From Halorubrum sp. CBA1229 (lineage in GTDB: Archaea; Halobacteriota; Halobacteria; Halobacteriales; Haloferacaceae), in contig NZ_CP054586.1 of the NCBI RefSeq assembly GCF_003721435.2, positions 1 through 64,000 of the forward strand: a stretch of 64,000 nucleotides of DNA. The letters are read 5' to 3'. The notes beneath the pieces are model-generated. The model worked only from the letters and a program-made list of their open reading frames with translations, made no database searches and was not told the origin of the DNA. How positions within the stretch are numbered: position 1 is the first letter of the stretch; each line of letters starts with the position of its first letter. A program made the position numbers and the translations under genes. Shown piece by piece: positions 1 to 64,000 of this stretch.

Positions 1-1
1 A

Positions 2-193
2 GAGCGCACGCGGCGGGTGATGGTCGCGACCGAACCATCGGTTCGAAGTGCCATGCTTGGGGCGGTCCACGCACGCTGGGACGCCAGCGTCCGGACGTTC
101 ACCGATGCCGCGGACTGCTGTCGGCTGTGCGCGCAGTTCTGTACCCACATTCAGAACGAAGAGCTCTATGGCTCGCTTGAGAGATTGGGATGA
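2..193 (+). CDS. C-terminal end of an unidentified protein (cut by window edge)
   Basis: An open frame enters from the left edge in frame 2 and stops at TGA 191-193, giving the last 63 residues of a protein. The tail contains a Cys cluster (CCRLCAQFC) and ends in ELYGSLERLG. Composition is protein-like rather than a shadow frame, but I do not recognise the family and the start lies outside the window. It could also be a chance open frame because only 192 bases are visible. Confidence 0.4.
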   Translation, partial: ERTRRVMVATEPSVRSAMLGAVHARWDASVRTFTDAADCCRLCAQFCTHIQNEELYGSLERLG

Positions 194-503
194 TTCCGCC
201 CCAAGCAAGAGAGGTAATATAGATTTCACGAAGGTCTCCCATGAGAGTTCCTCGAAAGACGAGGGGTGCCGGGAAGACCTACGCTCAGGAAATACGGAGT
301 GTTGGATCCGGAGGAATCGAGAGCGGCTCCACTGCTTCTCAAGAATACCGGTGACTCGAGATCGCGGAGGGGCAGCCCTATCGATTTGTTGTGTGAGAGA
401 CCAACAAACTGTGTGGACCCACCCCTATCGACTTGTTCACGTCAGCGACGAAACTGAGTCGTCGACAACACCCTCGCCCCTATCGATTTGTTCGAGGGAT
501 GAG
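194..503. other. Intergenic region with three origin-type repeats
   Basis: No convincing gene. The region lies 3' of the initiator gene and carries three copies of the 16-17 bp repeat described as a separate feature. Confidence 0.6.
374..492 (+). repeat. Initiator-binding repeats, left cluster (3 copies, forward)
   Basis: Three copies of CCCCTATCGATTTGTT occur at about 375-390, 421-437 (ACTTG variant) and 477-492, all in the same orientation. They sit directly downstream of the Orc1/Cdc6 stop codon. The G-rich end on the complementary strand resembles the G-string of archaeal origin recognition boxes, although the core differs from the chromosomal ORB consensus. Confidence 0.75.
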
Positions 504-1841
504 CTACTTTTTGAGCTGTGCGTTCACGACGGTGCGGAGTTCGTCGTCGTGGACGTCGTCTAGCCGCGAATCTTCCCGGAGCGTCTCAATAATGGTCTCC
601 GGATTCTCACCAAACGTGAACTCGAGATAGCTGCCCGAGTGTGGCCCCTGACTTTTCCGCTCTGTCTCAACCAAGGAATACGTCGTGAGTTCCTTCATCT
701 TATTCACGTACGTCTCCTGGTGGTACTGATCCGAATCAAGGGTGCCGGTCAGGTACTGATATACTCGGTATCCGATCGGGCTTATCGCTGCACCAGTTCC
801 GGTTTCACACGCTACAGCTGCAGTCGCGAAAAGACAGAGCTTCTTCTGTGTGCTGATCCCACGAGTCACCTCTAACACGCGGTTCTTCTCAACTTTATCC
901 TGAGCTTCTCGAACGTGCTCTTCACGGATTTCGTTTGCACCCGTTTTTTCTGCAATCGACCCCGCTGTTCGCATCAGGTCGATCGCCTTCCGTGCGTCCC
1001 CGTTGGTTTGCGCGGCGAAGGCTGCTGCAAGAGGGATGACGTCGTCACTGAGTGCATCCTCGTGGAAGGCATCTTCCCGAGCCCAGAGAATTTCCCGGAG
1101 CTGGTTGGCGTCGTAGTCACTGAAGTGAACGTCCTCGGGGGTGAACGAACTGAGAGCTCGACTTCCCACGCTCTCCATCATTTTCGTGTCGTTCGTGATC
1201 GCGGTCACGGAGACTTGGGCGGTGATCTCGTTAGTACTTCCAGCGCGAGAGAGCTGATAGAGAAGTCGGGAGAAGGCTGGTTCGTCCTTATCGCGACGAC
1301 CGACGAGCATGTCGAGTTCGTCGAGGATGAACACGACTGTATCGTAGTGTTCGTTGATGAGGCGGTAGAGTTCGCGCCATTTTTTCTTGTTTGGAACCCC
1401 GTGCTCTGGGACATCGACAGTCGTTCCGATGTCGTTCGACACCTTTCGCGCAAGTTCGTAGACGGCTGCGCCGAGGGTCCCCACGTTCTGGCAGTTCATC
1501 TGAATGACGCCGAACCGGATATCACGACTTTCACAGAGTTCGACGATATTCTGGCAGACAGCGTTGATGATGAGAGATTTCCCGGTCCCGGAAGGGCCAT
1601 AGAGGAGAAGATTCGGTGGCCGCTCGTTACTAATCGCAACGCGAAGGTGCTGAGTGATATCAGTGAGCTGGGTGTCACGACCGACGATACGTTCTTCGTC
1701 GACGATCTCGTTCGGTTCGAGGAGCGACCGGTTCTTGATGAGACTCGCGGCTTCCTCCTGCTCGAGAATGAGATCTTTGATAGAACCCGTGGACTCAGGG
1801 GTCTCCTCGGGACCAGGATCCGTGGGCATACCGAACCCCAC
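504..1841 (-). CDS. orc: Orc1/Cdc6 family replication initiator
   Basis: Replication initiator ATPase of the Orc1/Cdc6 family, 445 aa, a normal length. The AAA+ Walker A motif GPSGTGKS is at residues 82-89 and Walker B FILDELD is near 171-177; arginine-finger and sensor regions follow, then a C-terminal winged-helix region. In haloarchaea such proteins bind origin repeats and load MCM. The gene is flanked on both sides by copies of one repeat, which are therefore likely its own binding sites. ATG at 1841 is taken as the start; a second Met follows at residue 5. The family call is secure; that it drives this replicon's origin is inference from context. Confidence 0.95.
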   Translation of the reverse strand: MGFGMPTDPGPEETPESTGSIKDLILEQEEAASLIKNRSLLEPNEIVDEERIVGRDTQLTDITQHLRVAISNERPPNLLLYGPSGTGKSLIINAVCQNIVELCESRDIRFGVIQMNCQNVGTLGAAVYELARKVSNDIGTTVDVPEHGVPNKKKWRELYRLINEHYDTVVFILDELDMLVGRRDKDEPAFSRLLYQLSRAGSTNEITAQVSVTAITNDTKMMESVGSRALSSFTPEDVHFSDYDANQLREILWAREDAFHEDALSDDVIPLAAAFAAQTNGDARKAIDLMRTAGSIAEKTGANEIREEHVREAQDKVEKNRVLEVTRGISTQKKLCLFATAAVACETGTGAAISPIGYRVYQYLTGTLDSDQYHQETYVNKMKELTTYSLVETERKSQGPHSGSYLEFTFGENPETIIETLREDSRLDDVHDDELRTVVNAQLKK

Positions 1842-1863
1842 TCTATCAGGATACTAAAAGATT

Positions 1864-2355
1864 CCCCTGTCGATTTCTTTTCTACCGGTACGGCGTTCAG
1901 AACCGGGATATCAGAGGGTTACACCGCTGTCTTCCGCGACCCCCGACGATTTGTTAGGAACCCTTCGTCTGGACCAATCCAGGAGAACTCCCGAACACCC
2001 TCTCACCCCTATCGATTTGTTCTGACCACAAAGGAGGGGTGGGGGTGAGAGAGTTCCCGAACGGACTAACAGTCCATCTCCGTCACGAATAGCACGGAAT
2101 CGAGAGCTGCTTTCATCTTCTCTTTCTCTTCTTTCTAGTTCTAGTTCTAGCTAGCTAGTAGAACACACCTCTATCGACTTGTCCTAACTACACTCCTTCA
2201 CTCTATTTCTTTCCTGATCAAGTATATAAACACGGATTGGGAAAACCAGGTGACGAACAGTGGGTTCAGGCATATTGTAGGTATCAGGGCGGGACGTCTT
2301 GCTATCCCCTCAGTTTCCCAAGTGAACTACTCTACACTCACCGCTATCGATTTGT
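1864..2355 (+). repeat. Initiator-binding repeats, upstream cluster (forward)
   Basis: Forward copies of CCCCTATCGATTTGTT: near-perfect at 2005-2021, variants at 2166-2181 (CCTCTATCGACTTGT) and 2341-2355 (CCGCTATCGATTTGT), and weak versions at about 1864-1880 and 1939-1956. All have the C-rich end on the left, away from the AT-rich centre. Confidence 0.75.
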
Positions 2356-2379
2356 CTAATGCTACTCCAGTCTACCGAA

Positions 2380-2440
2380 TCTAGTAGAAATCGAGCTAAT
2401 AAAGACTGATACGGTTAAATGATCTCATCCAGATGTGCCA
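2380..2440. other. AT-rich candidate duplex-unwinding element
   Basis: The relatively AT-rich segment lies between the last forward and the first reverse origin repeat (includes GCTAATAAAGACTG and GGTTAAATGATC). Its position at the centre of convergent repeats, not a recognised motif, is the basis for the call. Confidence 0.45.
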
Positions 2441-2492
2441 TATCCTCGTGAGTTCCTCGTGATCAACTCTCCCCTCCCCGCCCTTACTCGCC

Positions 2493-2703
2493 AGAACAAA
2501 TCGATAGGGGTGGGTGTGTGGTCTTATCGACACGGTCGCGATAGATGCAGCCGATCGTGTATAGAGCCGACTCTATACTCGATTTCGGCATTTTCGTCCC
2601 ATTGGTTCAATACTAGTCTTTCGTGTATGCCTCCCCGCTGAACAAATCGATAGAGGTGACCCTCCGTATGCTGGTGGTTTCGTTGAACAAGTCGATAGGG
2701 GTG
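2493..2703 (-). repeat. Initiator-binding repeats, right cluster (3 copies, reverse)
   Basis: Reverse copies AACAAATCGATAGGGGTG at about 2494-2511, AACAAATCGATAGAGGTG at 2641-2658 and GAACAAGTCGATAGGGGTG at 2685-2703. Orientation is opposite to all copies left of 2355, which gives the usual symmetric arrangement of an archaeal origin. Confidence 0.75.
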
Positions 2704-2860
2704 CGTCTCACCAACTACTCAACCGACGTCAGAGATCTCGACCTCAAGTCTTCTTTAATGGCGATGGTACCGCAGACATGTAGGAATTCATTCAATTCGC
2801 TACAGACCGATTCGCATTTGAGCGAAACGCTTTTTCACGCAACACTCGAAATCTGTGGTA

Positions 2861-3271
2861 ATGAGTACGTCCGACCACACGCCAAGCGACCTGGAGTCCG
2901 TTCGGGAGCGGCTCAACGTGGTCACCCAGGAGACGCGGTTCTCGCTCCTCCAGGACATCCTCGGGCATCCGTCGGAACTGCCGACACTGAAGGAACTCGA
3001 CTACGTCAACCCGAACAAGAGTCAGACGACGATTCGCCAGCACCTCCAGCAGCTCGTCGACGCCGGCATCGTCATGGAGGTGCTCCTGCCCGAGGACCGC
3101 CGGCAGAACGACCTGCCGTACAAGTTCTATGGGCTCAGTGAAAGTGGTCGGCAGTTCCTCGAGGAACACAAGCTCCTCCGGGCACAAGACACGCTTCTAG
3201 AGATATATGACCGGGTTGAGAAGACGGACGACATCGAACGGTACGAGACTGCCCCGCGACCCGAGCGCTAA
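2861..3271 (+). CDS. Winged-helix DNA-binding protein (ArsR/MarR-like)
   Basis: Small acidic protein of 136 aa. A winged helix is visible: helix ETRFSLLQDILGH, then SQTTIRQHLQQLVDAGIVMEVLLPEDRR and a wing ending YKFYGLSESGRQFLEEH. The TTIRQHLQQL segment is the recognition helix. No metal-binding Cys pair is present, so metal sensing is unlikely. ATG at 2861 is preferred over an in-frame start two codons earlier. It reads away from the origin and is the first gene on that side. It may be a copy-number or backbone regulator and is one candidate to bind the TTAACCAACA inverted repeats nearby; both are guesses. Confidence 0.85.
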   Translation: MSTSDHTPSDLESVRERLNVVTQETRFSLLQDILGHPSELPTLKELDYVNPNKSQTTIRQHLQQLVDAGIVMEVLLPEDRRQNDLPYKFYGLSESGRQFLEEHKLLRAQDTLLEIYDRVEKTDDIERYETAPRPER

Positions 3272-3345
3272 CAGCTCTCGTCTTTCACTTCGCAGATGGG
3301 GTGTCACCCCGAACAACTGGGCAGCCGACTGTGACGTTCTCTCGT

Positions 3346-3669
3346 CTATTCGCCGGGATTGACGGGACCTTTGTACTGAGAGCGGATCTTGTCGCCGTCC
3401 CGCCACTGCCAGTAGTAGTAGCGGTTATCGTTGATCTCCTTGATCGTAATCGTCGCCTTCGATGGAACGTGATCCGGGAGGTCGTCTGATCGTTCTTCGA
3501 TCTCGTCTTCATCCTCCGCCTCAGCAAGGCGATCTTCACGCTCACGGTATTCAGCGAGTTTCTCAGCGTAGCTCGCGATGTGGCGAAGGAGTTCGGGCGA
3601 GTAGTCGTCGAGAGTATCGACGACGTCAGGGGGAAGGTCTGCTGAGGGCGTCGGTGGCTCGTAGGGCAT
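3346..3669 (-). CDS. DUF6788-like haloarchaeal protein
   Basis: Protein of 107 aa with an acidic coiled N-terminal half and a C-terminal module ATITIKEINDNRYYYWQW...KIRSQYKGPV, matching what I recall of DUF6788, in which a basic aromatic beta module often accompanies DNA-acting plasmid proteins. ATG at 3669 (MPYEPPT) is chosen because the longer frame would read through the inverted repeat at 3683-3723, which must be promoter DNA. Function unknown. Confidence 0.75.
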   Translation of the reverse strand: MPYEPPTPSADLPPDVVDTLDDYSPELLRHIASYAEKLAEYREREDRLAEAEDEDEIEERSDDLPDHVPSKATITIKEINDNRYYYWQWRDGDKIRSQYKGPVNPGE

Positions 3670-3682
3670 GGGCTGACCAGTG

Positions 3683-3723
3683 TTAACCAACACAGACGCA
3701 AAAGGCATAGTTTTGTTGGTTAA
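3683..3723. promoter_or_regulatory. TTAACCAACA inverted repeat, copy 1
   Basis: TTAACCAACA at 3683-3692 and TGTTGGTTAA at 3714-3723, spacer 21 bp. It lies just upstream of the DUF6788-like gene start at 3669. Confidence 0.85.
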
Positions 3724-3829
3724 ATCACTATCAACGGTTCTCCTGCACCTGTAACACTACTCGAAACTCTATATCAATGAGTTTCACCTGATGTTACAGC
3801 CCCCGAGGACTCTCGAACACTGGACGATC

Positions 3830-4645
3830 CTACGAGTTCGAGGGGAGCCGTCCATCAGGTCGTGGAACCCGCCCTTGTTTGATCTCGTGATCGACTCGCC
3901 GGAGATGTTTACAGCCGCCCTCGGGCGTTCGTTTCCTCCAGTCTGGACACGTGCAGGACTCGCTGATCACGTCGACCTCGTACCAACTCCCGGACGCGGA
4001 TTGCACCTCGTAGCGACCGCCTTTTTCGAGCAGCGAGACGGCCATCTCCTCGTCGACGGCGCGTCTGGTGCGTGGTTCCAACTCGCCGTGTTGGTTCGCG
4101 TGCTCCGTGACGATCATTCGATCGCGAACGTCGCCAGTTCGTCCACCGTCAGGCGCGACGGCAGCCGGACCGTGGAGACGATCCTGCAGGAGGTCTTCGA
4201 CCGGATGGCCTTCCGACCACAGATAGTGCACTTCGCGACGTTCACGATGGTCGTAGGAGCCGCAGGCGGCGGCGCTGCCGGCCCAGACACGCCACGCGCC
4301 GAGTGTAGCCATCACGTCGACGATGATCCGCGGAACGGTCTCGTACTCGTCGGGGTAGAAGATTCGGAAACGGGTACACTCTTCTCGGGGTGAGGCGTCG
4401 TCCCACCACTCGACGTCGTCGCCCCAGCTGTCGAACATCGACTCGTCATCTCCGTACCCGACGGTCACGCCGTCGATCTGTGGCACGTCCACCGACATTT
4501 CATCAGCTTCGCCTTCGAGCAGTCGGAGCACGGCGTATCTGAGATACTCGTGTTCCGGATGGTCGGTCGACTGGGCGACTTGGTCGTGGTATTCTGCGAC
4601 TCGTTCCGCCTCCTCGAGAACGGTAGTTAGGTACTGGTCGGTCAT
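3830..4645 (-). CDS. SWIM zinc-finger protein with extra N-terminal domain
   Basis: Protein of 271 aa. The C-terminus has a SWIM zinc finger, SCTCPDWRKRTPEGGCKHL, fitting CxC-Xn-CxH, a domain used for DNA or protein binding. The N-terminal ~170 residues are rich in Trp and acidic residues (SWGDDVEWWDDASPREECTRF) and unfamiliar; haloarchaeal stand-alone SWIM proteins are usually about 100 aa, so this looks like a fusion of two domains. ATG 4645 (MTDQYL) is preferred because the upstream hairpin and inverted repeat occupy 4665-4739. Role unknown, probably nucleic-acid related. Confidence 0.8.
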   Translation of the reverse strand: MTDQYLTTVLEEAERVAEYHDQVAQSTDHPEHEYLRYAVLRLLEGEADEMSVDVPQIDGVTVGYGDDESMFDSWGDDVEWWDDASPREECTRFRIFYPDEYETVPRIIVDVMATLGAWRVWAGSAAACGSYDHRERREVHYLWSEGHPVEDLLQDRLHGPAAVAPDGGRTGDVRDRMIVTEHANQHGELEPRTRRAVDEEMAVSLLEKGGRYEVQSASGSWYEVDVISESCTCPDWRKRTPEGGCKHLRRVDHEIKQGRVPRPDGRLPSNS

Positions 4646-4664
4646 GGGTCGATGGAGACGGGAG

Positions 4665-4696
4665 TGCGCCTCCGCCCCTCGGCGGGCGCTGATAAA
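4665..4696 (-). promoter_or_regulatory. GC hairpin leader element (SWIM gene)
   Basis: Read toward the gene: GTTTATC box then GCGCCCGCC-loop-GGCGGAGGCGC. It ends about 20 bases before the start at 4645. Member of the recurrent hairpin family. Confidence 0.65.
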
Positions 4697-4697
4697 C

Positions 4698-4739
4698 TTA
4701 ACCAACGACGACCCGTATTAACGTCCGATTGTTGGTTAA
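4698..4739. promoter_or_regulatory. TTAACCAACA inverted repeat, copy 2
   Basis: TTAACCAACG at 4698-4707 and TGTTGGTTAA at 4730-4739, spacer 22 bp, directly upstream of the hairpin of the SWIM gene. Confidence 0.85.
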
Positions 4740-4757
4740 CTGGAACGGACCACGAGT

Positions 4758-5696
4758 TCAGTCCTCGGCAACTATGCCGATAATCTCCTGGGCGGTCGAA
4801 CTGATTCGACCGAGCCGATCCTGGATCACCTCCGCATCGTCGTTCTCCCACGCGGCGAGGTAGAACGCTGACCCGCTCGTGTCCAGTCCGAGAAACCGAC
4901 CAACGATGTACGCGACGGCTTCCGCTTCGACTTCGCGTTTCGCTCTCTCGGTGTCGTCGTCGACGTCGAAATGCAGTAGCGCGTGAGCGTACTCGTGAAT
5001 CAGCGTCACCGCGAGGTCGGCCTGATTCGCTCTATCTTTCGCTTCGACGACGGGTTGGCATTCGTGGAGGTTCCGGTGTTTGCAGACGCCTTTTGCGTCG
5101 CCATGCTCCCACTCAGCAGCGTTGACGACACGGACGTCTATATCGAGCGTAGTTGCTGCATCGAGGAGTGCTGGCACCAGGTCGTCGGCGTCTCCAGCTG
5201 CCTCGGTTTCCAGCTCGGGGAGCGGTTCGCCCTCGGTTTGAGACACATCGAAGACGGCAGTTGGTTTGAATCCAACCAGTCCTTTAGACCACTCCTCGGG
5301 CGGTGTCTCGTCGTAGTCACAGTCGCTTTGCTCGTGGTAGCTCGGTGAGTTCTCGCACTCGGGGCACTGCTTCGTAATAATGGGTGCCCAGATCCAGATC
5401 GCCTGTTCGCCTTCCTGGACGTACCGGTCGAACTCGTTCCGCCAGGTGTTGTAGCCCGCGACCTTCGTCGCCTCGGGGCACTGCAGCTTGATGAGCAGCG
5501 TGTTGCGATGGGAGTAGTCGTGGAAGCGACTCTGGACGTTGAGCCACTCCTGAAATTCCTCGCTGGCCTGGGCCTCGTCAACGTCGTCGACGAGCTCGTC
5601 GATCCAGGCTTCGATGGTACTGTGCATCTCGTCGTGTCGCGTGTCGGTCTCTTCGAACGAGACCGACGGCTCACTGGCTGTAACCATTGTATTCAC
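4758..5696 (-). CDS. ArdC-like antirestriction / ssDNA-binding protein with IrrE-type metallopeptidase motif
   Basis: Protein of 312 aa. The N-terminal part (about residues 25-165) resembles the ArdC N-terminal ssDNA-binding domain (WLNVQSRFHDYSHRNTLLI...GYNTWRNEFDRYVQEGEQAIWIWAPI). A Cys-rich insert (CPECENSPSYHEQSDC) follows. The C-terminal domain has the zinc metallopeptidase signature HEYAHALLHF (HExxH) typical of ImmA/IrrE. Known ArdC proteins protect incoming plasmid DNA from restriction after conjugation, which fits this replicon. Start MNTMVTASE at 5696, or MVTASE nine bases later; a hairpin leader lies 35 bp upstream. Confidence 0.85.
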   Translation of the reverse strand: MNTMVTASEPSVSFEETDTRHDEMHSTIEAWIDELVDDVDEAQASEEFQEWLNVQSRFHDYSHRNTLLIKLQCPEATKVAGYNTWRNEFDRYVQEGEQAIWIWAPIITKQCPECENSPSYHEQSDCDYDETPPEEWSKGLVGFKPTAVFDVSQTEGEPLPELETEAAGDADDLVPALLDAATTLDIDVRVVNAAEWEHGDAKGVCKHRNLHECQPVVEAKDRANQADLAVTLIHEYAHALLHFDVDDDTERAKREVEAEAVAYIVGRFLGLDTSGSAFYLAAWENDDAEVIQDRLGRISSTAQEIIGIVAED

Positions 5697-5730
5697 CGAA
5701 TCGAGTTCACGGCGAGTGCGTCAGTTCAGA

Positions 5731-5765
5731 CGCGCCGCACCCCTCGGGGGCGCACAACAAACAAC
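5731..5765 (-). promoter_or_regulatory. GC hairpin leader element (ardC-like gene)
   Basis: Toward the gene: GTTGTTTGTTGTGCG then CGCCCCCGAGGGGTGCGGCGCG. Located 35 bp upstream of start 5696. Confidence 0.7.
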
Positions 5766-5842
5766 GGCGCTGCTGAGAGGGGTATATCGAGGTCGCTGTC
5801 GGAGGCTGGGATTAACAACGGTGCGAAGGTACCGTCGAGAGT

Positions 5843-5998
5843 ATGGGGCTCGTCGACGTGCTTCGCGGGGTCATCCGAACCAGCACGGCCGATACGGCCA
5901 CGCTGTATGAGTGCCGCCACTGTGGCACGACCCTCTCGGTCGACGCCGAGACGTGTCCGACCTGTGGTGGCGAGGACGTCGCCTGCTACCGATTCTAA
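5843..5998 (+). CDS. Small zinc-ribbon protein
   Basis: Short gene encoding 51 aa, from ATG 5843 to TAA 5998. The protein has two CxxC knuckles (CRHC and CPTC) in the frame YECRHCGTTLSVDAETCPTC, followed by GGEDVACYRF, a rubredoxin-like zinc ribbon. Proteins of this type are very common in haloarchaea; function is not known. It is divergent from the ardC-like gene. Confidence 0.75.
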   Translation: MGLVDVLRGVIRTSTADTATLYECRHCGTTLSVDAETCPTCGGEDVACYRF

Positions 5999-6090
5999 GT
6001 AGGTCTTGCTCGGACCGCTACACTCGTTGCCGGCACAGCTTGAGTGATCGTGTTCGTTCGGCCCCCCTCGGTGTGAATGGGAAAATCTGG

Positions 6091-6441
6091 TTATCGGAGC
6101 GCTGCTTTCTCGTCAGCGAAGCCGACCGCAACGAGATACGCGAGGAACGCGTCGAACCGCTCGACGTCGCTGGGTGTGTCCGTCGCGAGGTGTCGCACCC
6201 ACTCAATGGCCCACTGGAACGCGGGGTCTGTTCCGCCTTTGCCGTGGATATACCACCACCGAGCTGCTTTCAGGACGACGAGCGGATTCGTTGGTGGCTG
6301 CTCACCGGCGAGGCCACGCGTGATCGACTCGATCTCCTCGGGCACCCCGGCGGGATCGACCTCGCCTGATTGCGTGTTCGCTACGTCGACTGGAATTGCA
6401 TCGACCGAAACGTCGTTCGTACGCTGTTGCTGACTCACCAT
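6091..6441 (-). CDS. Hypothetical haloarchaeal protein
   Basis: Protein of 116 aa with a disordered acidic N-terminus and a helical C-terminal half (NPLVVLKAARWWYIHGKGG...WAIEWVRHLATD...FLAYLVAVGFADEKAALR). No motif recognised. The start ATG 6441 is fixed by the hairpin element only a few bases upstream. Lies downstream of the DpdA-like gene and may share its transcript or be expressed from its own hairpin promoter. Confidence 0.75.
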   Translation of the reverse strand: MVSQQQRTNDVSVDAIPVDVANTQSGEVDPAGVPEEIESITRGLAGEQPPTNPLVVLKAARWWYIHGKGGTDPAFQWAIEWVRHLATDTPSDVERFDAFLAYLVAVGFADEKAALR

Positions 6442-6444
6442 CGA

Positions 6445-6476
6445 GCCCTCGCCCTCTCTGGAGGGCGCGACAAACC
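6445..6476 (-). promoter_or_regulatory. GC hairpin leader element (gene at 6441)
   Basis: Toward the gene: GGTTTGTCGC then GCCCTC-CAGA-GAGGGC (6451-6466). The element ends only 4 bases before the ATG, so the transcript would be leaderless if the GTTTGT box acts as TATA. Confidence 0.7.
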
Positions 6477-6486
6477 GCTCGTAGCG

Positions 6487-7488
6487 TCACGTAGGCGGAA
6501 AGTAGACGCTTTGCTCGCCGGCGATCTCCTCGAGGTTGTTTCGGTGCCGATGCGAGAAGTAGCACTCGTAGCTGCAGTAGCCACAGGTATCACCGGTGTC
6601 GTACTCGGCGACGAAGGGACCGCGCCGGGTCGTCCAGACGTTCGCTCCGCAGTCGGTACACGCAGCACTATCGAGATCGGTCGGCGATGGGCCTTCGTAC
6701 TCGATCTCGATAGTGTCGTCGTGTGGGGTCGCGTCGGGCCAGACACCGTGAGACTGCCAGAAGGCCTTGAGGCGGGCGAGACTGTGACGGACCGTCTTCC
6801 GAACCGTGACGTGGTCAGCGTTGCGACCGCTATCATCCCAGCCGTCAGCCGTCCAGAACTCACCGAACTGCGCGCCGCGATGCAGCCCGTTCCAGTCAAG
6901 GCCGACGATGTCGGCTGGTTGCTCGTCCGTGAGCGTCGGTCGGGTCAGCTGTCGGATGGCTTCGAGTTGTTTTGGTGGACTCCCGCCGAGGATATGGACG
7001 CGCCGACCGCGCCAGTCGGCCGGATCAGAGAACTCGTGGGCCAACCGGTCGGCGTACCCACGCGAATAGCCAAGAACGAGATCCTTGGGAATTGCGTCGA
7101 TCACCGCTTGAGACTTTGGGACGATGATGAGCTCGGCCTCGGGGTAGCTGGCGTGAATCTCACGAGCAGCAGCGACGTGGTCATCGACGTCGCCGCGTTC
7201 GTAGATGTCGCCGATGACGCCGACCTGTGGTTCTTGCTCGAAGAACCGATCGACGAACCGATCCAGATCGGGGTTCCGAAAGTCGTTGTCAAGCATCCCG
7301 ACGGGGAGGGTGAGATTCTGATATTGGTTCTCCTGATACCCGCAGTCCTCCCGAAAGCCGGGAAGGAAACCGAGCTTATAGGCATCCAGAGTGAACGGGG
7401 CTCGATGGAGGAACGCCAGGATGTCGGCTTGTCTGGCGGCAGCGATGTCGCTAGCCGTTCTGGAGTCTGTACTCAAATCGAGGGACAT
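6487..7488 (-). CDS. DpdA/TGT-like TIM-barrel protein with C-terminal zinc-binding region (DUF6610-like)
   Basis: Protein of 333 aa. The order of conserved-looking segments follows a TIM barrel of the tRNA-guanine/DpdA type: LDNDF, VGVIGDIY, LIIVPKS (approx. residue 120), LVLGYSRG, RVHILGGSPPKQ, IVGLDWNG. DpdA enzymes insert 7-deazaguanine bases into DNA. The C-terminal ~55 residues carry Cys pairs (CTDCG, CGYCSYEC) and may bind zinc. ATG 7488 is preferred to a GTG four codons earlier. No partner genes for preQ0 synthesis or DpdB-K are in the window, so substrate and activity are inference. Uncertain alternative: an inactive homologue with another role. Confidence 0.65.
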   Translation of the reverse strand: MSLDLSTDSRTASDIAAARQADILAFLHRAPFTLDAYKLGFLPGFREDCGYQENQYQNLTLPVGMLDNDFRNPDLDRFVDRFFEQEPQVGVIGDIYERGDVDDHVAAAREIHASYPEAELIIVPKSQAVIDAIPKDLVLGYSRGYADRLAHEFSDPADWRGRRVHILGGSPPKQLEAIRQLTRPTLTDEQPADIVGLDWNGLHRGAQFGEFWTADGWDDSGRNADHVTVRKTVRHSLARLKAFWQSHGVWPDATPHDDTIEIEYEGPSPTDLDSAACTDCGANVWTTRRGPFVAEYDTGDTCGYCSYECYFSHRHRNNLEEIAGEQSVYFPPT

Positions 7489-7515
7489 GATTGGAGTCAC
7501 GAGGCCGCTGTTGGC

Positions 7516-7548
7516 CGCCCCGCGCCCCTTCAGGGGCCTGAAAAACCG
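7516..7548 (-). promoter_or_regulatory. GC hairpin leader element (DpdA-like gene)
   Basis: Toward the gene: GGTTTTTCAGGCCCC-TGAA-GGGGCGCGGGGCGGC. About 28 bp upstream of ATG 7488. Confidence 0.7.
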
Positions 7549-7560
7549 AGGCGCAGTCTG

Positions 7561-7601
7561 TTAACCAACAATGGGAAACCCACGCGGAGCTTGTTGGTTA
7601 A
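7561..7601. promoter_or_regulatory. TTAACCAACA inverted repeat, copy 3
   Basis: TTAACCAACA at 7561-7570 and TGTTGGTTAA at 7592-7601, spacer 21 bp. It sits between the DpdA-like gene (start 7488) and the stop codon of the gene ending at 7611. Confidence 0.85.
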
Positions 7602-7610
7602 TAACAGAGC

Positions 7611-7826
7611 TTACTCTTCGTCCTCACGCAGCTCTTCAGCCTTCCACTTGAGCCGGCGCAGAATCTGCGTCCGATTCTGATGGGCGTTCTCGTAGGCAAC
7701 GCACTCCTGGAGGGTTTCCATATCCGGGATCGTCGCGATCCCTGCCTTGATCAGGCGTGTGTTCGGTGCTTCCAGACGCTTCTCTGGAGGGAATTCGTTA
7801 CTCTCTTCGTCGTTAGTGGTCCCCAT
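7611..7826 (-). CDS. Small plasmid accessory protein (paralogue of 17566-17787)
   Basis: Protein of 71 aa. Core: KRLEAPNTRLIKAGIATIPDM...CVAYENAHQNRTQILRRLKWKAEELR, ending in a basic amphipathic helix. About 60 residues align without gaps to the protein at 17566-17787 (shared TRLI.AGI.TI.DMETL..CVAYENA.Q.R.QILRRLK). Function unknown; the basic helix suggests nucleic-acid or protein binding. ATG 7826 is chosen because the hairpin element starts 7 bases upstream. Confidence 0.8.
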   Translation of the reverse strand: MGTTNDEESNEFPPEKRLEAPNTRLIKAGIATIPDMETLQECVAYENAHQNRTQILRRLKWKAEELREDEE

Positions 7827-7833
7827 CTCAAAG

Positions 7834-7866
7834 AGCCTCCACCTCTTTGGGGCCGACACAAACAAC
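7834..7866 (-). promoter_or_regulatory. GC hairpin leader element (gene at 7826)
   Basis: Toward the gene: GTTGTTTGTGTCGGCCCC-AAAGA-GGTGGAGGC. Ends about 8 bases before ATG 7826. Confidence 0.65.
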
Positions 7867-7956
7867 TCTCCGGACGATGACGCCCATCTCTAATAGGGAT
7901 AAACCGATACAACGGTTGCCGTAATGGTCATGCCCCGCGAGTGGTTACAGGCCCGT

Positions 7957-8163
7957 ATGGAGCGAAAGACGATCTCCGTCACCGGGATGTCGTGCAACGG
8001 GTGCGAACAGAACGTAGAGACCGCCCTGCGAAACCTCGATGGTGTGAATCGCGTTGAGGCCGACCACGAAGCTGACACGGTCGACGTGGTCCTTGAGGAT
8101 GGAGTCGCAGACGACGATGTGAACGCGGCAATCGAACAGGATGGCTACGACGTGGTGGCTTAA
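7957..8163 (+). CDS. Heavy-metal-associated (HMA) metallochaperone
   Basis: Protein of 68 aa with one ferredoxin-like HMA domain: TISVTGMSCNGCEQNVETAL, metal ligands in GMSCNGC, and the C-terminal IEQDGYDVV. CopZ-type chaperones hand Cu(I) to P1B-ATPases; the convergent neighbour is such an ATPase and their stop codons overlap by four bases. ATG 7957 (MERKTISV) gives the normal length for the family. Confidence 0.9.
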   Translation: MERKTISVTGMSCNGCEQNVETALRNLDGVNRVEADHEADTVDVVLEDGVADDDVNAAIEQDGYDVVA

Positions 8164-10436
8164 TCGGCCGTCACTCGACCGTCTTCCCGCTCGCCGTCGG
8201 TGCGTTCTTTTAGAGCGAATTCGGTATTGACACCCTTACCGGAGAGGAGCTGGCCAGCGAAGCTGTTGGCCAGCACCGCCGAGACAGACAGCACCATCGC
8301 GAGCATCGCGAACACGGGGTGAACGAGCCCTGTGGTCGCGGCGGCGACGCCGACACCGTTGAACGCGAAGGCCGTCACGAGATTCTGGCGAGTCTTCCGA
8401 TAGCTCTCCGTGCCGATCTCGTAGGCGTCCACCACGCCACCGAGCCGGTCACCCATCAGGACGATATCCGCCGATTCGATGGCGATGTCGGTGCCGGCGC
8501 CGATGGCGATCCCGATATCGGCCTGGGTGAGTGCCGGCGCGTCGTTGATGCCGTCGCCGACCATCGCCACACGGTGGCCAGCTTCCTGCAGGCGACCGAT
8601 CTCCTCGCGTTTCTCGTCGGGCAGCACGTCGGCCATGACGCGGTCGATACTGACCTCCTCGGCGACCGCGTTCGCGGTGCGCTCGTTGTCGCCAGTGATC
8701 ATCACGGGCGTGATGCCGGCGTCTCGCATCCGCTGGATGGTCGCAGCGGCGTCGCTCTTGATCTCGTCACCGATACCGATCAGACCGAGTAGGTCACCGT
8801 CACGAACAACTCCGGCAACGGTGAGGCCGCGGCCCTGAAGTCGCTCAATGTCGTCGCTCCCCTTCGAAAGGTCAATCCCCTTGCCGCTGAGCCACCCCGG
8901 TTTCCCGACCAGCACGTCGTCGCTGCCGACGATCGCTCGGACGCCCTTGCCGGTCACCGAGTCAAAGGCGTCGGGATCCGCGTACTCGACATCTTGCTCG
9001 TCAGCGAACTCGAGGATCGCATCGGCGAGCGGGTGTTCGGAGAACGCCTCTGCACTGGCCGCAGTCGTGAGTACATCCACCTCGTCGGTGTCGAACGCGA
9101 CGACTTCACTGACGGCGGGTTCGCCGACGGTGATGGTGCCGGTCTTGTCCAACACGATGTGGTCGACGTCGGGAAATATCTGGAAGGCGTCGCCGGAGCG
9201 CATCAGAATGCCGCGATTCGCCGCCTTCCCGCCGCCCCGGATGAGGGCGAGCGGTGTCGCCATCCCGAGCGCACACGGGTAGCCGAGGACGAGGACCGCC
9301 AGCGCTGCGAACGCCCCGCGCTGGACGTCGGAGGCTGCCCCCCACGCGAGCGGTGCAACCACCCAGAAGAGAACTGAGAGCGCGGCAATCGTCAAGACGC
9401 CTGGGACGAAGTACTTGAGGATGCGGTCGGCGAGATGGATGATGCCGGGTTTCATCGCCCGCGCCTCCTCGATCTCGCGTGCCACCTGATTCAGGAACGC
9501 GTCCTCGCCGGTTGCAGTTACCTCGATGAGCAGCGTCCCGGTCTCGTTGACGCTGCCGCCGATCACCTCGTCGCCTTCGGACTTCTTCTCGGGGATGGAC
9601 TCGCCGGTAGCGACCGACTCGTCGACCGTCGATTCGCCCTCGACGACGGTGCCGTCGACGGGGATGTTCTCGCCGGGCTTGACGCGGACGCGATGGCCAA
9701 CGTCGAGGTCGTCGATCGGGACTTCCTCGACATCGCCGTCGTCGGTGACTCGGCGTGCCGTGTCGGGTTGGAGATCGAGGAGGCTCTGGACGGCTTGGGA
9801 GGCCCGAGTGCGGACGATGAGGCTGGTGTACTCCGAGAGGATGTGGTAGGTGGTGATGAACACGGAGACGGCGAAGAAGTGGACGGTCGGGAAGCTCGGG
9901 AAGACGAACAGGCCGAGCAGTCCGCCGACGAGCCCGGCGAACGAGCCCGCTTCCAGGAGGACGTGCTGGTTGAAGATCCCCCGGCGCAGGCTCTGGTAAG
10001 CTTTCTGTTTGATGTATCGTCCTGGGCCGAACATCGTCCCGAGCGCCAGCCCGAGAGTCACGAGGTCCATCGCGAGCGACGCTGACTCGAAGCGCCCCAT
10101 CACGAGGATCATCCAGCCCATCAGCACAGCAACGACGATGGATGCGCCGCCGGCGAGCAGGAGGCGGCGCTTGCCGTCGGCGAGCTCGGCCTGCTGTTGC
10201 TCGTATCGTTTCGCTTTGTCCGGGTCGCGGATGGTATAGCCGAGTTCCCGAAGCGTGTCCTTCACCTCGACCTCGCTCAGGCGGTCGTCGTCATACTGAA
10301 CGAGGACCTCCTCGTGGGCGAGACTCACGTCGACGTCCTCGACGCCGTCGGTCCGGCTGTAGGCCTTCTTGATGCTCTCGGCACAGAACGAGCAGGACAT
10401 CCCCCCGACGTTGAATTGTTCCTGTGTCGTTCCCAT
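8160..10436 (-). CDS. P1B-type heavy-metal ATPase with YPC membrane motif (CopA-like)
   Basis: Metal-exporting P-type ATPase of 758 aa. N-terminal HMA domain with GMSCSFC (residues ~12-18); TGES actuator motif; DKTGTITVGEP phosphorylation site (~430); SEHPLADA nucleotide-binding motif (~467); GDGINDAPALTQADIGIAIG hinge. In membrane helix 6 the metal site reads GYPCALGMATP (~385), that is YPC instead of the CPC of Cu(I) pumps. The inhibitory first Cys being replaced by Tyr is unusual and makes the transported metal uncertain (Cu, Ag or another soft metal). Divergent ArsR regulator at 10568 is its likely controller. Confidence 0.92.
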   Translation of the reverse strand: MGTTQEQFNVGGMSCSFCAESIKKAYSRTDGVEDVDVSLAHEEVLVQYDDDRLSEVEVKDTLRELGYTIRDPDKAKRYEQQQAELADGKRRLLLAGGASIVVAVLMGWMILVMGRFESASLAMDLVTLGLALGTMFGPGRYIKQKAYQSLRRGIFNQHVLLEAGSFAGLVGGLLGLFVFPSFPTVHFFAVSVFITTYHILSEYTSLIVRTRASQAVQSLLDLQPDTARRVTDDGDVEEVPIDDLDVGHRVRVKPGENIPVDGTVVEGESTVDESVATGESIPEKKSEGDEVIGGSVNETGTLLIEVTATGEDAFLNQVAREIEEARAMKPGIIHLADRILKYFVPGVLTIAALSVLFWVVAPLAWGAASDVQRGAFAALAVLVLGYPCALGMATPLALIRGGGKAANRGILMRSGDAFQIFPDVDHIVLDKTGTITVGEPAVSEVVAFDTDEVDVLTTAASAEAFSEHPLADAILEFADEQDVEYADPDAFDSVTGKGVRAIVGSDDVLVGKPGWLSGKGIDLSKGSDDIERLQGRGLTVAGVVRDGDLLGLIGIGDEIKSDAAATIQRMRDAGITPVMITGDNERTANAVAEEVSIDRVMADVLPDEKREEIGRLQEAGHRVAMVGDGINDAPALTQADIGIAIGAGTDIAIESADIVLMGDRLGGVVDAYEIGTESYRKTRQNLVTAFAFNGVGVAAATTGLVHPVFAMLAMVLSVSAVLANSFAGQLLSGKGVNTEFALKERTDGEREDGRVTAD

Positions 10437-10567
10437 TGTGGTCGCTAGTTACCCAGCGAAGTGGATAACCATTACGACTAGAGTTATAGCGGTATCGAAT
10501 AACTAAGACTGCTGTCGAGTGTGTGGCGTTACTCTTACTATCGTCGTTCCCCTACGTCCTCACAAGA

Positions 10568-11122
10568 ATGGCGCTCCTCGAATCCGACGTGCCGATCCGT
10601 GAAGTCGTGACGACGGATCCGGAGAAAGCGAAGGCACTGGAGAACGACGTTCGGGCGAAGATCCTCGATATGCTCGCGACCGATGAAATGACGATCGAGG
10701 AGATCCACGACGAGTTGCACCGTCGCGGCGAGGAGAAGGCCGAGACGACAGTGCGTCACCATGTGAACGTCCTGAAGGATGCGGGGATGGTGGAAATCGC
10801 TCGTCTGGAAGAGGCTGGTGGAGGGACACGGAAGTACTACAAGTCGAACACGCGAGTCTTCTCCTACGATCTTCCGGAAGGCGCCGACAATAACCTCGCG
10901 CAGGCGCAGTCTACCGCGTCCGAAGAATTGACTGCCCTCATCGAGACGTTGTATGCGGACCACGGTACCGAGATTGAGGCGGTTGCCCGCGAAATGAAGC
11001 CTTGCGAGTACTGCGACACCCAGCATTACGAGGAGTTCATGGTTCGCGAACTCCTGAACCGTGCCCTCATCGAATTAGGCGAGAGCGGCACGCTCGACGA
11101 TGTGTTCTCGACCGAGGACTGA
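10568..11122 (+). CDS. ArsR-family winged-helix regulator with C-terminal Cys pair
   Basis: Protein of 184 aa. The N-terminal wHTH (about residues 20-90) includes EEIHDELHRRGEEKAETTVRHHVNVLKDAGMVEIARLEE. A C-terminal extension ends with CEYCDTQHYEEF (Cys146, Cys149), a plausible soft-metal sensor. ATG 10568 (MALLESDV) chosen, as the upstream in-frame Met adds only hydrophobic residues unlike the family. It is divergent from the P1B-ATPase across a 131 bp gap, which suggests metal-dependent control of that pump. The merA-like gene ends 4 bp from its stop. Confidence 0.88.
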   Translation: MALLESDVPIREVVTTDPEKAKALENDVRAKILDMLATDEMTIEEIHDELHRRGEEKAETTVRHHVNVLKDAGMVEIARLEEAGGGTRKYYKSNTRVFSYDLPEGADNNLAQAQSTASEELTALIETLYADHGTEIEAVAREMKPCEYCDTQHYEEFMVRELLNRALIELGESGTLDDVFSTED

Positions 11123-11125
11123 CGC

Positions 11126-12580
11126 TCACTCGATACAGCAGCTCATTTTGGACGTATTCCGACGGAACGCCTGACAGGCGTGTTTGAACGCCTCGGAGAA
11201 CGTTGGGAACGGGTGGACAGTATTGATGATGTCGTCAACGGTGAGACCGAAATTCACCGCCAGCGTGGCTTCCATGATCATGTCGGCGGCGCGGGGGCCG
11301 ACCATGTGGACGCCAACAATCCCGTCGGTCTCGTGGTGCTTCACCACCTGGACGAGTCCATCCGTGTTCTTGACGGCCTTTGCCCGAGGGACATCTTCCA
11401 TCTGAACCGTCCGGCAGGAACAGGTACCGTGTTCGTCCATATATTCACGTTCAGTTGTCCCAACGACTGCTACCTCGGGACTGGTGAACACGACTGCGGG
11501 GACTGCATCGTAGTCGATGCTGACGCCCTCGTTGCCGAAGGCGTTCTTGACGGCGTGATTGCCCTCCTTGGCGGCGACCGTCTCCAGTTCGGGCTCGCCG
11601 ATCACGTCCCCCGCCGCGTAGATGTCGGAATTGGTCGTCTGGAAATGCTCGTCGACGCGAATCGCGCCATCGGATTCGGTCTCGACGCCGACTGCTTCCA
11701 AGCCGATGTTCTCACTGTTGGGCTGGACGCCGGTTGCGACGAATAACGTCTCTGCGGTGAACGCTTGCTCCTCGCCCTCGATGACAGTCTCCACAGCGAC
11801 GCCCTTCTGACCAGGGTCAGCACCACTGTCGGTAGCCACATCCTGAACCTGCTGGAAGTCGTTACTGGTCACGACATCGATTCCCTCCTCATTGAAGGCT
11901 CGTTGCATCTCCCGGCCGAGCTGACCTTCCATATCTGAGAGCACGTGACCGGAGCGCTGGAGGATGGTTACGTCGACGCCGACACGGTGGAGGATCTGGC
12001 CCCACTCCAGCGCGATGTATCCGCCACCAAGGATCACGATGTTCTCGGGGAGGTCGCGCTCCTCGAGGATGGTCTCGCTCGTGTAGTAGTCGACGTCGTC
12101 GAGGCCGTCGATGGGCGGCGCCCACGGTGAACTGCCCGTCGCGACGAGCACCTTCTTCCCAGTAATGTGCGCGCCCTCGTCGGCGCCGTCGACGACCTCA
12201 ATGGTCGTGTCGTCCACCAGCTGGCCGTAGCCCTCGTAGATGTCGGTCTCGAAGTGCTCGGCGACGTCGACGTAGTTCTCCTGCCGGAACCGCTCGACGA
12301 GTTCGTTGGTGCCGTCGAGTGCGTCGGCCCAGTCGACAGTCGGCTCTTCGGGATATGTGACGGCGTCGAAGGGATTCTCCGACGCTGCAGCGCCACTCTC
12401 GGCGACGGCGAGTAGATGCTTACTCGGGACACAGCCGACGTTCACGCAGGTCCCGCCGATCGGCAGGCCGGTGTTCACCATCGCCGTCGAGAGATCTCTC
12501 CGGCTCGCTTCGGTGATGGCGGCGAAGGCAGCGGCTCCGCCGCCGAGGATCACGAGATCATAGTCGGAGGTGTGAGTCAT
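11126..12580 (-). CDS. merA: Mercuric reductase (MerA-like)
   Basis: FAD-dependent pyridine nucleotide-disulfide oxidoreductase, 484 aa. FAD-binding VILGGGAAAFAA near the N-terminus; redox-active pair in GGTCVNVGCVPSK (Cys45, Cys50); NAD-binding VILGGGYIALEWG; C-terminal vicinal Cys pair MSCCIE (Cys481-Cys482), the hallmark that delivers Hg(II) to the active site. It reduces Hg(II) to volatile Hg(0) using NAD(P)H. The N-terminal HMA domain of many bacterial MerA proteins is absent, as in other archaeal ones. No merT, merP or merB is present. A divergent HxlR regulator and a palindrome lie upstream. Confidence 0.93.
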   Translation of the reverse strand: MTHTSDYDLVILGGGAAAFAAITEASRRDLSTAMVNTGLPIGGTCVNVGCVPSKHLLAVAESGAAASENPFDAVTYPEEPTVDWADALDGTNELVERFRQENYVDVAEHFETDIYEGYGQLVDDTTIEVVDGADEGAHITGKKVLVATGSSPWAPPIDGLDDVDYYTSETILEERDLPENIVILGGGYIALEWGQILHRVGVDVTILQRSGHVLSDMEGQLGREMQRAFNEEGIDVVTSNDFQQVQDVATDSGADPGQKGVAVETVIEGEEQAFTAETLFVATGVQPNSENIGLEAVGVETESDGAIRVDEHFQTTNSDIYAAGDVIGEPELETVAAKEGNHAVKNAFGNEGVSIDYDAVPAVVFTSPEVAVVGTTEREYMDEHGTCSCRTVQMEDVPRAKAVKNTDGLVQVVKHHETDGIVGVHMVGPRAADMIMEATLAVNFGLTVDDIINTVHPFPTFSEAFKHACQAFRRNTSKMSCCIE

Positions 12581-12612
12581 CTATACTGATACTTTACGAT
12601 GGGAAGTTCTTA

Positions 12613-12639
12613 TACTCCAGAGTCCGAAGCTATGGAGTA
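12613..12639. promoter_or_regulatory. Inverted repeat operator between merA and the HxlR gene
   Basis: TACTCCA at 12613-12619 and TGGAGTA at 12633-12639 form a symmetric site with a 13 bp spacer in the 78 bp divergent promoter. Likely binding site of the HxlR protein controlling merA and itself; inferred from position and symmetry. Confidence 0.6.
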
Positions 12640-12658
12640 GGTTGGAGGCCACGAAGCT

Positions 12659-13003
12659 ATGGCAGATACTACTTCATCGGCGCCCACGTGTGATGTTGAG
12701 AGGACGTGCTACTGCCCGCTCACAGGAGTTATCGACACGTTGAGCCGAAAATACGCGATGCAACTCGTCAGCATCATCGGCGCACACGACTCACTGCGGT
12801 TCGCGGAAATCGAAGATCATCTTCCGACTGCGAGCACGTCGACGATCTCGAAACGCCTCACTGAGTTCGAGGAGGCAGGACTAGTCTCACGGACGCAGTA
12901 CAACGAAATTCCGCCACGCGTCGAATACGCGCTAACTGACGAGGGGGATGAGATTCGTTCGAGATTAGAACCCCTTCTTGAGTGGGTGACGGCGAACTCC
13001 TGA
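12659..13003 (+). CDS. HxlR-family regulator, probable metal-responsive
   Basis: Protein of 114 aa with the HxlR fold: DTLSRKYAMQLVSIIG, then LRFAEIEDHLP, recognition helix TSTISKRLTEFEEAGLVSRT and wing PPRVEYALTDEGDEI. The N-terminus contains Cys11, Cys17 and Cys19 (CDVERTCYCP); Cys17 is the position that commonly acts as sensor in HxlR/DUF24 proteins. The divergent merA gene suggests mercury or thiol-stress sensing. No MerR protein is present in the window. Confidence 0.88.
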   Translation: MADTTSSAPTCDVERTCYCPLTGVIDTLSRKYAMQLVSIIGAHDSLRFAEIEDHLPTASTSTISKRLTEFEEAGLVSRTQYNEIPPRVEYALTDEGDEIRSRLEPLLEWVTANS

Positions 13004-13104
13004 CGTACGGACTCCAGTGAATTACATCCCACATCTGAGGCTCCTCCATTCAGGTGGGGGTGTTAGCCCCAAGACTATCCTTTCTTCGTGTGCTACTGTG
13101 ACGC

Positions 13105-13659
13105 ATGATAAACAAGGGAGCGTCTGCACCGTCATTTACTCTTCCAGGTCTCCGTGACGGAGAACAAACCGAGTACAGCTTGGATGAGACCACTGCCAAT
13201 AATCGGGCTGCGTTGCTGGTATTTTACCCGTTTGATTTCAGTCCTGTTTGTACAAACGAACTGTGTGCGATTCGCGATGCAGAGTGGTTTCAGCTGACGC
13301 CAGCGCTTGATGTCTGGGCAATTTCTGGCGACAGCGTCTACGCCCACCGAGCATTCGCCGAGGAATACGGCCTCAATTTCCCGTTACTTAGTGATAGTTC
13401 CGGGCGGGTTGCCGAGTCGTATGATGTCTGTTATGACGAATGGGAGAACCACGAGCGCGTCCCGCAGCGTGCCGTGTTCCTTATCGATTCCGAGCAAACG
13501 ATTCGATACGCCTGGGCGACAGAAGATGCACTTGAGAAGCCGGATTTCTTCCCTGTTAAAGACGCTCTTGAGACGCTGGAAGCGGAACGCGATGAACTCG
13601 GTCCTGAGGATGTCGAATTAGCAGTCGAATATAATGAGGAACCGGAACCGCTCACGTAA
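13105..13659 (+). CDS. Peroxiredoxin (AhpC/TSA family)
   Basis: Thiol peroxidase of 184 aa with thioredoxin fold. The peroxidatic site is FYPFDFSPVCTNELC with Cys49, Cys54 as neighbour; a third Cys (Cys109) and the conserved Arg in ERVPQRAVFLID follow. It reduces peroxides in the cytosol with an unidentified thiol donor. Own promoter in the 100 bp gap after the HxlR gene. Fits the stress character of this region; heavy metals cause peroxide stress. Confidence 0.92.
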   Translation: MINKGASAPSFTLPGLRDGEQTEYSLDETTANNRAALLVFYPFDFSPVCTNELCAIRDAEWFQLTPALDVWAISGDSVYAHRAFAEEYGLNFPLLSDSSGRVAESYDVCYDEWENHERVPQRAVFLIDSEQTIRYAWATEDALEKPDFFPVKDALETLEAERDELGPEDVELAVEYNEEPEPLT

Positions 13660-13701
13660 GCTGCTATTTGAGGATCGTTTCAGTGAACGCCGCTCCGACA
13701 A

Positions 13702-14889
13702 TCAGCTCATCACATCCTGGAATCTCTCACGGAGCGCGTCCTCACGTTCCTCGAACTGGTCGACCTTCTCCTGCAGATCGTCGCTGACGCGCTCGATGCT
13801 CGCGAGTGCCCGCTCGCCGGCGAGCGACGCCTGGGACCCGTCGTCTCCGTCTGCCTCCATCTCCTCCTCGTAGGCTCGCTCGACGCGTTCGATGGTGCCC
13901 TCCGGGTTGAACAGGATGTCGTTGGCCGTGCGAACGTAGCCGTCCAGCGACGCGCCCTCCTTGCCCTGGAAGAAGTGAGTGAGCGCGTACGTCGCCCCGG
14001 AATGCAGCGTCCACATGTCGATCTCGAACGGTGACGCCGCGTTGGCCTCCGCGTCCTCGGCAGCGCGATCAGCGAGGTAATCCGGGAAGCCGAGCAGACT
14101 GTAGAACTCGGTGACGGTGAACGGGAGCTCAGAGAAATCGAGGTCGATGTCCTGCGCATCTCGGATGAACCCTAAGAGGTCGTCGGCGACAAGCTCGATC
14201 TGGACGAGAATCTCCTCCCACCAGGTCCGGAAGTTCCGGACGTCCCCGACGTGCTTGATGACCTCCTTATCGGTGAGCGAGCGTATCGAATTCGAGCAGT
14301 ACCCGTCCTGAGCGAATCCCTCCACGTAGACGGCGTGCTCACCGAAGAAGTCGTAGCCGGAGGTCACGCCCATCGTGATCGGGTCCGAGCGGCCCGGGAG
14401 GCGTACCTCGAGGCCGTCGAACATCACGTCCATGTGGACCTCGCCACCGCCCCGGTAGCGTCGAATCTCGCCGAACATCACGTCCCCGAGCGACGTGTCT
14501 TCGATGGTCTCCTCGCGAAGGACGTCCTCGAGGGGCTGGTAGACATCGACCGGATTGATGATCGAGTAACTGTCTGTCGGGACGTGAAAGAGGGGGTCAG
14601 TTTCAGGCTCGCTCTCCGTCGCTTGGTCGCGAGCCCGACCCGGCTCGACGAGGGCGTTGAAGCGCTCCGTCTCGACCCACTCGTCGGTGTAGGGGTTTTG
14701 ATAGGCCACGGTCGTCTCGACGGCCTGCGGGAGGTCGCGAACCGCTTCGGCGAAGGACTCTGGATCGTTGACCGTCTTCTTCTGGCGGTACCACTCGGGT
14801 AGTTCTGTGTTGGTTCGTTCGTCGACGCCAGCGAACACGGTGCTGGATTCTGGATCTTTCATTTGGGTCACCTCGAAATCGGACTCCAC
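13702..14889 (-). CDS. DUF932-like plasmid/phage protein
   Basis: Protein of 395 aa. The middle section (SYSIINPVDVYQPLEDVL...GGGEVHMDVMFDGLEVRLPGRSDPITMGVTSGYD) resembles DUF932 plasmid and phage proteins, whose function is unknown. The C-terminus is a charged coiled coil (EEREDALRERFQDVMS). Single gene with hairpin element and inverted-repeat copy 4 upstream of ATG 14889, the full two-part promoter arrangement seen at backbone genes. Family call is from the look of the sequence only. Confidence 0.65.
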   Translation of the reverse strand: MESDFEVTQMKDPESSTVFAGVDERTNTELPEWYRQKKTVNDPESFAEAVRDLPQAVETTVAYQNPYTDEWVETERFNALVEPGRARDQATESEPETDPLFHVPTDSYSIINPVDVYQPLEDVLREETIEDTSLGDVMFGEIRRYRGGGEVHMDVMFDGLEVRLPGRSDPITMGVTSGYDFFGEHAVYVEGFAQDGYCSNSIRSLTDKEVIKHVGDVRNFRTWWEEILVQIELVADDLLGFIRDAQDIDLDFSELPFTVTEFYSLLGFPDYLADRAAEDAEANAASPFEIDMWTLHSGATYALTHFFQGKEGASLDGYVRTANDILFNPEGTIERVERAYEEEMEADGDDGSQASLAGERALASIERVSDDLQEKVDQFEEREDALRERFQDVMS

Positions 14890-14912
14890 TATCGCGACGA
14901 CGCTCTCATCAC

Positions 14913-14949
14913 GCGCCCTGCGCCCCTCTCACGGGCGCAAAAAAACACC
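14913..14949 (-). promoter_or_regulatory. GC hairpin leader element (DUF932-like gene)
   Basis: Toward the gene: GGTGTTTTTTTGCGCCC-GTGAGA-GGGGCGCAGGGCGC. Starts 3 bp after inverted-repeat copy 4 and ends 23 bp before ATG 14889. Confidence 0.7.
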
Positions 14950-14951
14950 TC

Positions 14952-14992
14952 TTAACCAACACCCTGCCCAAGAATCCAGCGTTGTTGGTTAA
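14952..14992. promoter_or_regulatory. TTAACCAACA inverted repeat, copy 4
   Basis: TTAACCAACA at 14952-14961 and TGTTGGTTAA at 14983-14992, spacer 21 bp. Confidence 0.85.
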
Positions 14993-15032
14993 TCACCTGG
15001 ACGATTCCGACACCTGTCTTCAACTCTCGAAC

Positions 15033-15569
15033 TCACTCGTCGGGCTGACGTCGACGGCGTACCTGCTCCGGATTCGGCACCCACGGATGGGCCTCCCAGC
15101 AGTGGAGGGCGTGTTCTTGTGGTGTGTCGAACAGCGCCCCGCAGGACCCACACTCGTAGATCGTCTCGGGCCAGCGTTCGGTGACGAACATCGCGGTCAC
15201 CGTCGTTCTGACCGGGTCTGGGGCGGTCGACCGCCGAACGTAGTCGTACCCGATCATCGTCCGTCGACGACGAGCCGACCGCGCCAGCCGTTCGGGCTTG
15301 TCCGTTGGGAGATACACCCAGCGGACGAACGCCTCTTCCGACGCTTTTGCCGACGGTTGGAGTATGAACCATCGGTCGTGCTCGTCACAGAAGAGATACC
15401 GCTCAGTGCCTCGATTCTGGAGATAGAACGGATCACCACGACCGGGAATCAGTCGAAGCCCCACGGACGGCGAGATCGGGCTGAGAAGCCGGTCTTCAAG
15501 TGAGGGCGAGCGGGATTCACCGGACGATGTCTCGGCCTCGAATTCGTCGAGCGTCGCTTCGCCGGTCAT
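15033..15569 (-). CDS. Zinc-finger protein, plasmid accessory
   Basis: Protein of 178 aa. Near the C-terminus it has a C2H2-type finger, YECGSCGALFDTPQEHALHCWEAH. The rest contains RYLFCDEHDRWFILQP and an arginine-rich patch RLARSARRRR. Last gene of a translationally coupled trio: its ATG overlaps the stop of the 51-residue gene upstream (ATGA). Probably binds nucleic acid; target unknown. Confidence 0.75.
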   Translation of the reverse strand: MTGEATLDEFEAETSSGESRSPSLEDRLLSPISPSVGLRLIPGRGDPFYLQNRGTERYLFCDEHDRWFILQPSAKASEEAFVRWVYLPTDKPERLARSARRRRTMIGYDYVRRSTAPDPVRTTVTAMFVTERWPETIYECGSCGALFDTPQEHALHCWEAHPWVPNPEQVRRRRQPDE

Positions 15570-15721
15570 GAGTCATCGGGACTCGTCTCGTCTGTGGCTT
15601 CCTCCGCTATTCGCTCGTGCCGGTCGTTGTATCGCTCGAGTTCCCGGCCGATGCGCTCCAGTGCCTCGACAGCCCGTTCGATCAGCTGGTAGGTAGTTCG
15701 CGAGAGACGAAGAGCGTCCAT
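15566..15721 (-). CDS. Small acidic helical protein (51 aa)
   Basis: Short gene from ATG 15721 to TGA 15566. Translation begins MDALRLSRTTYQLIERAVEA and continues as a heptad-like helix LERIGRELERYNDRHERIAEE. Both ends overlap neighbours by the sequence ATGA: its start overlaps the stop of the DUF6166-like gene, and its stop overlaps the start of the zinc-finger gene. That double overlap strongly supports it being real. Function unknown. Confidence 0.75.
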   Translation of the reverse strand: MDALRLSRTTYQLIERAVEALERIGRELERYNDRHERIAEEATDETSPDDS

Positions 15722-16407
15722 CAAATGTCCTCCTCTGGCTCGACGAGGTCGTTACTCTCAGCGACGAGTGCCTGAACGGCTGAAGCAGGATCGTTCTCAA
15801 CCGGAAGTGTTCGATGGTCAAGCGGCGCGGGATACGCGCGGTCGCCCTGCGCACAGAGCAGGAGTAGCCACTCATCGCTCCCGTCACCGAGAACGACGTA
15901 ATGGTCGATGTCCTGGCGCTGGAAGACCGTCCGATCTGTCCGGCTCACGGCACTCCAATTCGCCGGCAGCGATGTCGACGCGACGCCACCGTCCGGCGTG
16001 AGGGCGTGATGGTCCTGGAACTCACCGAGTGCAGCCTCGATGTCGTCACCGGTGAGATGCCAGCAGTCAGCCGGGCCATCACACGCGAGCTGACTCACCA
16101 CCTCATTTCGGAACTGGATGTAGTACTGATGGGCGACGCTCTCGTCGTCGAAGTAGTCGAGGAGGAGCGCACAGGCGAGTTGCGCCGGGCCGCTTCCGGT
16201 GTAGCCCCACTCGAATCCCGCCGGGCTATGTCGGACGAGGTCGAGGCTTCGGTCGGGCGAGAGGCGCTCGTGCTCTGTGAGCTTCAGCACCACCGGAGTT
16301 CCGTCGACGCGCATACCCACGTACTCGACGTGGTCTGCGTTGGTCTGGCATTGCTCACTATCATCCTGTACTGCCGCTCGTGGGTGGTTGGTCGAATCCG
16401 TCTTCAT
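15721..16407 (-). CDS. DUF6166-like protein (paralogue of 19614-20015)
   Basis: Protein of 228 aa. Core: VEYVGMRVDGTPVVLKL...LSPDRSLDLVRHSPAGFEWGYTGSGPAQLACALLLDYFDDESVA, ending the shared part in CDGPADCWHLTGDDIEAA; this matches DUF6166, a family on haloarchaeal plasmids without known function. A C-terminal extension of about 90 residues is absent from the 133-residue paralogue at 19614. First gene of an overlapping trio with a hairpin leader 25 bp upstream. Confidence 0.8.
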   Translation of the reverse strand: MKTDSTNHPRAAVQDDSEQCQTNADHVEYVGMRVDGTPVVLKLTEHERLSPDRSLDLVRHSPAGFEWGYTGSGPAQLACALLLDYFDDESVAHQYYIQFRNEVVSQLACDGPADCWHLTGDDIEAALGEFQDHHALTPDGGVASTSLPANWSAVSRTDRTVFQRQDIDHYVVLGDGSDEWLLLLCAQGDRAYPAPLDHRTLPVENDPASAVQALVAESNDLVEPEEDI

Positions 16408-16431
16408 AGGTCGAATGCGGGTTATTGGATT

Positions 16432-16460
16432 CCCCGCACCCCTCTTGGGGGTCGAAAAAC
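16432..16460 (-). promoter_or_regulatory. GC hairpin leader element (DUF6166-like gene)
   Basis: Toward the gene: GTTTTTCGACCCCC-AAGA-GGGGTGCGGGGA. Upstream of ATG 16407 by 25 bp. Confidence 0.75.
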
Positions 16461-16509
16461 TCTGCCGGACGAGCGTACTCGAGGAGACTGATGCGCTCTC
16501 GCTGAACGG

Positions 16510-16791
16510 TCAGTGAATGTAGAAGATTATCTTGTCCGGGCTCTCACCCATGCTGAGGCCTGTACCGACGCAGTAGCTATCCGCATCTTCGATGGCTTTG
16601 ATGATGGGCAAGAGGTCTTCGGTGCCGTTCTTCGCCTCGACGTGTTCCTTAATCTCATCCGCGTACTGATCCAACTGGGTGACCTTGGACTTTGATGGGT
16701 CAACCTTCGCTGTTCCGTGCTCAAGGATTGTTTCAGGAACATCGAGATCCTTTGTTTCGTCGACCGGTTCACCGCACTCTGTACAATCCAT
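16510..16791 (-). CDS. Small zinc-knuckle protein
   Basis: Protein of 93 aa starting MDCTECGEPVDETKD, with one CxxC near the N-terminus and a helical remainder (ADEIKEHVEAKNGTEDLLPIIKAIEDADSYCVGTGLSMGE). An in-frame Met four codons upstream is the alternative start. No family recognised. No hairpin element precedes it. Confidence 0.65.
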   Translation of the reverse strand: MDCTECGEPVDETKDLDVPETILEHGTAKVDPSKSKVTQLDQYADEIKEHVEAKNGTEDLLPIIKAIEDADSYCVGTGLSMGESPDKIIFYIH

Positions 16792-16844
16792 GGTGGATCT
16801 CACGACGCCGGTTTTCTAAGGCTTTGTCTGTTCTACTAGGGGAA

Positions 16845-17210
16845 TTAGCGCTCGGCGCCGTAGACGATTGCTGAGCGGCTTTCGTAGCCGCAGTCTCGAC
16901 ACTCGAACCACCGTTGTACCTTCGCGCCGTCAGCACTCTTCTGGCCGACGACGACGTCTTCGTTAGGACACTCTGGACAGGGTAGTTCAGGCTGAGGGCG
17001 CTTTCGGAGTTCGTCACGAAGTGATGTGGCTTCCTTCGTCGCGAATCCGCGCGACCATACGGGATAGCCGTCGACGAGAATCGCGGCCCGCCACTTATGC
17101 ACGTACGAGTCCGGCGCTCGGTGCAGGGCTGCTCGAACGTTGATCTCTGTATTTCGGTACGCCAGGATTGGAGTACGGCTCTCTCGCGTCCAATTGGTGA
17201 GTCGTGTCAT
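16845..17210 (-). CDS. DUF7568-like zinc-ribbon protein (paralogue of 23101-23466)
   Basis: Protein of 121 aa. An N-terminal module (ESRTPILAYRNTEINVRAALHRAPDSY.HKWRAAILVDGYPVWSRG in two runs) is followed by a zinc ribbon LPCPECPNEDVVVG...WFECRDCGYES. It is roughly 75% identical by eye to the protein at 23101. Its start overlaps the stop of the upstream gene (ATGA), so the two are coupled. Matches what I recall as DUF7568; role unknown. Confidence 0.8.
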   Translation of the reverse strand: MTRLTNWTRESRTPILAYRNTEINVRAALHRAPDSYVHKWRAAILVDGYPVWSRGFATKEATSLRDELRKRPQPELPCPECPNEDVVVGQKSADGAKVQRWFECRDCGYESRSAIVYGAER

Positions 17211-17512
17211 CGTTGTTCCTCGAAAAGACAGCGAGCGGCCGCATCGTCGCCGGCGAGCGTCTGCTGGTCCTCGGCTGTATCGGCGAAGAGACTGGACTGT
17301 TCACCCTCGGATGGTTGCTCAACTTCAGGCCGGTCGTCGACGCCGAACTCACTCGACTCGGGCCGATCGAGACGTGAATCCCGGTCGCGATGATCCACGT
17401 CAGCGCCGAAGTCCTCGAGTGAGGTTTCGACGCTCGTCTCTGTGACTTCGAGCTGGCCATCATCACCGAACGCGGTCTGCTGTTGAATCTCGATTTCGGG
17501 TCGCTCGCTCAT
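17207..17512 (-). CDS. Acidic low-complexity plasmid protein
   Basis: Protein of 101 aa starting MSERPEIEIQQQTAFGDDGQ, rich in Glu, Asp and Ser and apparently disordered, ending with SLFADTAEDQQTLAGDD and a short Arg-containing tail. The motif QSSLF followed by DQQTL hints at a clamp-interacting peptide but this is a guess. ATG 17512 is set by the hairpin at 17521. Translationally coupled to the DUF7568-like gene. Confidence 0.7.
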   Translation of the reverse strand: MSERPEIEIQQQTAFGDDGQLEVTETSVETSLEDFGADVDHRDRDSRLDRPESSEFGVDDRPEVEQPSEGEQSSLFADTAEDQQTLAGDDAAARCLFEEQR

Positions 17513-17520
17513 TTGGATTG

Positions 17521-17552
17521 AGCCTCCACCCACCGAGGCTCCGACAGACACC
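17521..17552 (-). promoter_or_regulatory. GC hairpin leader element (gene at 17512)
   Basis: Toward the gene: GGTGTCTGTCGGAGCCTC-GGTGGGTG-GAGGC. Divergent member: box is GTCTGT and the loop is longer. Ends 8 bp before ATG. Confidence 0.5.
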
Positions 17553-17565
17553 TCCGAGTGTCGCG

Positions 17566-17787
17566 TCAGTCGCCCTGGGAGCGGATCTCGGTAGCCCGCT
17601 GTTTGAGTCGGCGGAGGATCTGGACCCGTTGCTGATTCGCGTTCTCGTAGGCGACGCAGGCTCGCAGCGTCTCCATGTCGTTGATCGTCACGATACCGGC
17701 GTTGATGAGTCGCGTGCTTGGTGGGTCGAGCCGTTGCTCCGGTGTGAGACCATCTGGTTCTGCAGCTTGGTCTGACGAGTCACTCAC
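17566..17787 (-). CDS. Small plasmid accessory protein (paralogue of 7611-7826)
   Basis: Protein of 73 aa starting at GTG 17787 (VSDSSDQ). A longer frame from an ATG at 17811 is rejected because it would read into the hairpin element. The core EQRLDPPSTRLINAGIVTIN and DMETLRACVAYENANQQRVQ aligns gap-free to the gene at 7611. Both copies have hairpin leaders at the same distance, which supports the GTG start. Function unknown. Confidence 0.75.
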   Translation of the reverse strand: MSDSSDQAAEPDGLTPEQRLDPPSTRLINAGIVTINDMETLRACVAYENANQQRVQILRRLKQRATEIRSQGD

Positions 17788-17795
17788 GTATGTTC

Positions 17796-17825
17796 GCCTC
17801 CGCCTTTTCAAGGCGGCAACAAACC
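17796..17825 (-). promoter_or_regulatory. GC hairpin leader element (gene at 17787)
   Basis: Toward the gene: GGTTTGTTGCCGCCTT-GAA-AAGGCGGAGGC. Perfect stem CCGCCTT/AAGGCGG; ends 8 bp before GTG. Confidence 0.75.
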
Positions 17826-17908
17826 GCTCTAACTCGCTTTCCGTCTTCCGTAGCTACGGGAACGGATTCGCAGCTACCGGTACTGCTGCTGTCGCGGTGA
17901 CCGCTGTC

Positions 17909-18604
17909 TCACTTCTGTTGTCGCTTGAGAAACTCGAGGAGGATCTCGATGTCCTCAGCCGATGCCGACGATTGGCCGAACAAGCTCTTGAATCGGTGAT
18001 CGAGTCCGCCCTCTTCGATGAACGCTTGTGCGTCACTGAGCTGTTCCCGAAGGGCATCAGCATCGCCGCGATGCAGATGTGTCTCGACTAGATCTAAGTC
18101 GATCGAGGGGATCGCAGCAAGGACATCTGCGAGATCCGTTTTCCGGCCACTATGGAGCTTGGCGGCAACGAGCACTTCCCCATCAGCGGCTCGTGCAGTC
18201 GTCGACCGAGTCCCGCCTGAAATCGTCGTCGGGGAGCTGTGCGTGCATAGATAGTCGAACGACCACTCTGCTTCGGTTTGTCGACACCCAAGTCCGTTCA
18301 CGAGAATGTCCACACCGACCGGATGGGGCAGTCCTTCGGTTCGTTCGAAGCAGTCGATTTCCCGGTTGTAGATTGTCTCTTCTGCTGGGACTTCGAACTC
18401 GGTTGTCCGTTCGAAGCCATGTTGTTCCAGAAACGCCACGACGTCCTTGTAGTCATCTGGTGCAATGACGAGGTCGAGGTCGGTCGAGAACCGCGTCTCG
18501 AACTGACTGATCGCGTATCCACCAACGAGGACGAATCCAATGTTTGACTGCTCCAGTTCATCGAGGACTTGGATGAGCGCGTCACTGCGGTCTTCCTGGC
18601 TCAT
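17909..18604 (-). CDS. Nucleotidyltransferase-fold protein, module A (AbiEii-like)
   Basis: Protein of 231 aa. The MNT/AbiEii nucleotidyltransferase signature is visible: FVLVGGYAISQ, then STDLDLVIA, with the GG motif and the DLDL acidic pair, and a further acidic strand VGVDILVN. Homologues act as toxins or RNA/protein nucleotidylating enzymes in two-gene systems. It follows the wHTH gene with a 2 bp gap. ATG 18604 (MSQEDRSD) starts directly before the fold. Toxin role is inference from fold and pairing. Confidence 0.78.
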   Translation of the reverse strand: MSQEDRSDALIQVLDELEQSNIGFVLVGGYAISQFETRFSTDLDLVIAPDDYKDVVAFLEQHGFERTTEFEVPAEETIYNREIDCFERTEGLPHPVGVDILVNGLGCRQTEAEWSFDYLCTHSSPTTISGGTRSTTARAADGEVLVAAKLHSGRKTDLADVLAAIPSIDLDLVETHLHRGDADALREQLSDAQAFIEEGGLDHRFKSLFGQSSASAEDIEILLEFLKRQQK

Positions 18605-18606
18605 GC

Positions 18607-19272
18607 TCAGGCGGGCTCTCGGCGATAATTCGCATCGGTGTCGACGTCGTCGTACATTCGGCCGAGCATGTCGAGGGCAGACTGAAAGGTTGCGTAGTAC
18701 TCGTTCGCGAATGCCACGGTTTCCTGAAGCGGAATGACAGGCCGTCCGTCGACCATCTCGGCATCGATCTGTGGCCGGGGCTCGAGGACAACCTGAATGG
18801 CGCAATCAAGGTCTTCAGCGGGCTGGCGTTCTTCCGCAGTCGGGATTCCGAACCGATCGAAGAATGTCTCCCAGGCGTCGACGTCCTGCTCGCGAACAGC
18901 GATGAACAGGGGATAATCCTCCGGGTCGCGAGCGACTTGGTAGCCGCCCTGGGTCCAGACGTATACTGCATCGATGGATGTGAATGCATAGTCCAGGCCG
19001 GCGAACTGCGGGATGACGTACGCCTCCGAGATGGATGGTGGTGAGATGTCTGCTGCCGTCGTCAGGAACTCGAGACCGGCGTCTCGGAGCGTCTGATCGA
19101 CGAGCTGGAGGCCATCATCGTACGCGACGTATCCCGCTTCTTCGATGCGGTTCATGACGCGCCGAATCGTCTCTCGGTTCTCGTCGATCTTTCGCGCGAC
19201 GCCGGAGATGGAATCGCCTTGGTCAAGCGCGAGGATGACCTTGAGTTCCTTCTCACCGCATACTTCGTACAT
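18607..19272 (-). CDS. wHTH partner of nucleotidyltransferase, module A
   Basis: Protein of 221 aa starting MYEVCGEKELKVILALDQGD. The N-terminal wHTH (GDSISGVARKIDENRETIRRVMNRIEEAGYV, split here across recognition helix and wing) precedes a ~150-residue domain with LDYAFTSIDAVYVWTQGGYQ and EDYPLFIAVREQDVDAWETF. Such regulators are the antitoxin/repressor half of AbiE-like pairs. A near-palindrome at 19279-19298 directly upstream of ATG 19272 is its likely operator. Confidence 0.78.
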   Translation of the reverse strand: MYEVCGEKELKVILALDQGDSISGVARKIDENRETIRRVMNRIEEAGYVAYDDGLQLVDQTLRDAGLEFLTTAADISPPSISEAYVIPQFAGLDYAFTSIDAVYVWTQGGYQVARDPEDYPLFIAVREQDVDAWETFFDRFGIPTAEERQPAEDLDCAIQVVLEPRPQIDAEMVDGRPVIPLQETVAFANEYYATFQSALDMLGRMYDDVDTDANYRREPA

Positions 19273-19278
19273 CCTATG

Positions 19279-19298
19279 GTTACACAATTCTGTGCAAC
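19279..19298. promoter_or_regulatory. Palindromic operator of module A
   Basis: GTTACACAATTCTGTGCAAC, an almost perfect 20 bp palindrome a few bases before the wHTH start. Position fits autoregulation. Confidence 0.6.
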
Positions 19299-19309
19299 AC
19301 CTAAAAGAA

Positions 19310-19591
19310 TTACTCTTCGTGTGGGGCTGCTGGCTGGATCTGGCGAGCGTCCTCAGCGAGATCGTGAATGTACTCCCGGAGGATTTCCATGTCCTCGCGG
19401 GCATCTTCGAGCGTCTTGCCTTTCGCTTTGGCCACGATTTTGTCCTGATCGCGGGTGCCAGTGCCGCGAGTGAGCTTCACGGTGAGTGAGACGCCGACGT
19501 CGCTTCGCTCGACGTACTCGGTTGGTGCCTGTCGCTCAGTGTTCTCCGTCGATTCGGCGGACATGTGCGACTGCTGAGTGGGTTCTGCCAT
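19310..19591 (-). CDS. Hypothetical haloarchaeal protein (DUF7389-like)
   Basis: Protein of 93 aa starting MAEPTQQSHMSAESTEN. The conserved-looking part is VGVSLTVKLTRGTGTRDQDK followed by a helical KAKGKTLEDAREDMEILREYI. It resembles a small haloarchaeal domain I recall as DUF7389; certainty is low. The start is 22 bp after the stop of the DUF6166-like gene, so they are probably co-transcribed. Confidence 0.7.
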   Translation of the reverse strand: MAEPTQQSHMSAESTENTERQAPTEYVERSDVGVSLTVKLTRGTGTRDQDKIVAKAKGKTLEDAREDMEILREYIHDLAEDARQIQPAAPHEE

Positions 19592-19613
19592 GGATTGCTC
19601 TCTAGAATGGATT

Positions 19614-20015
19614 TCAGGCGGACAGCGCAACCGGTTCGTCGGCGAGCTCGCGACGGGCTGCGTCGATCTCGCGTCCAGTGAGCCGCCAGCACCCATCGGG
19701 TCCTGTACACTCTAGCTGGCTCACGACGTCTGTCTTGAATTCCATGTATTCAGCGAGGGCGACGTCCTCGTCGTCGGTGTAATCGAGCAGGAGTGCAAGC
19801 GCGAGTTGGGCCGGTCCACTGCCACAATACCCAACCTCGAATCCGCTTGGACTGTGATTTACTAGTTCAAGACTTCGCTCCGGTGTCAGCTGTTCTTCGC
19901 CGGGTCGTTTCTCGACGATAACGCGGCCTTGACGACGGTAACCGACGTAGACGACATCGGAATTATCCGAGATCCGTGACTGTTCGTGCGAGTGTGGGTT
20001 GCTTATTCCACTCAT
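19614..20015 (-). CDS. DUF6166-like protein, short paralogue
   Basis: Protein of 133 aa starting MSGISNPHSHEQ. The core VVYVGYRRQGRVIVEKR and LTPERSLELVNHSPSGFEVG, then GSGPAQLALALLLDYTDDED and CTGPDGCWRLTGREIDAA, matches the 228-residue protein at 15721. It lacks that protein's C-terminal extension. ATG 20015 is chosen because a hairpin leader occupies 20045-20077. Confidence 0.82.
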   Translation of the reverse strand: MSGISNPHSHEQSRISDNSDVVYVGYRRQGRVIVEKRPGEEQLTPERSLELVNHSPSGFEVGYCGSGPAQLALALLLDYTDDEDVALAEYMEFKTDVVSQLECTGPDGCWRLTGREIDAARRELADEPVALSA

Positions 20016-20044
20016 CGGTTGGTCCGCGGAGGCTCCTTCGAACA

Positions 20045-20077
20045 CCCCCCGCACCCCTCGGGGGGCGACAAACAACA
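20045..20077 (-). promoter_or_regulatory. GC hairpin leader element (short DUF6166-like gene)
   Basis: Toward the gene: GTTGTTTGTCGCCCC-CCGA-GGGGTGCGGGGGG. One of the clearest copies; 30 bp upstream of ATG 20015. Confidence 0.78.
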
Positions 20078-20097
20078 ACTGCGGACGAAGTACCAGT

Positions 20098-20967
20098 TCA
20101 CCGGCGTCGAACCGTCTCGCCGTCGCGCTCGAGAATCTGCTTGGTGACCAGTCGGTCAATTGCGTCATCGACGGCATTTTCCTGGTGGTCCGACAGCGCC
20201 CGCACATTCGCGAGGACGCGCTCTCGGATCGTGTCGACGTCGTCGATCCCATCGTCCACTGCTCCAAGAACGGTGTATTCGATTTCGAATTCTGTCGCAA
20301 ATTCTTCGATACGGGCGGTGAACGTGTTTGGGAGTCCCGAGAGGGAGTTCACCGCCATCTCGATTGCGAACAGCGGATGCGAGCGGTCGCGGATCTGCTG
20401 TGCTTCAGTCGCGCCGGTGTTGAACGGTCGCTGCTCGTTGATCTCGTTCAGAATCACCTCGTAGTTTACCCCTCGCTGGGCGTACGTCCGTATATCCTCG
20501 ATGTCGCGTCGCCGGCCACTTGCTAGGTCACCACCGGAAACCGCTTTGAGCAAGAACATATCCTCATCGGAGAGGACGAATGCTGTCGCGTGGGTCCCGA
20601 CCCAGAACTCCGCGGCCCGGTCGTGCATCCGGTCGGTGATCCAGACTTTTCCGACGATCTGCCGTTCGAAGAGATCGATCCGAAACCCGCGATCTTCGTG
20701 ATGTAGTTCGACGGTTTTTCCGACGCCCTCGAACGACTCCGTCGGTTCATCGACAACCGTGAATCCCTGCGACGTGAGCGTCTGGTGGACGTGCTCGAAC
20801 TCGGACACCACACCCACTGCGAGATCGATATCTTCGGTCTGGTCTTTCAATCCCCGCACTGTCATCGCAGATCCGCCGAGGAGATACACCGTCACGGACT
20901 CCGAGAGCCAACTGTCGAACTCCTCGAGGAACGCTTTGATCGCCTCGCCACCCTTGAATACAGTCAT
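20098..20967 (-). CDS. Nucleotidyltransferase-fold protein, module B (DUF6036-like)
   Basis: Protein of 289 aa. Signature VYLLGGSAMTVRGL then TEDIDLAVG gives the GGS and DxD motifs; GFRIDLFER supplies a third acidic position. The C-terminal ~90 residues look like a wHTH (RALSDHQENAVDDAIDRLVTKQILER). The gene overlaps the upstream wHTH gene by ATGA (20964-20967), so expression is coupled. Likely toxin or modifying enzyme of a two-gene module; it aligns with module C (38832) over most of its length. Confidence 0.8.
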   Translation of the reverse strand: MTVFKGGEAIKAFLEEFDSWLSESVTVYLLGGSAMTVRGLKDQTEDIDLAVGVVSEFEHVHQTLTSQGFTVVDEPTESFEGVGKTVELHHEDRGFRIDLFERQIVGKVWITDRMHDRAAEFWVGTHATAFVLSDEDMFLLKAVSGGDLASGRRRDIEDIRTYAQRGVNYEVILNEINEQRPFNTGATEAQQIRDRSHPLFAIEMAVNSLSGLPNTFTARIEEFATEFEIEYTVLGAVDDGIDDVDTIRERVLANVRALSDHQENAVDDAIDRLVTKQILERDGETVRRR

Positions 20968-21914
20968 ACGACTCCGTACTGCTCTTTGAGCGCCATAAAT
21001 TCTGATTCACTTGGAAGGACGACAGGGAGCTCGTCCGCGTCCTCAACCCCTTCCTGCAGTGCCTGGTACATCGCAGCGATCGTGGATTCCAGATCGTACC
21101 ACGCTGCAGTGTCTGTGAGCGTCTCTTGGTCGATGTCCAACTTTTCGATCAACAGCATTGCATAGCTAACGCGACGGGAGCCGCTATCGAGAACGAGCGT
21201 GTGACACACTACGTCGGCGGGCGTGAGTTCCTCGTCGGGTGCATACCAGAACGCGGGTTCGCCCGCGAGGAAGAACTGTAGCCCGTATTCCTCGAATCGA
21301 CCGAGTCCAGTAACCTGCCACTCAGGGGCGTCCAGGAGCGTGTCCGCATCCTCGGTGGTCTGCACGCGGACGAGTGCGCGTTTCGGGTCGCACCACTCGA
21401 CGGTTGCACTCGGCGCGAGCTCCCGGGCTCGTGTTCGGTGCTCGTGGGTCACGACGGCCTGCGCGAACGCCAGCAGCGGTGCGAGGTCCTCGCTCACCGC
21501 ATACTCGGGGCCGGACGGGGACAGCATCACCCGATGTTTGAGCGGCGACAGCGCCTTATGAACGCCTTGTCGAGTAATCTCGAGTCGCTCTGCAATCTCG
21601 GATACTCGGCGGGGCTCGTCGAGAAACCAGCACACCTGGAGGGTAGCAGGCGAGAGGAGGTCGGCCCATTCAACGTGGCTGAGTTCCGACTGCAACGTCC
21701 GGTATGCTTCAATGACCGGGTGGTCCGCGACACGGACTTGCCGCTGGTTGTTGGGCCCGCGGCGTTCGACCAAGAGCCCCGCGTCCAGCAAGTCATCGAG
21801 CACCTCGTAGATGTGTGCCTGTGAATACCCGGTTTCCGTTGCGAGGTCTACTGGCGTCGCCTCGCGACCGGTACTCAGCGCGTCAATCACGGCGAGTCCG
21901 GCCTTTGAAATCAT
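20964..21914 (-). CDS. Double wHTH partner, module B
   Basis: Protein of 316 aa. Two winged helices are visible: one at the N-terminus (TPVDLATETGYSQAHIYEVLDDLLDAGLLV in pieces) and one near residue 100 (RRVSEIAERLEITRQGVHKALSPLKH). The C-terminal part (EEYGLQFFLAGEPAFWYAPD and DVVCHTLVLDSGSRRVSYAM) is shared with module C's partner. ATG 21914 (MISKAG) is preferred to a GTG six codons upstream: it aligns with the start of the module C protein and places a TATA-like box at the right distance for a leaderless mRNA. Probable antitoxin and autorepressor. Confidence 0.8.
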   Translation of the reverse strand: MISKAGLAVIDALSTGREATPVDLATETGYSQAHIYEVLDDLLDAGLLVERRGPNNQRQVRVADHPVIEAYRTLQSELSHVEWADLLSPATLQVCWFLDEPRRVSEIAERLEITRQGVHKALSPLKHRVMLSPSGPEYAVSEDLAPLLAFAQAVVTHEHRTRARELAPSATVEWCDPKRALVRVQTTEDADTLLDAPEWQVTGLGRFEEYGLQFFLAGEPAFWYAPDEELTPADVVCHTLVLDSGSRRVSYAMLLIEKLDIDQETLTDTAAWYDLESTIAAMYQALQEGVEDADELPVVLPSESEFMALKEQYGVV

Positions 21915-21939
21915 CTGTGTATACCCTAACACCCACTCG

Positions 21940-21950
21940 TATAAATACGC
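21940..21950 (-). promoter_or_regulatory. TATA box, module B
   Basis: ATTTATACG read toward the gene, about 28-30 bp before ATG 21914, the spacing expected for a leaderless haloarchaeal transcript. Confidence 0.5.
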
Positions 21951-21975
21951 TTCTGGATTTAGGTTGACGAACTAG

Positions 21976-22545
21976 CTATCCAGTAACCAGGTTTGTGAGT
22001 GCATCCTCGAGCGACCCGTGGAACTGCCAGCTCGCCCGCTCGAAGGCCTCGTCGGTCGGACCGTCCCAGCGGGGGAACGCGGAGTGACCGCTCACTTTGA
22101 CGGTCCACTCGGTCGGCTCGTCGAACGGGTTCTCTGTCGGGAGTTCCACGACGTAGAGGTATTCCTCGTCGCCGTGGATGCCGTCGGCCGGATTCTCGAC
22201 GCCGTGGCCCAGCAGGAACAGCGGCTGGTCCAAGTGCTCCATATTGGACGGCTCAAGGAGATCCGCTGGCTGAGCCGCGTCGATCGTTCGCTCTGGGTCG
22301 CCATCCAGATAGAGGTCGACCGTCGAGAGCTTGTCGAGGAACACGAACGTCGCCGCCGTGTAGCCCGGTCCCCGCTCTGCGCGGGTCGCATCGAGAAGCT
22401 CTTTCAGCTGTACGAGCTCCCGGAGGACGCTCCCCGGGTAGCCGTCCGAATGCCGGTACACCTGCGCGACGCGGTCGGCGCTGCCATCTGTCTCACCGGT
22501 CTGTTCGACTCGTTGGACGAATCGGAGTTGGCTCCGTGTCGACAT
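21976..22545 (-). CDS. Hypothetical haloarchaeal plasmid protein
   Basis: Protein of 189 aa starting MSTRSQLRFVQRVEQ. It opens with RQIYRHSDGYPGSVL-like sequence (VYRHSDGYPGSVLRELVQLK), then TAATFVFLDKLSTVDLYLD, HLDQPLFLLGHGVENPADGI and EEYLYVVELPTENP. This architecture is frequent on haloarchaeal plasmids; function unknown. ATG 22545 is fixed by the hairpin leader starting at 22566. Confidence 0.78.
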   Translation of the reverse strand: MSTRSQLRFVQRVEQTGETDGSADRVAQVYRHSDGYPGSVLRELVQLKELLDATRAERGPGYTAATFVFLDKLSTVDLYLDGDPERTIDAAQPADLLEPSNMEHLDQPLFLLGHGVENPADGIHGDEEYLYVVELPTENPFDEPTEWTVKVSGHSAFPRWDGPTDEAFERASWQFHGSLEDALTNLVTG

Positions 22546-22565
22546 CGGTACTCGCCGGCGCGTGT

Positions 22566-22600
22566 GCGCCGGCACCCATCGCCGGCGCTGAAACAACACC
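22566..22600 (-). promoter_or_regulatory. GC hairpin leader element (gene at 22545)
   Basis: Toward the gene: GGTGTTGTTTCAGCGCCGGC-GATGG-GTGCCGGCGC. Stem GCGCCGGC with GCCGGCGC; 21 bp before ATG. Confidence 0.75.
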
Positions 22601-22627
22601 ACACAGTCGTAGCGGGATTGCAATCCG

Positions 22628-23023
22628 CTACGCGAGATGTGACACCTCGTCTGGTTCCTCCATGTCGTCGAATTCACCACGCTCGACCGGCTCCCAATCC
22701 TCCCCAGGTGCTGGACTCCACCAGTCGGTTTTGTAGGCCCCCGGTGCACCGAGGATTTTCACCCGTGCCGAGCCGTCAGGCAGGTCGCGACGGAGCTTCT
22801 CGTCGACGTGGAGGTTCCACGTCGAGTGGGTGTCGAAGCAGGCGAGGACGGCCTCCTCGTAGCCGCGTGTCTCCCGTGACTCTTGCAGTTTGACCTGCGT
22901 ATTGCAATTCTTGCAGAACACCCCCTCAAAGGGAATGTGACTGAATACCTCGTGCCCGCAGACGGGGCACCAGAGGAACTCGAACAGTGCTTCGCTGTGA
23001 CGGTCGATGCCTTCCAGACTCAT
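22628..23023 (-). CDS. Zinc-ribbon protein (DUF7567-like)
   Basis: Protein of 131 aa starting MSLEGIDRHSEALFEFLWCP. Zinc ribbon: CPVCGHEVFSHIPFEGVFC and KNCNTQV. The C-terminal half includes VLACFDTHSTWNLHVDEKLR and GAPGAYKTDWWSPAPGEDW. Recalled as DUF7567-like, often next to DUF7568 as here. Function unknown. Confidence 0.75.
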   Translation of the reverse strand: MSLEGIDRHSEALFEFLWCPVCGHEVFSHIPFEGVFCKNCNTQVKLQESRETRGYEEAVLACFDTHSTWNLHVDEKLRRDLPDGSARVKILGAPGAYKTDWWSPAPGEDWEPVERGEFDDMEEPDEVSHLA

Positions 23024-23100
23024 CTGTGGATCTGGCCCGATTGAGACGGGCCACCCATCCCGGCCCAAAATAAACGTCACCGCAGATACGTTCCAATCAA

Positions 23101-23466
23101 TCAGCGCTCGGCGCCGTACACGATTCTCGAGGATGCTTCGTACCCACAGCTCCGACACTCGAACCAGCGCTGAACCTTCGCGCCGTCAGCCGTTTTTCCA
23201 CCGATTGCCACGTCGCTGTTCGGACACTCGGGACACCTCAGTTCGGGCGCTGGCCGGTCACGGAGCTCGTCACGGAACGATTTCGCGTCCTTCGTCTCGT
23301 ACCCCCGTGACCACACTGGGTAGCCGTCGACGAGGATTGCGCCACGCCACTTGTAGCGGTACGAATCTGGTGCTCGGTGTAAGACCGCCCGAGCGCCGGT
23401 CTCGGTATTCCGGTATGCGAGTGTGGGCGTGCGGCTCTCGCGCTTCCAATTTGTGATTCGACCCAT
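23101..23466 (-). CDS. DUF7568-like zinc-ribbon protein, second copy
   Basis: Protein of 121 aa, a close paralogue of 16845-17210 with the same length and Cys spacing (CPECPN...CRSCGYE) and an identical C-terminal IVYGAER. Downstream of the gene at 23470 by 3 bp and probably in its transcript. Two close copies on one plasmid suggest duplication of a backbone cassette. Confidence 0.8.
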   Translation of the reverse strand: MGRITNWKRESRTPTLAYRNTETGARAVLHRAPDSYRYKWRGAILVDGYPVWSRGYETKDAKSFRDELRDRPAPELRCPECPNSDVAIGGKTADGAKVQRWFECRSCGYEASSRIVYGAER

Positions 23467-23469
23467 CTG

Positions 23470-23955
23470 TTAGAAGTGGACGTCGGCGGGCACGATCCAG
23501 AGCTCCTCGCTCTCCTCCAGCACTCGATCCAGCTGCTCACGGTGACGGATCCCGTTCGCATATTCGTTGTACAGGAAGATCGTTGGCCCGTCGTAGGCGC
23601 CGACCTGGTGGAAGGCGTGCCGAGCGAGATCTTCGTCGCGCATGATCTCCTCATCGGAAAGTTCGTCAAGTGCTTCCCTCACCCGGTCGAGGTTGCGCTC
23701 GAACTCCTCTTTCGTCGCCTCCCAGCCACGCTCAAGCAGGTCTTGGCCGTCATCGGAGTCGACGGGGGCTGCAGTCGGCAACTCATCCCAGCGGGCCTTC
23801 CCCGCAACGGACGTGTCTTCCTCATCGAAAGTCACGTGGTAGTCGAAGACGGCGCCGGCATGTGGGTCGGCGCCGACTAGGCGGTTGAACACCGTCTTTC
23901 CGGTGGCCAGTGCGTCGTCGTGGGTCGATTCTTCTACCAGAGCGTAAATCACCAT
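23470..23955 (-). CDS. Hypothetical haloarchaeal plasmid protein
   Basis: Protein of 161 aa starting MVIYALVEESTHDDAL (a Met two codons earlier is the alternative). Features: TGKTVFNRLVGADPHAGAVFDYHVTF, a helical middle (WEATKEEFERNLDRVREALDEL) and a C-terminal FHQVGAYDGPTIFLYNEYANGIR then ELWIVPADVHF. No known fold recognised. First gene of the run toward 23101, with a hairpin leader at 24012-24046. Confidence 0.75.
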   Translation of the reverse strand: MVIYALVEESTHDDALATGKTVFNRLVGADPHAGAVFDYHVTFDEEDTSVAGKARWDELPTAAPVDSDDGQDLLERGWEATKEEFERNLDRVREALDELSDEEIMRDEDLARHAFHQVGAYDGPTIFLYNEYANGIRHREQLDRVLEESEELWIVPADVHF

Positions 23956-24011
23956 GTGCATCTCGAACACCTCGAAGCGCCGACGCACCGGGAGTCGTTG
24001 CTCGCTCCTGC

Positions 24012-24046
24012 TGCGCCGGCACCCATCGCCGGCGCTCGAAAAACCC
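24012..24046 (-). promoter_or_regulatory. GC hairpin leader element (gene at 23955)
   Basis: Toward the gene: GGGTTTTTCGAGCGCCGGC-GATGG-GTGCCGGCGC. Nearly the same stem-loop as at 22566-22600. Confidence 0.75.
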
Positions 24047-24154
24047 ATCTCGAACTACGTGCGTTTCAGAATTTTCCGCACGCTCAACGGATGGACTGCT
24101 CCCAGATTGCTACCTTTGTTTTGGCTGTTAAATCCCTATGAACGGTGGTCTAAG

Positions 24155-26191
24155 TCAGAAATCCTCAATCTGATATTTCTCATTCAGCGCTGAACGATCC
24201 GATAACGCTGAATCTGTCACCGTCACAATCACCTGATACTCCGGCAATTCTTCTGGCAACGCCAATACAAAGTTTGTAATATCGGGTGCATTTCCTGTGT
24301 CCGGGATATCGAAATATGGAGAGTCAAATATGAACATCCGGATTGGCAGCGTGTTCGACTGCTCTGCCAGCTGCTTCAAGACGGCCGTATGGAACAGTAA
24401 GGCCAGAATCTTCCCCTCGTTCGAGTACTCGTTATGCCGATCGGACGGGACATCATTCCCGTCCTCGATCACGACGGTGAAATCGTAGCCCCCCTGTGGA
24501 TTGAACACAACATTCTGGGCATCGGCAAACCGACCGTGTTCGAAGTAGGAGAGAAGGTCATTCATTTCCTCCCGTAAGTTGTTCTTGAGATCAGTTCGCT
24601 CTTCCTCAATATGCCGACGAACGATCCGCTCGAAAGTTTGCAACGCTTGTCGTTTCTCCACCTTCTCACGGCGGCGTTCGTACGCCCCTTCTAAATCTTC
24701 AATACGTTCAGTAGTGTCGTCAAGTTCGTCCTCCTTGGCATTGATCTCCACTTGGACCGATGTCGCATCCCGCTCCAGCGAAGATATTTGTGTTTCCAAT
24801 TCATCCCGTCGGTCGATTAACTGGGTGACATCGCTCTCCGCGATCTGTGATTCTATCGTTTCCAGCTGTTCCTGATGATCTTGGATCCGTGACTCAAGAA
24901 GATCTAGTTCCCCCTCGAGTTTTCGTTCCCGGGATCGCAGCTCGGTCAGTTGCTCTTCCACCTCTTCGCGTTCCATGGCCGATTCACGTACGTCCCGCTC
25001 GGTGGCCGTTTCAATCCTCTTGTCTGGGACCTCCTTACGACACAGCGGACAATCTCCATCATTCAACAGCCGGCGGCGTTGCGAATCATCGACATCGTTT
25101 GTACAGATTGGGCACCGTTCCGGGATGCTCATCATCTCCTGCAGGTCCTGAGCTGTTGAATGAACCTCTTCCCCCATCTCCATCTCCTCATATCGCTCGA
25201 TACTCAGCCGGGTTTCCCGCAAATCACCGCGTGTCTCCCGTTTTTCGGACTCCAAGTTGTTTATTTGCCGTTGCAGCCGCAGCTTCTCTGACTCCAGCTG
25301 TTCCAGCTCATTATCCTGTTCTAGCGTTTCATTGATAGAGCGAAGTTCCGCTCGACGATCCGCTAATTTTGTTTCAATCTCCTTCTTGTTCTCCTGCAAT
25401 TCGGCCAGCCGTTCCGCCAATTTCTTCTCTCGGCTCTGGGCGATTTTAAGCTCTTCTGCGGCTGTTTCTTCTTCTTCGGTCAGCTCATACTTCTCAGATC
25501 GCCGTTTCTTGCTCTGGTTGATCGCAGCGGCTAGGTTAATGCCGAACAGAAGGTCAATGAAATCCTCTTTGTCCTGCCAGCGGAGGAACTTCTTGTACTC
25601 TGGCGCCATCAAGCAGAACAATGAGAAAATGTTGTACCGACCAAACTCCCGGGATTCAACCGGCCAGATACCGAACGCCTCGGAAACATCCTGCTGTGTG
25701 TTCCGGGCTTGGAAGGGGATGTCATCCTCCGACGATGGATCTGTATTCAGCTTTGGCCGATCGTCACCTGAATACCCGCGGCCGTCCCGGTTTAAAAGCC
25801 GTTGAACCAAATAGTGGTTCGTATCGACCGACCAATTCCCGGTTGTTTCTAGCGAATCCTGCTCGGACTGGATCGGATCGGTCAGTGTAATTCGTTGTTT
25901 TTCCTGACGGCCGAACAGGTTAAACCGAATTGCCTCAAGGATCGCAGTCTTTCCCTGATCATTTGGGCCGTAGAGAGCTGTATCAGTGTCATCTAGCCGG
26001 ACCACCCGGTCATCCAGATTTCGGAACTGTTGCGCTCGAATCCGCCGTATCGTTACCCTATCAACGGGAAACTCCGGTTCGTGGTAGTTCGCTTCGAGCA
26101 GCTGGCGGCACTCGTCAATCTGATCCGGCTCCATGTCCTCTGCCTCCAACGCCTCAATGATACTCACAATGATCTCCTCACGCTCAGGCAT
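24155..26191 (-). CDS. Rad50/SMC-like ATPase with zinc-hook (four-gene system, ATPase component)
   Basis: Protein of 678 aa. N-terminal half-ATPase: IRRIRAQQFRNLDDRVVRLD then ALYGPNDQGKTAILEAIRF (Walker A). Two long coiled coils flank a hinge with CPIC near residue 362 and CPLC near 384, a Rad50-like zinc hook with two CxxC pairs. The C-terminal half has MFIFDSPYFDI (Walker B, with S instead of E after D) and a VIVTVTDSAL H-loop-like end. ABC/SMC ATPases of this type serve as sensors in ABC-3C-like, Gabija/OLD-like or Wadjet-like defence. Overlaps the upstream gene by 8 bp. Base composition looks lower in GC than the neighbours, suggesting transfer. Confidence 0.82.
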   Translation of the reverse strand: MPEREEIIVSIIEALEAEDMEPDQIDECRQLLEANYHEPEFPVDRVTIRRIRAQQFRNLDDRVVRLDDTDTALYGPNDQGKTAILEAIRFNLFGRQEKQRITLTDPIQSEQDSLETTGNWSVDTNHYLVQRLLNRDGRGYSGDDRPKLNTDPSSEDDIPFQARNTQQDVSEAFGIWPVESREFGRYNIFSLFCLMAPEYKKFLRWQDKEDFIDLLFGINLAAAINQSKKRRSEKYELTEEEETAAEELKIAQSREKKLAERLAELQENKKEIETKLADRRAELRSINETLEQDNELEQLESEKLRLQRQINNLESEKRETRGDLRETRLSIERYEEMEMGEEVHSTAQDLQEMMSIPERCPICTNDVDDSQRRRLLNDGDCPLCRKEVPDKRIETATERDVRESAMEREEVEEQLTELRSRERKLEGELDLLESRIQDHQEQLETIESQIAESDVTQLIDRRDELETQISSLERDATSVQVEINAKEDELDDTTERIEDLEGAYERRREKVEKRQALQTFERIVRRHIEEERTDLKNNLREEMNDLLSYFEHGRFADAQNVVFNPQGGYDFTVVIEDGNDVPSDRHNEYSNEGKILALLFHTAVLKQLAEQSNTLPIRMFIFDSPYFDIPDTGNAPDITNFVLALPEELPEYQVIVTVTDSALSDRSALNEKYQIEDF

Positions 26192-27119
26192 GTGCGAACT
26201 CCCCCGTTAACTCGTCTAAGAACTCGATTTCGTTCGCTTTGAATTTTCTCCGCGGGCCGACGAGGAGTTCTGCTCCAGTGGAGGCCTTCTGGAGACGGTC
26301 CCCCTCACTAATATATTGAACAAAGTCATCATGCGTCATGTGGGCGATTTCGTCGATTACCGTTTGCTGGGCATAGTTCCAAGATGAGAGCATCATACTA
26401 TCGGCGTGTTCGATCCGGTCGTAGAACTCGTTCACCATGATTTCGCCCGCAGGCGCTAATTCGACACCATAGCGGCGTTCGTGTTCTCCGACCTCCCCCG
26501 TCCCCTTCTGACCGATAACAGGTTCCTCAATTAGTTGCCAGGCGAACAAGCGGTTCTTATCTTCGTAGACGTCGGACGAGAAGGGGCCGGAGCTACGTTT
26601 CGTGAAGCGGTAACGGTATCCAGTACGGTCAAGCATTCCGAGATCGCCTTCTAATTCTCCGATGGCAGCGTAGTCATCTTGTTGCGCGATCCTACGGTTC
26701 ACGAGGTAGACCAGCTTCTGTAGGCGGTACCGCGATTCAATCATTCCAGTGTCGGACCGGTCGCCGTAATCCTTCACCAGCTTCAGTAGCATTGCGAAGT
26801 CAATGAGCTCGTCAATCCGGAACCGGAGCTCGTTCCACGTTTTCACCAATTCGTCGCTGGCGACCGTCCCGTCGTGGAATGCAGCCAGTTGCTCCTCCGA
26901 GAGCCCGAAACTGCTGAGGGTTGAGATGACGCGGTCGTCCGAGAACACCTCTCGATTCAGGAACGAGTAGTACTCCTCTCCGAATTCCTCAAACTCGCTC
27001 CTAGTCGCCATGGCCTCGCCGTAGACTTCGGTGATGGTCCGGACGTATTCCTGCCGTTGCTCGGGATCCAATTCGAACCGGTCAACTGCGCGTTCGAGGA
27101 CTTTCCATTCGTTCGGCAT
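26184..27119 (-). CDS. Panacea-like domain protein (four-gene system)
   Basis: Protein of 311 aa. The central part has RYRLQKLVYLVNRRI and YRYRFTKRSSGPFSSDVYED, the pattern (K-L-Y-L ... Y-x-F ... GPFS) of Panacea/DUF4065 proteins, which act as antitoxins or chaperone-like inhibitors in toxin-antitoxin and defence systems. The N-terminus is helical and acidic; the C-terminus returns to helices. Overlaps both neighbours, consistent with fixed stoichiometry. Likely the regulator or middle component; inferred. Confidence 0.7.
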   Translation of the reverse strand: MPNEWKVLERAVDRFELDPEQRQEYVRTITEVYGEAMATRSEFEEFGEEYYSFLNREVFSDDRVISTLSSFGLSEEQLAAFHDGTVASDELVKTWNELRFRIDELIDFAMLLKLVKDYGDRSDTGMIESRYRLQKLVYLVNRRIAQQDDYAAIGELEGDLGMLDRTGYRYRFTKRSSGPFSSDVYEDKNRLFAWQLIEEPVIGQKGTGEVGEHERRYGVELAPAGEIMVNEFYDRIEHADSMMLSSWNYAQQTVIDEIAHMTHDDFVQYISEGDRLQKASTGAELLVGPRRKFKANEIEFLDELTGEFAHA

Positions 27120-27625
27120 CAGGGCACCCCCAATTCATCACAAACCTCGTTGTTCCACTCGATCACCTTTTTCGTCCCACCTGAACAGGCCGGATTCGCC
27201 GTGTTCAGGTGGCCCAGCGCGTACGCCACGAGGTATTCCTTTGATGGAGCGACGGAAACTCGCGGATAGCGAGATCCAACCGTTTCCGCCTTGTCAGATC
27301 CGTTGACGCAGAGAATAATCTCGCCTTCATTTGGGTAACTCCGCGTCTCAAGATAGTGCTTGAGATGAGGATACGGTTCGTTTTCAAGGCATTCCTGCCA
27401 ATGGATGATCCAGACGCTGTTCTGAATCAATTTGTCTCGGTCTACAAGGTTGTCTAGTGAGTGGAAGTATTCCTGGATCAGGAGCTTGTCGCCGTGGATT
27501 CCGTCCCGGATCTCCTGCACGATGTCGGTGAAGTCTTGGCCGTAGCAGCCGCCGCTCTTGGTGAGAATCAGTAGATTTTCTTCGTGCGGGACGGCATCTT
27601 GTGGCGAGTTATACCGGGTAATCAT
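27119..27625 (-). CDS. Unknown protein of four-gene system
   Basis: Protein of 168 aa that I do not recognise. Visible elements: a beta strand NLLILTKSGGCYGQ, an acidic helix FTDIVQEIRDGIHGD, WIIHWQECLEN, EIILCVNGSDKAE, and a C-terminal helix. Alternating strands and helices suggest an alpha/beta fold; a degenerate nuclease or nucleotide-binding domain is possible but no catalytic triad is obvious. Overlaps the Panacea-like gene by 1 base (TGATG) and the membrane gene by 4 (ATGA). Confidence 0.7.
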   Translation of the reverse strand: MITRYNSPQDAVPHEENLLILTKSGGCYGQDFTDIVQEIRDGIHGDKLLIQEYFHSLDNLVDRDKLIQNSVWIIHWQECLENEPYPHLKHYLETRSYPNEGEIILCVNGSDKAETVGSRYPRVSVAPSKEYLVAYALGHLNTANPACSGGTKKVIEWNNEVCDELGVP

Positions 27626-28428
27626 TTCTGTTCTCCAGCGATAATCCGGAGCCTTCGTTGGATCGATTCCAGTTTTTGATGCTCCTGCTCCAAACGTTCA
27701 TTCTTGTTCTCTCCTTGTCCTTTGATAATGGTTTCCTTCGACAGTTCACTGTGCGTCTCAAAATCGTCTCTCCATGCCTCGAAATCACGTCGTAGCTGTC
27801 TCCCGTGAACCGTCTTTGCGTTCGATAACAGTTCTGATAAATCGTTCATCCGATCAGTGAATTCATCATATGCGTCTTGCTTGGCGTGGCTACGATCGTC
27901 CTCGTTGACCCATGCGAGGGAGTCTTGCCACGCTGTGACTGTCCCAGTGATAGTCTCGCGGTCGGGTTGTTTGTCAACGACCCGTGCGTGGTACCCGACG
28001 GCGAGTAAGGCGGCGAATAGGGTAGTGAGCATTACGGAGAAGACGTAATCCAGACGGTCGATACCAGTTCTACCGGTTGTGGCGAGAATGAGGAGGAGGT
28101 AGCCAAATGTGATGACAACGCCTGATGCGGCGATGTAGCCAAGGATGGAAATGGTGAGGCGACGTACTTGTTGGAGTGGTGGGGAAAAGGTGCGTTTCCT
28201 CATTTTGGCTGTGAACATGATGAGGATGCCAAGGAAGATGACAGAAGTAGCGGCGTAGACGCCAATGAAGAAATTGGGGTTTGATATTTGGAGGAGGAGG
28301 GAGCTGGAGAACTGGAAGGTAAGAAAGACGGAGGCGAATTCAAGGAGAAGAACTTGAAGGAACAGATGGATCCCGTGACCGAATGTTATGTGATCGATGA
28401 GGCGTTGGATTGTCCGCTGAGCCTCCAT
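27622..28428 (-). CDS. Four-helix membrane protein (candidate effector of four-gene system)
   Basis: Protein of 268 aa, first gene of the operon. Four predicted membrane segments: residues ~20-42, 52-74, 91-117 and 127-147. A cytosolic C-terminal half (~150-268) is charged and probably coiled coil (DEFTDRMNDLSELLSNAK; ENKNERLEQEHQKLESIQRR). Membrane-spanning subunits with a soluble arm are typical effectors in abortive-infection systems that permeabilise the membrane; this role is inference from context. Confidence 0.72.
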   Translation of the reverse strand: MEAQRTIQRLIDHITFGHGIHLFLQVLLLEFASVFLTFQFSSSLLLQISNPNFFIGVYAATSVIFLGILIMFTAKMRKRTFSPPLQQVRRLTISILGYIAASGVVITFGYLLLILATTGRTGIDRLDYVFSVMLTTLFAALLAVGYHARVVDKQPDRETITGTVTAWQDSLAWVNEDDRSHAKQDAYDEFTDRMNDLSELLSNAKTVHGRQLRRDFEAWRDDFETHSELSKETIIKGQGENKNERLEQEHQKLESIQRRLRIIAGEQK

Positions 28429-28488
28429 ATGGATTCCATGGATGCACCTGGCATATAAAAAAGTGGACCTGCCCCAGAGTTTCCTTTC

Positions 28489-28911
28489 TCAGGCCTCCTC
28501 CACTCGTTCGACTGTGATGGTTAGATCGCCCGACGCGTAGTCGGCCTCGAAGTCGACGGTGAACGCATCCGAGTCGTACGCGGCGTGGTAGGCACGGTGC
28601 CGTTCGAGTGACTCCGTCGCCTTGAAGTGGAAGAACGCAGCTGAGGTGTAGGGCTTGCTCTGGGTCTCGACCTGCGTCTCGACAGAGGCCGGGAGCGCGA
28701 TTTGTGGTGTGTCCGTGTCGATACTCGCAGCGAACGCCTTCGCTTCCTCGACGGTCGCCTGCGAATGTGCGGGCGTCTCGCCGGTTAGCACGTTTACCGG
28801 CGTCTCGGTATCGTTGGTGAACAGGACATCGTGGAAGGTGCGTGTCCCGAGGACTGCGTCGGGGCCTAACTCGCAATCGTGGAATGGATCGTCGTCTGGA
28901 TTCTCGGGCAT
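28489..28911 (-). CDS. Hypothetical haloarchaeal protein
   Basis: Protein of 140 aa starting MPENPDDDPFHDCELGPDAV. Contains FHDVLFTNDTETPVNVLTGE and YTSAAFFHFKATESLERHRA, and a beta-rich C-terminus ending TITVERVEEA. No family recognised. A stem GAGCCC-ACAGTG-GGGCTC occurs just upstream (about 28920-28936) but without the GTTTGT box typical of the leader family. Confidence 0.65.
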   Translation of the reverse strand: MPENPDDDPFHDCELGPDAVLGTRTFHDVLFTNDTETPVNVLTGETPAHSQATVEEAKAFAASIDTDTPQIALPASVETQVETQSKPYTSAAFFHFKATESLERHRAYHAAYDSDAFTVDFEADYASGDLTITVERVEEA

Positions 28912-29033
28912 CAAATCACGAGCCCACAGTGGGGGCTCAGTCCTTTCTGCCCCAGACAAACCACAACTTGTCTCGATGTAGCGGAGGTAAGTCCCGAAAG
29001 AAGAGCGTCCTGCCCGCACTTCCCGCCGCAGAA

Positions 29034-31406
29034 TCAGGCGTCGATGATTCGATCGGGCTCGATTCGTGACAACCGCATCGCGTTCCCGGTGACGCCGAGG
29101 CTCATCCCCATATCACCGACAACGACTGCCAGCGCAACGCTGACCAGGCCCAGCGGCACGCCCAGCGCGAGCAGGAGCTTCACGCCGAGGCTCGCCCAGA
29201 TGTTCTGCCGGATCACGCCGTTGGCCGTATGCGACAGGTCGTACAAGTACGGGAGCTTCTCGATGTCGTCGCCCATCAACGCAATATCGGCCGTCTCGAG
29301 GGCGGTGTCGGTGCCCGCCGCGCCCATCGCGATGCCGACCTCCGCAGTGGCGAGCGCGGGCGCGTCATTGATGCCGTCGCCGACCATCGCGACCTCCCCG
29401 TACTCCGCCTGTAACTCCTCGACAGCGTCGACCTTCTCGTCGGGCAGGAGTTCGGCGCGATACTCATCGACACCGACCTGCTCGGCGATGGCGCGGGCGG
29501 TGCCCTCGTTGTCACCGGTCAGCATCACTACGCGCTCGACGCCCAGCTCGTGCAGGCGTTCGACGGCACGCTTCGAGGCCGGGCGTACCTCGTCGGCGAT
29601 GGCGATCGCACCCAGCAGTTCCGACTCCGTCCCGACGATAACGACCGTCTTGCCCTCCCGCTCCAGTGCGGCGAGCGCGTCCTCGGCGAACGCTCCGTTG
29701 TCGGCCTCGGCCGCCTCTTCCGCCACGACGCCGCCGTCCGTCTCGCGGCGTGCTCGAGCGAGGTCGAAGCCCAGCTCCTCGAAGAGCGCGGGCTTGCCCG
29801 CATAGTACGTCTCGCCGTCGATTTCGCCCCGGATGCCCTTCCCCGTGAGGCTCTCGAAGCCAGTCGAGTCGGGCAGGTCGCCCACGCCCGCCTCCTCAGC
29901 GCGGGCGAGAATCGCCGTAGCGATGGGATGCTCACTGCGCCGCTCCAGCCCGGCGGCGCGACGGAGCAGATCGGCCTCCGTGGTGTCGCCGACCGGGACG
30001 ACATCGGTGACGGCGAGTTCGCCCTTCGTGAGCGTCCCCGTCTTGTCGAGCGCGACGGCATCGACTTCGCCCATCGCTTCGAGGTAGTTGCCGCCCTTGA
30101 TCAGGACGCCGTTCTTCGCGGCGCTGGTGATGCCCGACACCACCGAGACGGGTGTGGAGATGACGAACGCACAGGGGCAGGCGATTACCAGCAGGGTGAG
30201 CCCGCGGATGAACCAGGTCTGCCAGTCGCCGGCGAAAGTGAACCCGTACCCGGCCACGTCCACCGAGATGGGGTCGGCGATAACCAGCGGCGGGATAGCG
30301 GCGGTCAGGATTGCCAGCACGACGACGAGGGGTGTGTAGTAGCCGGAGAAGCGGTCGACGAACTGCTCAGACTCGGTCTTCTTCGCCTGTGCGCCCTGTA
30401 CCATCTCGATGATGCGCGAGAGCGTCGAATCGCCAGCGGTCGAGGTGACCTCTACCTCGAGGTACCCCTCTTCGCTGATCGCGCCGGCGTAGACCTCGTC
30501 GCCGGCAGTCTTGTCGACGGGGACGCTCTCGCCCGTGATCGGCGACTGGTCGACTGCACTCTCGCCGTCGATGACCGTTCCGTCGAGCGGAATCTTGTCG
30601 CCGGGGCGGACGACGACGGTCTCGCCAACGTCGACCTCCTCGGCGGGAACGGTCACTTCCTCACCATCGCGAAGGACGGTCGCCTCGTCGGGCGAGAGTT
30701 CCATCAGCTCGCGCAGGGAGTCCCGTGCCCTGTCCATCGCGTAGTCCTCGAGCAGCTCGGCGATGCTGAATAGGACGGCCAGCGTGGCGGCCTCGACGAA
30801 GTAGCCGATACCGGTCGCCGCGATGATCGCCGTCCCCATCAGCAGGTCGATGTCGAGGCTTCGGTTCTTCGCGGAGTAGTACCCGCTACGGACGACGGGG
30901 ATGCCGCTGGCGGCGACGGCGCCGAGGAACAGGACATCTGCGATGTGGAGCGGGTACTCGAGGACGCTCGCCACCGTGACGTTCTGTCCGGTGAGGAGGA
31001 ACTCGAAGAGGAGGCCGAGCGTGACGAACGCCGCGCCGAGCCACGTCTTCTTCGCGCGAGGACTCGTCCAGACCTCCGATGGTGGCGCGATGTCGACGCC
31101 ATCGGTCGCCTGGTTGTCCTCATCATCGCCCTCGGCGTCCGAGCCTCCGACGACCTCGTAGCCGGCGCCTTCAATCGCCTTGATTACGTCGGCTTCGCTA
31201 GTCCGATCAGGGTCGTACGTGACGTTGGCCGTGCCGGTGGTCGGCTGGAGCGTGGCGTCAGTAATGCCGTCGACACGCTGGAGGCTCTTGTCCACCTTTT
31301 GGGCGCAAGAGGGACAGTCCATCTCGGGAACGGCGAGGCGGGCGGTCAGCTCACGTCGCTGTCCGCCGCCGCTCGTTCCTCCTGCTGCGTCCGGATTCTC
31401 TGTCAT
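29034..31406 (-). CDS. P1B-type Zn/Cd/Pb/Co-exporting ATPase (ZntA/CadA-like)
   Basis: Protein of 790 aa starting MTENPDAAGG. N-terminal HMA domain with VPEMDCPSCAQKV; TGES motif in SPITGESVPVDK; membrane metal site VIACPCAFVISTPVSVV with CPC followed by S-T-P as in zinc/cadmium pumps; phosphorylation site DKTGTLTKGE; SEHPIATAIL; hinge GDGINDAPALATAEVG. Exports divalent soft metals. The regulator gene lies immediately upstream in the same direction and a perfect 16 bp palindrome sits in the 60 bp gap between them. Confidence 0.93.
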   Translation of the reverse strand: MTENPDAAGGTSGGGQRRELTARLAVPEMDCPSCAQKVDKSLQRVDGITDATLQPTTGTANVTYDPDRTSEADVIKAIEGAGYEVVGGSDAEGDDEDNQATDGVDIAPPSEVWTSPRAKKTWLGAAFVTLGLLFEFLLTGQNVTVASVLEYPLHIADVLFLGAVAASGIPVVRSGYYSAKNRSLDIDLLMGTAIIAATGIGYFVEAATLAVLFSIAELLEDYAMDRARDSLRELMELSPDEATVLRDGEEVTVPAEEVDVGETVVVRPGDKIPLDGTVIDGESAVDQSPITGESVPVDKTAGDEVYAGAISEEGYLEVEVTSTAGDSTLSRIIEMVQGAQAKKTESEQFVDRFSGYYTPLVVVLAILTAAIPPLVIADPISVDVAGYGFTFAGDWQTWFIRGLTLLVIACPCAFVISTPVSVVSGITSAAKNGVLIKGGNYLEAMGEVDAVALDKTGTLTKGELAVTDVVPVGDTTEADLLRRAAGLERRSEHPIATAILARAEEAGVGDLPDSTGFESLTGKGIRGEIDGETYYAGKPALFEELGFDLARARRETDGGVVAEEAAEADNGAFAEDALAALEREGKTVVIVGTESELLGAIAIADEVRPASKRAVERLHELGVERVVMLTGDNEGTARAIAEQVGVDEYRAELLPDEKVDAVEELQAEYGEVAMVGDGINDAPALATAEVGIAMGAAGTDTALETADIALMGDDIEKLPYLYDLSHTANGVIRQNIWASLGVKLLLALGVPLGLVSVALAVVVGDMGMSLGVTGNAMRLSRIEPDRIIDA

Positions 31407-31442
31407 CACGTCACGGTAGGAGCGGGAGTTCGATATGTCTTT

Positions 31443-31458
31443 GTTGGAATATTCCAAC
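31443..31458. promoter_or_regulatory. Perfect palindrome upstream of Zn/Cd ATPase gene
   Basis: GTTGGAATATTCCAAC, 16 bp, perfectly symmetric, 37 bp before ATG 31406. Likely operator for a regulator of the pump; the adjacent HTH protein is the obvious candidate. Confidence 0.65.
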
Positions 31459-31466
31459 TGCGGCCC

Positions 31467-32213
31467 TCAGTACGATGCCAGCTGTTCTTCCGTGACCCGC
31501 TCCCCGGCGACATGTTGCTTCGCCAAATGTTCTTCCGCCCGACGGAGTCGGTAGGTGAGTGTTGACCGCGGCACGTCGAGATGCTCGGCGAGCTTGCCGA
31601 CGTCAACCTCGCGGGGCGACTCGTAATAGCCGTGTTCGACGGCGGCCTGGAGAGCAGCCTCTTGGGCTGGAGGCAATCCACTCGGTGTTCCGTCGCTTCC
31701 CCTAGCTGATGTTGTGTCCGCTGTGCGGAGCATCTCCATCTGGGCGCACTCCCCGACGGCGACTTTGAGAGCGTCGAAGAACGCCGCCACGTCGCCATCG
31801 CCGGAGTGGATGAGTCGCCACGTGTAGTGGCGGCCCTCGTGACGAGTCTCGAACAGCACGCCGTCGCCGAGGTGGTCGCGAGCGATGTGGGGGACTGAGG
31901 CGCAGGTCGGAGTGCGCTCCCAATCTGAGTAGAGGATGAGCGCGTCGTCCGTGCGGTCGAGGACGCGGGTGGTCTGTGTGGCGCCGCAATCCTCAGTCGC
32001 CAGACAGTCGGCGTAGTAGTCGCCGGTGAGAAAGGCGTCCTCGATAGCGTCGAGCGCCTCAGGAGTTCCGGTAGCATGGTCGACCCGCCAGAGACGTTCG
32101 GCAGTGGCGTGCAGCGAGAGCGAGCGGACGCGGGCGTCGGAGTGGTCGGCGAGAGCGTCAGCCACCCGGTTACAGCCCGGCTCGTATTCGAGTGCGAAGA
32201 TGAGTTCGCGCAT
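31467..32213 (-). CDS. Bat-type HTH-10 transcriptional regulator
   Basis: Protein of 248 aa starting MRELIFALEYEPGCNRVADAL. The C-terminus carries the HTH-10 (bacterioopsin activator) domain: LPPAQEAALQAAVEHGYYES, PREVDVGKLAEHLDVPRSTL, TYRLRRAEEHL. The N-terminal sensor region includes Cys residues (YADCLATEDCG) that could bind metal. Just upstream of the Zn/Cd ATPase gene; probable metal-dependent activator. ATG 32213 gives the usual N-terminal strand of this family. Confidence 0.88.
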   Translation of the reverse strand: MRELIFALEYEPGCNRVADALADHSDARVRSLSLHATAERLWRVDHATGTPEALDAIEDAFLTGDYYADCLATEDCGATQTTRVLDRTDDALILYSDWERTPTCASVPHIARDHLGDGVLFETRHEGRHYTWRLIHSGDGDVAAFFDALKVAVGECAQMEMLRTADTTSARGSDGTPSGLPPAQEAALQAAVEHGYYESPREVDVGKLAEHLDVPRSTLTYRLRRAEEHLAKQHVAGERVTEEQLASY

Positions 32214-32274
32214 ATCCTGTGTACGGCCTCCTACGACATAACCCATGGTCCGGGGTGATGTCTACTGGCGGGTA

Positions 32275-32559
32275 TCAGATCACGTCGTCCGGGTCGTGGA
32301 CCTCCTGCATTCGCTGCGCTTCGGCCGCGTATTGTTCCTGGAGGTCTGGGTCATCGACCATGCCAAGATTGTCGAGTTCAGCATCGACTGCTGCCGTCGT
32401 ATCTCGGACATCGGTAAATGAGGTTAGCGCCCGCTCCTTCCGATAGTACTGTTCGCCATCGGGCGTTGCGTAGGTGAGGATGATCAGGTTCTGTTCGTCA
32501 TCGGAGTACGTCCGTTCGACAAGCCAAACACGAACGTCATCTTCAGACTGATTTGACAT
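32275..32559 (-). CDS. Small haloarchaeal protein of unknown function
   Basis: Protein of 94 aa starting MSNQSEDDVRVWLVERTYSD. A beta hairpin region (NLIILTYATPDGEQYYRKER) is followed by an acidic helix with DLQEQYAAEAQRMQEVHDP. I do not recognise the family. ATG 32559 favoured over one eight codons upstream. Confidence 0.65.
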   Translation of the reverse strand: MSNQSEDDVRVWLVERTYSDDEQNLIILTYATPDGEQYYRKERALTSFTDVRDTTAAVDAELDNLGMVDDPDLQEQYAAEAQRMQEVHDPDDVI

Positions 32560-32596
32560 ACTTGGACGTCCCCCGATATCCACTAAGGGATTGGTG

Positions 32597-33259
32597 TTAC
32601 GACTTGCCGAGACTCGCTGTCTCGAAGGGTGATTCTCCGGTCGGAATGAGCAGCTCCTGTCGGTCTCCGACCCGCTCAGCGAGCTTCCGTTTCAGATACT
32701 GTCTCGCCGTTGACGGCGTGAAGACGCCCTTGTCGAGCATGTCGCCAACGACGTCTTTCAGTGCCCGGAACTGTCCCTTCAGATGGCCGTCGCCGACCGG
32801 CTTGCCGTCGTACCAACGCACCGTCGCGAGCGCGCCGTTCCCGACGGTCTCTCCCTGTTCGACCGTCTCCGAGTCGTACTGGAGCCCGAACCACAGCGTC
32901 CGATAGGCGGTCACCTCGAACGTCGTCGACACCACGTAAAACGCCTCATGGTGGAGGTAGTCGAGATGGTCAGCGATAATCTCCTCGAGCGTGAGCCCGG
33001 TGGCGCGAGGCTTCGGCTCGACGACCGTCGACGGTCGGTCTTCGCCGGCGAGGTAGCCGTCGACGGCATCTGCCTCGAGGCCATCGGCTAACTCCGCCAG
33101 CAGCTGTTTCGCCCACTTGGAGTCGGTGTCTTCGCCACCGAACGGCGACTCAGCCGAGATTCGGTGCTTGAGCTTCAGATTTGATGCACCCCAATGAGAG
33201 TAATGGAGCGTGTACTGTCCGTCGGTTCGTTCGTACGCAACAAGTGCGCGGTGGCCCAT
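32597..33259 (-). CDS. DUF6735-like haloarchaeal protein
   Basis: Protein of 220 aa starting MGHRALVAYERTDGQYTLHY and continuing SHWGASNLKLKHRISAESPF, the signature I associate with DUF6735, common on haloarchaeal plasmids and chromosomes. The central part EEIIADHLDYLHHEAFYVVS and the RTLWFGLQYDSETVEQGE segment follow. Function unknown. Preceded by a hairpin leader 38 bp upstream. Confidence 0.8.
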   Translation of the reverse strand: MGHRALVAYERTDGQYTLHYSHWGASNLKLKHRISAESPFGGEDTDSKWAKQLLAELADGLEADAVDGYLAGEDRPSTVVEPKPRATGLTLEEIIADHLDYLHHEAFYVVSTTFEVTAYRTLWFGLQYDSETVEQGETVGNGALATVRWYDGKPVGDGHLKGQFRALKDVVGDMLDKGVFTPSTARQYLKRKLAERVGDRQELLIPTGESPFETASLGKS

Positions 33260-33296
33260 TGAACAATCACCTCGCAGAACGATCCACGACTGGATC

Positions 33297-33327
33297 GCCC
33301 CGCACCCCTCCCGGGGGACGAACAACG
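33297..33327 (-). promoter_or_regulatory. GC hairpin leader element (DUF6735-like gene)
   Basis: Toward the gene: GTTGTTCGTCCCCC-GGGA-GGGGTGCGGGGC. 38 bp upstream of ATG 33259. Confidence 0.75.
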
Positions 33328-33708
33328 CTACTCGTCGATCGGGTCGGGGGAACTGAGGTCCGCGTACAGCACCTCACCGTCGCGGACGACGTACCGTTTC
33401 GCCAGCACGGGAAATCGGCATTTGGTAAATCCGGCTGTCTGGATGTCGAATTCTTCGTCCGGTTCGAGATACTCCGCGAGCGACCGGAGGAACTCGTGGG
33501 TGACGATGCCACCGTCGTAGTCAGGAAGCCCGTTCTCACGGGCCTCGTACACTTCGAAGCTATCGTAGCCCCAGATGATCAGTTCGCCGTCGTCGTCCAC
33601 CTCCCAGTTGAGCGTCCCGAAGCAGTGGTTCTCACAGAGCTGGCGGACGGCCTGTGGGTCTGTTACGAGCGCGCCGGTCGATGTCGTTGCGGCTTGGAGA
33701 GTTGCCAT
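33328..33708 (-). CDS. Hypothetical haloarchaeal plasmid protein
   Basis: Protein of 126 aa starting MATLQAATTSTGALVTDPQA. Contains VRQLCENHCFGTLNWEVDDD, ELIIWGYDSFEVYE and TKCRFPVLAKRYVVRDGEVL. No domain recognised. Monocistronic with its own hairpin leader; typical backbone accessory gene of this plasmid. Confidence 0.75.
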   Translation of the reverse strand: MATLQAATTSTGALVTDPQAVRQLCENHCFGTLNWEVDDDGELIIWGYDSFEVYEARENGLPDYDGGIVTHEFLRSLAEYLEPDEEFDIQTAGFTKCRFPVLAKRYVVRDGEVLYADLSSPDPIDE

Positions 33709-33732
33709 CGGTTGTTCTCGGGAGCTGTCTCG

Positions 33733-33764
33733 CGCCCCCGCACCCCTTCAGGGGGCGAGCAACT
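33733..33764 (-). promoter_or_regulatory. GC hairpin leader element (gene at 33708)
   Basis: Toward the gene: AGTTGCTCGCCCCC-TGAA-GGGGTGCGGGGGCGC. Stem GCCCCC with GGGGTGC-type arm; box is weak (GTTGCTC). Confidence 0.65.
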
Positions 33765-33814
33765 GCTCACGCTGTGACGGCCACATGACGTTGCGCTGCC
33801 GATGCATCGAGCTG

Positions 33815-34003
33815 TCAGGATTCTCTGTTGACGTCACCGTCCCTCGTCGTATTCGGTTGGGTGAGAACATCCACCTGCTCGAGGAGCGTCGTCGCGGTGC
33901 TAATTCGCTCTTGATCAGCGGGCTCCAATTGGTCGCTGTCGATACTGGTGAGGCTACTGAGCGCGCGGTGGAGTCGATAGCCGGGGGTGTCTCGTGGGTC
34001 CAT
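33815..34003 (-). CDS. Small plasmid protein (62 aa)
   Basis: Protein of 62 aa: MDPRDTPGYRLHRALSSLTS followed by a helix IDSDQLEPADQERISTATTLLEQ in two halves and a polar tail. Support for it being real is the complete upstream arrangement: a hairpin leader a few bases before the ATG and inverted-repeat copy 5 further upstream. Function unknown. Confidence 0.65.
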   Translation of the reverse strand: MDPRDTPGYRLHRALSSLTSIDSDQLEPADQERISTATTLLEQVDVLTQPNTTRDGDVNRES

Positions 34004-34007
34004 GTGT

Positions 34008-34041
34008 GCGCCTCCGCCAATTTCCGGCGCGAAAAAACACC
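34008..34041 (-). promoter_or_regulatory. GC hairpin leader element (gene at 34003)
   Basis: Toward the gene: GGTGTTTTTTCGCGCCGG-AAATT-GGCGGAGGCGC. Ends about 5 bp before ATG 34003. Confidence 0.7.
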
Positions 34042-34091
34042 GGCGGGCAGTCAGCGGGGCAGTCTGGGAGTGATCACGAACTGACCTCTAG

Positions 34092-34131
34092 TTAACCAAC
34101 AGAACGAGTCGATATCAGGTCCGTTGGTTAA
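34092..34131. promoter_or_regulatory. TTAACCAACA inverted repeat, copy 5
   Basis: TTAACCAACA at 34092-34101 and CGTTGGTTAA at 34122-34131, spacer 20 bp, upstream of the 62-residue gene. Confidence 0.85.
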
Positions 34132-34144
34132 ACTGACTCCGCCT

Positions 34145-35032
34145 CTATTGATCGGCTTCTGGTTCGGGTCCATAGCGAGGTGTCCCGCACCGCTGACACT
34201 CCCACATGGGCTGCCCGGTCCACTCATCATCGGGGACAGCCTCGAATTCGCGGAATCGATGCTTAGTCTCCCGATCACATTCCCGACACTCGAGGTGAGT
34301 CCTGTTTGGGCGCTCGCGTCGTGGCTGTTCGGTATCGGTCTTGTCAACGGATTCCTGGAGCGCAATCGCTGGCACCAGCCAGAAGTCGTCGTCTGCGTCC
34401 TCACGAAGGCTTGCAAGCCCCTCTTCGGTGCGAACCGCGCTCCCAGTTTCGTCGTAGAGAAACGTCGCGTGCTCGCCGTCGTGACAGGACTGCGTCGTCT
34501 CTGTCCACGCCGTCCGCTCACGAGCAACCGCGAGCAGCTGATTACCACATTCAGACGTGACCCGTGTCGCCGAGGGGAGCGAGGGCCACTGATCGACAAG
34601 CTGTGGGGCCGGTTCCTCGTCGAGATCGTAGATTAGCTTGCAGTCATCGACTACTGGGTCATCGTCTGCCTTCACGAGGAGGGTAGCCGCAGCAGATCCC
34701 TTCCCGACGGCGCCGTAGAACGTCGACGCCTCGACGAGCAGCTGGATGACGTGGATGAGAGTCCGTTCGGCAGTCGATGTGTCCTGATCATCGGCTGCTT
34801 CGAGATGGTTCGTGAGACAAAACCGGCACTTCGACTGGCCAGCGGGGATCGACGCTCCACAGGAAGCGCACTCGGTCGCATCTGCTGTCGGGCCGTCTGG
34901 ATAGCCCGCGTCGACGCCACCGGAGCGCTGCCGCCGGGGCTCACCACTACTACTGGCGAGTTGATCGTCGGGAACGTGGGTCGCTTCGCCGAGCGGTCGG
35001 AGGGCTTCGTAGTCGGCGTACTGGTCGGTCAT
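34145..35032 (-). CDS. Multi-zinc-ribbon hypothetical protein
   Basis: Protein of 295 aa starting MTDQYADYEALRPLGEATHV. Three Cys clusters: CASCGASIPAGQSKCRFC near residue 55, CRECDRETKHRF and CQRCGTPRYGPEP at the C-terminus. Between them lies an alpha/beta region (SAAATLLVKADDDPVVDDCK). Pattern suggests three zinc ribbons on a nucleic-acid-binding or scaffold protein; role unknown. Promoter: a TATA-like GTTTAAAC lies about 40 bp upstream; no hairpin element. Confidence 0.75.
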   Translation of the reverse strand: MTDQYADYEALRPLGEATHVPDDQLASSSGEPRRQRSGGVDAGYPDGPTADATECASCGASIPAGQSKCRFCLTNHLEAADDQDTSTAERTLIHVIQLLVEASTFYGAVGKGSAAATLLVKADDDPVVDDCKLIYDLDEEPAPQLVDQWPSLPSATRVTSECGNQLLAVARERTAWTETTQSCHDGEHATFLYDETGSAVRTEEGLASLREDADDDFWLVPAIALQESVDKTDTEQPRRERPNRTHLECRECDRETKHRFREFEAVPDDEWTGQPMWECQRCGTPRYGPEPEADQ

Positions 35033-35132
35033 AGAGTGATCTGGCCGTATCATGCTTCGTCTTCGGGTTTAAACAATGGCTCTCACATCAATCAGCCTAC
35101 AGACATACAACCGAAAATCAGCAGTGTGGGCC

Positions 35133-36056
35133 TTAGACAGCCAGTTCGTCCAGCGCGTCGCGGTGGGTCCGCACGGTGACCACTGAGACGTTCGCAACGT
35201 CAGCGATGTCCGACTGGGTGAGCCACCGCCCGTCTTCGCGTCCGGCTTTGTACAGACAGGCTGCGGCGAACCCGGATGGCCGAACCCCCGTGGTTGCTCC
35301 GGTCGATTCGGATGCTTCCGCCAGCTGCCGAGCCCGCTGCCGGATTTGATCGGAGACGTCGAGCTCCGACGCCAACCGCGGGACGAACGCACTGGGCGTC
35401 ACGGGTTGGGCTGGTAGGCCGAGTTCTGTATTCAGCGTCGTGTATGCGTTCGTCACCCGCGATTGCTCGACGCGCGCCGACTCGGTGATGTCGTCGAGCG
35501 TTCGTGGTCGCCCGTTACACCGACACGCTCCGTAGACACTCGCGGCGGCCATCGCCTCAATCGACCGGCCCTGCAGGAGTTCCTCGTTCTGAGCGCTGCG
35601 GAAGAGCTGGCAGGCCTGGTCACGGATCGTCTCGGATAGTTCGAGCGTACTACTGATCCGGCGGACTTCACTAAGCCCGTGTGCGAGGTTGCGTTCAGCT
35701 TTCGACTGAAACCGCCCACGGGTCTGTTCACGGCGCATCCGGAACAGCCGGCGTCGCTTCTGTTCGGAGAGGCTGTTCCCGTTCGCATCGGCCCCGCGAC
35801 CGATCTCCGTTGACAACCCTCGATCGTGTCGTGCTGCCGTCAACGGAGCGCCCGTGCGCTCTCGTTCGTCGTCGAACCCTCGCCACTCTGGCCCGTGGTC
35901 GATCCGCTGCTCGTCGACGACGAGTCCACAGTCCTCGCAGACGGTTTCAACCGCGTTGGTTGTAACTTGCCCGTTACACTCGGGACACTGCGTAGCATTC
36001 GAGTCGGTCTGGACGTCTTCGTCGAACGTCGTTTCGTAGATCTCTCTGGTTGCCAT
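35133..36056 (-). CDS. tfb: Transcription initiation factor IIB (TFB)
   Basis: Archaeal TFB, 307 aa. N-terminal zinc ribbon CPECNGQVTTNAVETVCEDCG (~22-42, written here in one motif with four Cys at CxxC...CxxC), B-reader/B-linker around RTGAPLTAARHDRGLSTEIG, then two cyclin folds (LSETIRDQACQLFRSAQ...; LASELDVSDQIRQRARQLAE...) ending in the recognition helix TQSDIADVANVSVVTVRTHR. It recruits RNA polymerase to TBP-bound promoters. Haloarchaea carry several TFBs and plasmid copies can redirect transcription, so this may serve the plasmid's own promoters. Preceded by a hairpin leader. Confidence 0.95.
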   Translation of the reverse strand: MATREIYETTFDEDVQTDSNATQCPECNGQVTTNAVETVCEDCGLVVDEQRIDHGPEWRGFDDERERTGAPLTAARHDRGLSTEIGRGADANGNSLSEQKRRRLFRMRREQTRGRFQSKAERNLAHGLSEVRRISSTLELSETIRDQACQLFRSAQNEELLQGRSIEAMAAASVYGACRCNGRPRTLDDITESARVEQSRVTNAYTTLNTELGLPAQPVTPSAFVPRLASELDVSDQIRQRARQLAEASESTGATTGVRPSGFAAACLYKAGREDGRWLTQSDIADVANVSVVTVRTHRDALDELAV

Positions 36057-36098
36057 GGATACTCACGAGGGGACTCACGCGGATCGCGTCTCTCGGAG

Positions 36099-36132
36099 TG
36101 CCCCTCACCCATCAGGGGGCACATACACACCA
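36099..36132 (-). promoter_or_regulatory. GC hairpin leader element (tfb)
   Basis: Toward the gene: GGTGTGTATGTGCCCCC-TGATGG-GTGAGGGGCAC. Stem GTGCCCC with GGGGCAC; 43 bp before ATG 36056. Confidence 0.65.
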
Positions 36133-36281
36133 CACGGAACAGCGCTGACACTGATGGGCCGCGGTGGCGAAAGCCCGGCCGCGAAACGGCGCGTGAGCGC
36201 CGTGAGCAGCCCGGACCGTGGAGGTGGTGGGAGGTGGCGGTGACCGCGTACACACCAGCAAAAAAGGGGTGCGCCGACCGG
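36133..36281. other. GC-rich hairpin-containing gap upstream of tfb
   Basis: About 150 bases without a gene. It contains CGGCGC-GTGA-GCGCCG (36187-36202) and CCGCGG...CCGCGA stem-like sequence with GGCGAAAGCC. Similar GCGAAAGCCCG wording recurs in the larger gap at 37.5 kb. Confidence 0.4.
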
Positions 36282-37178
36282 CTATTCCCACCACCGACCG
36301 CGCTCAGGGAACATAATGGTGGTCCACCCAGTGACAGCCAGTGAGACGCGCCCCTCGTACCAGTTCCGGGCTACCTTGTGAATACGCACCTGCTCGCCCT
36401 CTTCAATCCACGGCGCATCTGATTTCTCCCAGATCGTCACCTTCGTTTTTCCACTGTCGTCTGCGATCAGCCCGACTTGAGCGATGGCCGGCGAGTCTGC
36501 ATCCCAGAGTACTTCCACTCGACCCTCGATGCTCACCTCTTTGCGATTGACGTCCTCGAGCTTCCCAATGGGGATCACCGTCCCAGGCGCCGTCTGCAAC
36601 TCCTCGAACACCCCGACGACTGCACTCGTTAGGTCTTTCCCACCGACGACGGCTTCACCCAACCGCCGGCCAATCGCTGCTCGCGACCAGCCATCCAGCT
36701 TCTCCGCCAGTCGCATCGACTGCTTGTTCACCGCCGCCAACTGCTCCTGCGTGAGCTCTGCACGAGGATCGTCTCGCTCCGGCTCAGCCATCGGACTCAC
36801 GCTCGCTGCCCGCTTCTGGAACTTCACACGCCGCTCAGCGCTTCGCTTCGCTGCGATGTCTCGCGTCCGCTTCGCACGCCCCTCCTGCTGACTGAGTTCT
36901 GCCTGGGCACTGATGTGTTCCAACTCGGCCTCTCGTGCCTTGATGCGCTCTTCCTGTTCGAGGGTCTTCCCGAACATGTGATCCGGGCCTTCCTCGACCC
37001 GCGCGTCTGGATGGTTGGAATCGACTTTCGCCTGGACTTCCATGTCGACCGTCGCCCGGAACTCCGGGGTCTCGTCGACGACCTCGAATCCGTCCTCGTC
37101 GACCTCGACGTCATCGTGTTTCTCGAAAGCCTGTTCATCGACCGAAACCTCATTACCGAAGACGTTCTTACTTGACAT
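36282..37178 (-). CDS. OB-fold (RPA/SSB-like) DNA-binding protein
   Basis: Protein of 298 aa starting MSSKNVFGNEVSVDEQAFEK. N-terminal half is acidic and then a long charged helix (RIKAREAELEHISAQAELSQ). The C-terminal ~110 residues form an OB fold: PGTVIPIGKLEDVNRKEVSI, EGRVEVLWDADSPAIAQVGL, DDSGKTKVTIWEKSD, EGEQVRIHKVARNWYEGRVS, ending VTGWTTIMFPE. Resembles haloarchaeal RPA-like proteins that bind single-stranded DNA. Could support plasmid replication or conjugation. Monocistronic. Confidence 0.82.
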   Translation of the reverse strand: MSSKNVFGNEVSVDEQAFEKHDDVEVDEDGFEVVDETPEFRATVDMEVQAKVDSNHPDARVEEGPDHMFGKTLEQEERIKAREAELEHISAQAELSQQEGRAKRTRDIAAKRSAERRVKFQKRAASVSPMAEPERDDPRAELTQEQLAAVNKQSMRLAEKLDGWSRAAIGRRLGEAVVGGKDLTSAVVGVFEELQTAPGTVIPIGKLEDVNRKEVSIEGRVEVLWDADSPAIAQVGLIADDSGKTKVTIWEKSDAPWIEEGEQVRIHKVARNWYEGRVSLAVTGWTTIMFPERGRWWE

Positions 37179-37198
37179 TGGAGTACCTAGCTCCGAAG

Positions 37199-37217
37199 GC
37201 GCTCAGCGCCCGACACC
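37199..37217 (-). promoter_or_regulatory. GC hairpin leader element (OB-fold gene)
   Basis: Toward the gene: GGTGTCGGGCGC-TGA-GCGCC. Short divergent member, 21 bp before ATG 37178. Confidence 0.5.
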
Positions 37218-37271
37218 GCGATGCCTCAACATCGCGGATTTCCTCGACGATAACGACCGACAGAACCATCT

Positions 37272-37327
37272 GCGCGCTCTCGCTCGCGCCTTCGCGAGCG
37301 CCCTACCGGGCGCGAGCGAGAGCGCGC
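37272..37327. repeat. 18 bp inverted repeat with nested competing stem
   Basis: Perfect arms at 37272-37289 (GCGCGCTCTCGCTCGCGC) and 37310-37327 with a 20-base loop. The 3' part of the left arm (CGCTCGCG, 37281-37288) can instead pair with CGCGAGCG at 37293-37300, so two exclusive structures exist. Confidence 0.75.
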
Positions 37328-37754
37328 CCGAGGAGGCCACTCAACCAGCACCGCGCGCCGACCCGCCCGGAGCGAGCGGCCAGCGGGATATGCCCGCTCG
37401 TGTCCGGCCCGATGTGCGGGTCCGTGTCCAGGGCGACTGTCGCCGAGAACGCGCGCCGCGGTGTGGCGCGCGACAGCGCAGGCGGCACCAAGCGCTGGAA
37501 CGCGAAAGCCCGCAAGGGGCGCAACCGACGGGGATACCCGCTGGCGCCGAGGGCACATCCATTTTAGCCCGGAACGGGCGCGGGCGGTGCGGAGAGCGCC
37601 CGCACGCCCGGAATGGTCGGTCGCGAGCGACGCGGAGGGCGGCAGCGGCGAGCGGGGCGGGCCGGTACGAACACACCTGTCCAGCCGGCTACGTCGCTCG
37701 GCCAGCCATCCACCGTCCTGGCGGACTCAGAAAGGGCGAGGCCGTCTCGGTCAC

Positions 37755-37774
37755 CGGGAGAGCCTGCTCTCCCG
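37755..37774. repeat. 20-base hairpin
   Basis: CGGGAGAGCCTGCTCTCCCG: a 9 bp perfect stem with a 2-base centre. Confidence 0.7.
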
Positions 37775-37779
37775 AGCTA

Positions 37780-37799
37780 ACGGGCGGCGCGCCGCCCGT
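37780..37799. repeat. 20 bp perfect palindrome
   Basis: ACGGGCGGCGCGCCGCCCGT, fully symmetric, 5 bases after the preceding hairpin. Confidence 0.75.
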
Positions 37800-37822
37800 G
37801 AACGGCCGAGGGCCTTCATCGT

Positions 37823-37839
37823 GTTGCTCACCCAGCAAC
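37823..37839. repeat. Small hairpin GTTGCT-CACCC-AGCAAC
   Basis: A 6 bp stem with 5-base loop, about 70 bp before the module C start; could be part of its promoter region. Confidence 0.5.
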
Positions 37840-37878
37840 TTCAGCTGAGTCAGTCATACTTGTTGCGAGATAGCGAAG

Positions 37879-37890
37879 TTATTTAAATAT
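37879..37890 (+). promoter_or_regulatory. TATA box, module C
   Basis: GTTATTTAAATATC lies about 27 bp upstream of ATG 37912, the spacing for a leaderless transcript. Confidence 0.55.
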
Positions 37891-37911
37891 CGGTTCGTAT
37901 CTATGCAACAG

Positions 37912-38835
37912 ATGCTTACCGAAGGCGAGGTTCGCGCGCTTACCGTCCTTCACGGTGAGCAGACAGTCTCCGAATTTGCGACCCAGCTGGACCGCAGTCT
38001 CAGCTACACGTCTGAACTTGTCGATCGTCTCGAAGCGACCGGACTCGTCGAGACGCGTCGACAAGGGAAAACAAAGCAGATCCGGCCATCGGACGCGAAA
38101 GCACTCGAACTCCTCGCAGACATCACCCAAGAGTATTCGCACATCGACTGGCCTGAACTGTTGTCGGGTGCGACGCTCCGCGTTCTCTACTATCTTGAAA
38201 CACCGCGGGTCGTAATGGAGCTCGCGCGCCGGGCCAACATTCACAGAAGTACCGTCTATCGCGCCCTCGATCCACTTCAGCATCGAGGGATCATCTACGA
38301 AACTGACGAGGATGCATATGTGCTGAACGAGGGATTCGAACAACTGAGTACGCTTGCTCGGGAACTCGTTCATCACGACCATCGCCAGACCGTCGAACAA
38401 CACACCGACACCTACACGATTCTCTGGGAGTCACTCGACGAGTTCCTCGTCCAGACCGCAGATGAGATTACCGCCGAGGACTTCCTTTCGACGGGGCCAG
38501 AGCGTTTCCAGACCTACGACCTGCCCCTTCTGGCCCGCGACCGTCGGTACTATTTCCATTCAGAGACGATGAATGATCTCTCGCCGGCGATGCTGTGCTG
38601 TCATATGCTCGTAATCGATTCGGGCGCACGTACCCAGTCATACTGTCTGCTCCTGCTCAGCCACGTTGACGTCGACCGTGACGAACTGCGTGACCAGGCC
38701 ACAAAGTACGGCGTCGACGATCTCGTCGAGGACTTGCTCACGTATCTCGACACGAGTGGCGAGGAGCGGGCATCTCGACTTCCCGAGTGGGAAGAGTTCC
38801 AAGAATTGGCTGCGGACTACGGGGTGTCAGCATGA
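37912..38835 (+). CDS. Double wHTH partner, module C
   Basis: Protein of 307 aa starting MLTEGEVRALTVLHGEQTVS; an ATG three codons earlier is possible. Two winged helices: TVSEFATQLDRSLSYTSELV and VVMELARRANIHRSTVYRAL. The C-terminal region (YDLPLLARDRRYYFHSETM; AMLCCHMLVIDSGARTQSYC) is homologous to the module B protein at 20964. The upstream TATA box supports the start. Its stop overlaps the next start (ATGA). Probable antitoxin/autorepressor. Confidence 0.82.
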   Translation: MLTEGEVRALTVLHGEQTVSEFATQLDRSLSYTSELVDRLEATGLVETRRQGKTKQIRPSDAKALELLADITQEYSHIDWPELLSGATLRVLYYLETPRVVMELARRANIHRSTVYRALDPLQHRGIIYETDEDAYVLNEGFEQLSTLARELVHHDHRQTVEQHTDTYTILWESLDEFLVQTADEITAEDFLSTGPERFQTYDLPLLARDRRYYFHSETMNDLSPAMLCCHMLVIDSGARTQSYCLLLLSHVDVDRDELRDQATKYGVDDLVEDLLTYLDTSGEERASRLPEWEEFQELAADYGVSA

Positions 38836-39644
38836 GGGCGCGATTCGACAGTTCGTACATTCGGTCGGAACTCGAGCGCATCGGCGAGCAGCTAGACGAC
38901 CCACTCACTGTCTTCTTGATCGGCGGTGGGGCAATGGCGTTCCAGGATCTCAAGACCACTACCAAGGATATCGATCTCATCGTCGCATCCGGTGATGACC
39001 TCGGGCAGCTCCAAGCAGTACTGCTCGAACTTGGTTACGATATCGTTCGGGAACCGGACGAAGAATACGAAGCGCTCGGTGCTCAGCGAATCCTCGAGAA
39101 CGATGATGGGTGTCGAATCGACATCTTTCACCAGCAGGTAATCGATAAACTGGTTCTTTCTGACGGGATTCGGAAGCGTAGCGAGCGGTACCTCAACCCC
39201 AGCAACTTGGTGGTCGAACTCGTGAGCCCAGAGGACATCTTCCTATTCAAGGCGGTCGCCGGACGGGTGGACGATATCGAAGATATGTTTTCGCTGCTGC
39301 AGACTGACCTCGATTTCGACGTCGTCGAAGCAGAACTCGCCGCGCAGATCGACCTCTTGGATCAAGAGCTATTCGTAACATACGTGAACGAGGCGTTGGC
39401 CGATCTCACCGAGCAACACAACGTGAGGACACCCCTGCATGAGCCGGTCGCGGAGATTACAGAGCGCGTATACGAGGAACTCGAAGTGCTTCACGCCCTC
39501 GACGAACCGAAATCTATGCCTGCCCTCCAGCAGGAACTCGATTACACCACGGTTGAATTACAGGATATCGTGAGTCGTCTCGAGGAGAAAGACGCAGTCA
39601 AGGAAACCGCTGATCGCATCGAGCGTCTTTCGACGACGATCTGA
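38832..39644 (+). CDS. Nucleotidyltransferase-fold protein, module C (DUF6036-like)
   Basis: Protein of 270 aa starting MRARFDSSYIRSELERIGEQ. Signature VFLIGGGAMAFQDL then TKDIDLIVA (GG and DxD motifs), with CRIDIFHQ as third acidic strand. The C-terminal segment (MPALQQELDYTTVELQDIVS) looks like a helix-turn-helix. Homologous to module B at 20098. Translation coupled to the wHTH gene. Probable toxin or modifying enzyme. Confidence 0.82.
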   Translation: MRARFDSSYIRSELERIGEQLDDPLTVFLIGGGAMAFQDLKTTTKDIDLIVASGDDLGQLQAVLLELGYDIVREPDEEYEALGAQRILENDDGCRIDIFHQQVIDKLVLSDGIRKRSERYLNPSNLVVELVSPEDIFLFKAVAGRVDDIEDMFSLLQTDLDFDVVEAELAAQIDLLDQELFVTYVNEALADLTEQHNVRTPLHEPVAEITERVYEELEVLHALDEPKSMPALQQELDYTTVELQDIVSRLEEKDAVKETADRIERLSTTI

Positions 39645-39703
39645 CGGCGAGGGATACCGGAATCTATGGCGTAATGCCAAGCGGTGCGGCTTATTGGATA
39701 CTT

Positions 39704-39723
39704 TCCCTATCCATGGATAGGGA
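39704..39723. repeat. 20 bp perfect palindrome after module C
   Basis: TCCCTATCCATGGATAGGGA, 60 bases after the stop of the nucleotidyltransferase gene and between convergent transcripts. No T-tract follows, so a standard intrinsic terminator is not evident; it could be a bidirectional terminator or a protein site. Confidence 0.6.
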
Positions 39724-39732
39724 GACTCCCCA

Positions 39733-39813
39733 TTAGTCGCGGTCAAGCGCGACGTCGACTTCGTCAACGAGGTCCTCCATGGAAACGGTGTAAGCGTCGG
39801 CAATATGTCTCAC
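39733..39813 (-). CDS. Possible 26-codon reading frame or gene remnant
   Basis: A GTG at 39813 overlaps the stop of the upstream gene (GTGA) and opens VRHIADAYTVSMEDLVDEVD ending ALDRD and TAA. The wording IADAYTVSMEDLVDE resembles the end of an XRE-type helix-turn-helix. It may be the remnant of a deleted regulator or a coupled micropeptide. Weak evidence. Confidence 0.25.
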   Translation of the reverse strand: MRHIADAYTVSMEDLVDEVDVALDRD

Positions 39814-40133
39814 TCAACGAGATGCTCATCGAGGTCGTGCGTCCAGTACGTCGCGGGCCCGCCAGGACTACATCGCGCACACAGCTGCAGCGGCCCCTCG
39901 AGATGGCCGAGTTCCACACGGAAGCGCGTGAGCGCCGCGAGGGCGTCGACGACGAGCCCACAGCCATCGCAGGCGTAGCGATCGCGCTCGTTGGGGTCCG
40001 GCTCCATCTGGATCGCGCAGTCGACGCAGATGGGGTGGGTGACCCGCTCATCTTCCCCCCATGTGTGGGCCTCGCCAGTCTCGGTGCTGGGCGGAGCGTC
40101 GCAGAACGCACACCCTGTAAGCGTCTGCTGCAT
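39810..40133 (-). CDS. Multi-Cys zinc protein (DUF7558-like)
   Basis: Protein of 107 aa: MQQTLTGCAFCDAPPSTETG, HPICVDCAIQ, ACDGCGLVVDALAALTRFRV and LQLCARCSPGGPATYWT. Four CxxC pairs suggest two zinc sites. I recall this as DUF7558 from haloarchaeal plasmids; no function. Overlaps the upstream gene by one base (TAATG), so translation is coupled. Confidence 0.78.
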   Translation of the reverse strand: MQQTLTGCAFCDAPPSTETGEAHTWGEDERVTHPICVDCAIQMEPDPNERDRYACDGCGLVVDALAALTRFRVELGHLEGPLQLCARCSPGGPATYWTHDLDEHLVE

Positions 40134-40423
40134 TACTCCGCCTCCGCGTCGGCGTCGCGGCCGGCCGTCCAGCCACGGTGGAAGACGGCCAATTGCGTCG
40201 TCGAGTCGAAGGTAGTAACACTCGGCTCGTGAACGAGAACGCGATCCTCGGGAACGGGTGTGACGACGTCCGCGTCGATGAGGTCGTCGACTAGGCTGCG
40301 GGCCGTTGCGTCGTCGACGTCCGCGGTCGCGACGCTCGCGGCGTCACGGTCCTGTGCGAGGAGTTCGGTTTCGAGCTGTTCGTGGTCGGCACTCGTGTCG
40401 TCGTGAGGATCGGGACCAACCAT
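40133..40423 (-). CDS. Small acidic plasmid protein
   Basis: Protein of 96 aa: MVGPDPHDDTSADHEQLETE, then ATARSLVDDLIDADVVTPVPED and RVLVHEPSVTTFDSTTQLAV. The middle looks like a single winged-helix-sized unit but no clear recognition helix. First gene of a two-gene unit with a degenerate hairpin leader and inverted-repeat copy 6 upstream. Confidence 0.7.
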   Translation of the reverse strand: MVGPDPHDDTSADHEQLETELLAQDRDAASVATADVDDATARSLVDDLIDADVVTPVPEDRVLVHEPSVTTFDSTTQLAVFHRGWTAGRDADAEAE

Positions 40424-40450
40424 GGTGAATCACGCCGCGCACGCTCTCGC

Positions 40451-40485
40451 GCGTTGCACGCCTCCCGGCGCCGATAAACAGCCCA
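40451..40485 (-). promoter_or_regulatory. GC hairpin leader element, degenerate (gene at 40423)
   Basis: Toward the gene: GGCTGTTTATCGGCGCC-GGGAGGCGTGC. GTTTAT box followed by a GGCGCC self-complementary stem. Confidence 0.5.
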
Positions 40486-40592
40486 GTCGGAGGGCGTCAG
40501 TCCGACCCTGGGTCGCGATACTCGAAAACGGCAACGTCGCGGAGGGATAGGGCGGTGGGCGGGGGTTGAGGGCATGAATTCTGGCAACGTCG

Positions 40593-40634
40593 TTAACCAA
40601 CACTTCGACAGAACTGGTCCCGAGTGTTGGTTAA
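40593..40634. promoter_or_regulatory. TTAACCAACA inverted repeat, copy 6
   Basis: TTAACCAACA at 40593-40602 and TGTTGGTTAA at 40625-40634, spacer 22 bp, 170 bp upstream of ATG 40423 and immediately after the stop of the next gene. Confidence 0.85.
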
Positions 40635-40643
40635 GAGTGTGGC

Positions 40644-41084
40644 CTATGGAGTCCGGAGTTCCTGAACCGGCTTCACGGTGAACGTGTCCGGCTCGCTGGC
40701 TGCTGCTTCTCGTGTGCGTTCCGCTTGTGAGGCTGCCGACCGGGTGAGCTGGGTGACGAGTTCGTCGCGAACGATCTCCCGAGGAACGGTTGTCTCGTGC
40801 CAGCCCAGCCGGGCGTCGAAGTGCCGCTTTTGGAACTGCTCGCTGACGTCGTCGACGGCGACGTACTGCGTGCGGTTTGTCCCCCGGACCTGGTGAGTGA
40901 CGACAACTGCCCCCACGTGCTCGTGCGTCAGCTCGATTAGGGCACACTCCACGAGCGCGACGAGCGACGCGTGATCGCGGTCGTTCGGGATCGCCACCTC
41001 GAGGTCTGCCCACGGAGCCTCCCCGTCGGAGTTGGTTGCTGCTTGCTGTACCGTCTGCGTTTGGGTCGTACGTTCCGAAGCCAT
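40644..41084 (-). CDS. Hypothetical plasmid protein
   Basis: Protein of 146 aa: MASERTTQTQTVQQAATNSD, EVAIPNDRDHASLVALVECA, HEHVGAVVVTHQVRGTNRTQ and FDARLGWHETTVPREIVRDE. An alpha/beta protein with an ordered middle; no family recognised. Monocistronic with its own hairpin leader; lies between the primase-like gene and inverted-repeat copy 6. Confidence 0.7.
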   Translation of the reverse strand: MASERTTQTQTVQQAATNSDGEAPWADLEVAIPNDRDHASLVALVECALIELTHEHVGAVVVTHQVRGTNRTQYVAVDDVSEQFQKRHFDARLGWHETTVPREIVRDELVTQLTRSAASQAERTREAAASEPDTFTVKPVQELRTP

Positions 41085-41108
41085 CGTCTATCGGGGGCAC
41101 GTGATGTA

Positions 41109-41139
41109 CCCCACCGCCCCCTGGCGGGGGTGACAGACG
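41109..41139 (-). promoter_or_regulatory. GC hairpin leader element (gene at 41084)
   Basis: Toward the gene: CGTCTGTCACCCCCGCC-AGG-GGGCGGTGGGG. GTCTGT box; 25 bp before ATG 41084. Confidence 0.6.
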
Positions 41140-41158
41140 TGCCGCTGCGGTCGCAACG

Positions 41159-42412
41159 CTACTTGGAGCGACCGCCGAATAACCGACCCAACAGTGAGGA
41201 TGACTCTGACTCACTACTGTTCTCACTCGTAGTAGCGGCGTGCTCGCCCTGGCACTCCTCCTCTTGGCCACGGGTGGCGAGTTCGTCAGTGAGTCGCTTG
41301 ACCTCCGCTTCGAGAGCGTCGATGCGCTCGGTTTTCTCCGTGAGTGTCGCCTCGAGTTCGTCGACGCGGTCGCTCAAGATCTGATTCTTCTCGGCGAGAT
41401 ACGCGCGACTCCGCTCCGAGTCAGCAGCGCCGACGTCTGGAGACGATGTGGCGGAGATATCATCTGCGGTATCGTCGCCGGCGTCCGGGTCGTAGAACTC
41501 CGAAGTAGTCGCAATTGCTCGCTCGATGGTCTTCTCCCCATACGTCGACCCATCAGCGTAGTGGACCTCGTCCCACTTCTCTCGCATCAATCCCGACTGG
41601 CGGAACAGCTGCTCCATTTGGGTCCGGTCACCACCGGTCCAGAACGCCAGCAAACAGCACAGCGCCATGTCGGCCTCGGACTGACTGTCGTAGCCGACCG
41701 TATTCCCGTTCCAGAGCCGCTCGAACTTCTCGCCGTTCGATGCGTTTCGCGCTTTCTCGAGGAGGTCATCGTCTTCGAGGTCGACGTCAACGCCGGCTGC
41801 ACCGGTCGTCGGTGACTCGTCGTCAGCGCTACCACGCTGTTCGGGCTCTGCTGCCGTGTCACGCTCTGTCTCCTGAACGTACTCACGGTGAATCGCTCTG
41901 AGCGCGTCCTGTCGACGTGCGACGCACGTTGGTGTCCGCTCGACGTGATCGCCAGTGACGGTGAAAAAGCGTGCCGTGTCGTACAGTTCGATGCTCCCGC
42001 GACGGTTCCGCCCGTCGGGAAGTTCGCCCCTGATGAGGACGTGATAGCCGGTGCCGGACGGTGACACCTCCGTATAGGAGTCGAGGCGCTCGATGATGTC
42101 TAGTGCCGCGTCGTCGACGTCGCCGGTTTCCGGGTCGCGGCAGTCGTCCAGATCGACGCCGACGATGGGGTCGTCGTCGGTAAACACGAACCCGACGCCA
42201 TCGGCGTGTGCCGTCTCGGTGTAGTCGAGCGCTGTCTCGAAACTCGCCCAGGTCTCCGACTCTGTTGATGACGCGAACCCCCCACCTCCCGGCGTCACCG
42301 GAATCTTCGTCGGCTTGCCGTCCCGCTCTTCTTCGCGCCAGCACACCCACTGGTCCCGTTCGCGTAGCGTCTCCGGAATCTCCTCCGGTTCGTCGATGAT
42401 ATTCTTATTCAT
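41159..42412 (-). CDS. Primase-polymerase-like protein with C-terminal coiled coil
   Basis: Protein of 417 aa. N-terminal primase-polymerase (NrS-1/bifunctional primase-like) fold: QWVCWREEERDGKPTKIPVT, HADGVGFVFTDDDPIVGVDL with the acidic pair DLDDC, SYTEVSPSGTGYHVLIRGEL and ELYDTARFFTVTGDH. A second region FERLWNGNTVGYDSQSEADM to LLAFWTGGDRTQMEQLFRQSG matches the helix-bundle found after such domains. The C-terminus is a coiled coil (DRVDELEATLTEKTERIDAL). No helicase domain is fused, unlike many phage versions. Likely synthesises primers for plasmid replication or transferred strand conversion. Confidence 0.82.
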   Translation of the reverse strand: MNKNIIDEPEEIPETLRERDQWVCWREEERDGKPTKIPVTPGGGGFASSTESETWASFETALDYTETAHADGVGFVFTDDDPIVGVDLDDCRDPETGDVDDAALDIIERLDSYTEVSPSGTGYHVLIRGELPDGRNRRGSIELYDTARFFTVTGDHVERTPTCVARRQDALRAIHREYVQETERDTAAEPEQRGSADDESPTTGAAGVDVDLEDDDLLEKARNASNGEKFERLWNGNTVGYDSQSEADMALCCLLAFWTGGDRTQMEQLFRQSGLMREKWDEVHYADGSTYGEKTIERAIATTSEFYDPDAGDDTADDISATSSPDVGAADSERSRAYLAEKNQILSDRVDELEATLTEKTERIDALEAEVKRLTDELATRGQEEECQGEHAATTSENSSESESSSLLGRLFGGRSK

Positions 42413-42859
42413 GTTCTCACAGTACCTTGCATGGCTCTCACTAATTCTGAGCCAGCACAGAACTCACTCAATTCTACTCCTCGATCCAATCCCTTGGTCC
42501 CAACGGGGACCCCCCGTTCTATCCTAGTTGGTTTTCGCTCGGTGATACCCCTGACCAGCTTCGCCGTCTGGTGGTTTTTCCCCTGACCGCTGATACGGGC
42601 GGGAGTACCCTTTCTTAATTTCCCCTGACCAGCAGCGCCGTCCTGCGATTTCGTATGTTCACTTGATGTTAGATACTGTTGCCCCTCCCAGATGCCCTGA
42701 CCGGCGGTTCCGTCTTGCGGTTTTCTCGGTCCATAACCGAGTATTAACTCTTGATTCTTACCCTCTCGTGCTGTTACTGGTCGTTTCCCCTGACCGGCAA
42801 CGCCTTCGGGCGGTTTTTTGATAACCCGTCTCGAATTCAAGTACCTCATAGATTTCTCT
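42413..42859. other. 447 bp gap holding a degenerate repeat array
   Basis: Between the primase-like gene and the secretion ATPase. An open frame on the minus strand spans it with GQGK repeats, but it looks like translated non-coding repeats rather than a protein. Confidence 0.5.
42546..42820 (-). repeat. Degenerate direct repeats, about 5 copies
   Basis: Copies at about 42547-42579, 42580-42592 (half), 42622-42650, 42694-42724 and 42787-42819. Minus-strand consensus AAACCGCNNGACGGCGNNGC then NGGTCAGGGG. Each full copy has a small CCG/CGG or CGCC/GGCG stem. Spacing is 72-93 bp and copies differ at many positions, so it is not a CRISPR. Confidence 0.65.
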
Positions 42860-45800
42860 TCATTCAATCAATTGTTGCCCTGCTGCCGTGAGCGAAATAC
42901 CTGTATAGCAGTTCACGCGGGTTTCGTTTTGACGAATCCGACTCGTATCATACGTTACGAACTCCCCGAGAGAACGGGAGAACCACGCTTTCGATTGAAC
43001 TTCTTTGTCGTGTCTGATTGCCCATATCCGATACGCATTATAGAGATCATCCTTCGGGAGTTCCGCCTCCTCTTCTTCGGTAACGTACACGTCAACGAAT
43101 GACTCGAAATCGTCCGCGTCGTGATCGAGTTCACTCCCGTTAGTTTGGGAGATTTGCTCTGAGGAATCTTCCCCCGGCATATCCTCTCCCGGAGCAGATT
43201 CGGCCCGATAGTCAGTCTCCGCCCGGTCACTATTTTCGTCGTCGTTTTTGGAGTCCCCCTCTGATTCATTGTGGGCGGTTGAGTGATCAAATAGGGTTGT
43301 GAGAGGTTTCGTTGTCCCGTCCGTGTAGACGACTGATGACTTCTCATCGGCAAGAATCACGATTACGTAGCTGTCGCAGCTGTACTCTGGGGTGGAGAAC
43401 TCGTCTTCCGGAACGAACGGCTTTTTGATCCGAATCCAGTCGTCCTCGAACGCCGATTTCGTCTCGTAGATGTGTTGTTCACCGTGCTCATAAACGACGT
43501 ACTCGTCGGCAGCGTGGTCGTAGCTGTAGATGGCCGGAACACGATCTTTCGAGAGTTTTTCCAGCGACTCGAGGCGGATATGTTCCGTCCCGCTGGCATC
43601 ACGAAGGACGATCTCGTCGCCATCACGCTGCCAGATGTTCTGGGTCCCGTTCTCGTCGTCGGTCGCCGGTCGCACGGCCGTCACTCCACCTTCTTCGGTC
43701 GCTCCACCGCTGAACGTGAGATTCGAGTCAGTCGTGTAGAACCGTGTCTCACCATTCTGGAGGGTACGGACGGGAGGTGTGAGAATGCCGTCAACACGCT
43801 CGGCCCACTCAGTTTCGTCGTTTCCTGGTCGAACGACAAACAGCGGGATATCACCTGCTGCTTGGGCCTTCCGGAGATTCGTGAGCACTTTCGCGGGATT
43901 CTCGGGTGTCGTCGTTTCGACTTCGATGGCGAATCGGTCGGAAACGTCGGGGTGGCTCGCCCTCGCGTCAGGTTTCTCGCTGCCATCCTGTGCGAGGATC
44001 GAGACGGTGAAACCGAGTGCGGTGAGCTCTTCTTCGATCTGAAGGAGTGCTGCGTCGTGGGCACTCCCACCAGCGGCCTGCACGCCACCAGTATCGGGTG
44101 TCGCGACCTCTTCTCCGGCGTCAGTGAGCCGGATGCGGAGCTCGTCGGCGTCGATATCGACGGTCGTATCGAGGTATCGTGATCGTTCTCGGATGTCCGC
44201 GAGGGCATCATACGATGGCGGCTCGGCGTCGACGTCGTCGAAGAGTCGTCTGAGTTCGTCGTCAACTGCTTCGACGGCCACCCAGCCGTTTTCCTCACGG
44301 CAGCCCTCTCGAAGCTGCAGACTCCGAACCACGTTCGCAATCGCGACGTCCAGGTCGTCGCTCGCGATATCGAGCACCTCGTGTCCGTCGGCAGGTGTGC
44401 TCGTTGTTGAAGTGTCTGGCTCAGCCGGCACACCGTGTTCGTCATTGATGTCCTCGTGCATCGAGGAGAGTGTCTCAGTGAACTGCTCCTCTTCACGCTC
44501 TGTGAGCGGGGATTCGCTCTCGGGGTGGCCCGGTGGAATCGGGAGTGGTTCGAGACTGAACGGATACGGCCCCGTTTCACCGAACGTCGGGCTTGGCAGG
44601 CTGGCGATCCACTCCCCTCGTGGCAACGAACGAATCCGATTGGCGAAATCCGCGGGGTCCATCTCTTCGTGGGCCATCGCTCGCGCCAGTTCCCGGTCGA
44701 CGTTGATTTTCCCGATGAGTGAACTGCCGATGTTGTTCAGAGCATTCAGGTAGATCTTCCGCCCACCTTCAGCCTCCATCTGTTCGGGGAACTGCATCGA
44801 CAGACCAACAGAGAGCCGGAATCCCCGGCCTTTCTCGAGGAGATCATTCATGATGTCGGAGACCACGACCGATGCTGCCTCGTCGACGAGCAAGTTCACG
44901 ACGTAGTCGTCCGAGTGCTGGGGGAGGGCCTGTTTGCGGTCCTTGAGAGCTGCATCGAGATTGGTCAGGATCACACCGGTCATGATCCGGGCGGCGTCGT
45001 CGCGGAGGTCGCCGAGGTCGAAGAGGATGACCGTATCCTCGTCGAGGACATCCCGAAAGTCGAACTGGTTCTCGGTATTATTGAAGATCTGCCGCAGGTG
45101 CGTATCCTGTGAGATGTAGGCGAGACGGTTTCCGACACCGCCCATCACGTTCGCGAAGGTGTTCGAATCTAACTGGAGCTGCCGTCGAATCGTCCGGGTG
45201 ACTTCCTCGTCGCTCGACCGTGGGGCGTCGCCGATGTTCTCGTTCGGTGGCCCGGCCTCCCAGAGCTGGTCGACGACGTGTTCGAGCTGTCGGTGGGCGA
45301 AGTAGTCCGTCGACGCTCGGTAGAGCCCGTTCTCACGCCTGTATTCCTCGTCGAACAGTGTCTTGATGAGTGTCTTGATGAGAGTTGGGGCCACAGTCGC
45401 CCGCTCGTAGCGGTCGGTTCCCATCACGAGCTTCAAAATCTCTTCGTAGTGGTCGGCCTTCCGTTGGACGGCGTCTTCGCGGCGCCGTCCGCTCTCCATC
45501 GACGGTTCGAGATCGAAAAACGAGAACCCGGGGAGGACGTCCGGGATCGGGAAGTGGACGACGTTCTCTTGGAGGTCGGTCATTCCGAACCGACGCGCGT
45601 GAGCCCGCATATAATTCTGGGCCATGTCGTCGTTCTTCGGGATGATGAGGATCGTCGGCCCCTCGGTGTTGGCGTACAGCGACAGCATATCGTTGATGAG
45701 GGCTTTCGACTTCCCAGAGCCGGTCGTTCCAAACCGGCCGTAATGAGTGGGTAGCAGTCCGGGTGGAATGTGTGTCGGCTCGTCTTCGGCCTCGCCGGTG

Positions 45801-47242
45801 TCGTCGAGGGTATACCCGATTGCCATCCCGTCTCGGAACTCATTCATGAGGTCTTGGTGAGGACGGGGCAACGGATTCCGACTCTGCTGTTCCGCACGCG
45901 TCCCCCGTGTCCCCTCGACAGTAAGCTGTTCCGAGGAGGGGACGAGTACGAAGTTCGCGAGTTCTCGACCACTCAGGATGAACTCCTGTCGGGTCTTCCC
46001 CCGGCCGGTCGTGATCTCACGATCCAAGAGCCGCTGCAGCGCCGCTCGTGCGTTTCGGTCTTTCGTGGCTGCCCGGAAGCCGCTGTCACGTAACCGCTCG
46101 GCTGCAACCTGGTAGTACGGCCCGTCAAGCGGGTCGAATACCGGGACCAGTGATTGCATTCGCTCATCGAGATCATCGCGACCATCACTACCGGATGGAA
46201 TCCCGACTGCTCGGATGTTCGCGGTGAACGACCGCTTCGGATTTTTCGCCTCGATTGCCGCGACACGTTTTGCAACCGCGTCGCTCAGCTGGTTTCTGTC
46301 CCGGTTCTCCGGCTGATCGTCAAGTTCGAAGAGGGAGCCAATAATCTCCTGAGCGAGTGTGTCTCGGCCGTCGATGACGTCCTCCTTGCGAAGGTCGGCA
46401 TCGGACTGCCAGCTCTCGCGTCGCTGGAAGACGACTTGGAACGCTACTGGTGCTGTCGCCTCCATCAGATGGTCGACGAGCGAAGTGAGCGCACCCCCTG
46501 GCTGATCGACGGCTGGGAGTTCCGCTTCGTCGTCGGCAGTAAATGGCGAGAGTGAGGTCATCCAGTCTTGTTTCCGAATTGCCGACCCTTGCCACCGCAC
46601 GCCGAGTGGGGAGACGGATTCGGTCGCTGGCCGCGCGAGTATCGTCCCCTCCGATGTTACCGTTGGTTTGGCAAGCGTCGTGAGTGGCTCATCCTCGGGA
46701 ATCGCATCTGGTGGGGCGAGTTCGAGGGCAGTATCGCCGATCTCGATGATGTGGTCGGCAGACTGGTCACCGACCGTTCCTCCATCCGCGACTGATTCGG
46801 CGTCCCCTGGCCCCGATTGTTTGTTGTCGTCAGTGCCACGTTCGTATTGCTCGTCAGGGTCGAATTCGTACTGGAGGTCGCCCGCCTCATAGTGCTCGAC
46901 GAATGTCTCGCGGTCGAATTCGACGGGCTGTACGAGTCGGGATGCGATGTCGACCTCGGTACGCTCGATGTCGAACGTCTCGGGATAGACCGACTGGAGC
47001 CGTTTTTCAAGGGTATCCAGATGGTCGTCGGCACCGTAGTAGAATTCGACGGGGTCATCTTTCCCCTCGCTCAGCGCGAGGAATTCGAAGCGTAGCGGTG
47101 TGTCGCTATGTAGCGGATTGAGTTTGTCAGCTAGCCCTGTCGAGTCCGTTGAGGTCAGTTTGTGGAGGCTCTCCAGTGCCTGCGGCAGACGCTCCGGATT
47201 GAGGCGTTCGGAGGTTGGCGTCACGCGAAGGTACTCACGCAT
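42860..47242 (-). CDS. HerA/VirD4-like conjugation ATPase fused to a nuclease-like domain
   Basis: Very large protein, 1460 aa. Walker A FGTTGSGKSKALINDML near residue 506 and Walker B NLLVDEAASVVVSD near 785 define a FtsK/HerA-type translocation ATPase, like VirD4/TraG coupling proteins. Beyond about residue 900 follow acidic linkers and, near 1075-1125, a segment with KPDARAS and FAIEVETTTPENPAKVLTNL that looks like a PD-(D/E)xK nuclease core with E-x-E. The C-terminal 300 residues are unique. ATG 47242 (MREYLRV) is set by a perfect GGAGGTGA Shine-Dalgarno sequence 5 bases away, inside the end of the upstream gene. Last gene of the secretion operon. Confidence 0.8.
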   Translation of the reverse strand: MREYLRVTPTSERLNPERLPQALESLHKLTSTDSTGLADKLNPLHSDTPLRFEFLALSEGKDDPVEFYYGADDHLDTLEKRLQSVYPETFDIERTEVDIASRLVQPVEFDRETFVEHYEAGDLQYEFDPDEQYERGTDDNKQSGPGDAESVADGGTVGDQSADHIIEIGDTALELAPPDAIPEDEPLTTLAKPTVTSEGTILARPATESVSPLGVRWQGSAIRKQDWMTSLSPFTADDEAELPAVDQPGGALTSLVDHLMEATAPVAFQVVFQRRESWQSDADLRKEDVIDGRDTLAQEIIGSLFELDDQPENRDRNQLSDAVAKRVAAIEAKNPKRSFTANIRAVGIPSGSDGRDDLDERMQSLVPVFDPLDGPYYQVAAERLRDSGFRAATKDRNARAALQRLLDREITTGRGKTRQEFILSGRELANFVLVPSSEQLTVEGTRGTRAEQQSRNPLPRPHQDLMNEFRDGMAIGYTLDDTGEAEDEPTHIPPGLLPTHYGRFGTTGSGKSKALINDMLSLYANTEGPTILIIPKNDDMAQNYMRAHARRFGMTDLQENVVHFPIPDVLPGFSFFDLEPSMESGRRREDAVQRKADHYEEILKLVMGTDRYERATVAPTLIKTLIKTLFDEEYRRENGLYRASTDYFAHRQLEHVVDQLWEAGPPNENIGDAPRSSDEEVTRTIRRQLQLDSNTFANVMGGVGNRLAYISQDTHLRQIFNNTENQFDFRDVLDEDTVILFDLGDLRDDAARIMTGVILTNLDAALKDRKQALPQHSDDYVVNLLVDEAASVVVSDIMNDLLEKGRGFRLSVGLSMQFPEQMEAEGGRKIYLNALNNIGSSLIGKINVDRELARAMAHEEMDPADFANRIRSLPRGEWIASLPSPTFGETGPYPFSLEPLPIPPGHPESESPLTEREEEQFTETLSSMHEDINDEHGVPAEPDTSTTSTPADGHEVLDIASDDLDVAIANVVRSLQLREGCREENGWVAVEAVDDELRRLFDDVDAEPPSYDALADIRERSRYLDTTVDIDADELRIRLTDAGEEVATPDTGGVQAAGGSAHDAALLQIEEELTALGFTVSILAQDGSEKPDARASHPDVSDRFAIEVETTTPENPAKVLTNLRKAQAAGDIPLFVVRPGNDETEWAERVDGILTPPVRTLQNGETRFYTTDSNLTFSGGATEEGGVTAVRPATDDENGTQNIWQRDGDEIVLRDASGTEHIRLESLEKLSKDRVPAIYSYDHAADEYVVYEHGEQHIYETKSAFEDDWIRIKKPFVPEDEFSTPEYSCDSYVIVILADEKSSVVYTDGTTKPLTTLFDHSTAHNESEGDSKNDDENSDRAETDYRAESAPGEDMPGEDSSEQISQTNGSELDHDADDFESFVDVYVTEEEEAELPKDDLYNAYRIWAIRHDKEVQSKAWFSRSLGEFVTYDTSRIRQNETRVNCYTGISLTAAGQQLIE

Positions 47243-49442
47243 CGTCGTCACCTCCCGTTTCACCGCCATCAGTCTCTGTTGGCGTCCGCTCAGGTGTGTG
47301 TTGTCCGTTGTCGGTCGCTCGGCTTTCAATATCGTCTTGGAACGCCTGCACCTCCGCGTCCACAGCATTCTCACCAGTCCCGGGGAGTGAGTCTCGCCGT
47401 TGCTCGGTTGGCTCGAAGTCGATGACCTGCTTCTCCTTGGGCATCGCTTTGACCTGGATTCCACGCCACTCGCCGTCGACGCCGACCAGTGCCTCGGAGA
47501 AGCCGGCGTCCTCGTTACCAGGAACGGCGTCCTGGACGAACCGCATCTGTGCGTAGTTCAGACCGAACTCGTCGGCCCACTCCTTGTCCATCCCGTCGAG
47601 ACGGTGGAACTGCTTGACGGCACACTGGTCCAGAATCGCCTCGGATTCGGCGTGCTCGAAGAACTCGTCGACGGTCTGCGTGACCAGTCGGATCGAGAGG
47701 TCGTGGTGACGGTGGTGGCGGAACACCGTCTCGAGGAACGCTAGGCTCGCGGCGTCCTGCATGATGTAGCGGGCCTCGTCGATGTAGAACACGACCTCCT
47801 TCTCCGAGACCTTCGCTCGCTCGTAGACCAGCGAGATGAGCAGCTGCATGGTCAGCGCCGTACTGCTGTCGACGCTCCCCTCCTGCTGGGCGAGGTCGAG
47901 ATAGATGACCTTCTCGTCCCGGATGTCGAAGTCGGATTCCTGTCCGAGGTTGGCGTGGCGACCGTCGTCCTCGAAGGGGCGGAGCTGGTCGAGGAGCCAC
48001 GTCGCATCCTCCTTGATCTTCCCGGCCTCCTCGTCGGACCGGACGACGAACTCCTCGGGGTCGTCGACCATATCCTCGAACACGTCCATCATATCACGGA
48101 TGGTCGGACTCGGATTGCTGTGCGTGGAGATGTCGTCGGTGATGCCCTTGCGCTGGTAGGCACGTTTGAGGGCGAGTTCGAGTGTGGTGCGCCGGTCGCC
48201 AAGCGAGATGCCCCGGAGCGCGAAGAAGTTCGTGAGAAAGCTCATCGCGTCGTCGAGCTTCTCGTTGAACGGGCTCGCGTCTTCACCCATCGCTCGCTGG
48301 ACGTGCTCGGGCGTTTCGCGGATCTCCAAGGGGTTGAGGCCGAGTGTCCCACCGACGGTGATCCGCTTGGCGTCGAGGGCTTCCGAGACACCAGCCCAGT
48401 TGTTCAGCGGTTCGAGGATGATGCCGATGCGATCCTTGCTCTGCTCGATGGAGCGGATGAAGTTCTGCTTGGAGCTGAACGACTTCCCCGAACCCGTGTC
48501 GCCGACAGTGAACATCGCGTAGCCGTTGTCCCGGGCGAACGGGTCGATGACCACAGGGCTCTGGTTGTCCTTGTGAATCCCGAACTCGACGCCGCCCTCC
48601 TCAAGGATCGTCGCGTTGTGCGGCGAGGAGAGCAACGCACCGACGGCGCCGCCGAGCGCAATCGACGTCCGCCCGAACTCGTTGTCACCGATGGGTGCGG
48701 CGGACTGAAGGGCGAGATCCTGCCGACAGATCGCCGTCTTCGGCGTGAGGTTCGCCGGGTCGTCACGGAGCGCACTCTTGACCGTCTGGACAGCGTCTCT
48801 GAGGTCGTCTTTCTCGTCGGCTCTGACCGTGATGAACATCCCCTGGTCGAAGACGTTCGCGCCGTTCTCGACGGCCTTGTACGTCGCTGCGGCTTCGTTG
48901 GCGCGCTCTTGGAGATACGCGCTCCGGATACTCTGTTCGAGGTCAGCATCGACCTGAAGGTCGTCAGCGATGTCCTGTAGTTCGTTCCGGGCTCGCTCCT
49001 GATTTTTCGGCGTGATGTGGGCCGTCAGGTCGAACTGCACGTCGGTCATCTCGAAGAGCTCGCTCAGATACCCGTCGTTGGGATAGTCGGCATAGTTAGC
49101 GATATACAGCGTCGTGGTCCACTGCTCGCCGACCCGCGCGGCTCGCGTTTCCCACTCGACAGCTCCGGGCGCGGTGACGGTCTTGTGCGACTCGGAGATG
49201 TCGTCGAGGAGCTTGCGTTCGGCCTCGCCTTCTTCGAGTGTCTCCTCATCGAGGACATCGGTGAAGTTTACCTCTGGTTCATCATCCGCAGTGAAGCGGT
49301 CCCAGAGGTACTTACTGCCGACGCCAAGGCCGAGACCCACTGCAAGGGCTAGTACTGCACTCTCTGCTGGTGTCAGGTTCTGGAGCCACCCGGCGACGGA
49401 GCCAAGCGCGCCACCATCAGTCTGGAGGATCACGTTACGCAT
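47235..49442 (-). CDS. VirB4-like type IV secretion ATPase
   Basis: Protein of 735 aa starting MRNVILQTDGGALGSVAGWL with an N-terminal membrane helix (AVLALAVGLGLGVGSKYLW). The TraC/VirB4 N-terminal domain is followed by Walker A FTVGDTGSGKSFSSKQN (near residue 316) and Walker B EVVFYIDEARYIM (near 550), then RLVTQTVDEFFEHAESEAIL. VirB4 energises conjugative pili and DNA transfer. Overlaps both neighbouring genes by 8 bases. Start ATG 49442 lies inside the end of the PrgI-like gene. Confidence 0.88.
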   Translation of the reverse strand: MRNVILQTDGGALGSVAGWLQNLTPAESAVLALAVGLGLGVGSKYLWDRFTADDEPEVNFTDVLDEETLEEGEAERKLLDDISESHKTVTAPGAVEWETRAARVGEQWTTTLYIANYADYPNDGYLSELFEMTDVQFDLTAHITPKNQERARNELQDIADDLQVDADLEQSIRSAYLQERANEAAATYKAVENGANVFDQGMFITVRADEKDDLRDAVQTVKSALRDDPANLTPKTAICRQDLALQSAAPIGDNEFGRTSIALGGAVGALLSSPHNATILEEGGVEFGIHKDNQSPVVIDPFARDNGYAMFTVGDTGSGKSFSSKQNFIRSIEQSKDRIGIILEPLNNWAGVSEALDAKRITVGGTLGLNPLEIRETPEHVQRAMGEDASPFNEKLDDAMSFLTNFFALRGISLGDRRTTLELALKRAYQRKGITDDISTHSNPSPTIRDMMDVFEDMVDDPEEFVVRSDEEAGKIKEDATWLLDQLRPFEDDGRHANLGQESDFDIRDEKVIYLDLAQQEGSVDSSTALTMQLLISLVYERAKVSEKEVVFYIDEARYIMQDAASLAFLETVFRHHRHHDLSIRLVTQTVDEFFEHAESEAILDQCAVKQFHRLDGMDKEWADEFGLNYAQMRFVQDAVPGNEDAGFSEALVGVDGEWRGIQVKAMPKEKQVIDFEPTEQRRDSLPGTGENAVDAEVQAFQDDIESRATDNGQHTPERTPTETDGGETGGDDDA

Positions 49443-50556
49443 CGTGTGGGTCCTCCCGGCGCGAGTGGCCAATGATCGATTGGTCGCGAACGACACGCTC
49501 CGCCTCGTCGTAGTCATGTTCGCGGCCGTTCCAGAAGTCCATATTCAGGACGAACATCTCAACCGTGCTGAGTCGACGTGCGGACCACCCCGACGCCTGC
49601 TGGATGAACTCGGAGCGAACATCATTCACGCGACTGTCGAGCTTCTCGAACATCTGCGCACGACGTTCGACGTCGGTGAGGTCCTCGCGGCGGGTGACGA
49701 ACGGGTTGAACAGGAATCCGATGACCGGGAACTGGGTCAGCTTCTCGGCGGGGGTGCCCTCGTCACGGAAGCGGTCGTACACCTCTATCGGGCTGACTTC
49801 AACGCCGATGTAGTAGCGGACCTGCTGGATGCCCCGGTCACGCATCTCCTTCGGACGTGTCTCCCGGTATTCTTCGAGAAGTTCCCGGAAGATCGGGTTC
49901 TCCGTGACGTCTTCGTCAGTGAGTCGATCTTCGATGGTCTCAGTGATCTGCTCGACCGGGAAGGAACGGGTTGTGGCGTGGAGTTTGAGCTTCGAGTCCA
50001 GCTCTTTGTTGGCGAACTCTTCGCCGGCGTCCTGGAGCTGCGCCCAGTCGTCGGACATCGCGAAGTCCATGTTGGCCGGATCGATCTCGATGAACGCCTC
50101 CATCGCGCCGTCTTCACGCTGGATAGCACCAGCGCCCGGCCACGCCCGCTTGATGTTCGTGAGGTCCTGTGTCCGCTCGTCCGGCTTGAACGGCGTGTAG
50201 TTCGCGAGTCCGCCTTCGTTCCGCTCTGACTCGTTGGTACTCGTGTCGGGGTCGGCGGGCGCACTGAACGTGACCTGAGGCCGTTTGAGGTACCGATAGA
50301 CGTCTTGGGTCCACGTCCAAGCGTTCAGGTGGCTTGGTGAGACGTAGATGACGGCGACGCCAAAGCCAAGCCCACCAGCAACGAACGGGAGGGCAAGCGA
50401 CTCGATCCCGGTGAGGCCCGCGATAAACAGCCCAATAATGGGGAAGGCGATGAGCATCCCGACATCACCTTCCTCGATATTGAGATACGGGATGCGACTC
50501 TCCTCGCCGAACTGATCCATGATGCGCCGTGCGGCCGCGTCTTGATCTGCTGACAT
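49435..50556 (-). CDS. PrgI-like membrane protein with VirB4 N-terminal-like domain
   Basis: Protein of 373 aa. Residues ~33-70 form two membrane helices (VGMLIAFPIIGLFIAGL; LALPFVAGGLGFGVAVIYV) as in PrgI/VirB3. The rest resembles the substrate-facing N-terminal domain of VirB4-type proteins (MEAFIEIDPANMDFAMSDDW; VRYYIGVEVSPIEVYDRF). So VirB3-like and VirB4-N functions appear combined, upstream of the VirB4 motor. Located in the membrane at the secretion channel base. Confidence 0.8.
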   Translation of the reverse strand: MSADQDAAARRIMDQFGEESRIPYLNIEEGDVGMLIAFPIIGLFIAGLTGIESLALPFVAGGLGFGVAVIYVSPSHLNAWTWTQDVYRYLKRPQVTFSAPADPDTSTNESERNEGGLANYTPFKPDERTQDLTNIKRAWPGAGAIQREDGAMEAFIEIDPANMDFAMSDDWAQLQDAGEEFANKELDSKLKLHATTRSFPVEQITETIEDRLTDEDVTENPIFRELLEEYRETRPKEMRDRGIQQVRYYIGVEVSPIEVYDRFRDEGTPAEKLTQFPVIGFLFNPFVTRREDLTDVERRAQMFEKLDSRVNDVRSEFIQQASGWSARRLSTVEMFVLNMDFWNGREHDYDEAERVVRDQSIIGHSRREDPHDA

Positions 50557-50558
50557 TG

Positions 50559-51674
50559 TTAGTGGATTCCTCGATCAAACTCCATCCCACGGTCGTCACT
50601 CGCCGATTCCGCTGTCGCTCCACCAGGGTCATTCTCTGTTCGACGGTACGATGGCGTCCCGCCATCGTTTCCTCCATGCCCACCGCGGGCAGCCGCTTTT
50701 TGTGCGACGGCGTGGCCAGCGGCGGCTTTCGGCCCCCACCGAGCGGCGGTCGTCGCGACGCCGGCGCCACCGACGTAGGCTCCAGCGGCGACACCGCCAA
50801 CGAGTGCTGCGCCTTTCGTTGCACCGCCGACGACTTTGGCCGTCAACGGGGTCGCGTATTTGAACGTCTTCCACGTGATGTAGAGTGCGACCAGTGGGAG
50901 GGACGCAGCGACGAGATATTTGAGGAACGCTGTTCCTGGTGTGAGCGTCCCACCGGAGTAGATCAAGTCGTATCCCTTGAGAACCATCGCTGCGGGAAGC
51001 GGGAGGACAGCCAACGGGACAAACCGTTTGCAGAATCCCATTGCGATATCGGATACGACCGGAATATTTCCGTAGGCTAGTGCAAATGCAATCGGCATTC
51101 CGTACAGGTAGACATACAGCAGGATCATCCGGATGTAGAACAGCGCCTCCAACGCCCACATTGAGATTCCACCAATCACGGCGAACAATAATCCCAGCCC
51201 TGGGTTTGTGATAGATACTTCCAAGAATCCAATCATCGCCTCCGTAACCGAGGAAAGCTCCGGCATCAGGGCGATAGTGAATCCGTCAACGAGGTAGAGC
51301 GCGAGAGTCCCAATCCAGTACCACGTAATGATTAGAAAAGCACCGACCCAGGCCGTTTTCTTCGTTTTTCGGGCTTCGTAGGTACTTCCAATATTGAAGA
51401 TCCGAACCGTGTGACGGCCCTGAACGCTCATCACAAGGAGCAAGAGGGCAACTAGCATGATTTCGCCGCCGATGAGAGCATCGTGAATCGCTGGCCAGGG
51501 TGCATTGGTCGGTTCACCGAAGACAAAAGCTCCGTTCGTCTCTGGAGTAGGTGTCCCGAACATTCCCTCAGTCAGAGTTTCATACCCTGATCTGAGACCG
51601 TCCATGAACAGCCCAATGAACCACTCAACGACGCCCTTGATACCCTCAAGGACGACATCAATGAGATCGACCAT
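50559..51674 (-). CDS. VirB6/TrbL-like polytopic membrane protein
   Basis: Protein of 371 aa with about six or seven membrane segments (EIMLVALLLLVMSVQG, WVGAFLIITWYWIGTLALYL, NPGLGLLFAVIGGISMWAL, FYIRMILLYVYLYGMPIAFA, LAVLPLPAAMVLKGYDL, LVAASLPLVALYITW) and a hydrophilic Gly-rich C-terminal tail. Topology and operon position fit the VirB6 channel component. Gap of 2 bp to both neighbours. Confidence 0.78.
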   Translation of the reverse strand: MVDLIDVVLEGIKGVVEWFIGLFMDGLRSGYETLTEGMFGTPTPETNGAFVFGEPTNAPWPAIHDALIGGEIMLVALLLLVMSVQGRHTVRIFNIGSTYEARKTKKTAWVGAFLIITWYWIGTLALYLVDGFTIALMPELSSVTEAMIGFLEVSITNPGLGLLFAVIGGISMWALEALFYIRMILLYVYLYGMPIAFALAYGNIPVVSDIAMGFCKRFVPLAVLPLPAAMVLKGYDLIYSGGTLTPGTAFLKYLVAASLPLVALYITWKTFKYATPLTAKVVGGATKGAALVGGVAAGAYVGGAGVATTAARWGPKAAAGHAVAQKAAARGGHGGNDGGTPSYRRTENDPGGATAESASDDRGMEFDRGIH

Positions 51675-51676
51675 CG

Positions 51677-52513
51677 TTATACCTCAGTGATCGTGACCTC
51701 ACAATCAGTCATATCGTCGGAACCAGTGTATTGAACGTTGTAGGTGCTTGAGACCTGATTTCCACCGACCCGTGTCTCAACGATAACAGTAAACTGGCCA
51801 CTATTCCCGTCTGGGGAGCATCCCATCCCGTCCTCAGTTTCTGTACCGAACGGAAACGAACTACTGAACAGGTCGGCCGTCTCGCCGGGGGAAACTACTA
51901 CCCGGTCGGTTTCGTGCATTCCACTGCCTCTGGGGTTCTCAATTGGATTGGGAACGTCCCCGGAGAAGATTAGTTCAGTTATCGCTTCCGGACCGCTTCC
52001 TGTGTTCTCTACCGTAACGAATGCCTCGCCATTCTTGATCCGGTCTGTCTCGCTCTCACCATAGACTTCGTCCCACGGCTTATCTGGGTTATTCCGATAG
52101 AGTCCGACATCCTGTATCTGGATTTCTGGACGGAGTTCAGTCGTGGTCTCAACTACTGTCTCCTCGCCTTTCAACGCGAGTACGCGGTACTCACCGGGCG
52201 CATACGCGGTGCCGATCTCGAACGAGACCTGCTGAGCACCCGCGGCTACGTCACGTTTCCCGAATAACTCGCCGTTCGGTTGGATGAGGTTGACCTGGTC
52301 GACGTCGGCCTCTTCGGAGAGTTCGACGACGAGTGCTGTTCCCTCAATAGTGATACGCGTGAGTGGACCTTTGCCATCTGGAGAGGTCGTTCCGTCACCA
52401 GGCGTCCCAGAACCGCCATTGTCGTTCAGACAGCCAGCGACGCTCATGAGGGCAGCACCTGCGACTGTTCGGAGGGCGGTTCGCCGACTGATGTGTGGGT
52501 GGTTTCTAGTCAT
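51677..52513 (-). CDS. Tat-exported lipoprotein of secretion operon
   Basis: Protein of 278 aa starting MTRNHPHISRRTALRTVAGA. The twin-arginine motif SRRTALR, hydrophobic stretch and lipobox SVAGC predict a Tat-dependent lipoprotein. The mature part is beta-rich (VEVTSTAE-like strands: ITIEGTALVVELSEEADVDQ; GEYRVLALKGEETVVETTTE) and resembles Ig/CARDB-type domains, with two Cys near GMGCSPDG and MTDCEV. Likely an outer-face component of the transfer apparatus. Confidence 0.8.
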   Translation of the reverse strand: MTRNHPHISRRTALRTVAGAALMSVAGCLNDNGGSGTPGDGTTSPDGKGPLTRITIEGTALVVELSEEADVDQVNLIQPNGELFGKRDVAAGAQQVSFEIGTAYAPGEYRVLALKGEETVVETTTELRPEIQIQDVGLYRNNPDKPWDEVYGESETDRIKNGEAFVTVENTGSGPEAITELIFSGDVPNPIENPRGSGMHETDRVVVSPGETADLFSSSFPFGTETEDGMGCSPDGNSGQFTVIVETRVGGNQVSSTYNVQYTGSDDMTDCEVTITEV

Positions 52514-52515
52514 GA

Positions 52516-54252
52516 CTACGGGTTCCGTTGGAAGATGTCTTCTGGACCGAGCATTCGGAGAAGTCGCTTGCCAGCGTAGAACATCACAACAAACGGGATG
52601 AGCTGCCAGCCGACCTCGAAAATGAACGCGAACCAACCGTCGATGGTGCCGAGCGGGTGCCAGCGAGCAGTTGCCGTCGCACTCACATATGCGGGGTCGT
52701 GCCCGAGCCACGAACCCGGATGGTACCGAGCCGTGTAGATACCCGGCTCGTCGATCGTCACGATCGCCACCCCAGAGGCGTTGGTCTCGACACGTTGCTC
52801 CGCGATGGTGATGTACCCGTTGCGAGTGTTCCCACCGATTGGATATCGTCGGTCGGGATCGCTGAGCACGATTGGTGCGCCGGTCTCGTTATCCCGGAGC
52901 TCGATGCGGAGTGTGGCCTGACTTTCGTTCTGCTGGAGCACCTCAACAGTCAGATTACTGCGCCGGAGCTGCCGCTCAGAGCCAGCGTCAGGTGCCACAA
53001 TCGAGGCGTTCACGCCCCGTACGATCCCCGCTACCTGGAGCGCGTTGCGGTCGACGTTCTCCGCGCGAACCGCAACACTGTACGTCGTCGTGTACGACTG
53101 GTTGACGATGTCGATGTTGATGTTCTCACCGAGCGTTCCGTCCGGAGACGGTCGGTCAGTGCCCCAGGTGTCGATGATCTCTGGGCCATCGCGAACTGGT
53201 TCAGCACGCGGGCCGATTCGCGATGGATATGCATGGACGTACACGGGAATTGCGTCAGACTCGACGGTGGCGCTGTCGGTCCGGTTCGACCTGACGAGGG
53301 TATCCCAATTGGAGTTCCGAGCGGTGTAGAACCGCCAAACGCCACGCACTCGTGCGTTTCCATTCTCCGTCAGCGTGTACCCCTGCCACGGTCGAGACTG
53401 GAAGATAGCCACACCGGCGTCACCATTGGGATACTCGGCGTAGTAGGGGTACGCCGAGAGGTCGTAGATCTCGACGGCAATCGAGTCCGAGACGTTGAGC
53501 GACTCGGTACGATACGTGACCTCGACATCGGTCTCGTCGCCTCGGTCGATTCGCGTGGTCTTCTTCAACCGGACGCTGATCTCGGCTTCGAGCGTGAGGT
53601 TTGCACTCCAGTCATCCTCGATCTGGTAATCAAGGGCCGGCGTGTGCGAGCCGTCGCTCTCGACGATGGTTTCGCCGTCCTTCTGCAATCGAACCTCCTC
53701 GACCTCGTTGCTCGCGAGCGACCACTCGATCGTCGTGTTCCCTGAAGAGCTTCCGTTCGGGACGCGAACACGATAGTCAACGAACCCCCGCATCGTGCCG
53801 TTCGGTGCGATATAGAGCGGTGTTTCACCCGACTCCAAGTGACCTCGCGTCGACGGCTGCACTGCGAATACCGTGGCGTGGGCGTCCTCGATGAACACCC
53901 CGTTTTCGAGCGATGCGTGGCGCGGATGCACGGACGTATCCGACCCACCGGCTTCGAGATCAGCGAAATCGTTTCGCGTCCACGTTGCAGCTGTCGCCGG
54001 CGGGCGCGTGAACGTGATGTCCGTCCCGTTTGCGAGTTGGTGCATCGCGGTTCGGCTCTCGCCGTAGCGCTGCTGGTACTCCTCCTGGCTGATGTAGTTG
54101 TCCGCGTCGCGAGACCACAGCGTCGCTGATTCATTCTCAGTGAGCCCATTCCCCTCCGTGCCTGGCCGTGGCGGGCTTGCAGTGACGAGACCCGTGACTA
54201 GGCTCGTCACGAACAGGGCGGCCATTAGCACGGAGAGCTCTCGTTGTGTCAT
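52516..54252 (-). CDS. Large secreted membrane-anchored protein of secretion operon
   Basis: Protein of 578 aa with an N-terminal signal peptide (MTQRELSVLMAALFVTSLVT) and a C-terminal membrane helix (FIFEVGWQLIPFVVMFYAGK). The long extracellular part contains beta-rich repeats, an Ig-like region (SGVAIVTIDEPGIYTARYHP) and many Asn/Thr glycosylation-type sites. It probably exposes an adhesin or channel part outside the cell for mating-pair contact. No family recognised. Confidence 0.75.
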   Translation of the reverse strand: MTQRELSVLMAALFVTSLVTGLVTASPPRPGTEGNGLTENESATLWSRDADNYISQEEYQQRYGESRTAMHQLANGTDITFTRPPATAATWTRNDFADLEAGGSDTSVHPRHASLENGVFIEDAHATVFAVQPSTRGHLESGETPLYIAPNGTMRGFVDYRVRVPNGSSSGNTTIEWSLASNEVEEVRLQKDGETIVESDGSHTPALDYQIEDDWSANLTLEAEISVRLKKTTRIDRGDETDVEVTYRTESLNVSDSIAVEIYDLSAYPYYAEYPNGDAGVAIFQSRPWQGYTLTENGNARVRGVWRFYTARNSNWDTLVRSNRTDSATVESDAIPVYVHAYPSRIGPRAEPVRDGPEIIDTWGTDRPSPDGTLGENINIDIVNQSYTTTYSVAVRAENVDRNALQVAGIVRGVNASIVAPDAGSERQLRRSNLTVEVLQQNESQATLRIELRDNETGAPIVLSDPDRRYPIGGNTRNGYITIAEQRVETNASGVAIVTIDEPGIYTARYHPGSWLGHDPAYVSATATARWHPLGTIDGWFAFIFEVGWQLIPFVVMFYAGKRLLRMLGPEDIFQRNP

Positions 54253-54280
54253 GGGGGCTCGCGACGGGGGTGGTAGTCGC

Positions 54281-54703
54281 CTACCAGGGGGCGAGGTCGA
54301 CGCACTGCGCCAACGGGAGGTTCATCATCGACCCAGCGACGGTGTAGAGTGGCCCGAGGGCGACGAGGACGACCGCGGACTTCATCGCCGACCGTTTGTG
54401 CCGCTTGAGGCCCTTCTTCTGCTCGGGCGTGATCGTGAACATCTCGATAAGGGAGTCAGCCTGCCACACGACTGCGAGGCCGACAATGCCCAGCGCCGTG
54501 GTAAGCTGGAAGAAGCCCTCGATCATGCTGGGAAGGTTGTCCGCACTACAGACGGCATTCGTCTGTGCGGCGGCGGGTTCCACAGCGAACAGGCTCAGGG
54601 CGACGACGATGAACATAGCTTGCCTGGGAAGCCTACTCGATGCCGTGGACTGGCTGTCGGCGCGATTCGAAGCCGTCTCGGAGGGCGTATTGTCCTGTGA
54701 CAT
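54281..54703 (-). CDS. VirB2/TrbC-like pilin or small channel subunit
   Basis: Protein of 140 aa with a signal-like helix (AMFIVVALSLFAVEPAAAQT), then two further membrane segments (FFQLTTALGIVGLAVVWQAD and AVVLVALGPLYTVAGSMM) and a basic loop (TPEQKKGLKRHKRSAMKSA). The signal peptide ending AAA-Q and two-helix mature form match VirB2/TrbC pilins. Two Cys (AVCSADN, AQCVDLA) could form a disulfide outside. Gap of 6 bp from the upstream small gene. Confidence 0.75.
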   Translation of the reverse strand: MSQDNTPSETASNRADSQSTASSRLPRQAMFIVVALSLFAVEPAAAQTNAVCSADNLPSMIEGFFQLTTALGIVGLAVVWQADSLIEMFTITPEQKKGLKRHKRSAMKSAVVLVALGPLYTVAGSMMNLPLAQCVDLAPW

Positions 54704-54709
54704 AGCGGG

Positions 54710-54958
54710 TTACTCCTCTGCGTCGTCGACGAGTGCTTTCAGATCAGCGTAGCGGTTGGTCTCCTCGACGATCTCGTCTTTCGTGTAGCCCTGTTCGCGG
54801 GCCCGTTCGAAGAGATCTCGAAGCTCGTCGGGGTCGACGTCGCGAAGCTCCATCTCATCTCGGAGGGCGCGGCGATAGAGGGCGGACCCGTTGATATGGC
54901 TGTTCCACGTCAGGTACAGATCATCGATGTCTTCGATGGTGACTGCCCGTGTGATCAT
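54710..54958 (-). CDS. Small acidic protein, first gene of secretion operon
   Basis: Protein of 82 aa starting MITRAVTIEDIDDLYLTWNS; the start follows a longer frame whose first codons lie in the leader. The C-terminal half is helical (RDLFERAREQGYTKDEIVEE). No motif known. It precedes the pilin-like gene by 6 bp and inverted-repeat copy 7 lies 148 bp upstream, which makes it the probable first gene of the operon. Confidence 0.7.
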   Translation of the reverse strand: MITRAVTIEDIDDLYLTWNSHINGSALYRRALRDEMELRDVDPDELRDLFERAREQGYTKDEIVEETNRYADLKALVDDAEE

Positions 54959-55161
54959 ATGTGCGGGGTGGGTATGCACCGGTTGAGCCCCGGTCCATGG
55001 TGGTGCGATAGCTAGAAGATCGGTATATGCTTTCTGGCCACCAACTGGCGCAAAAATCTAAAGTAAATTATAACCGGAGAGTTCGTTCACCTCGCAAAGG
55101 TACCGTTAACCAACAATAGGGTTAGATTCCGTTGACTGTTGGTTAAGACTGAAATCGCGCT
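54959..55161. other. Secretion operon promoter region
   Basis: Gap of 200 bp without a gene. It contains inverted-repeat copy 7, an AT-rich tract (AAAATCTAAAGTAAATTATA, about 55051-55070) suited to a TATA box, and a weak stem CCGG-CCGG near the ATG. Confidence 0.6.
55106..55146. promoter_or_regulatory. TTAACCAACA inverted repeat, copy 7
   Basis: TTAACCAACA at 55106-55115 and TGTTGGTTAA at 55137-55146, spacer 21 bp. Lies upstream of the secretion operon and 15 bp from the end of xseB. Confidence 0.85.
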
Positions 55162-55344
55162 CTACTCGAGTTCCACGACCTCTCCACGCCCGTTGTCGAG
55201 GGTTTCTCGCACCTCGGCCAAGAGTTCCTGACCTTCCTCGTGGAGCCTTGTCCCTTCATCGAGGGCACACTCGTCCGCATCGAGCTGCTCAATAATTTCT
55301 TCGACACGGGCCAGCCGATCGTGGATCTCTTGGTCGTTTGCCAC
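55162..55344 (-). CDS. xseB: Exodeoxyribonuclease VII small subunit
   Basis: Protein of 60 aa starting GTG 55344 (VANDQEIHDRLARVEEIIEQ), with the XseB helical hairpin (L.eG..L.eegq.LL.. pattern in ALDEGTRLHEEGQELLAEVR). GTG is chosen because it follows the xseA stop by 2 bp; a longer frame would overlap xseA. XseB binds XseA in the ssDNA exonuclease. Confidence 0.8.
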   Translation of the reverse strand: MANDQEIHDRLARVEEIIEQLDADECALDEGTRLHEEGQELLAEVRETLDNGRGEVVELE

Positions 55345-55346
55345 GC

Positions 55347-56399
55347 TTAGATCACCCCCAACCAAAGCCCAGTGATGGCCAACAACAGCAACAGCAGCAC
55401 AGCGATTGCGGCCTTGTAGTAGACCGGCGGGAGCCCCTCGGATGCGGCCGCCTCGTCGACTGCTTCGGCAAGTTCCCGTTCATGTTCATGCTCTTGCTGG
55501 AAGGTTTCGTACGCGGCGTCGAGTTGCTGTGCCAGCGGCTTGACTTCGCCCGCGAAGAACTCCTCGCGGGAATTCACGATATACTCGCCAGCGGCCGTCG
55601 GCGTGATCGTTGCCACATCCGCTACCTGATCTGCGATGAGCCGGTCATCGGTGTGCCCAATCGCGGTGACCACCGGGGTATTGGCGGTGAAAATCGCCTC
55701 CGCGACCCGCTCGGTGTTGAACGCCTGGAGGTTCGAATCACTCCCACCGCCGCGGCCGACGATGATCGAGTCGACCTCCTCGGAGCGGTCCAGATGGTGG
55801 ATGCCGTTCGCGATGGATGTGGGCGCCTCCGACCCTTGGACGGTGGCGTCCTTCACCAGGATGTCGACGGTAGGGTCCTGTTCGTGGATCGCGTTCTGGA
55901 TGTCATAGCGGGCATCGCCACGGAGGGAGGTTACGACACCGACCCGCTGTGGGAACGCTGGCGGGCGCTGTTTCTGCTCGTCGTCGAACCAACCACGTTC
56001 TTCGAGTTCGCTTCGCAATCGTTCAACAGCAGCTGCTTGGTCGCCGTCGCCGACGACGATGACTTCCCACGGCTTGAGGTCGATTTTCCCGCCCTCTGTC
56101 CAGTAGTCGATATCGCCTTCGAGGATGACCTCCGTCCCGTCCTCGAGGTCAGCGTCCATCTTCTGATAGCGGTTCGCCCAGATCATACAGGGGAGCTCGG
56201 CGTCGCCGTCGGTCAGGGTGAAATAGAGGGCGGTACTGTTCTGGTGGAGATCCGTGACCTCGCCAATACAGCGGACGCCGTTGAGGGCAGGCGTGTCCTG
56301 GACGACCGACGCGATCTGGTCGTTCAGCTGTGACACACTAAGAACCTCTCCTGTATCGGGTCCAGTTGCCTGCCGTTCTGTATCCGGTGCGTCCGCCAT
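55347..56399 (-). CDS. xseA: Exodeoxyribonuclease VII large subunit with C-terminal membrane helix
   Basis: Protein of 350 aa. N-terminal OB fold (LSVSQLNDQIASVVQDTPAL...IGEVTDLHQNSTALYFTLTD) and catalytic domain with PQRVGVVTSLRGDARYDIQN, SIIVGRGGGSDSNLQAFNTE and VVTAIGHTDDRLIADQVADV. It is shorter than bacterial XseA (about 450 aa), lacking most of the coiled coil, and ends in a membrane helix (AAIAVLLLLLLAITGLWLGV). Degrades single-stranded DNA into oligonucleotides; membrane anchoring would place it near the transfer channel. Confidence 0.9.
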   Translation of the reverse strand: MADAPDTERQATGPDTGEVLSVSQLNDQIASVVQDTPALNGVRCIGEVTDLHQNSTALYFTLTDGDAELPCMIWANRYQKMDADLEDGTEVILEGDIDYWTEGGKIDLKPWEVIVVGDGDQAAAVERLRSELEERGWFDDEQKQRPPAFPQRVGVVTSLRGDARYDIQNAIHEQDPTVDILVKDATVQGSEAPTSIANGIHHLDRSEEVDSIIVGRGGGSDSNLQAFNTERVAEAIFTANTPVVTAIGHTDDRLIADQVADVATITPTAAGEYIVNSREEFFAGEVKPLAQQLDAAYETFQQEHEHERELAEAVDEAAASEGLPPVYYKAAIAVLLLLLLAITGLWLGVI

Positions 56400-56474
56400 C
56401 TTCGTTTACTAACGTCTGAACAGGAACCTCAAAAAGCTACGTTCGAGTGATGGGGTTGGCTGTGTTACACAGGC

Positions 56475-56642
56475 CTACAGGTCGCGGGGCTGGACCGTCT
56501 TTCGGTCGTTGGCCTCGGCACGCTTTGCGGCGTCGTCGAGCAGTTCGGCGACCTCTTCGTTGAGAGCGTCGTAGAAATCCGCCGAGACGTTGTGGTCCGA
56601 GAGTCCGTCCTTCACGGCTGCTTTGACGATTAGGTCAGACAT
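56475..56642 (-). CDS. Small histone-fold protein (DUF1931-like)
   Basis: Short gene encoding 55 aa, from ATG 56642 to stop 56475: MSDLIVKAAVKDGLSDHNVS then ADFYDALNEEVAELLDDAAK and RAEANDRKTVQPRDL. The pattern, with the ending R-K-T-V-Q-P-R-D, matches archaeal histone-fold DUF1931/one-domain proteins. May bind DNA or act in transcription. Separate from xseA by 75 bp. Confidence 0.8.
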   Translation of the reverse strand: MSDLIVKAAVKDGLSDHNVSADFYDALNEEVAELLDDAAKRAEANDRKTVQPRDL

Positions 56643-56828
56643 TCCATCGCTGACTTCTCTCGTCTATATTATAAAGGTTCGAATTTTCGATTTGCCATTT
56701 TGAGCGTCAGTGAGTTACACAACAGGAAGATACGGAAAATCAATGTGCCAGTGTTGACCGTTGCGATAACCGGACCCATCTCAGAATCACGCCCACAGCT
56801 GGCAACATCAGAAACCACCCCGTGGCAA

Positions 56829-56851
56829 ACTATAAACTTAGCCCCATCTAA
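56829..56851 (+). promoter_or_regulatory. TATA box overlapping a DtxR/MntR box
   Basis: TATAAACT at 56831-56838 runs into TTAGCCCCATCTAA (56838-56851), which fits TTAGA-N4-TCTAA with one mismatch. It is just upstream of ATG 56862, so the regulator would block the promoter of its own gene. Confidence 0.7.
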
Positions 56852-56861
56852 TTTCGCTCTA

Positions 56862-57539
56862 ATGCTGAGCGCCATCATGGAGGACTATCTCAAAGCGATC
56901 TATTACCTCCAAGACGAAACGGATGAACGGGTGCGGACCTCGACACTCGCTGAGCATATGGACGTAGAACAACCCTCAGTCACCAGTATGGTGAAAAAAT
57001 TGGCCGAGCGCGATTTTGTTCATTACGAACCTTACAAGGGCGTTGTACTCACAGACACTGGAATTCCTATTGCTCTCGAAATTATTCGCCATCATCGGCT
57101 CTTAGAACGATACCTGACGGAGCGCCTCGAGTATGATTGGGCCGAAGTACACGACGAAGCAGATCGCCTCGAACACCATATCAGCAATCAATTCGCTGAT
57201 AGAATTGCAGAGCAGTTAGGGAATCCGGCAGTTGACCCGCATGGCGACCCGATTCCCACGGCGGACCTGGACGTTTCACCGTTACAATCCGGTGAAACAC
57301 TCGCTGATCAGCAGGTCGGCGACAAGGTTCGAATCGAACGGGTGCCAGACAATGACCCAGATCTACTCCGGTACCTGTCTGAACACGAGATTACCCCAAC
57401 AACTGTAGTCGAAATTGTTGAGACCACCTCATTTGGGATGGTGACGCTTGTTCCCGATGGCACCGACGAACGAGTTGCACTCCCAGAGGAAGTGGCCCGA
57501 TCCATAACCGCTCAAACGCTCGCGGGGTCTTCAAACTAA
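56862..57539 (+). CDS. DtxR/MntR-family metal-dependent repressor
   Basis: Protein of 225 aa starting MLSAIMEDYLKAIYYLQDET. N-terminal wHTH (TSTLAEHMDVEQPSVTSMVK), dimerisation domain with metal ligands in IIRHHRLLERYLTERLEYDW and HDEADRLEHHIS, and C-terminal FeoA/SH3-like domain (VRIERVPDNDPDLLRYLSEH). It senses Mn(II) or Fe(II). ATG 56862 lies right after its own operator. Paralogue of 61534-62238. Confidence 0.93.
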   Translation: MLSAIMEDYLKAIYYLQDETDERVRTSTLAEHMDVEQPSVTSMVKKLAERDFVHYEPYKGVVLTDTGIPIALEIIRHHRLLERYLTERLEYDWAEVHDEADRLEHHISNQFADRIAEQLGNPAVDPHGDPIPTADLDVSPLQSGETLADQQVGDKVRIERVPDNDPDLLRYLSEHEITPTTVVEIVETTSFGMVTLVPDGTDERVALPEEVARSITAQTLAGSSN

Positions 57540-57571
57540 ACTGATGAGTCTCCAGTAGCGAGGCCATTAGT

Positions 57572-57602
57572 TTAGACACAATCTAATTTTAGATGCGTCT
57601 AA
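57572..57602. promoter_or_regulatory. Two DtxR/MntR boxes upstream of multicopper oxidase
   Basis: TTAGACACAATCTAA at 57572-57586 and TTAGATGCGTCTAA at 57589-57602, almost adjacent, 66 bp before ATG 57668. Confidence 0.75.
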
Positions 57603-57667
57603 TTTATGTATTGGGTGGGACAATGAGTGTGTATGGGTATGCGAAGGCCTGACCAGCGGAGGAAATC

Positions 57668-58927
57668 ATGCCATCGATAGATTACAGTAGCGCAGCAGAC
57701 GTCACAAAACGACTTGAAGAGCGACTGGTGGAATCACTCACTGGTGAAACGAGTGTCAGTCGCCGCACGGTCCTCGGCGGGCTCGGTGTTGCCGGGAGTG
57801 CAGCAGTCGGACTCGGGAGCTCCCGAGCAGCTGCCTCGTCCGATCACGACGATGAGGGTGAACACGGTAACTTCGGTGCAGTGGGCGAATACCGGGATTT
57901 GGATTTCGACCCCCACGAATTCCTCACTGCGTTCAATACCGGAGAGAGCGGACAGGATAACGTTCCCCAACAGGTCTACGAAGAGGACGGCCAAACCGTA
58001 CGGGAATTCGAGTTCACTGCCGTCGACACGACGATCACGATTGCGCCGGGCATCGAGTTCTCGGCGTGGGCGTACAACGGCCAGGTGCCGGGCCCGACGA
58101 TCCGTGCCGTCGAGGGCGACCTCATCCGCGTGAAGTTCACGAACCTGGGACGACACGCGCACACGATCCATCCACACCTGAAGAACCTCAACCCGCGAAT
58201 GGATGGGATTCCACAAAACGGGCCTGGCGTTCTCGATACGGGTGAGTCATTCACGTACGAATGGCTCGCCCAACCCGCCGGCACGCACTTCTATCACTGC
58301 CACTCACTCCCGCTGAAAGAGCACATCCACCGCGGACTCTACGGCACGATCATCGTCGATCCGGACCCCGAACGCGTTAGGGAGAATCCACGCGAGTACG
58401 TCAACTACCCGGGCCCGATTACCGACGACTTCCGAGAGCAGCTCGTCGAAGAGGCGAAGAGCCGGAATCACGAGTACGCCGAAAACGACGCCGTCAACGA
58501 GATGGTGATGGTGATGAACTCGTTCGACACCAACTTCGACGGCGGTAACGAGGTCTACGCGGCGAATACACGGGCATTCGGATACGGAGTCGGTGACACC
58601 GACGGTAACGGCAACTGGACGGCGGGTGAGACGAAACGCCCCATCCAGATCGACAAGAACGAACGCCAGCGCGTGTACCTCTCCAATGCAACGGAGTTCG
58701 ACCTCATTAACTCGTTCCACACGCATTCGCAGTTCTTCGACTACTACGACCACGGAACGACGCTGACGCCGACGAATAAGACCGTGGACACGATCATGCA
58801 ATGCCAGGCGCAGCGTGGTATCATCGAGATCGACTACTCTGACCACGAGCCCGGGCTGTACATGTTCCACGCCCATCAGTCGGAGTTCGCCGAACTGGGC
58901 TGGATGAGCTTCTTCGAGGTGGTATAA
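57668..58927 (+). CDS. Tat-exported multicopper oxidase
   Basis: Protein of 419 aa with twin-arginine signal SRRTVLGGLGVAGSAAVGLG (31-50). Cupredoxin domain one has copper ligands RHAHTIHPH (163-170) and THFYHCHSLPLKEHIHRG (207-222, with Cys211). Domain two has FHTHSQFFD and MFHAHQSEFAELGWM (401-413). In the first type-1 site Leu occurs where nitrite reductases have the axial Met (HRGLYG). Closer to laccase/NirK-type two-domain oxidases. Oxidises a metal or organic donor outside the cell. Operon with the ZIP gene (1 bp gap); DtxR boxes upstream suggest a Mn/Fe link. Confidence 0.9.
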   Translation: MPSIDYSSAADVTKRLEERLVESLTGETSVSRRTVLGGLGVAGSAAVGLGSSRAAASSDHDDEGEHGNFGAVGEYRDLDFDPHEFLTAFNTGESGQDNVPQQVYEEDGQTVREFEFTAVDTTITIAPGIEFSAWAYNGQVPGPTIRAVEGDLIRVKFTNLGRHAHTIHPHLKNLNPRMDGIPQNGPGVLDTGESFTYEWLAQPAGTHFYHCHSLPLKEHIHRGLYGTIIVDPDPERVRENPREYVNYPGPITDDFREQLVEEAKSRNHEYAENDAVNEMVMVMNSFDTNFDGGNEVYAANTRAFGYGVGDTDGNGNWTAGETKRPIQIDKNERQRVYLSNATEFDLINSFHTHSQFFDYYDHGTTLTPTNKTVDTIMQCQAQRGIIEIDYSDHEPGLYMFHAHQSEFAELGWMSFFEVV

Positions 58928-58928
58928 T

Positions 58929-60179
58929 ATGGCGGATAAGACAGAAGATTCGACGACGGACGGTGGTGTATCAGCCGAAACCGAGACCACACAGCCGCTC
59001 GGCCTTCCGAAATGGGTCAGTGCGGTCCTCCCGATCGTGTTGCTCGTACTCGTCCTGGGTGTGTTCGCATTCACGTCACCGCTCGCCGGAGTTCAGAGCG
59101 GCACACCGCTTCCCGACGTGACGATCACACATACGACCCTTCCGAGCGACGAAACGGTCGTCTTGCACGTGACGAACAACGGGCCCGAATCTGTGACGAT
59201 ATCACAGGTCCTCGTCGATGAGGCCTACTGGAATTTTCAGGTCGAAGGAGCTGGTGGCGACCAAACACTCGCCCCGATGGAAAGCGCACAGATCGTGATT
59301 CCGTATCACTGGAATCCGGGGTGGGACCTCGGAGTCACCCTCGTCCTCTCTGACGGAGCCACGTTCCACAACACGATCGTCGCGCCGAGTCAATCACCCG
59401 GGTTTAGCCTCGGGCTGCTCGGGACGCTTGCAGTCATCGGGCTGTTCGTGGGCGTGATCCCAGTCGCATTAGGGATGCTGTGGTTCCCCTACATCAAGAC
59501 GATGAGCGATCGGTGGCTGCACGCCGTGCTCCTGTTTGCGGCCGGCGTACTGGGCTTCTTGGCGTTCGACGCCGGGTTCGAAGCGTTCGAGCTCGCCGAG
59601 AGGATTCCAGGCGCATACGAGGGCAACCTCTTGGTCGTCTTCGGGATATTCGGCGCACTATTACTCGTACAGGCGATCAGTGCGTGGCGTGAGGGCCGTG
59701 TCGCCGCTGGTGATAGTCGGGCGAGTAGCGGTCTCTGGATCGCCTATCTGGTCGCGATAGGAATCGGCCTGCACAACCTTGCGGAAGGACTTGCTATCGG
59801 GAGTTCGTTCGCACTCGGGCGCGTCTCGCTCGGTGCGTTCCTCGTGATCGGGTTCATGCTCCACAACGTGACGGAAGGTCCGGCTGTCGTCGCGCCGGTC
59901 GCCCGCGGAGAACGCCCGTCGCTCAAGCACTTCGCCGCACTCGGGGTGATCGCCGGCGCACCCGTCATCCTCGGTGGCTGGATCGGTAGTCTTGCATACT
60001 CGCCGACGATCGGTGCCTTCTTCCTCGCAATCGGGGTTGGTGCAATCCTACAGGTTGACTGGGAGATCGCGCGAATGGTTCGCGATGCCGGCGGTCGCGT
60101 AGCCAGCGCCACGAACCTGCTCGCGTTCCTGTTCGGCCTCGCCATCATGTACGTGACCGATCTCTTCGTTGTCCTCTAA
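58929..60179 (+). CDS. ZIP-family metal transporter with N-terminal extracellular domain
   Basis: Protein of 416 aa. N-terminal membrane anchor (AVLPIVLLVLVLGVFAFTSP), then a beta-sandwich of about 100 residues (VTITHTTLPSDETVVLHVTN) and a C-terminal ZIP transporter with about eight helices. ZIP motifs: GIGLHNLAEGLAIG and FMLHNVTEGPAVVAPVARGE, which form the metal site. Imports divalent metal (Mn, Fe or Zn) in ZIP families. Coupled to the multicopper oxidase, suggesting oxidation-linked uptake or detoxification. Confidence 0.88.
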   Translation: MADKTEDSTTDGGVSAETETTQPLGLPKWVSAVLPIVLLVLVLGVFAFTSPLAGVQSGTPLPDVTITHTTLPSDETVVLHVTNNGPESVTISQVLVDEAYWNFQVEGAGGDQTLAPMESAQIVIPYHWNPGWDLGVTLVLSDGATFHNTIVAPSQSPGFSLGLLGTLAVIGLFVGVIPVALGMLWFPYIKTMSDRWLHAVLLFAAGVLGFLAFDAGFEAFELAERIPGAYEGNLLVVFGIFGALLLVQAISAWREGRVAAGDSRASSGLWIAYLVAIGIGLHNLAEGLAIGSSFALGRVSLGAFLVIGFMLHNVTEGPAVVAPVARGERPSLKHFAALGVIAGAPVILGGWIGSLAYSPTIGAFFLAIGVGAILQVDWEIARMVRDAGGRVASATNLLAFLFGLAIMYVTDLFVVL

Positions 60180-60204
60180 TAGGATAACACTCGTTTTCGT
60201 TACA

Positions 60205-60627
60205 ATGGTCTCGAAGTTCTACAATCGACGATCGATATTGCGACTCAGCACCGCGACCCTAGCGACTCTAACCACCGCCGGGTGTCTAGGTGGACAGTCA
60301 TCGTCGGCCCAGACCGTCACGATGCCCGGCGACCTCACGTTCGAGCCGAAGACTGCAACGGTAGAAACAGGAGAGACGGTAACGTGAACGAACGAGAGTG
60401 ACATCGATCACACGGTCACAGCGTATGAAGAGGAGGTTCCAGACGAGGCCGCGTACTTCGCAAGTGGTGGCTTCGAATCAGAGCGTGCTGCGAGGAATCG
60501 GGTCACCGAGGGGCTCATCGCTCCGGGCGAGAACTACGAGCACACGTTCGAGGAACCTGGAACGTACGGGTACTTTTGTATCCCACACGAGAGTTCGGGG
60601 ATGGTCGGGACAGTTCGAGTAAGATAA
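60205..60627 (+). pseudogene. Plastocyanin/halocyanin-like lipoprotein with in-frame TGA
   Basis: Reading frame of 140 codons from ATG 60205 to TAA 60627, broken by TGA at 60385-60387 (codon 61). The signal has a lipobox (TTAGCLGG). After the TGA the frame continues as a complete blue-copper domain with ligands His69, Cys125, His128 and Met133 (YFCIPHESSGMVGTV). Homologues have Trp (VTWTN) where TGA stands, so a single TGG to TGA change explains it. Either a recent pseudogene, a sequencing error, or readthrough. Confidence 0.85.
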
Positions 60628-60796
60628 CGAAGTTACTGTAGACAGATCTCCAAGATTGAGCGTGTCATATCGCCAGCTGTTCGACGCTAATCTGTTCATT
60701 GATCGATTGACTGACGCTGGATATTCGGTCGGATGAGATAAATTTTCTTCTTCGAAGACAAGTTGGTTTAATCAAAATATCTTTACATCAAAGTGG
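60628..60796. other. Gap between convergent genes
   Basis: 169 bases, AT-rich toward 60730-60780 (AAATTTTCTTCTTCGAAG). No gene and no clear hairpin. Confidence 0.4.
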
Positions 60797-61537
60797 TCAC
60801 ACGACTGTGAGGAGCGCATCCGAAGCGGCGCTGACGATTGCCTCCCAGAGGCTGTTGTGACCGAACACCGCTTCCGGGCCGGTTGCTATCCCTAAAACCG
60901 TGTCCACCCCGAAGAACGCAAACAGTGCCGCCCCGGCGTAGTGGGCCTTCCGGACGTCGAAGCGGTGTGAGAACGTGTGGAAGAAGTACGCATTCGCAAG
61001 GCTTACCGGTATAATGACCAACATTTCGCCTGCCCAGATGGCAGCACTAGCCCCGTACTGTGCCGCCAGCCCGATGGTGACGAGTTGTGTCTTGTCGCCG
61101 AACTCCCCGGCTGCCATAATCGCGAAGATGGTGAGGAACTCGCCCAGCTGCCCGCCGATCGTGTAGCCGAACGCTTCGAACTCCGGGTTGATGTCCGTGA
61201 TCCGTGTCCCGACGACGCCACCGTCCGTCTGTGTGCCGCTCTCGACTGGGACGTTGTGCCCACCAGGGGCTGACCGGACGAGTAACACCGCGAACAGCAG
61301 GAAGAGCGCCGCCGTAATCCCGTCGAGGACGACGCCCGGGAGCGCCTGCTGGAGCGCCTGACCGAACAGGATCTCGAGGACGGTCCAGCCCGCGAACGCC
61401 GTCCCGGCCGCCGCGACGACCAGCAGTGGCTTGAACCGGGTCGAGAGCCCGGCGATGATGAACTGGACCTTCTCGCCCGGCAGGACGGTGAGCTGCGCGA
61501 TGGCCGCGATTACGACGATCTCCAGAAACGGCGTCAT
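60797..61537 (-). CDS. GDT1/TMEM165-family cation transporter (probable Mn exporter)
   Basis: Protein of 246 aa with six membrane helices in two halves. The second half has the UPF0016 signature AGEFGDKTQL (145-150). In the first half the matching motif is degenerate (LTVLPGEKVQF, Gly21-Glu22-Lys23) and lacks the Asp. GDT1/MneA-like proteins export Mn(II). The start overlaps the upstream repressor gene by ATGA (61534-61537), so the pair is co-transcribed. Mn-dependent control is the natural reading. Confidence 0.88.
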   Translation of the reverse strand: MTPFLEIVVIAAIAQLTVLPGEKVQFIIAGLSTRFKPLLVVAAAGTAFAGWTVLEILFGQALQQALPGVVLDGITAALFLLFAVLLVRSAPGGHNVPVESGTQTDGGVVGTRITDINPEFEAFGYTIGGQLGEFLTIFAIMAAGEFGDKTQLVTIGLAAQYGASAAIWAGEMLVIIPVSLANAYFFHTFSHRFDVRKAHYAGAALFAFFGVDTVLGIATGPEAVFGHNSLWEAIVSAASDALLTVV

Positions 61538-62238
61538 GCGTCACCCCGGTGCTCGACGCCCGCCGGGTCGTCGGCGTCGTTCAGATGGGTCACGCGGATT
61601 GACGTCGCAACCCCTTCGGGAATGGCTTGCTCAGTGTCGTCGACATCCAGAGTAATCATGCCGAACGGGGCGACATCGACAATACGGACCGCCGTTCCTG
61701 GCGTGATCCCGACGTCGGCCAAGTACGCAAGATCATCCTCGTCGCGATCACTGACGCGAGTGATGGTCACTCGATCGCCGACCTCACAGGCTGACAGGGG
61801 TGTCATCGGGTCCTGATTCGGTGGCTCTAGATCTTCACCTGGAATTGGATCGCCGTGGGGGTCTCGCCGAGGATTCTCAAGCGTCTCGGCGAGCCGGCGT
61901 TCGAATTCCTCGCTGATGTGGTGTTCGAGTCTGTCGGCTTCTTCGTGGACCTGCTCCCAAGGGTAATCGAGGTGGTCGGCCAGATAGGTTTCGAGGAGCC
62001 GGTGATGCCGGAGTACTTCGACTGCAACGGTTTCGCCGTCGTCAGTGAGTTCGCTTCCTTGGTACGGTTCGCGTGCGATCAGTCCCTGCGCTTCAAGTCG
62101 GTCGAGCGTACTCGTGACCGTCGCCTGTGCCTTGTCGAGACGGTCGGCGATAGCGGATGTCGCAACCGGTGGATCCTCCTCCTGCTGGAGATGGTAGATC
62201 GTTTTGAGGGTATCCTCGACAACTGGACTCGGAGACAT
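61534..62238 (-). CDS. DtxR/MntR-family metal-dependent repressor, second copy
   Basis: Protein of 234 aa starting MSPSPVVEDTLKTIYHLQQE. wHTH with ATSAIADRLDKAQATVTSTL; metal ligand segments VLRHHRLLETYLADHLDYPW and EEADRLEHHISEEFE; C-terminal FeoA-like domain with DRVTITRVSDRDEDDLAYLA. It aligns along its length with 56862-57539. A consensus box at 62250-62263 lies 12 bp upstream of ATG 62238. Probable Mn-responsive repressor of the GDT1 gene. Confidence 0.93.
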   Translation of the reverse strand: MSPSPVVEDTLKTIYHLQQEEDPPVATSAIADRLDKAQATVTSTLDRLEAQGLIAREPYQGSELTDDGETVAVEVLRHHRLLETYLADHLDYPWEQVHEEADRLEHHISEEFERRLAETLENPRRDPHGDPIPGEDLEPPNQDPMTPLSACEVGDRVTITRVSDRDEDDLAYLADVGITPGTAVRIVDVAPFGMITLDVDDTEQAIPEGVATSIRVTHLNDADDPAGVEHRGDA

Positions 62239-62249
62239 ATAACTACCAT

Positions 62250-62263
62250 TTAGATTCGTCTAA
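62250..62263. promoter_or_regulatory. DtxR/MntR box upstream of second repressor gene
   Basis: TTAGATTCGTCTAA, perfect TTAGA-N4-TCTAA. Confidence 0.75.
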
Positions 62264-62332
62264 TTTAATATTTGGGAACCATCGTGAAGGATCCCGATTC
62301 AGTCGAGTTTCACGAAAAGCCATCGGGAGAAT

Positions 62333-63406
62333 TCATTCCATTAGCAGCAGGTGAAGTGCGTACACTGAGGGAAAGTTGATGAAAAGATGTTGACCGTCTT
62401 TTGAGACATTAATTAGGAAGCCTACGAACACAGTTGGGATAGAAATTTGGTCAAGAGCAGTATCGATCGCTGTTGTAAGTTCGTTGAGTGAGTCGAAGAA
62501 CCGGTTGCTGAGAGCTGCTTGGGGCTGTCTCCAACATTCCTCGACAGGGTTCAACTCCGGCGAATATGACGGGAGCGTCACAAAGGCGAGGTCGTCACGG
62601 GCCGCGAGGTCCGTGACAGCCGATGTCTGAAAATACGGTGCGCTATCGAGCACGACGATCAGATCCTCTTCAAATTCGTCACATAGTGCTAAAATGAAAT
62701 GTTTTGCGTGATCAGCGGTGACGTACTCGGGAAGCCGTGAGAAAAAGCGATCGCCGTCCTCGGTGATCGCGCCGAGCAAGCACGTCCACTTCCGTTGACC
62801 GGATAATTCGACAGAAGGCCGCGTGCCGCGCGGAAACCACGCGGCTCGACTTGGACGGATTTCTTGGTTTGATCGATACAGACTACTGTGGCGTCTATCT
62901 CTCGCCGCTTTTTTTGATCTCGTCGTGAAACGCTTCTTGATCGTCTTCGTCGGATTCAGTGGCTGAACGGCGTGGCTTTTGATAGCTCAATCCTGCCTCT
63001 TTCAACAACCGCCGACAACTCGGAAGTGAATACTCGACGCCGTACGTTTCTTCGAGAAATTCTTTGACAAGCACCGGCGTCCACGCCGGCGCGTCAAAAC
63101 CGATCTCTTTGGGTGATGCGTGGACAGTGTGTCCAAATTCTTGCTTCTGTTTTTCTGATAATTTTCGCTTTCGACCAGATCGATGAGCATCAGTTACAGC
63201 CTGTTCAAGTGGCTCGTCAGTATCGAGTCGGTTGAGCCAGCTGTAGATCGTTCGTCGGCCGGTGTCGTGCCACTCGGCAAGTTCAGTCTGTGTGACGCCG
63301 TTTTTGTACGCGATCGCAGCTAACAACGTTGCGTCGGCTTGTTTCCGTCGACGTTGTCAAGCGCGTCTTAGAGTTCTTCGACGGAGATCTCGTCGAGATG
63401 ATCCAT
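62333..63406 (-). pseudogene. Decayed IS630-family transposase
   Basis: Minus-strand remains of a haloarchaeal IS630 transposase. The N-terminal part begins at ATG 63406 (MDHLDEISVEEL) and is interrupted by TAA, then a frameshift. The largest piece (62895-63326) has the HTH (GVTQTELAEWHDTGRRTIYS). The C-terminal piece (62333-62779) has LIVVLDSAPYF and the YSPELNPVEECW motif of the DDE domain. Between them the frame shifts at an A7 run and again near 62825 (IDQTKKSVQVE lies in a third frame). Several independent lesions show it is inactive. Terminal inverted repeats were not identified. Confidence 0.85.
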
Positions 63407-63465
63407 TAGATACTGTACAGCACTCCGTGCGGATAGTTCTAATTTCTACTATAATTAAGCCATGG

Positions 63466-64000
63466 TCACCCCAGCGGTTGATATCGTGGAAGCATCGGCG
63501 TTGGAACAGTGATGCCGATTGCCATCAATCCATGTCCCAACAAAACGTATCCCAGCAGAATGAAGGCGATACCGAGGAGACGATGGAGTCGTCGGCGATG
63601 AATGGCATCGACGGACTCAATAAGCGTTCCATAAGCGAAAACGGCTGGTATCGTCCCAATACCAAGCGTCGCTAACGCGAGAAAACCGGATACAGCAGAT
63701 CCCGTCGCGAATGCGAACAGGTACGCGGGATACAGTATCGGACAGGGGAGCAACCCATGAAGCGCACCGAGGCCAACGATTCCAGGAGTATTTACGTATC
63801 GGTCAACGCGAACAGCGATCCAATTGGTTACTCTCTGTACTCCAGGAATTCCGAGACCAGCAGCACCTCCGAGAAGATATTTCACACCGGATACGATGAT
63901 GAATATCCCGATCAAAATACCGACGCCGCCCCGGACGGAATCGGCGATTGCGGTTATTTGGTCCGCTGAAATAAACACGAAACCACCAAGCGCGCCGAAC
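63466..64000 (-). CDS. SafE/DsbD-like membrane protein (cut by window edge)
   Basis: C-terminal 177 residues of a membrane protein; the frame continues beyond the right edge (FGALGGFVFISADQ). Features: GVGILIGIFIIVSGVKYLLG, GALHGLLPCPILYPAYLFAF with the Pro-Cys motif, and FLALATLGIGTIPAVFAYGT. This resembles the sulfite exporter TauE/SafE and urease/cytochrome accessory (DsbD-like) family, which handles metals or thiols. Start lies outside the window. Confidence 0.75.
   Translation of the reverse strand, partial: FGALGGFVFISADQITAIADSVRGGVGILIGIFIIVSGVKYLLGGAAGLGIPGVQRVTNWIAVRVDRYVNTPGIVGLGALHGLLPCPILYPAYLFAFATGSAVSGFLALATLGIGTIPAVFAYGTLIESVDAIHRRRLHRLLGIAFILLGYVLLGHGLMAIGITVPTPMLPRYQPLG

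Follow-up and report, generated by a model that had tools for sequence, protein, structure and literature searches.

A replicon unit of ~2.35 kb at the start of the window (the whole 64,000-nucleotide stretch of Halorubrum sp. CBA1229 DNA analysed here) appears to put one type of repeat to three uses: converging arms that would fire the origin, a promoter box that would autorepress the initiator gene, and a 3′ array that would titrate its product. We assign this reading a probability of roughly 60%. In the proposed model, transcription of the Orc1/Cdc6 initiator gene runs away from the origin, and ORBs consisting of a core (ACAAATCGATA) and a G-string would do all three jobs. Following the ORB-origin model, the initiator would bind the arms at 2006–2356 and 2495–2701, leading to DNA opening and MCM loading; for relatives, binding of Orc to ORBs is established. 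A variant, presumably weaker, box at 1864–1879 and a second at 1940–1955 overlap the orc promoter, and their position and conservation suggest that the initiator, when bound to them, denies access to TBP/TFB and thereby represses the gene that encodes it. The 3′ array (375–492) would bind spare initiator and lower the initiation frequency, for which Haloarcula hispanica oriC2D provides a precedent. Together, the three would keep initiator activity, and hence copy number, constant. The pairing of box and initiator would keep the replicon independent of the sister-clade origin that this plasmid also carries.

As a haloarchaeal plasmid origin next to an orc gene, the unit is of a known kind. Haloarchaeal cells hold many Orc-linked origins; for the control of firing at each of them, a promoter-fused variant box would offer a simple and testable mechanism, autorepression.

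The repeat and its cognate initiator

The window forms the start of contig G000:C2, a 364-kb plasmid (363,938 bases) found alongside a 3.2-Mb chromosome, and an orc-linked candidate origin on it agrees with the plasmid origin put forward in a preliminary description of this DNA. The product of the orc gene exceeds 300 aa, contains AAA+ and winged-helix domains, and matches TIGR02928 (398 bits) and Pfam Cdc6_lid and Cdc6_C. Its predicted structure (mean pLDDT 80) is best matched by 2v1u and 2qby, which are Orc1–DNA complexes. A start at the in-frame GTG of position 1841 would yield 445 aa, but translation probably begins at the ATG at 1829, because this ATG is invariant in clade A (see below).

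Eleven copies of CCCCTATCGATTTGTT with 0–3 mismatches lie on the two flanks of the gene and span 375–2701, in line with the approximately 11 copies described before. They begin at 375, 422, 477, 1864, 1940, 2006, 2168, and 2341 on the plus strand and at 2495, 2641, and 2686 on the minus strand. A search allowing 3 mismatches returned 12 matches in the window versus 0.20 expected by chance, 11 of which fall within 375–2701, and none of 100 shuffled windows came near, let alone reached, 12; the one remaining match, at 54438, is weak and stands alone. Left of 2356 the copies read CCCC...TTGTT on the plus strand and right of 2495 on the minus strand, placing the switch in orientation between these positions, as claimed previously. 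The gene and the two candidate arms are as follows.

504–1829, minus strand: orc1/cdc6 initiator gene, 441 aa, counted from the conserved ATG at 1829
2006–2021, plus strand: promoter-side arm, box 1 (mismatch search, clade comparison)
2168–2183, plus strand: promoter-side arm, box 2, CCTCTATCGACTTGTC (mismatch search, relatives)
2341–2356, plus strand: promoter-side arm, box 3, inner, CCGCTATCGATTTGTC (mismatch search, relatives)
2357–2494, no strand: gap separating the two arms, a candidate for unwinding, 53% AT
2495–2510, minus strand: distal arm, box 1, inner (mismatch search, relatives)
2641–2656, minus strand: distal arm, box 2 (mismatch search, relatives)
2686–2701, minus strand: distal arm, box 3; many distant relatives lose homology within ~40 bp of it

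The centre between the arms had been described as 140 bp of AT-rich DNA. It is indeed above the window average (53% versus 41% AT), but across relatives its AT content equals that of the other inter-box gaps, and it is not consistently the least stable segment, the stability result being mixed. The relatives lend no support to a special AT-rich centre, and the gap is not the clearest unwinding element. GC skew gave no origin signal in the analysis.

On its G strand the box reads AACAAATCGATAGGGGTG, a core followed by a G-string, and it is present in both orientations in the adjacent intergenic region. This is the general form of haloarchaeal ORBs according to Wu et al. 2012 (PMC3528665), where orc/cdc6-adjacent origins likewise have inverted ORBs with a G-string, an ORB specific to the initiator family and, in several cases, ORBs on both flanks. 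The exact box occurs in 50/391 genomes of the class, mostly clustered, while a reversed control pattern gave 0 matches; the box was absent from the published text searched. In a search for viral relatives of the window Orc, five stretches matched a pattern, and none of them encoded a relative.

We compared 89 loci, comprising 33 in clade A (≥83% identity to the window Orc), 49 in clade B (65–73%), and 7 in clade C (~57%); loci within a clade share descent, and the observations behind a count such as 33/33 are therefore not independent. Each clade forms one group in a quick tree, with the placement of the pNRC200 locus (L135) excluded. The preliminary description had proposed looking for the repeat beside close orc homologues and would have taken its absence there as a refutation; it is present beside 33/33 of them (clade A). 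At position 12 of the box, 281/282 clade A boxes carry T and 362/373 clade B boxes carry G, and the majority base there sorts 33/33 clade A and 49/49 clade B loci, as expected of an ORB specific to its initiator family. The suggestion of a replicon-specific initiator/box pair thus holds, with one base setting the box apart from that of the sister clade. The clade C box is TTACACATCGATGACGGGGGG, and an ATCGAT core is common to the boxes of all three clades.

Fixed differences between the clade A and clade B Orc proteins are absent from the recognition helix (371–384) and frequent in the wing (386–406), where they affect 7/21 residues versus 43/424 (p = 0.005), a contrast noticed post hoc and to be taken as a lead only. 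With a common recognition helix, a differing wing, and one diagnostic box base, the A/B pair offers a system for studying the Orc–ORB specificity code and a route to compatible archaeal vectors.

Repeat arrays are typical of centromeres too, and ParA genes lie near some relatives, so the repeats could instead be a partition site or the sites of another protein. We regard this as very improbable: the box tracks the clade of the orc gene even as the neighbours vary, its layout of core and G-string is that of haloarchaeal ORBs (PMC3528665), and it occurs inside none of the orc genes examined.

Variant boxes at the orc promoter

The two copies nearest the start of the gene, at 1864 and 1940, form a conserved class of variant boxes of their own at the orc promoter and are probably not origin boxes.

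1852–1859, minus strand: predicted TATA box TTTTAGTA, ~27 bp before the ATG (leaderless start); conserved in the clade A alignment, function presumed
1864–1879, plus strand: proposed operator, a variant box reading CCCCTGTCGATTTCTT, or AAGAAATCGACAGGGG when read on the gene strand, immediately next to the TATA box and 50 bp upstream of the ATG
1940–1955, plus strand: second variant box near the promoter, CCCCCGACGATTTGTT, at a distance of exactly 76 bp from the operator, 96% conserved

A variant box occupies the operator place in 33/33 clade A loci, with the exact gene-strand sequence AAGAAATCGACAGGGG in 25/33. On the C strand, 30/33 clade A operators end in TCTT, versus 0/278 other clade A boxes, and the 76-bp spacing between the two promoter boxes is kept in 33/33 loci. 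Column conservation in clade A reaches 96% in the promoter boxes versus 69% in the rest of the upstream region; part of the conservation upstream of the TATA box could be due to BRE function. The distance from operator to ATG is 49–51 bp in clade A, 50–56 bp in most of clade B, and 51–52 bp in clade C, in each case beside a T-rich TATA box. At base 12 the operator agrees with its clade, which ties it to its cognate initiator and argues against a general promoter element. The straightforward reading of this arrangement suggests that the promoter variant box mediates orc autorepression.

The same placement recurs at a 50% paralogue on G000:C2 and at cdc6K of the H. hispanica plasmid pHH400. The latter belongs to a proven plasmid origin, oriP-cdc6K, with ARS activity and an essential initiator (PMC3936714, PMC3528665), and resembles the window in having ORBs upstream and downstream and a box abutting the TATA box; it differs in its initiator (30% identity) and in its box (AACAGCGGACA core). 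Binding of an Orc1-family protein to its own promoter has been footprinted for Saccharolobus islandicus Orc1-2 (PMC9738581), although that protein is a non-initiator DNA-damage regulator that recognises ANTTTC. The literature searched, which covered few subscription journals, contained no report of a conserved promoter variant box or of autorepression through it, and the available part of PMC3528665 describes neither a conserved promoter box nor a clade-wide 3′ array.

The array beyond the 3′ end of orc

Three further copies lie past the end of the gene.

477–492, plus strand: 3′ array, box 1, CCCCTATCGATTTGTT, 15 bp past the gene, an offset alike in most clade A loci
422–437, plus strand: 3′ array, box 2, CCCCTATCGACTTGTT (mismatch search, clade comparison)
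375–390, plus strand: 3′ array, box 3, GCCCTATCGATTTGTT (mismatch search, clade comparison)

This position had been called unusual, which the comparison contradicts: of the loci compared, 33/33 in clade A and 45/49 in clade B have 3′ copies, and genes with ORBs on either flank were already listed in 2012 (PMC3528665). Most clade A loci have 3′ boxes at 15, 70, and 117 bp past the gene, and these boxes are 95% conserved versus 65% for the spacer. Homology to many distant clade A loci starts at ~342–378 and ends at ~2704–2742; bounded in this way by the outermost boxes, the conserved unit includes the 3′ boxes. Across loci the arrays contain 1 to 8 boxes, often as tandem duplicates 40–55 bp apart, and grow through tandem duplication at this spacing.

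A second origin arm, as also proposed for the 3′ copies, is unlikely because all of those in the window face one way. An ordinary orc-adjacent origin in which the 3′ and promoter boxes are extra loading ORBs of one long arm, with no repression or titration, accounts for the orientation in clade A, where 104/106 of the 3′ boxes are minus in orientation, like the promoter-side arm, and could extend it. In clade B, however, 144/145 are plus and face the opposite way. Any orientation-dependent role must then differ between the clades, and titration, which is independent of orientation, fits better than a simple extension of the arm. The promoter boxes also speak against a single arm, being a distinct class by their TCTT end and standing at a fixed distance from the TATA box and the ATG, as does the inactivity as an origin of the H. 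hispanica oriC2 downstream cluster, which reduced origin activity (PMC3936714). We judge the single long arm quite unlikely.

Titration of the initiator by the 3′ array is plausible, and its closest parallel is oriC2-cdc6E/oriC2D (Wu et al. 2014, PMC3936714), where an ORB cluster also lies directly downstream of the initiator gene. That cluster lacked origin activity and lowered the activity of the origin, with a negative effect graded with ORB number; removing the cluster by itself was not possible, and the effect of two downstream ORBs was intermediate (PMC3936714). The chromosomal oriC2D has 11 ORBs in 722 bp versus 3 in ~120 bp on the plasmid in the window.

F plasmid oriS-repE-incC has a similar layout, with initiator sites in the origin, in the promoter of the initiator gene, and in an array past that gene; the promoter sites and the post-gene array limit copy number (PMC13028717). 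The comparison is an analogy only: RepE and Orc1 are unrelated, the RepE operator is built as an inverted repeat to which dimers bind, and the window's initiator is an Orc1/Cdc6 and not of the RepE type. We would give even odds to a broader proposal, that haloarchaeal Orc1/Cdc6 plasmid initiators are autorepressed through a promoter-fused variant ORB and titrated by an iteron-like 3′ array, a eukaryote-type initiator having converged on the full copy-control circuit of F/P1-type plasmids in a form common to several Orc families.

Some loci depart from the common arrangement. In L042, ~1.6 kb is inserted between orc and an intact 3′ array, and in L029, ~1.2 kb is inserted inside the promoter-side arm, each a natural spacing experiment. 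In clade C (L135 on pNRC200, and L124–L129), the converging arms are on the 3′ side of orc, and the clade C origin thus seems to have changed side relative to clades A and B.

Related origins and the spread of the cassette

Clade A and clade B origins occur together on the window's plasmid. Natrinema zhouii, Halorubrum salsamenti, and Halorubrum halophilum also have both, on different plasmids or contigs; such coexistence is what independent initiator–box pairs would allow. The sister-clade orc on G000:C2 (260205–262514; L009, L013) has 66% identity and its own boxes, CCTCTATCGATGTGTT, on both flanks. A third orc (213149–217441; L014; 50%) has a box core of TCGCACACGG, with 5 copies upstream and 5 downstream, one of which abuts that gene's promoter. 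A fourth origin may lie near 280435–280843 (L021, 3208–3615), where TTGCCGCTGTAAAC occurs twice in direct and twice in inverted orientation at ~1 kb from an orc homologue.

The plasmid has 4 further orc homologues or fragments besides the window's gene, and 4 orc genes with nearby repeats, 3 of them outside the window. With so many candidates, the origin in the window might be dormant or a relic that arrived on a transferred segment, the plasmid being replicated from another orc-linked origin. Dormant origins are documented in haloarchaea (PMC4595724, PMC3528665), and in the Halorubrum ezzemoulense Fb21 megaplasmid (L130, 4001–6396) a clade A orc is split by an IS1595 transposase gene. In the window, by contrast, boxes, operator, and gene are intact. 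Within window positions 1–4841, 3.7–4.8 kb are 100% identical in Haloparvum sedimenti, Halobellus captivus, and Halonotius terrestris, which points to very recent spread between genera, a transfer without decay. Moreover, on each of four plasmids (94.5, 119, 135, and 224 kb) a single clade A Orc and no other Orc was detected, and the 94.5-kb plasmid has no other annotated initiator. A dormant origin is on balance unlikely.

The protein encoded at window positions 4758–5696 matches the N-terminal domain of the anti-restriction factor ArdC below threshold, and two other plasmids (L120, L129) have ArdC-like or LtrC-named genes in the vicinity of orc.

What the first reader, a model, noticed from the sequence alone, without database searches (positions are those of the whole stretch)
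24155..28428. Four-gene operon: membrane protein, unknown protein, Panacea-like protein, Rad50-like ATPase with double CxxC hook
All four genes overlap by 1 to 8 bases, so they form one functional unit. The combination of an SMC/Rad50-type sensor ATPase, a Panacea-like regulator, a 168-residue unknown and a four-helix membrane protein with a coiled cytosolic arm recalls ABC-3C type conflict systems, but I cannot match this exact set. The ATPase has two CxxC pairs in the hook and DSP rather than DEP after the Walker B strand. Lower apparent GC than its surroundings and position within plasmid accessory genes suggest recent transfer. Possible model: the ATPase senses invading DNA, the Panacea-like protein restrains, and the membrane protein disrupts the membrane.
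Basis: inference. Interest (0 to 1): 0.8.

Follow-up and report, generated by a model that had tools for sequence, protein, structure and literature searches.

The report
Haloarchaeal four-gene ATPase–membrane conflict cassette
Four overlapping genes that salt-loving archaea carry and swap as one small block appear to encode an ATP-binding DNA sensor wired to a membrane protein, probably an unrecognised self-sacrificing defence against viruses or rival plasmids.

Summary
Four minus-strand genes (28428–24155; overlaps 4, 1, 8 bp) encode a 4-TM protein, a 168-aa protein, a 311-aa Panacea-like protein and a 678-aa Rad50-type ATPase. All four occur together, in this order, in 23 of 23 other distinct loci with a full-length 311-aa or complete ATPase gene that I examined. 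Exceptions: one plasmid with the ATPase alone (N-terminus missing) and one with an ATPase fragment. The cassette sits cleanly in a plasmid backbone; 4 of 6 related plasmids fetched show the empty site. The ATPase family has two CPxC pairs 17 residues apart (20/20) and no catalytic glutamate after Walker B (Ser, once Ala). It forms its own clade, apart from the archaeal LmuB compared, and no partner resembles their middle component. So it resembles ABC-3C/Lamassu in design but failed the membership tests run (archaeal MC3-type references only). Best reading: an ATP-gated sensor whose Panacea-like partner restrains a membrane effector (abortive defence). No activity has been shown. I rate it a new variant of SMC/Rad50-ATPase-gated conflict systems.

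The parts
27622..28428 (-). Gene 1: 268-aa membrane protein, four TM helices (residues about 20-38, 53-71, 99-117, 126-144) and a ~110-residue C-terminal arm, probably helical and cytosolic (inferred from sequence); proposed effector
   Evidence: four hydrophobic segments in 20 of 20 family members; lowest mean pairwise identity of the four, 0.22
27119..27625 (-). Gene 2: 168-aa protein, predicted receiver/Rossmann-like beta-alpha fold; proposed adaptor
   Evidence: AF2 pLDDT 81.4; top structural match Z 10.1 (4dn6), several ties; H14, S70, P98, P145, W157 invariant in 19 of 19
26184..27119 (-). Gene 3: 311-aa protein with an N-terminal helical part and a Panacea-like winged-helix part; proposed restraint/transducer
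   Evidence: AF2 pLDDT 78.6; best structural match 7yk3 chain D of a DarTG toxin-antitoxin complex, Z 11.3, rmsd 3.7, 141 aligned, model 104-281
26433..26756 (-). Panacea-like segment of gene 3 (residues about 122-229)
   Evidence: profile hits to short proteins over model positions ~122-229, which reach PF13274
24155..26191 (-). Gene 4: 678-aa Rad50-type ABC ATPase with short coiled coil; proposed sensor
25946..25969 (-). Walker A of the ATPase (GPNDQGKT)
25040..25114 (-). Hook with two CPxC pairs, 17 residues between them
   Evidence: 20 of 20 family members
24317..24337 (-). Walker B strand MFIFDSP: Ser in place of the catalytic Glu
28453..28462 (-). TATA-like stretch about 23 bp upstream of the first start codon; role as promoter inferred
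   Evidence: window sequence; upstream sequences of 15 loci printed, some but not all with a similar stretch
24046..28485 (.). Inserted cassette: plasmid backbone homology stops at 24045 and resumes at 28486-28508
   Evidence: against plasmids lacking the operon at this site

Best explanation
A mobile, four-gene, ATPase-gated conflict system of haloarchaea. The ATPase (short-coil Rad50 type, no catalytic glutamate after Walker B) binds ATP and some aberrant or invading DNA and clamps rather than cycles. The Panacea-like 311-aa protein, whose gene overlaps the ATPase gene by a mostly conserved 8 bp, binds the ATPase and holds the membrane protein inactive, directly or through the 168-aa receiver-like adaptor. 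On DNA sensing the restraint is released and the four-helix membrane protein disrupts the cell membrane, killing or stalling the infected cell. Shown: gene set, order, co-inheritance, mobility, motifs; folds by prediction only. Inferred: every step of sensing, restraint and membrane damage.
For: Unit: all four genes in the same order in 15 of 15 other genomes with a full-length 311-aa gene (391 Halobacteria searched), 6 of 6 plasmid records found with the 311-aa protein (one is the plasmid of a genome already counted) and 11 of 11 confirmed loci of an ATPase pattern scan of 84,980 species genomes (8 of the 11 are contigs already counted, by length). Distances of the four proteins correlate at r 0.945-0.968 over 19 loci (0 of 2000 permutations as high for each pair). 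Overlap of genes 3 and 4 is 8 bp in 18 of 21 loci (start codons chosen by me). The ATPase is of a class used in defence (LmuB and PbeC models hit). Panacea-like link and DarTG-complex structural match; one Panacea antitoxin is reported to neutralise directly a toxin with a predicted TM region (PMC10440598, passages read). TrlF-family ATPase genes, related to anti-phage Ppl, stand near two divergent copies.
Against: No activity data. The LmuB model that hits the window ATPase (115 bits) hits 241 of 242 haloarchaeal genomes and 13 of 14 controls at E 1e-10, scores proteins of 800-1000 aa up to about 110 bits and a Pbe-type ATPase at 123, so that hit says little. No enzymatic effector; pore formation is guessed from TM count. 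'Panacea-like' and the DarTG match are remote, and winged-helix folds give many matches. The role of the 168-aa protein is unknown. Of 9 neighbour proteins given to PADLOC, hand-picked from 4 of the 6 loci whose genes I listed, 2 hit anti-phage Ppl strongly, 1 is a general SNF2-type helicase, 6 had no hit.
Confidence: 0.55

Rival explanations
1. Plasmid addiction or plasmid-competition module: a toxin-antitoxin-like set whose membrane toxin is released when the plasmid is lost or a rival replicon enters, serving the plasmid, not the host.
For: The window lies on a 363,938-bp second contig with a backbone shared by many plasmids; antitoxin-type Panacea-like domain. The six annotated records are plasmids because that collection holds only plasmids.
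Against: Four copies lie on contigs of 1.5-4.0 Mb (G175, G319, G353, G022); the operon is missing at this site in 6 of 6 related plasmids fetched; an SMC-type ATPase is more than a TA pair needs.
Confidence: 0.2
2. A true member of the Lamassu/ABC-3C superfamily whose effector, middle component and ATPase have diverged beyond what I compared.
For: Same design: effector-like gene first, middle gene(s), ~650-680 aa hook ATPase last, lost catalytic Glu; PADLOC LmuB hit 1.4e-33.
Against: Five archaeal LmuB score 353-462 bits with that model, the window 115; LmuB and this family are separate clades, each 100/100 (with a long-branch warning); hhalign match partial, 275 columns against 573 with PbeC; no MC similarity (probability 1.1% or less); DSP not DQP, double not single CxxC. 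The references are all MC3-type; other ABC-3C subtypes were compared only through the Pfam and PADLOC models.
Confidence: 0.1
3. A membrane-tethered DNA maintenance complex (partition, repair or transfer of plasmid DNA) with a winged-helix subunit, not a killing system.
For: The winged-helix part of the 311-aa protein also matches a chain of the MukBEF head module (7nyw_D, Z 7.2) and weakly a Wadjet-II JetABC chain (9qe1_J, E 1.4); SMC-like ATPase; membrane anchor.
Against: Patchy (16 of 391 genomes); inserted cassette absent at this site from 6 of 6 related plasmids fetched; no catalytic Glu for a motor cycle.
Confidence: 0.15

Closest known systems
Lamassu / ABC-3C / DdmABC
   Same: Effector-type gene first, hook ATPase of ~650-680 aa last in the operon; missing catalytic Glu; presumed abortive
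   Different: ATPase outside the archaeal LmuB clade compared, double CPxC, DSP instead of DQP; no LmuC/MC3 similarity; membrane protein in place of an LmuA enzyme; four genes
PbeABCD (CxC ABC ATPase-DndE systems)
   Same: Best hhalign partner of the ATPase among the sets compared (E 3.8e-33 over 573 columns); these ATPases also lack the Glu (DT in 8 of 8)
   Different: No PbeA helicase-nuclease or DndE-like gene in the unit; hook a single CxC (5 of 8 rows) or CxxC (3 of 8), this family two CPxC; separate 100/100 clade
Rad50 (Mre11-Rad50)
   Same: Walker A region and head similarity (hhalign 611 columns, E 1.1e-26); zinc-hook idea
   Different: About 680 against ~900 aa, no Mre11 in the operon, DSP instead of DEP, two CPxC
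PanA/PanT (Panacea) and DarTG toxin-antitoxin systems
   Same: Panacea-like winged-helix part; precedent for neutralising a toxin with a predicted TM region
   Different: Two-gene systems without an SMC-type ATPase (own knowledge); similarity remote

Membership tests
Lamassu/ABC-3C | ATPase belongs to the LmuB clade | tested here: not met
   115 bits with the best of all PADLOC LmuB models, vs 353-462 for five archaeal LmuB with it; separate clades, each 100/100 (long branches). Only five archaeal LmuB compared directly; no bacterial LmuB
Lamassu/ABC-3C | Glu-to-Gln after Walker B, as generally reported for LmuB (PMC10586767, section read) | tested here: not met
   DQ in 5 of 5 archaeal LmuB; DS (once DA) in the window family; the Glu is lost in both
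Lamassu/ABC-3C | LmuC (middle component) | tested here: not met
   hhalign of genes 1-3 against four archaeal middle components, confirmed as MC3, probability 1.1% or less; no Pfam MC hit at E 1 for the window proteins. The review notes that some systems lack LmuC
Lamassu/ABC-3C | LmuA: N-terminal effector plus C-terminal docking domain | tested here: inconclusive
   no CTD match for genes 1-3, but Pfam also missed the CTD in 2 of 4 archaeal LmuA scanned, so absence is weak
PbeABCD / CxC-DndE | PbeA helicase-nuclease in the operon | tested here: not met
   no such gene in the four-gene unit; flanks not scanned for it. Two PbeA of comparison loci confirmed by PADLOC
PbeABCD / CxC-DndE | CxC hook in the ATPase | tested here: not met
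   two CPxC, gap 17, in 20 of 20
Mre11-Rad50 | catalytic Asp-Glu after Walker B and an Mre11 partner | tested here: not met
   DS; no nuclease gene in the operon
Panacea antitoxins (PF13274) | Panacea domain | tested here: inconclusive
   no direct hit; linked through intermediates
Panacea antitoxins (PF13274) | neutralises a toxin encoded alongside | not testable with these tools
   needs co-expression assays
Wadjet (JetABCD) | kleisin, KITE, MukB-like SMC and Toprim JetD | not tested
   considered only; a weak winged-helix match to one JetABC chain is not a test

The most novel reading that the evidence does not exclude
A distinct archaeal immune system in which a Rad50-derived, non-cycling ATPase with a doubled CPxC hook senses foreign or broken DNA and, through a Panacea-type winged-helix protein and a receiver-like adaptor, opens a four-helix membrane effector: DNA sensing coupled to membrane killing, outside Lamassu, Wadjet and Pbe.
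Probability: 0.42. Interest if true: 0.82.

Novelty: new variant of a known kind. Interest (0 to 1): 0.68.

Why it matters
If true, loss of the catalytic glutamate after Walker B unites LmuB (DQ, 5 of 5), PbeC/DndD-type (DT, 11 of 11) and this family (DS/DA, 20 of 20), while four of five Rad50-size haloarchaeal proteins compared keep it (DEP; the fifth gave no match): a testable rule that defence-type SMC-like ATPases are ATP-locked switches, not motors. It would add a membrane effector to that class in archaea, where few abortive systems are worked out (own knowledge), and would show what Panacea-like domains do outside two-gene toxin-antitoxin pairs. The cassette is 4.4 kb, with empty sister plasmids as natural controls.

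Tried and rejected
Filing under Lamassu on the PADLOC LmuB hit: rejected after one search showed the model hits 241 of 242 genomes, and searches gave true archaeal Lamassu for comparison. Filing under Pbe: rejected, operon content differs. Searches for Lamassu references: Cap4 nuclease in 5 of 246 genomes of the phylum; MComp1 in 0 of 97 Halobacteria and in no control, so it shows nothing. Viral contigs: 21 stretches matched a pattern, none a relative. Solved structures by sequence: 311-aa profile, two weak unrelated hits up to E 10; one Panacea-like short protein, one chance hit; ATPase profile, 42 sequences (Rad50, RecF, PtuA, GajA, Smc and a few chance coiled coils), none named LmuB. Foldseek: no match at E 0.001 or better for either model; the VIA second looks list no chain named LmuC, which excludes nothing. 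Selection between near-identical copies: nonsynonymous/synonymous differences for TM 7/3 and 5/2, 168-aa 0/6 and 1/4, 311-aa 2/3 and 3/6, ATPase 8/9 and 4/20; too few to claim anything special for the TM protein. tRNA at the insertion site: none in the window. Chance ORFs or pseudogenes: rejected, open and conserved in the loci read.

Not-in-print statements rest on searches of the held library only; the 2020 ABC ATPase classification paper behind 'ABC-3C' (recalled) is not held, so I could not check whether it lists this set.
Full report
What is there. Four minus-strand ORFs overlap by 4, 1 and 8 bp: 268 aa (27622–28428), 168 aa (27119–27625), 311 aa (26184–27119) and 678 aa (24155–26191). 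A TATA-like stretch lies about 23 bp before the first start codon, as expected for a leaderless haloarchaeal transcript (consensus recalled; sequence). GC is 0.51–0.55 across the operon, lower than the kilobases beside it, though a few other parts of the window are as low. The window is the start of a 363,938-bp contig in a two-contig genome. A genome of the same genus, G027, has a contig of the same length as the Halorubrum trapanicum plasmid pCBA1232-01 and the same four proteins, so the host is probably a Halorubrum (inference).

Conservation. The 311-aa protein found 17 of 391 Halobacteria genomes, 16 at full length including the window's own; its profile found 33 of 391, again 16 at full length, the other 17 matching only part, mostly the Panacea-like segment. 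I fetched the 15 other full-length loci and the one partial locus. All four genes stand in the same order in 15 of 15; the partial locus L034 has only a short Panacea-like protein. The plasmid collection holds six records with the 311-aa protein, all six with the four genes; in L036 the membrane gene was too diverged for phmmer and was taken by position, and it too has four hydrophobic segments. A scan of 84,980 species genomes with one ATPase pattern gave 33 stretches, 11 confirmed loci, all 11 with the four genes; eight are contigs already seen, by length. That makes 24 distinct loci including the window. All named ones are haloarchaeal, the unnamed ones were searched within the class. Two plasmid records found with the ATPase (8 records) depart: Haloterrigena alkaliphila has the ATPase without about the first 44 residues and without the other genes, and Haladaptatus pallidirubidus only its last ~124 residues. 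The pattern scans are narrow, so absence outside haloarchaea is not shown.

One inherited unit that moves. Distances of the four proteins correlate at 0.945–0.968 over 19 loci. The overlap of genes 3 and 4 is 8 bp in 18 of 21 loci (14, 14 and 11 in the rest; start codons chosen by me). Copies at 97–98% DNA identity lie in another genome of the genus (97% over a 6.3-kb piece) and on a Halospeciosus flavus plasmid (98% over 5.0 kb); these two share flanking backbone as well and may have spread with it. Window 22000–30000 matches 103 plasmid records, none over 80% of its length in one place. In six that I fetched, homology to the left backbone ends at 24035–24045; in four it resumes at 28486–28508 with 15–38 bases in between, an empty site; in the other two, which carry an aconitase gene there, it resumes at 29047. 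Relative to those plasmids the insert is the four genes and little else.

The ATPase. Pfam gives AAA_23 (1.6e-7, over its cut-off); all NCBIfam hits (ASRP, Rad50 and others) are under their cut-offs; PADLOC's best are LmuB and PbeC. The LmuB hit (115 bits) is not diagnostic: the same model hits 241 of 242 haloarchaeal genomes and 13 of 14 controls at 1e-10, scores proteins of 800–1000 aa up to about 110 bits and a Pbe-type ATPase at 123. With a strict cut-off 5 of 294 genomes of the phylum yield genuine LmuB (353–462 bits). Four of these five stand in the order LmuA–LmuC–LmuB; in the fifth the first ~140 residues of the LmuB frame look like LmuC by eye. Pfam calls all four separate LmuC proteins MC3, and PADLOC or Pfam confirms three LmuA. 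Against these LmuB, the window family aligns only partly (275 columns, E 1.4e-10), but over 573 columns with PbeC-type ATPases (3.8e-33) and 611 with a set of Rad50-size proteins (1.1e-26) (two of the eight PbeC rows were checked with PADLOC, the rest are labelled by neighbourhood). In a maximum-likelihood tree of 38 rows the family is one clade (100/100) and LmuB another (100/100); the program warns of long branches, and the PbeC rows are not one clade. Motifs: Walker A in 20 of 20; two CPxC exactly 17 residues apart in 20 of 20; after the Walker B Asp always Ser, except Ala in L020 (row L038 fell outside the search pattern but reads IDSP in the alignment). PbeC/DndD rows have DT, LmuB DQ, four of five Rad50-size rows DE.

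The partners. The 311-aa model (pLDDT 78.6) has a winged-helix part; its best second-look match is chain D of the M. tuberculosis DarTG complex, Z 11.3 over 141 residues, clear of the next at 8.3. By its length I take this chain to be the DarG C-terminal domain, the DarT-inhibiting part (chain identity recalled; the paper's title seen in a reference list). Its segment ~122–229 is linked to PF13274 through short proteins. The 168-aa model (81.4) is receiver/Rossmann-like with several tied matches. The membrane protein has four helices in 20 of 20 and only sub-cut-off Pfam hits.

Mechanism. From the class of the ATPase, the missing glutamate, an antitoxin-type domain and a membrane protein, I infer an ATP-locked sensor that, on binding aberrant DNA, releases a membrane effector. 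One paper reports a Panacea domain that directly neutralises a toxin with a predicted TM region, with interface mutants losing neutralisation; in other pairs there, Panacea itself is not the neutralising part (PMC10440598, passages). The Lamassu review describes the parallel logic of sensor ATPase plus varied effectors and abortive outcome (PMC10586767, passages and one section). Two divergent copies stand near TrlF-family ATPase genes (505.7 and 550.4 bits, cut-off 350), relatives of anti-phage Ppl, and five loci hold recombinase-like genes within 10 kb (L020, L023, L027, L031, L037, the L031 one under cut-off). The other neighbours given to PADLOC mostly had no hit. These are leads, not proof.

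Verdict. Real, conserved, mobile, and not described in the libraries and papers searched; similar in design to ABC-3C/Lamassu but not a member by the tests run. Function unproven.

Noticed in passing
window 22566-22589 and 24013-24036: An exact 24-base element with 8-base inverted-repeat arms (GCGCCGGCACCCATCGCCGGCGCT) occurs twice near the starts of backbone genes (0 expected in shuffles); the second copy lies just before the left edge of the inserted operon.
   Followed up: partly
window 20098-21932 and 37903-39644: Two similar-looking two-gene sets (HTH-like regulator plus nucleotidyltransferase-like protein; the second nucleotidyltransferase matches DUF6036 at 2.8e-6, the first has no hit), possible toxin-antitoxin pairs.
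   Followed up: partly
window 16845-17210 and 23101-23466: 121-aa proteins alike by eye (the second is DUF7568, with DUF7567 beside it) in what look like repeated backbone blocks.
   Followed up: no
L136 5896-7959 (Haloterrigena alkaliphila plasmid): Orphan ATPase of this family without about the first 44 residues and without the three partner genes; perhaps a decaying copy.
   Followed up: partly
L022 4551-7115 and L027 3275-6085: TrlF-family ATPase genes near two divergent copies of the operon, a hint of small defence islands.
   Followed up: partly
L067, L070, L074 and other partial matches: 150-151-aa Panacea/PadR-like proteins encoded next to a second regulator-like gene in the three loci read; a haloarchaeal pair of unknown role.
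   Followed up: no
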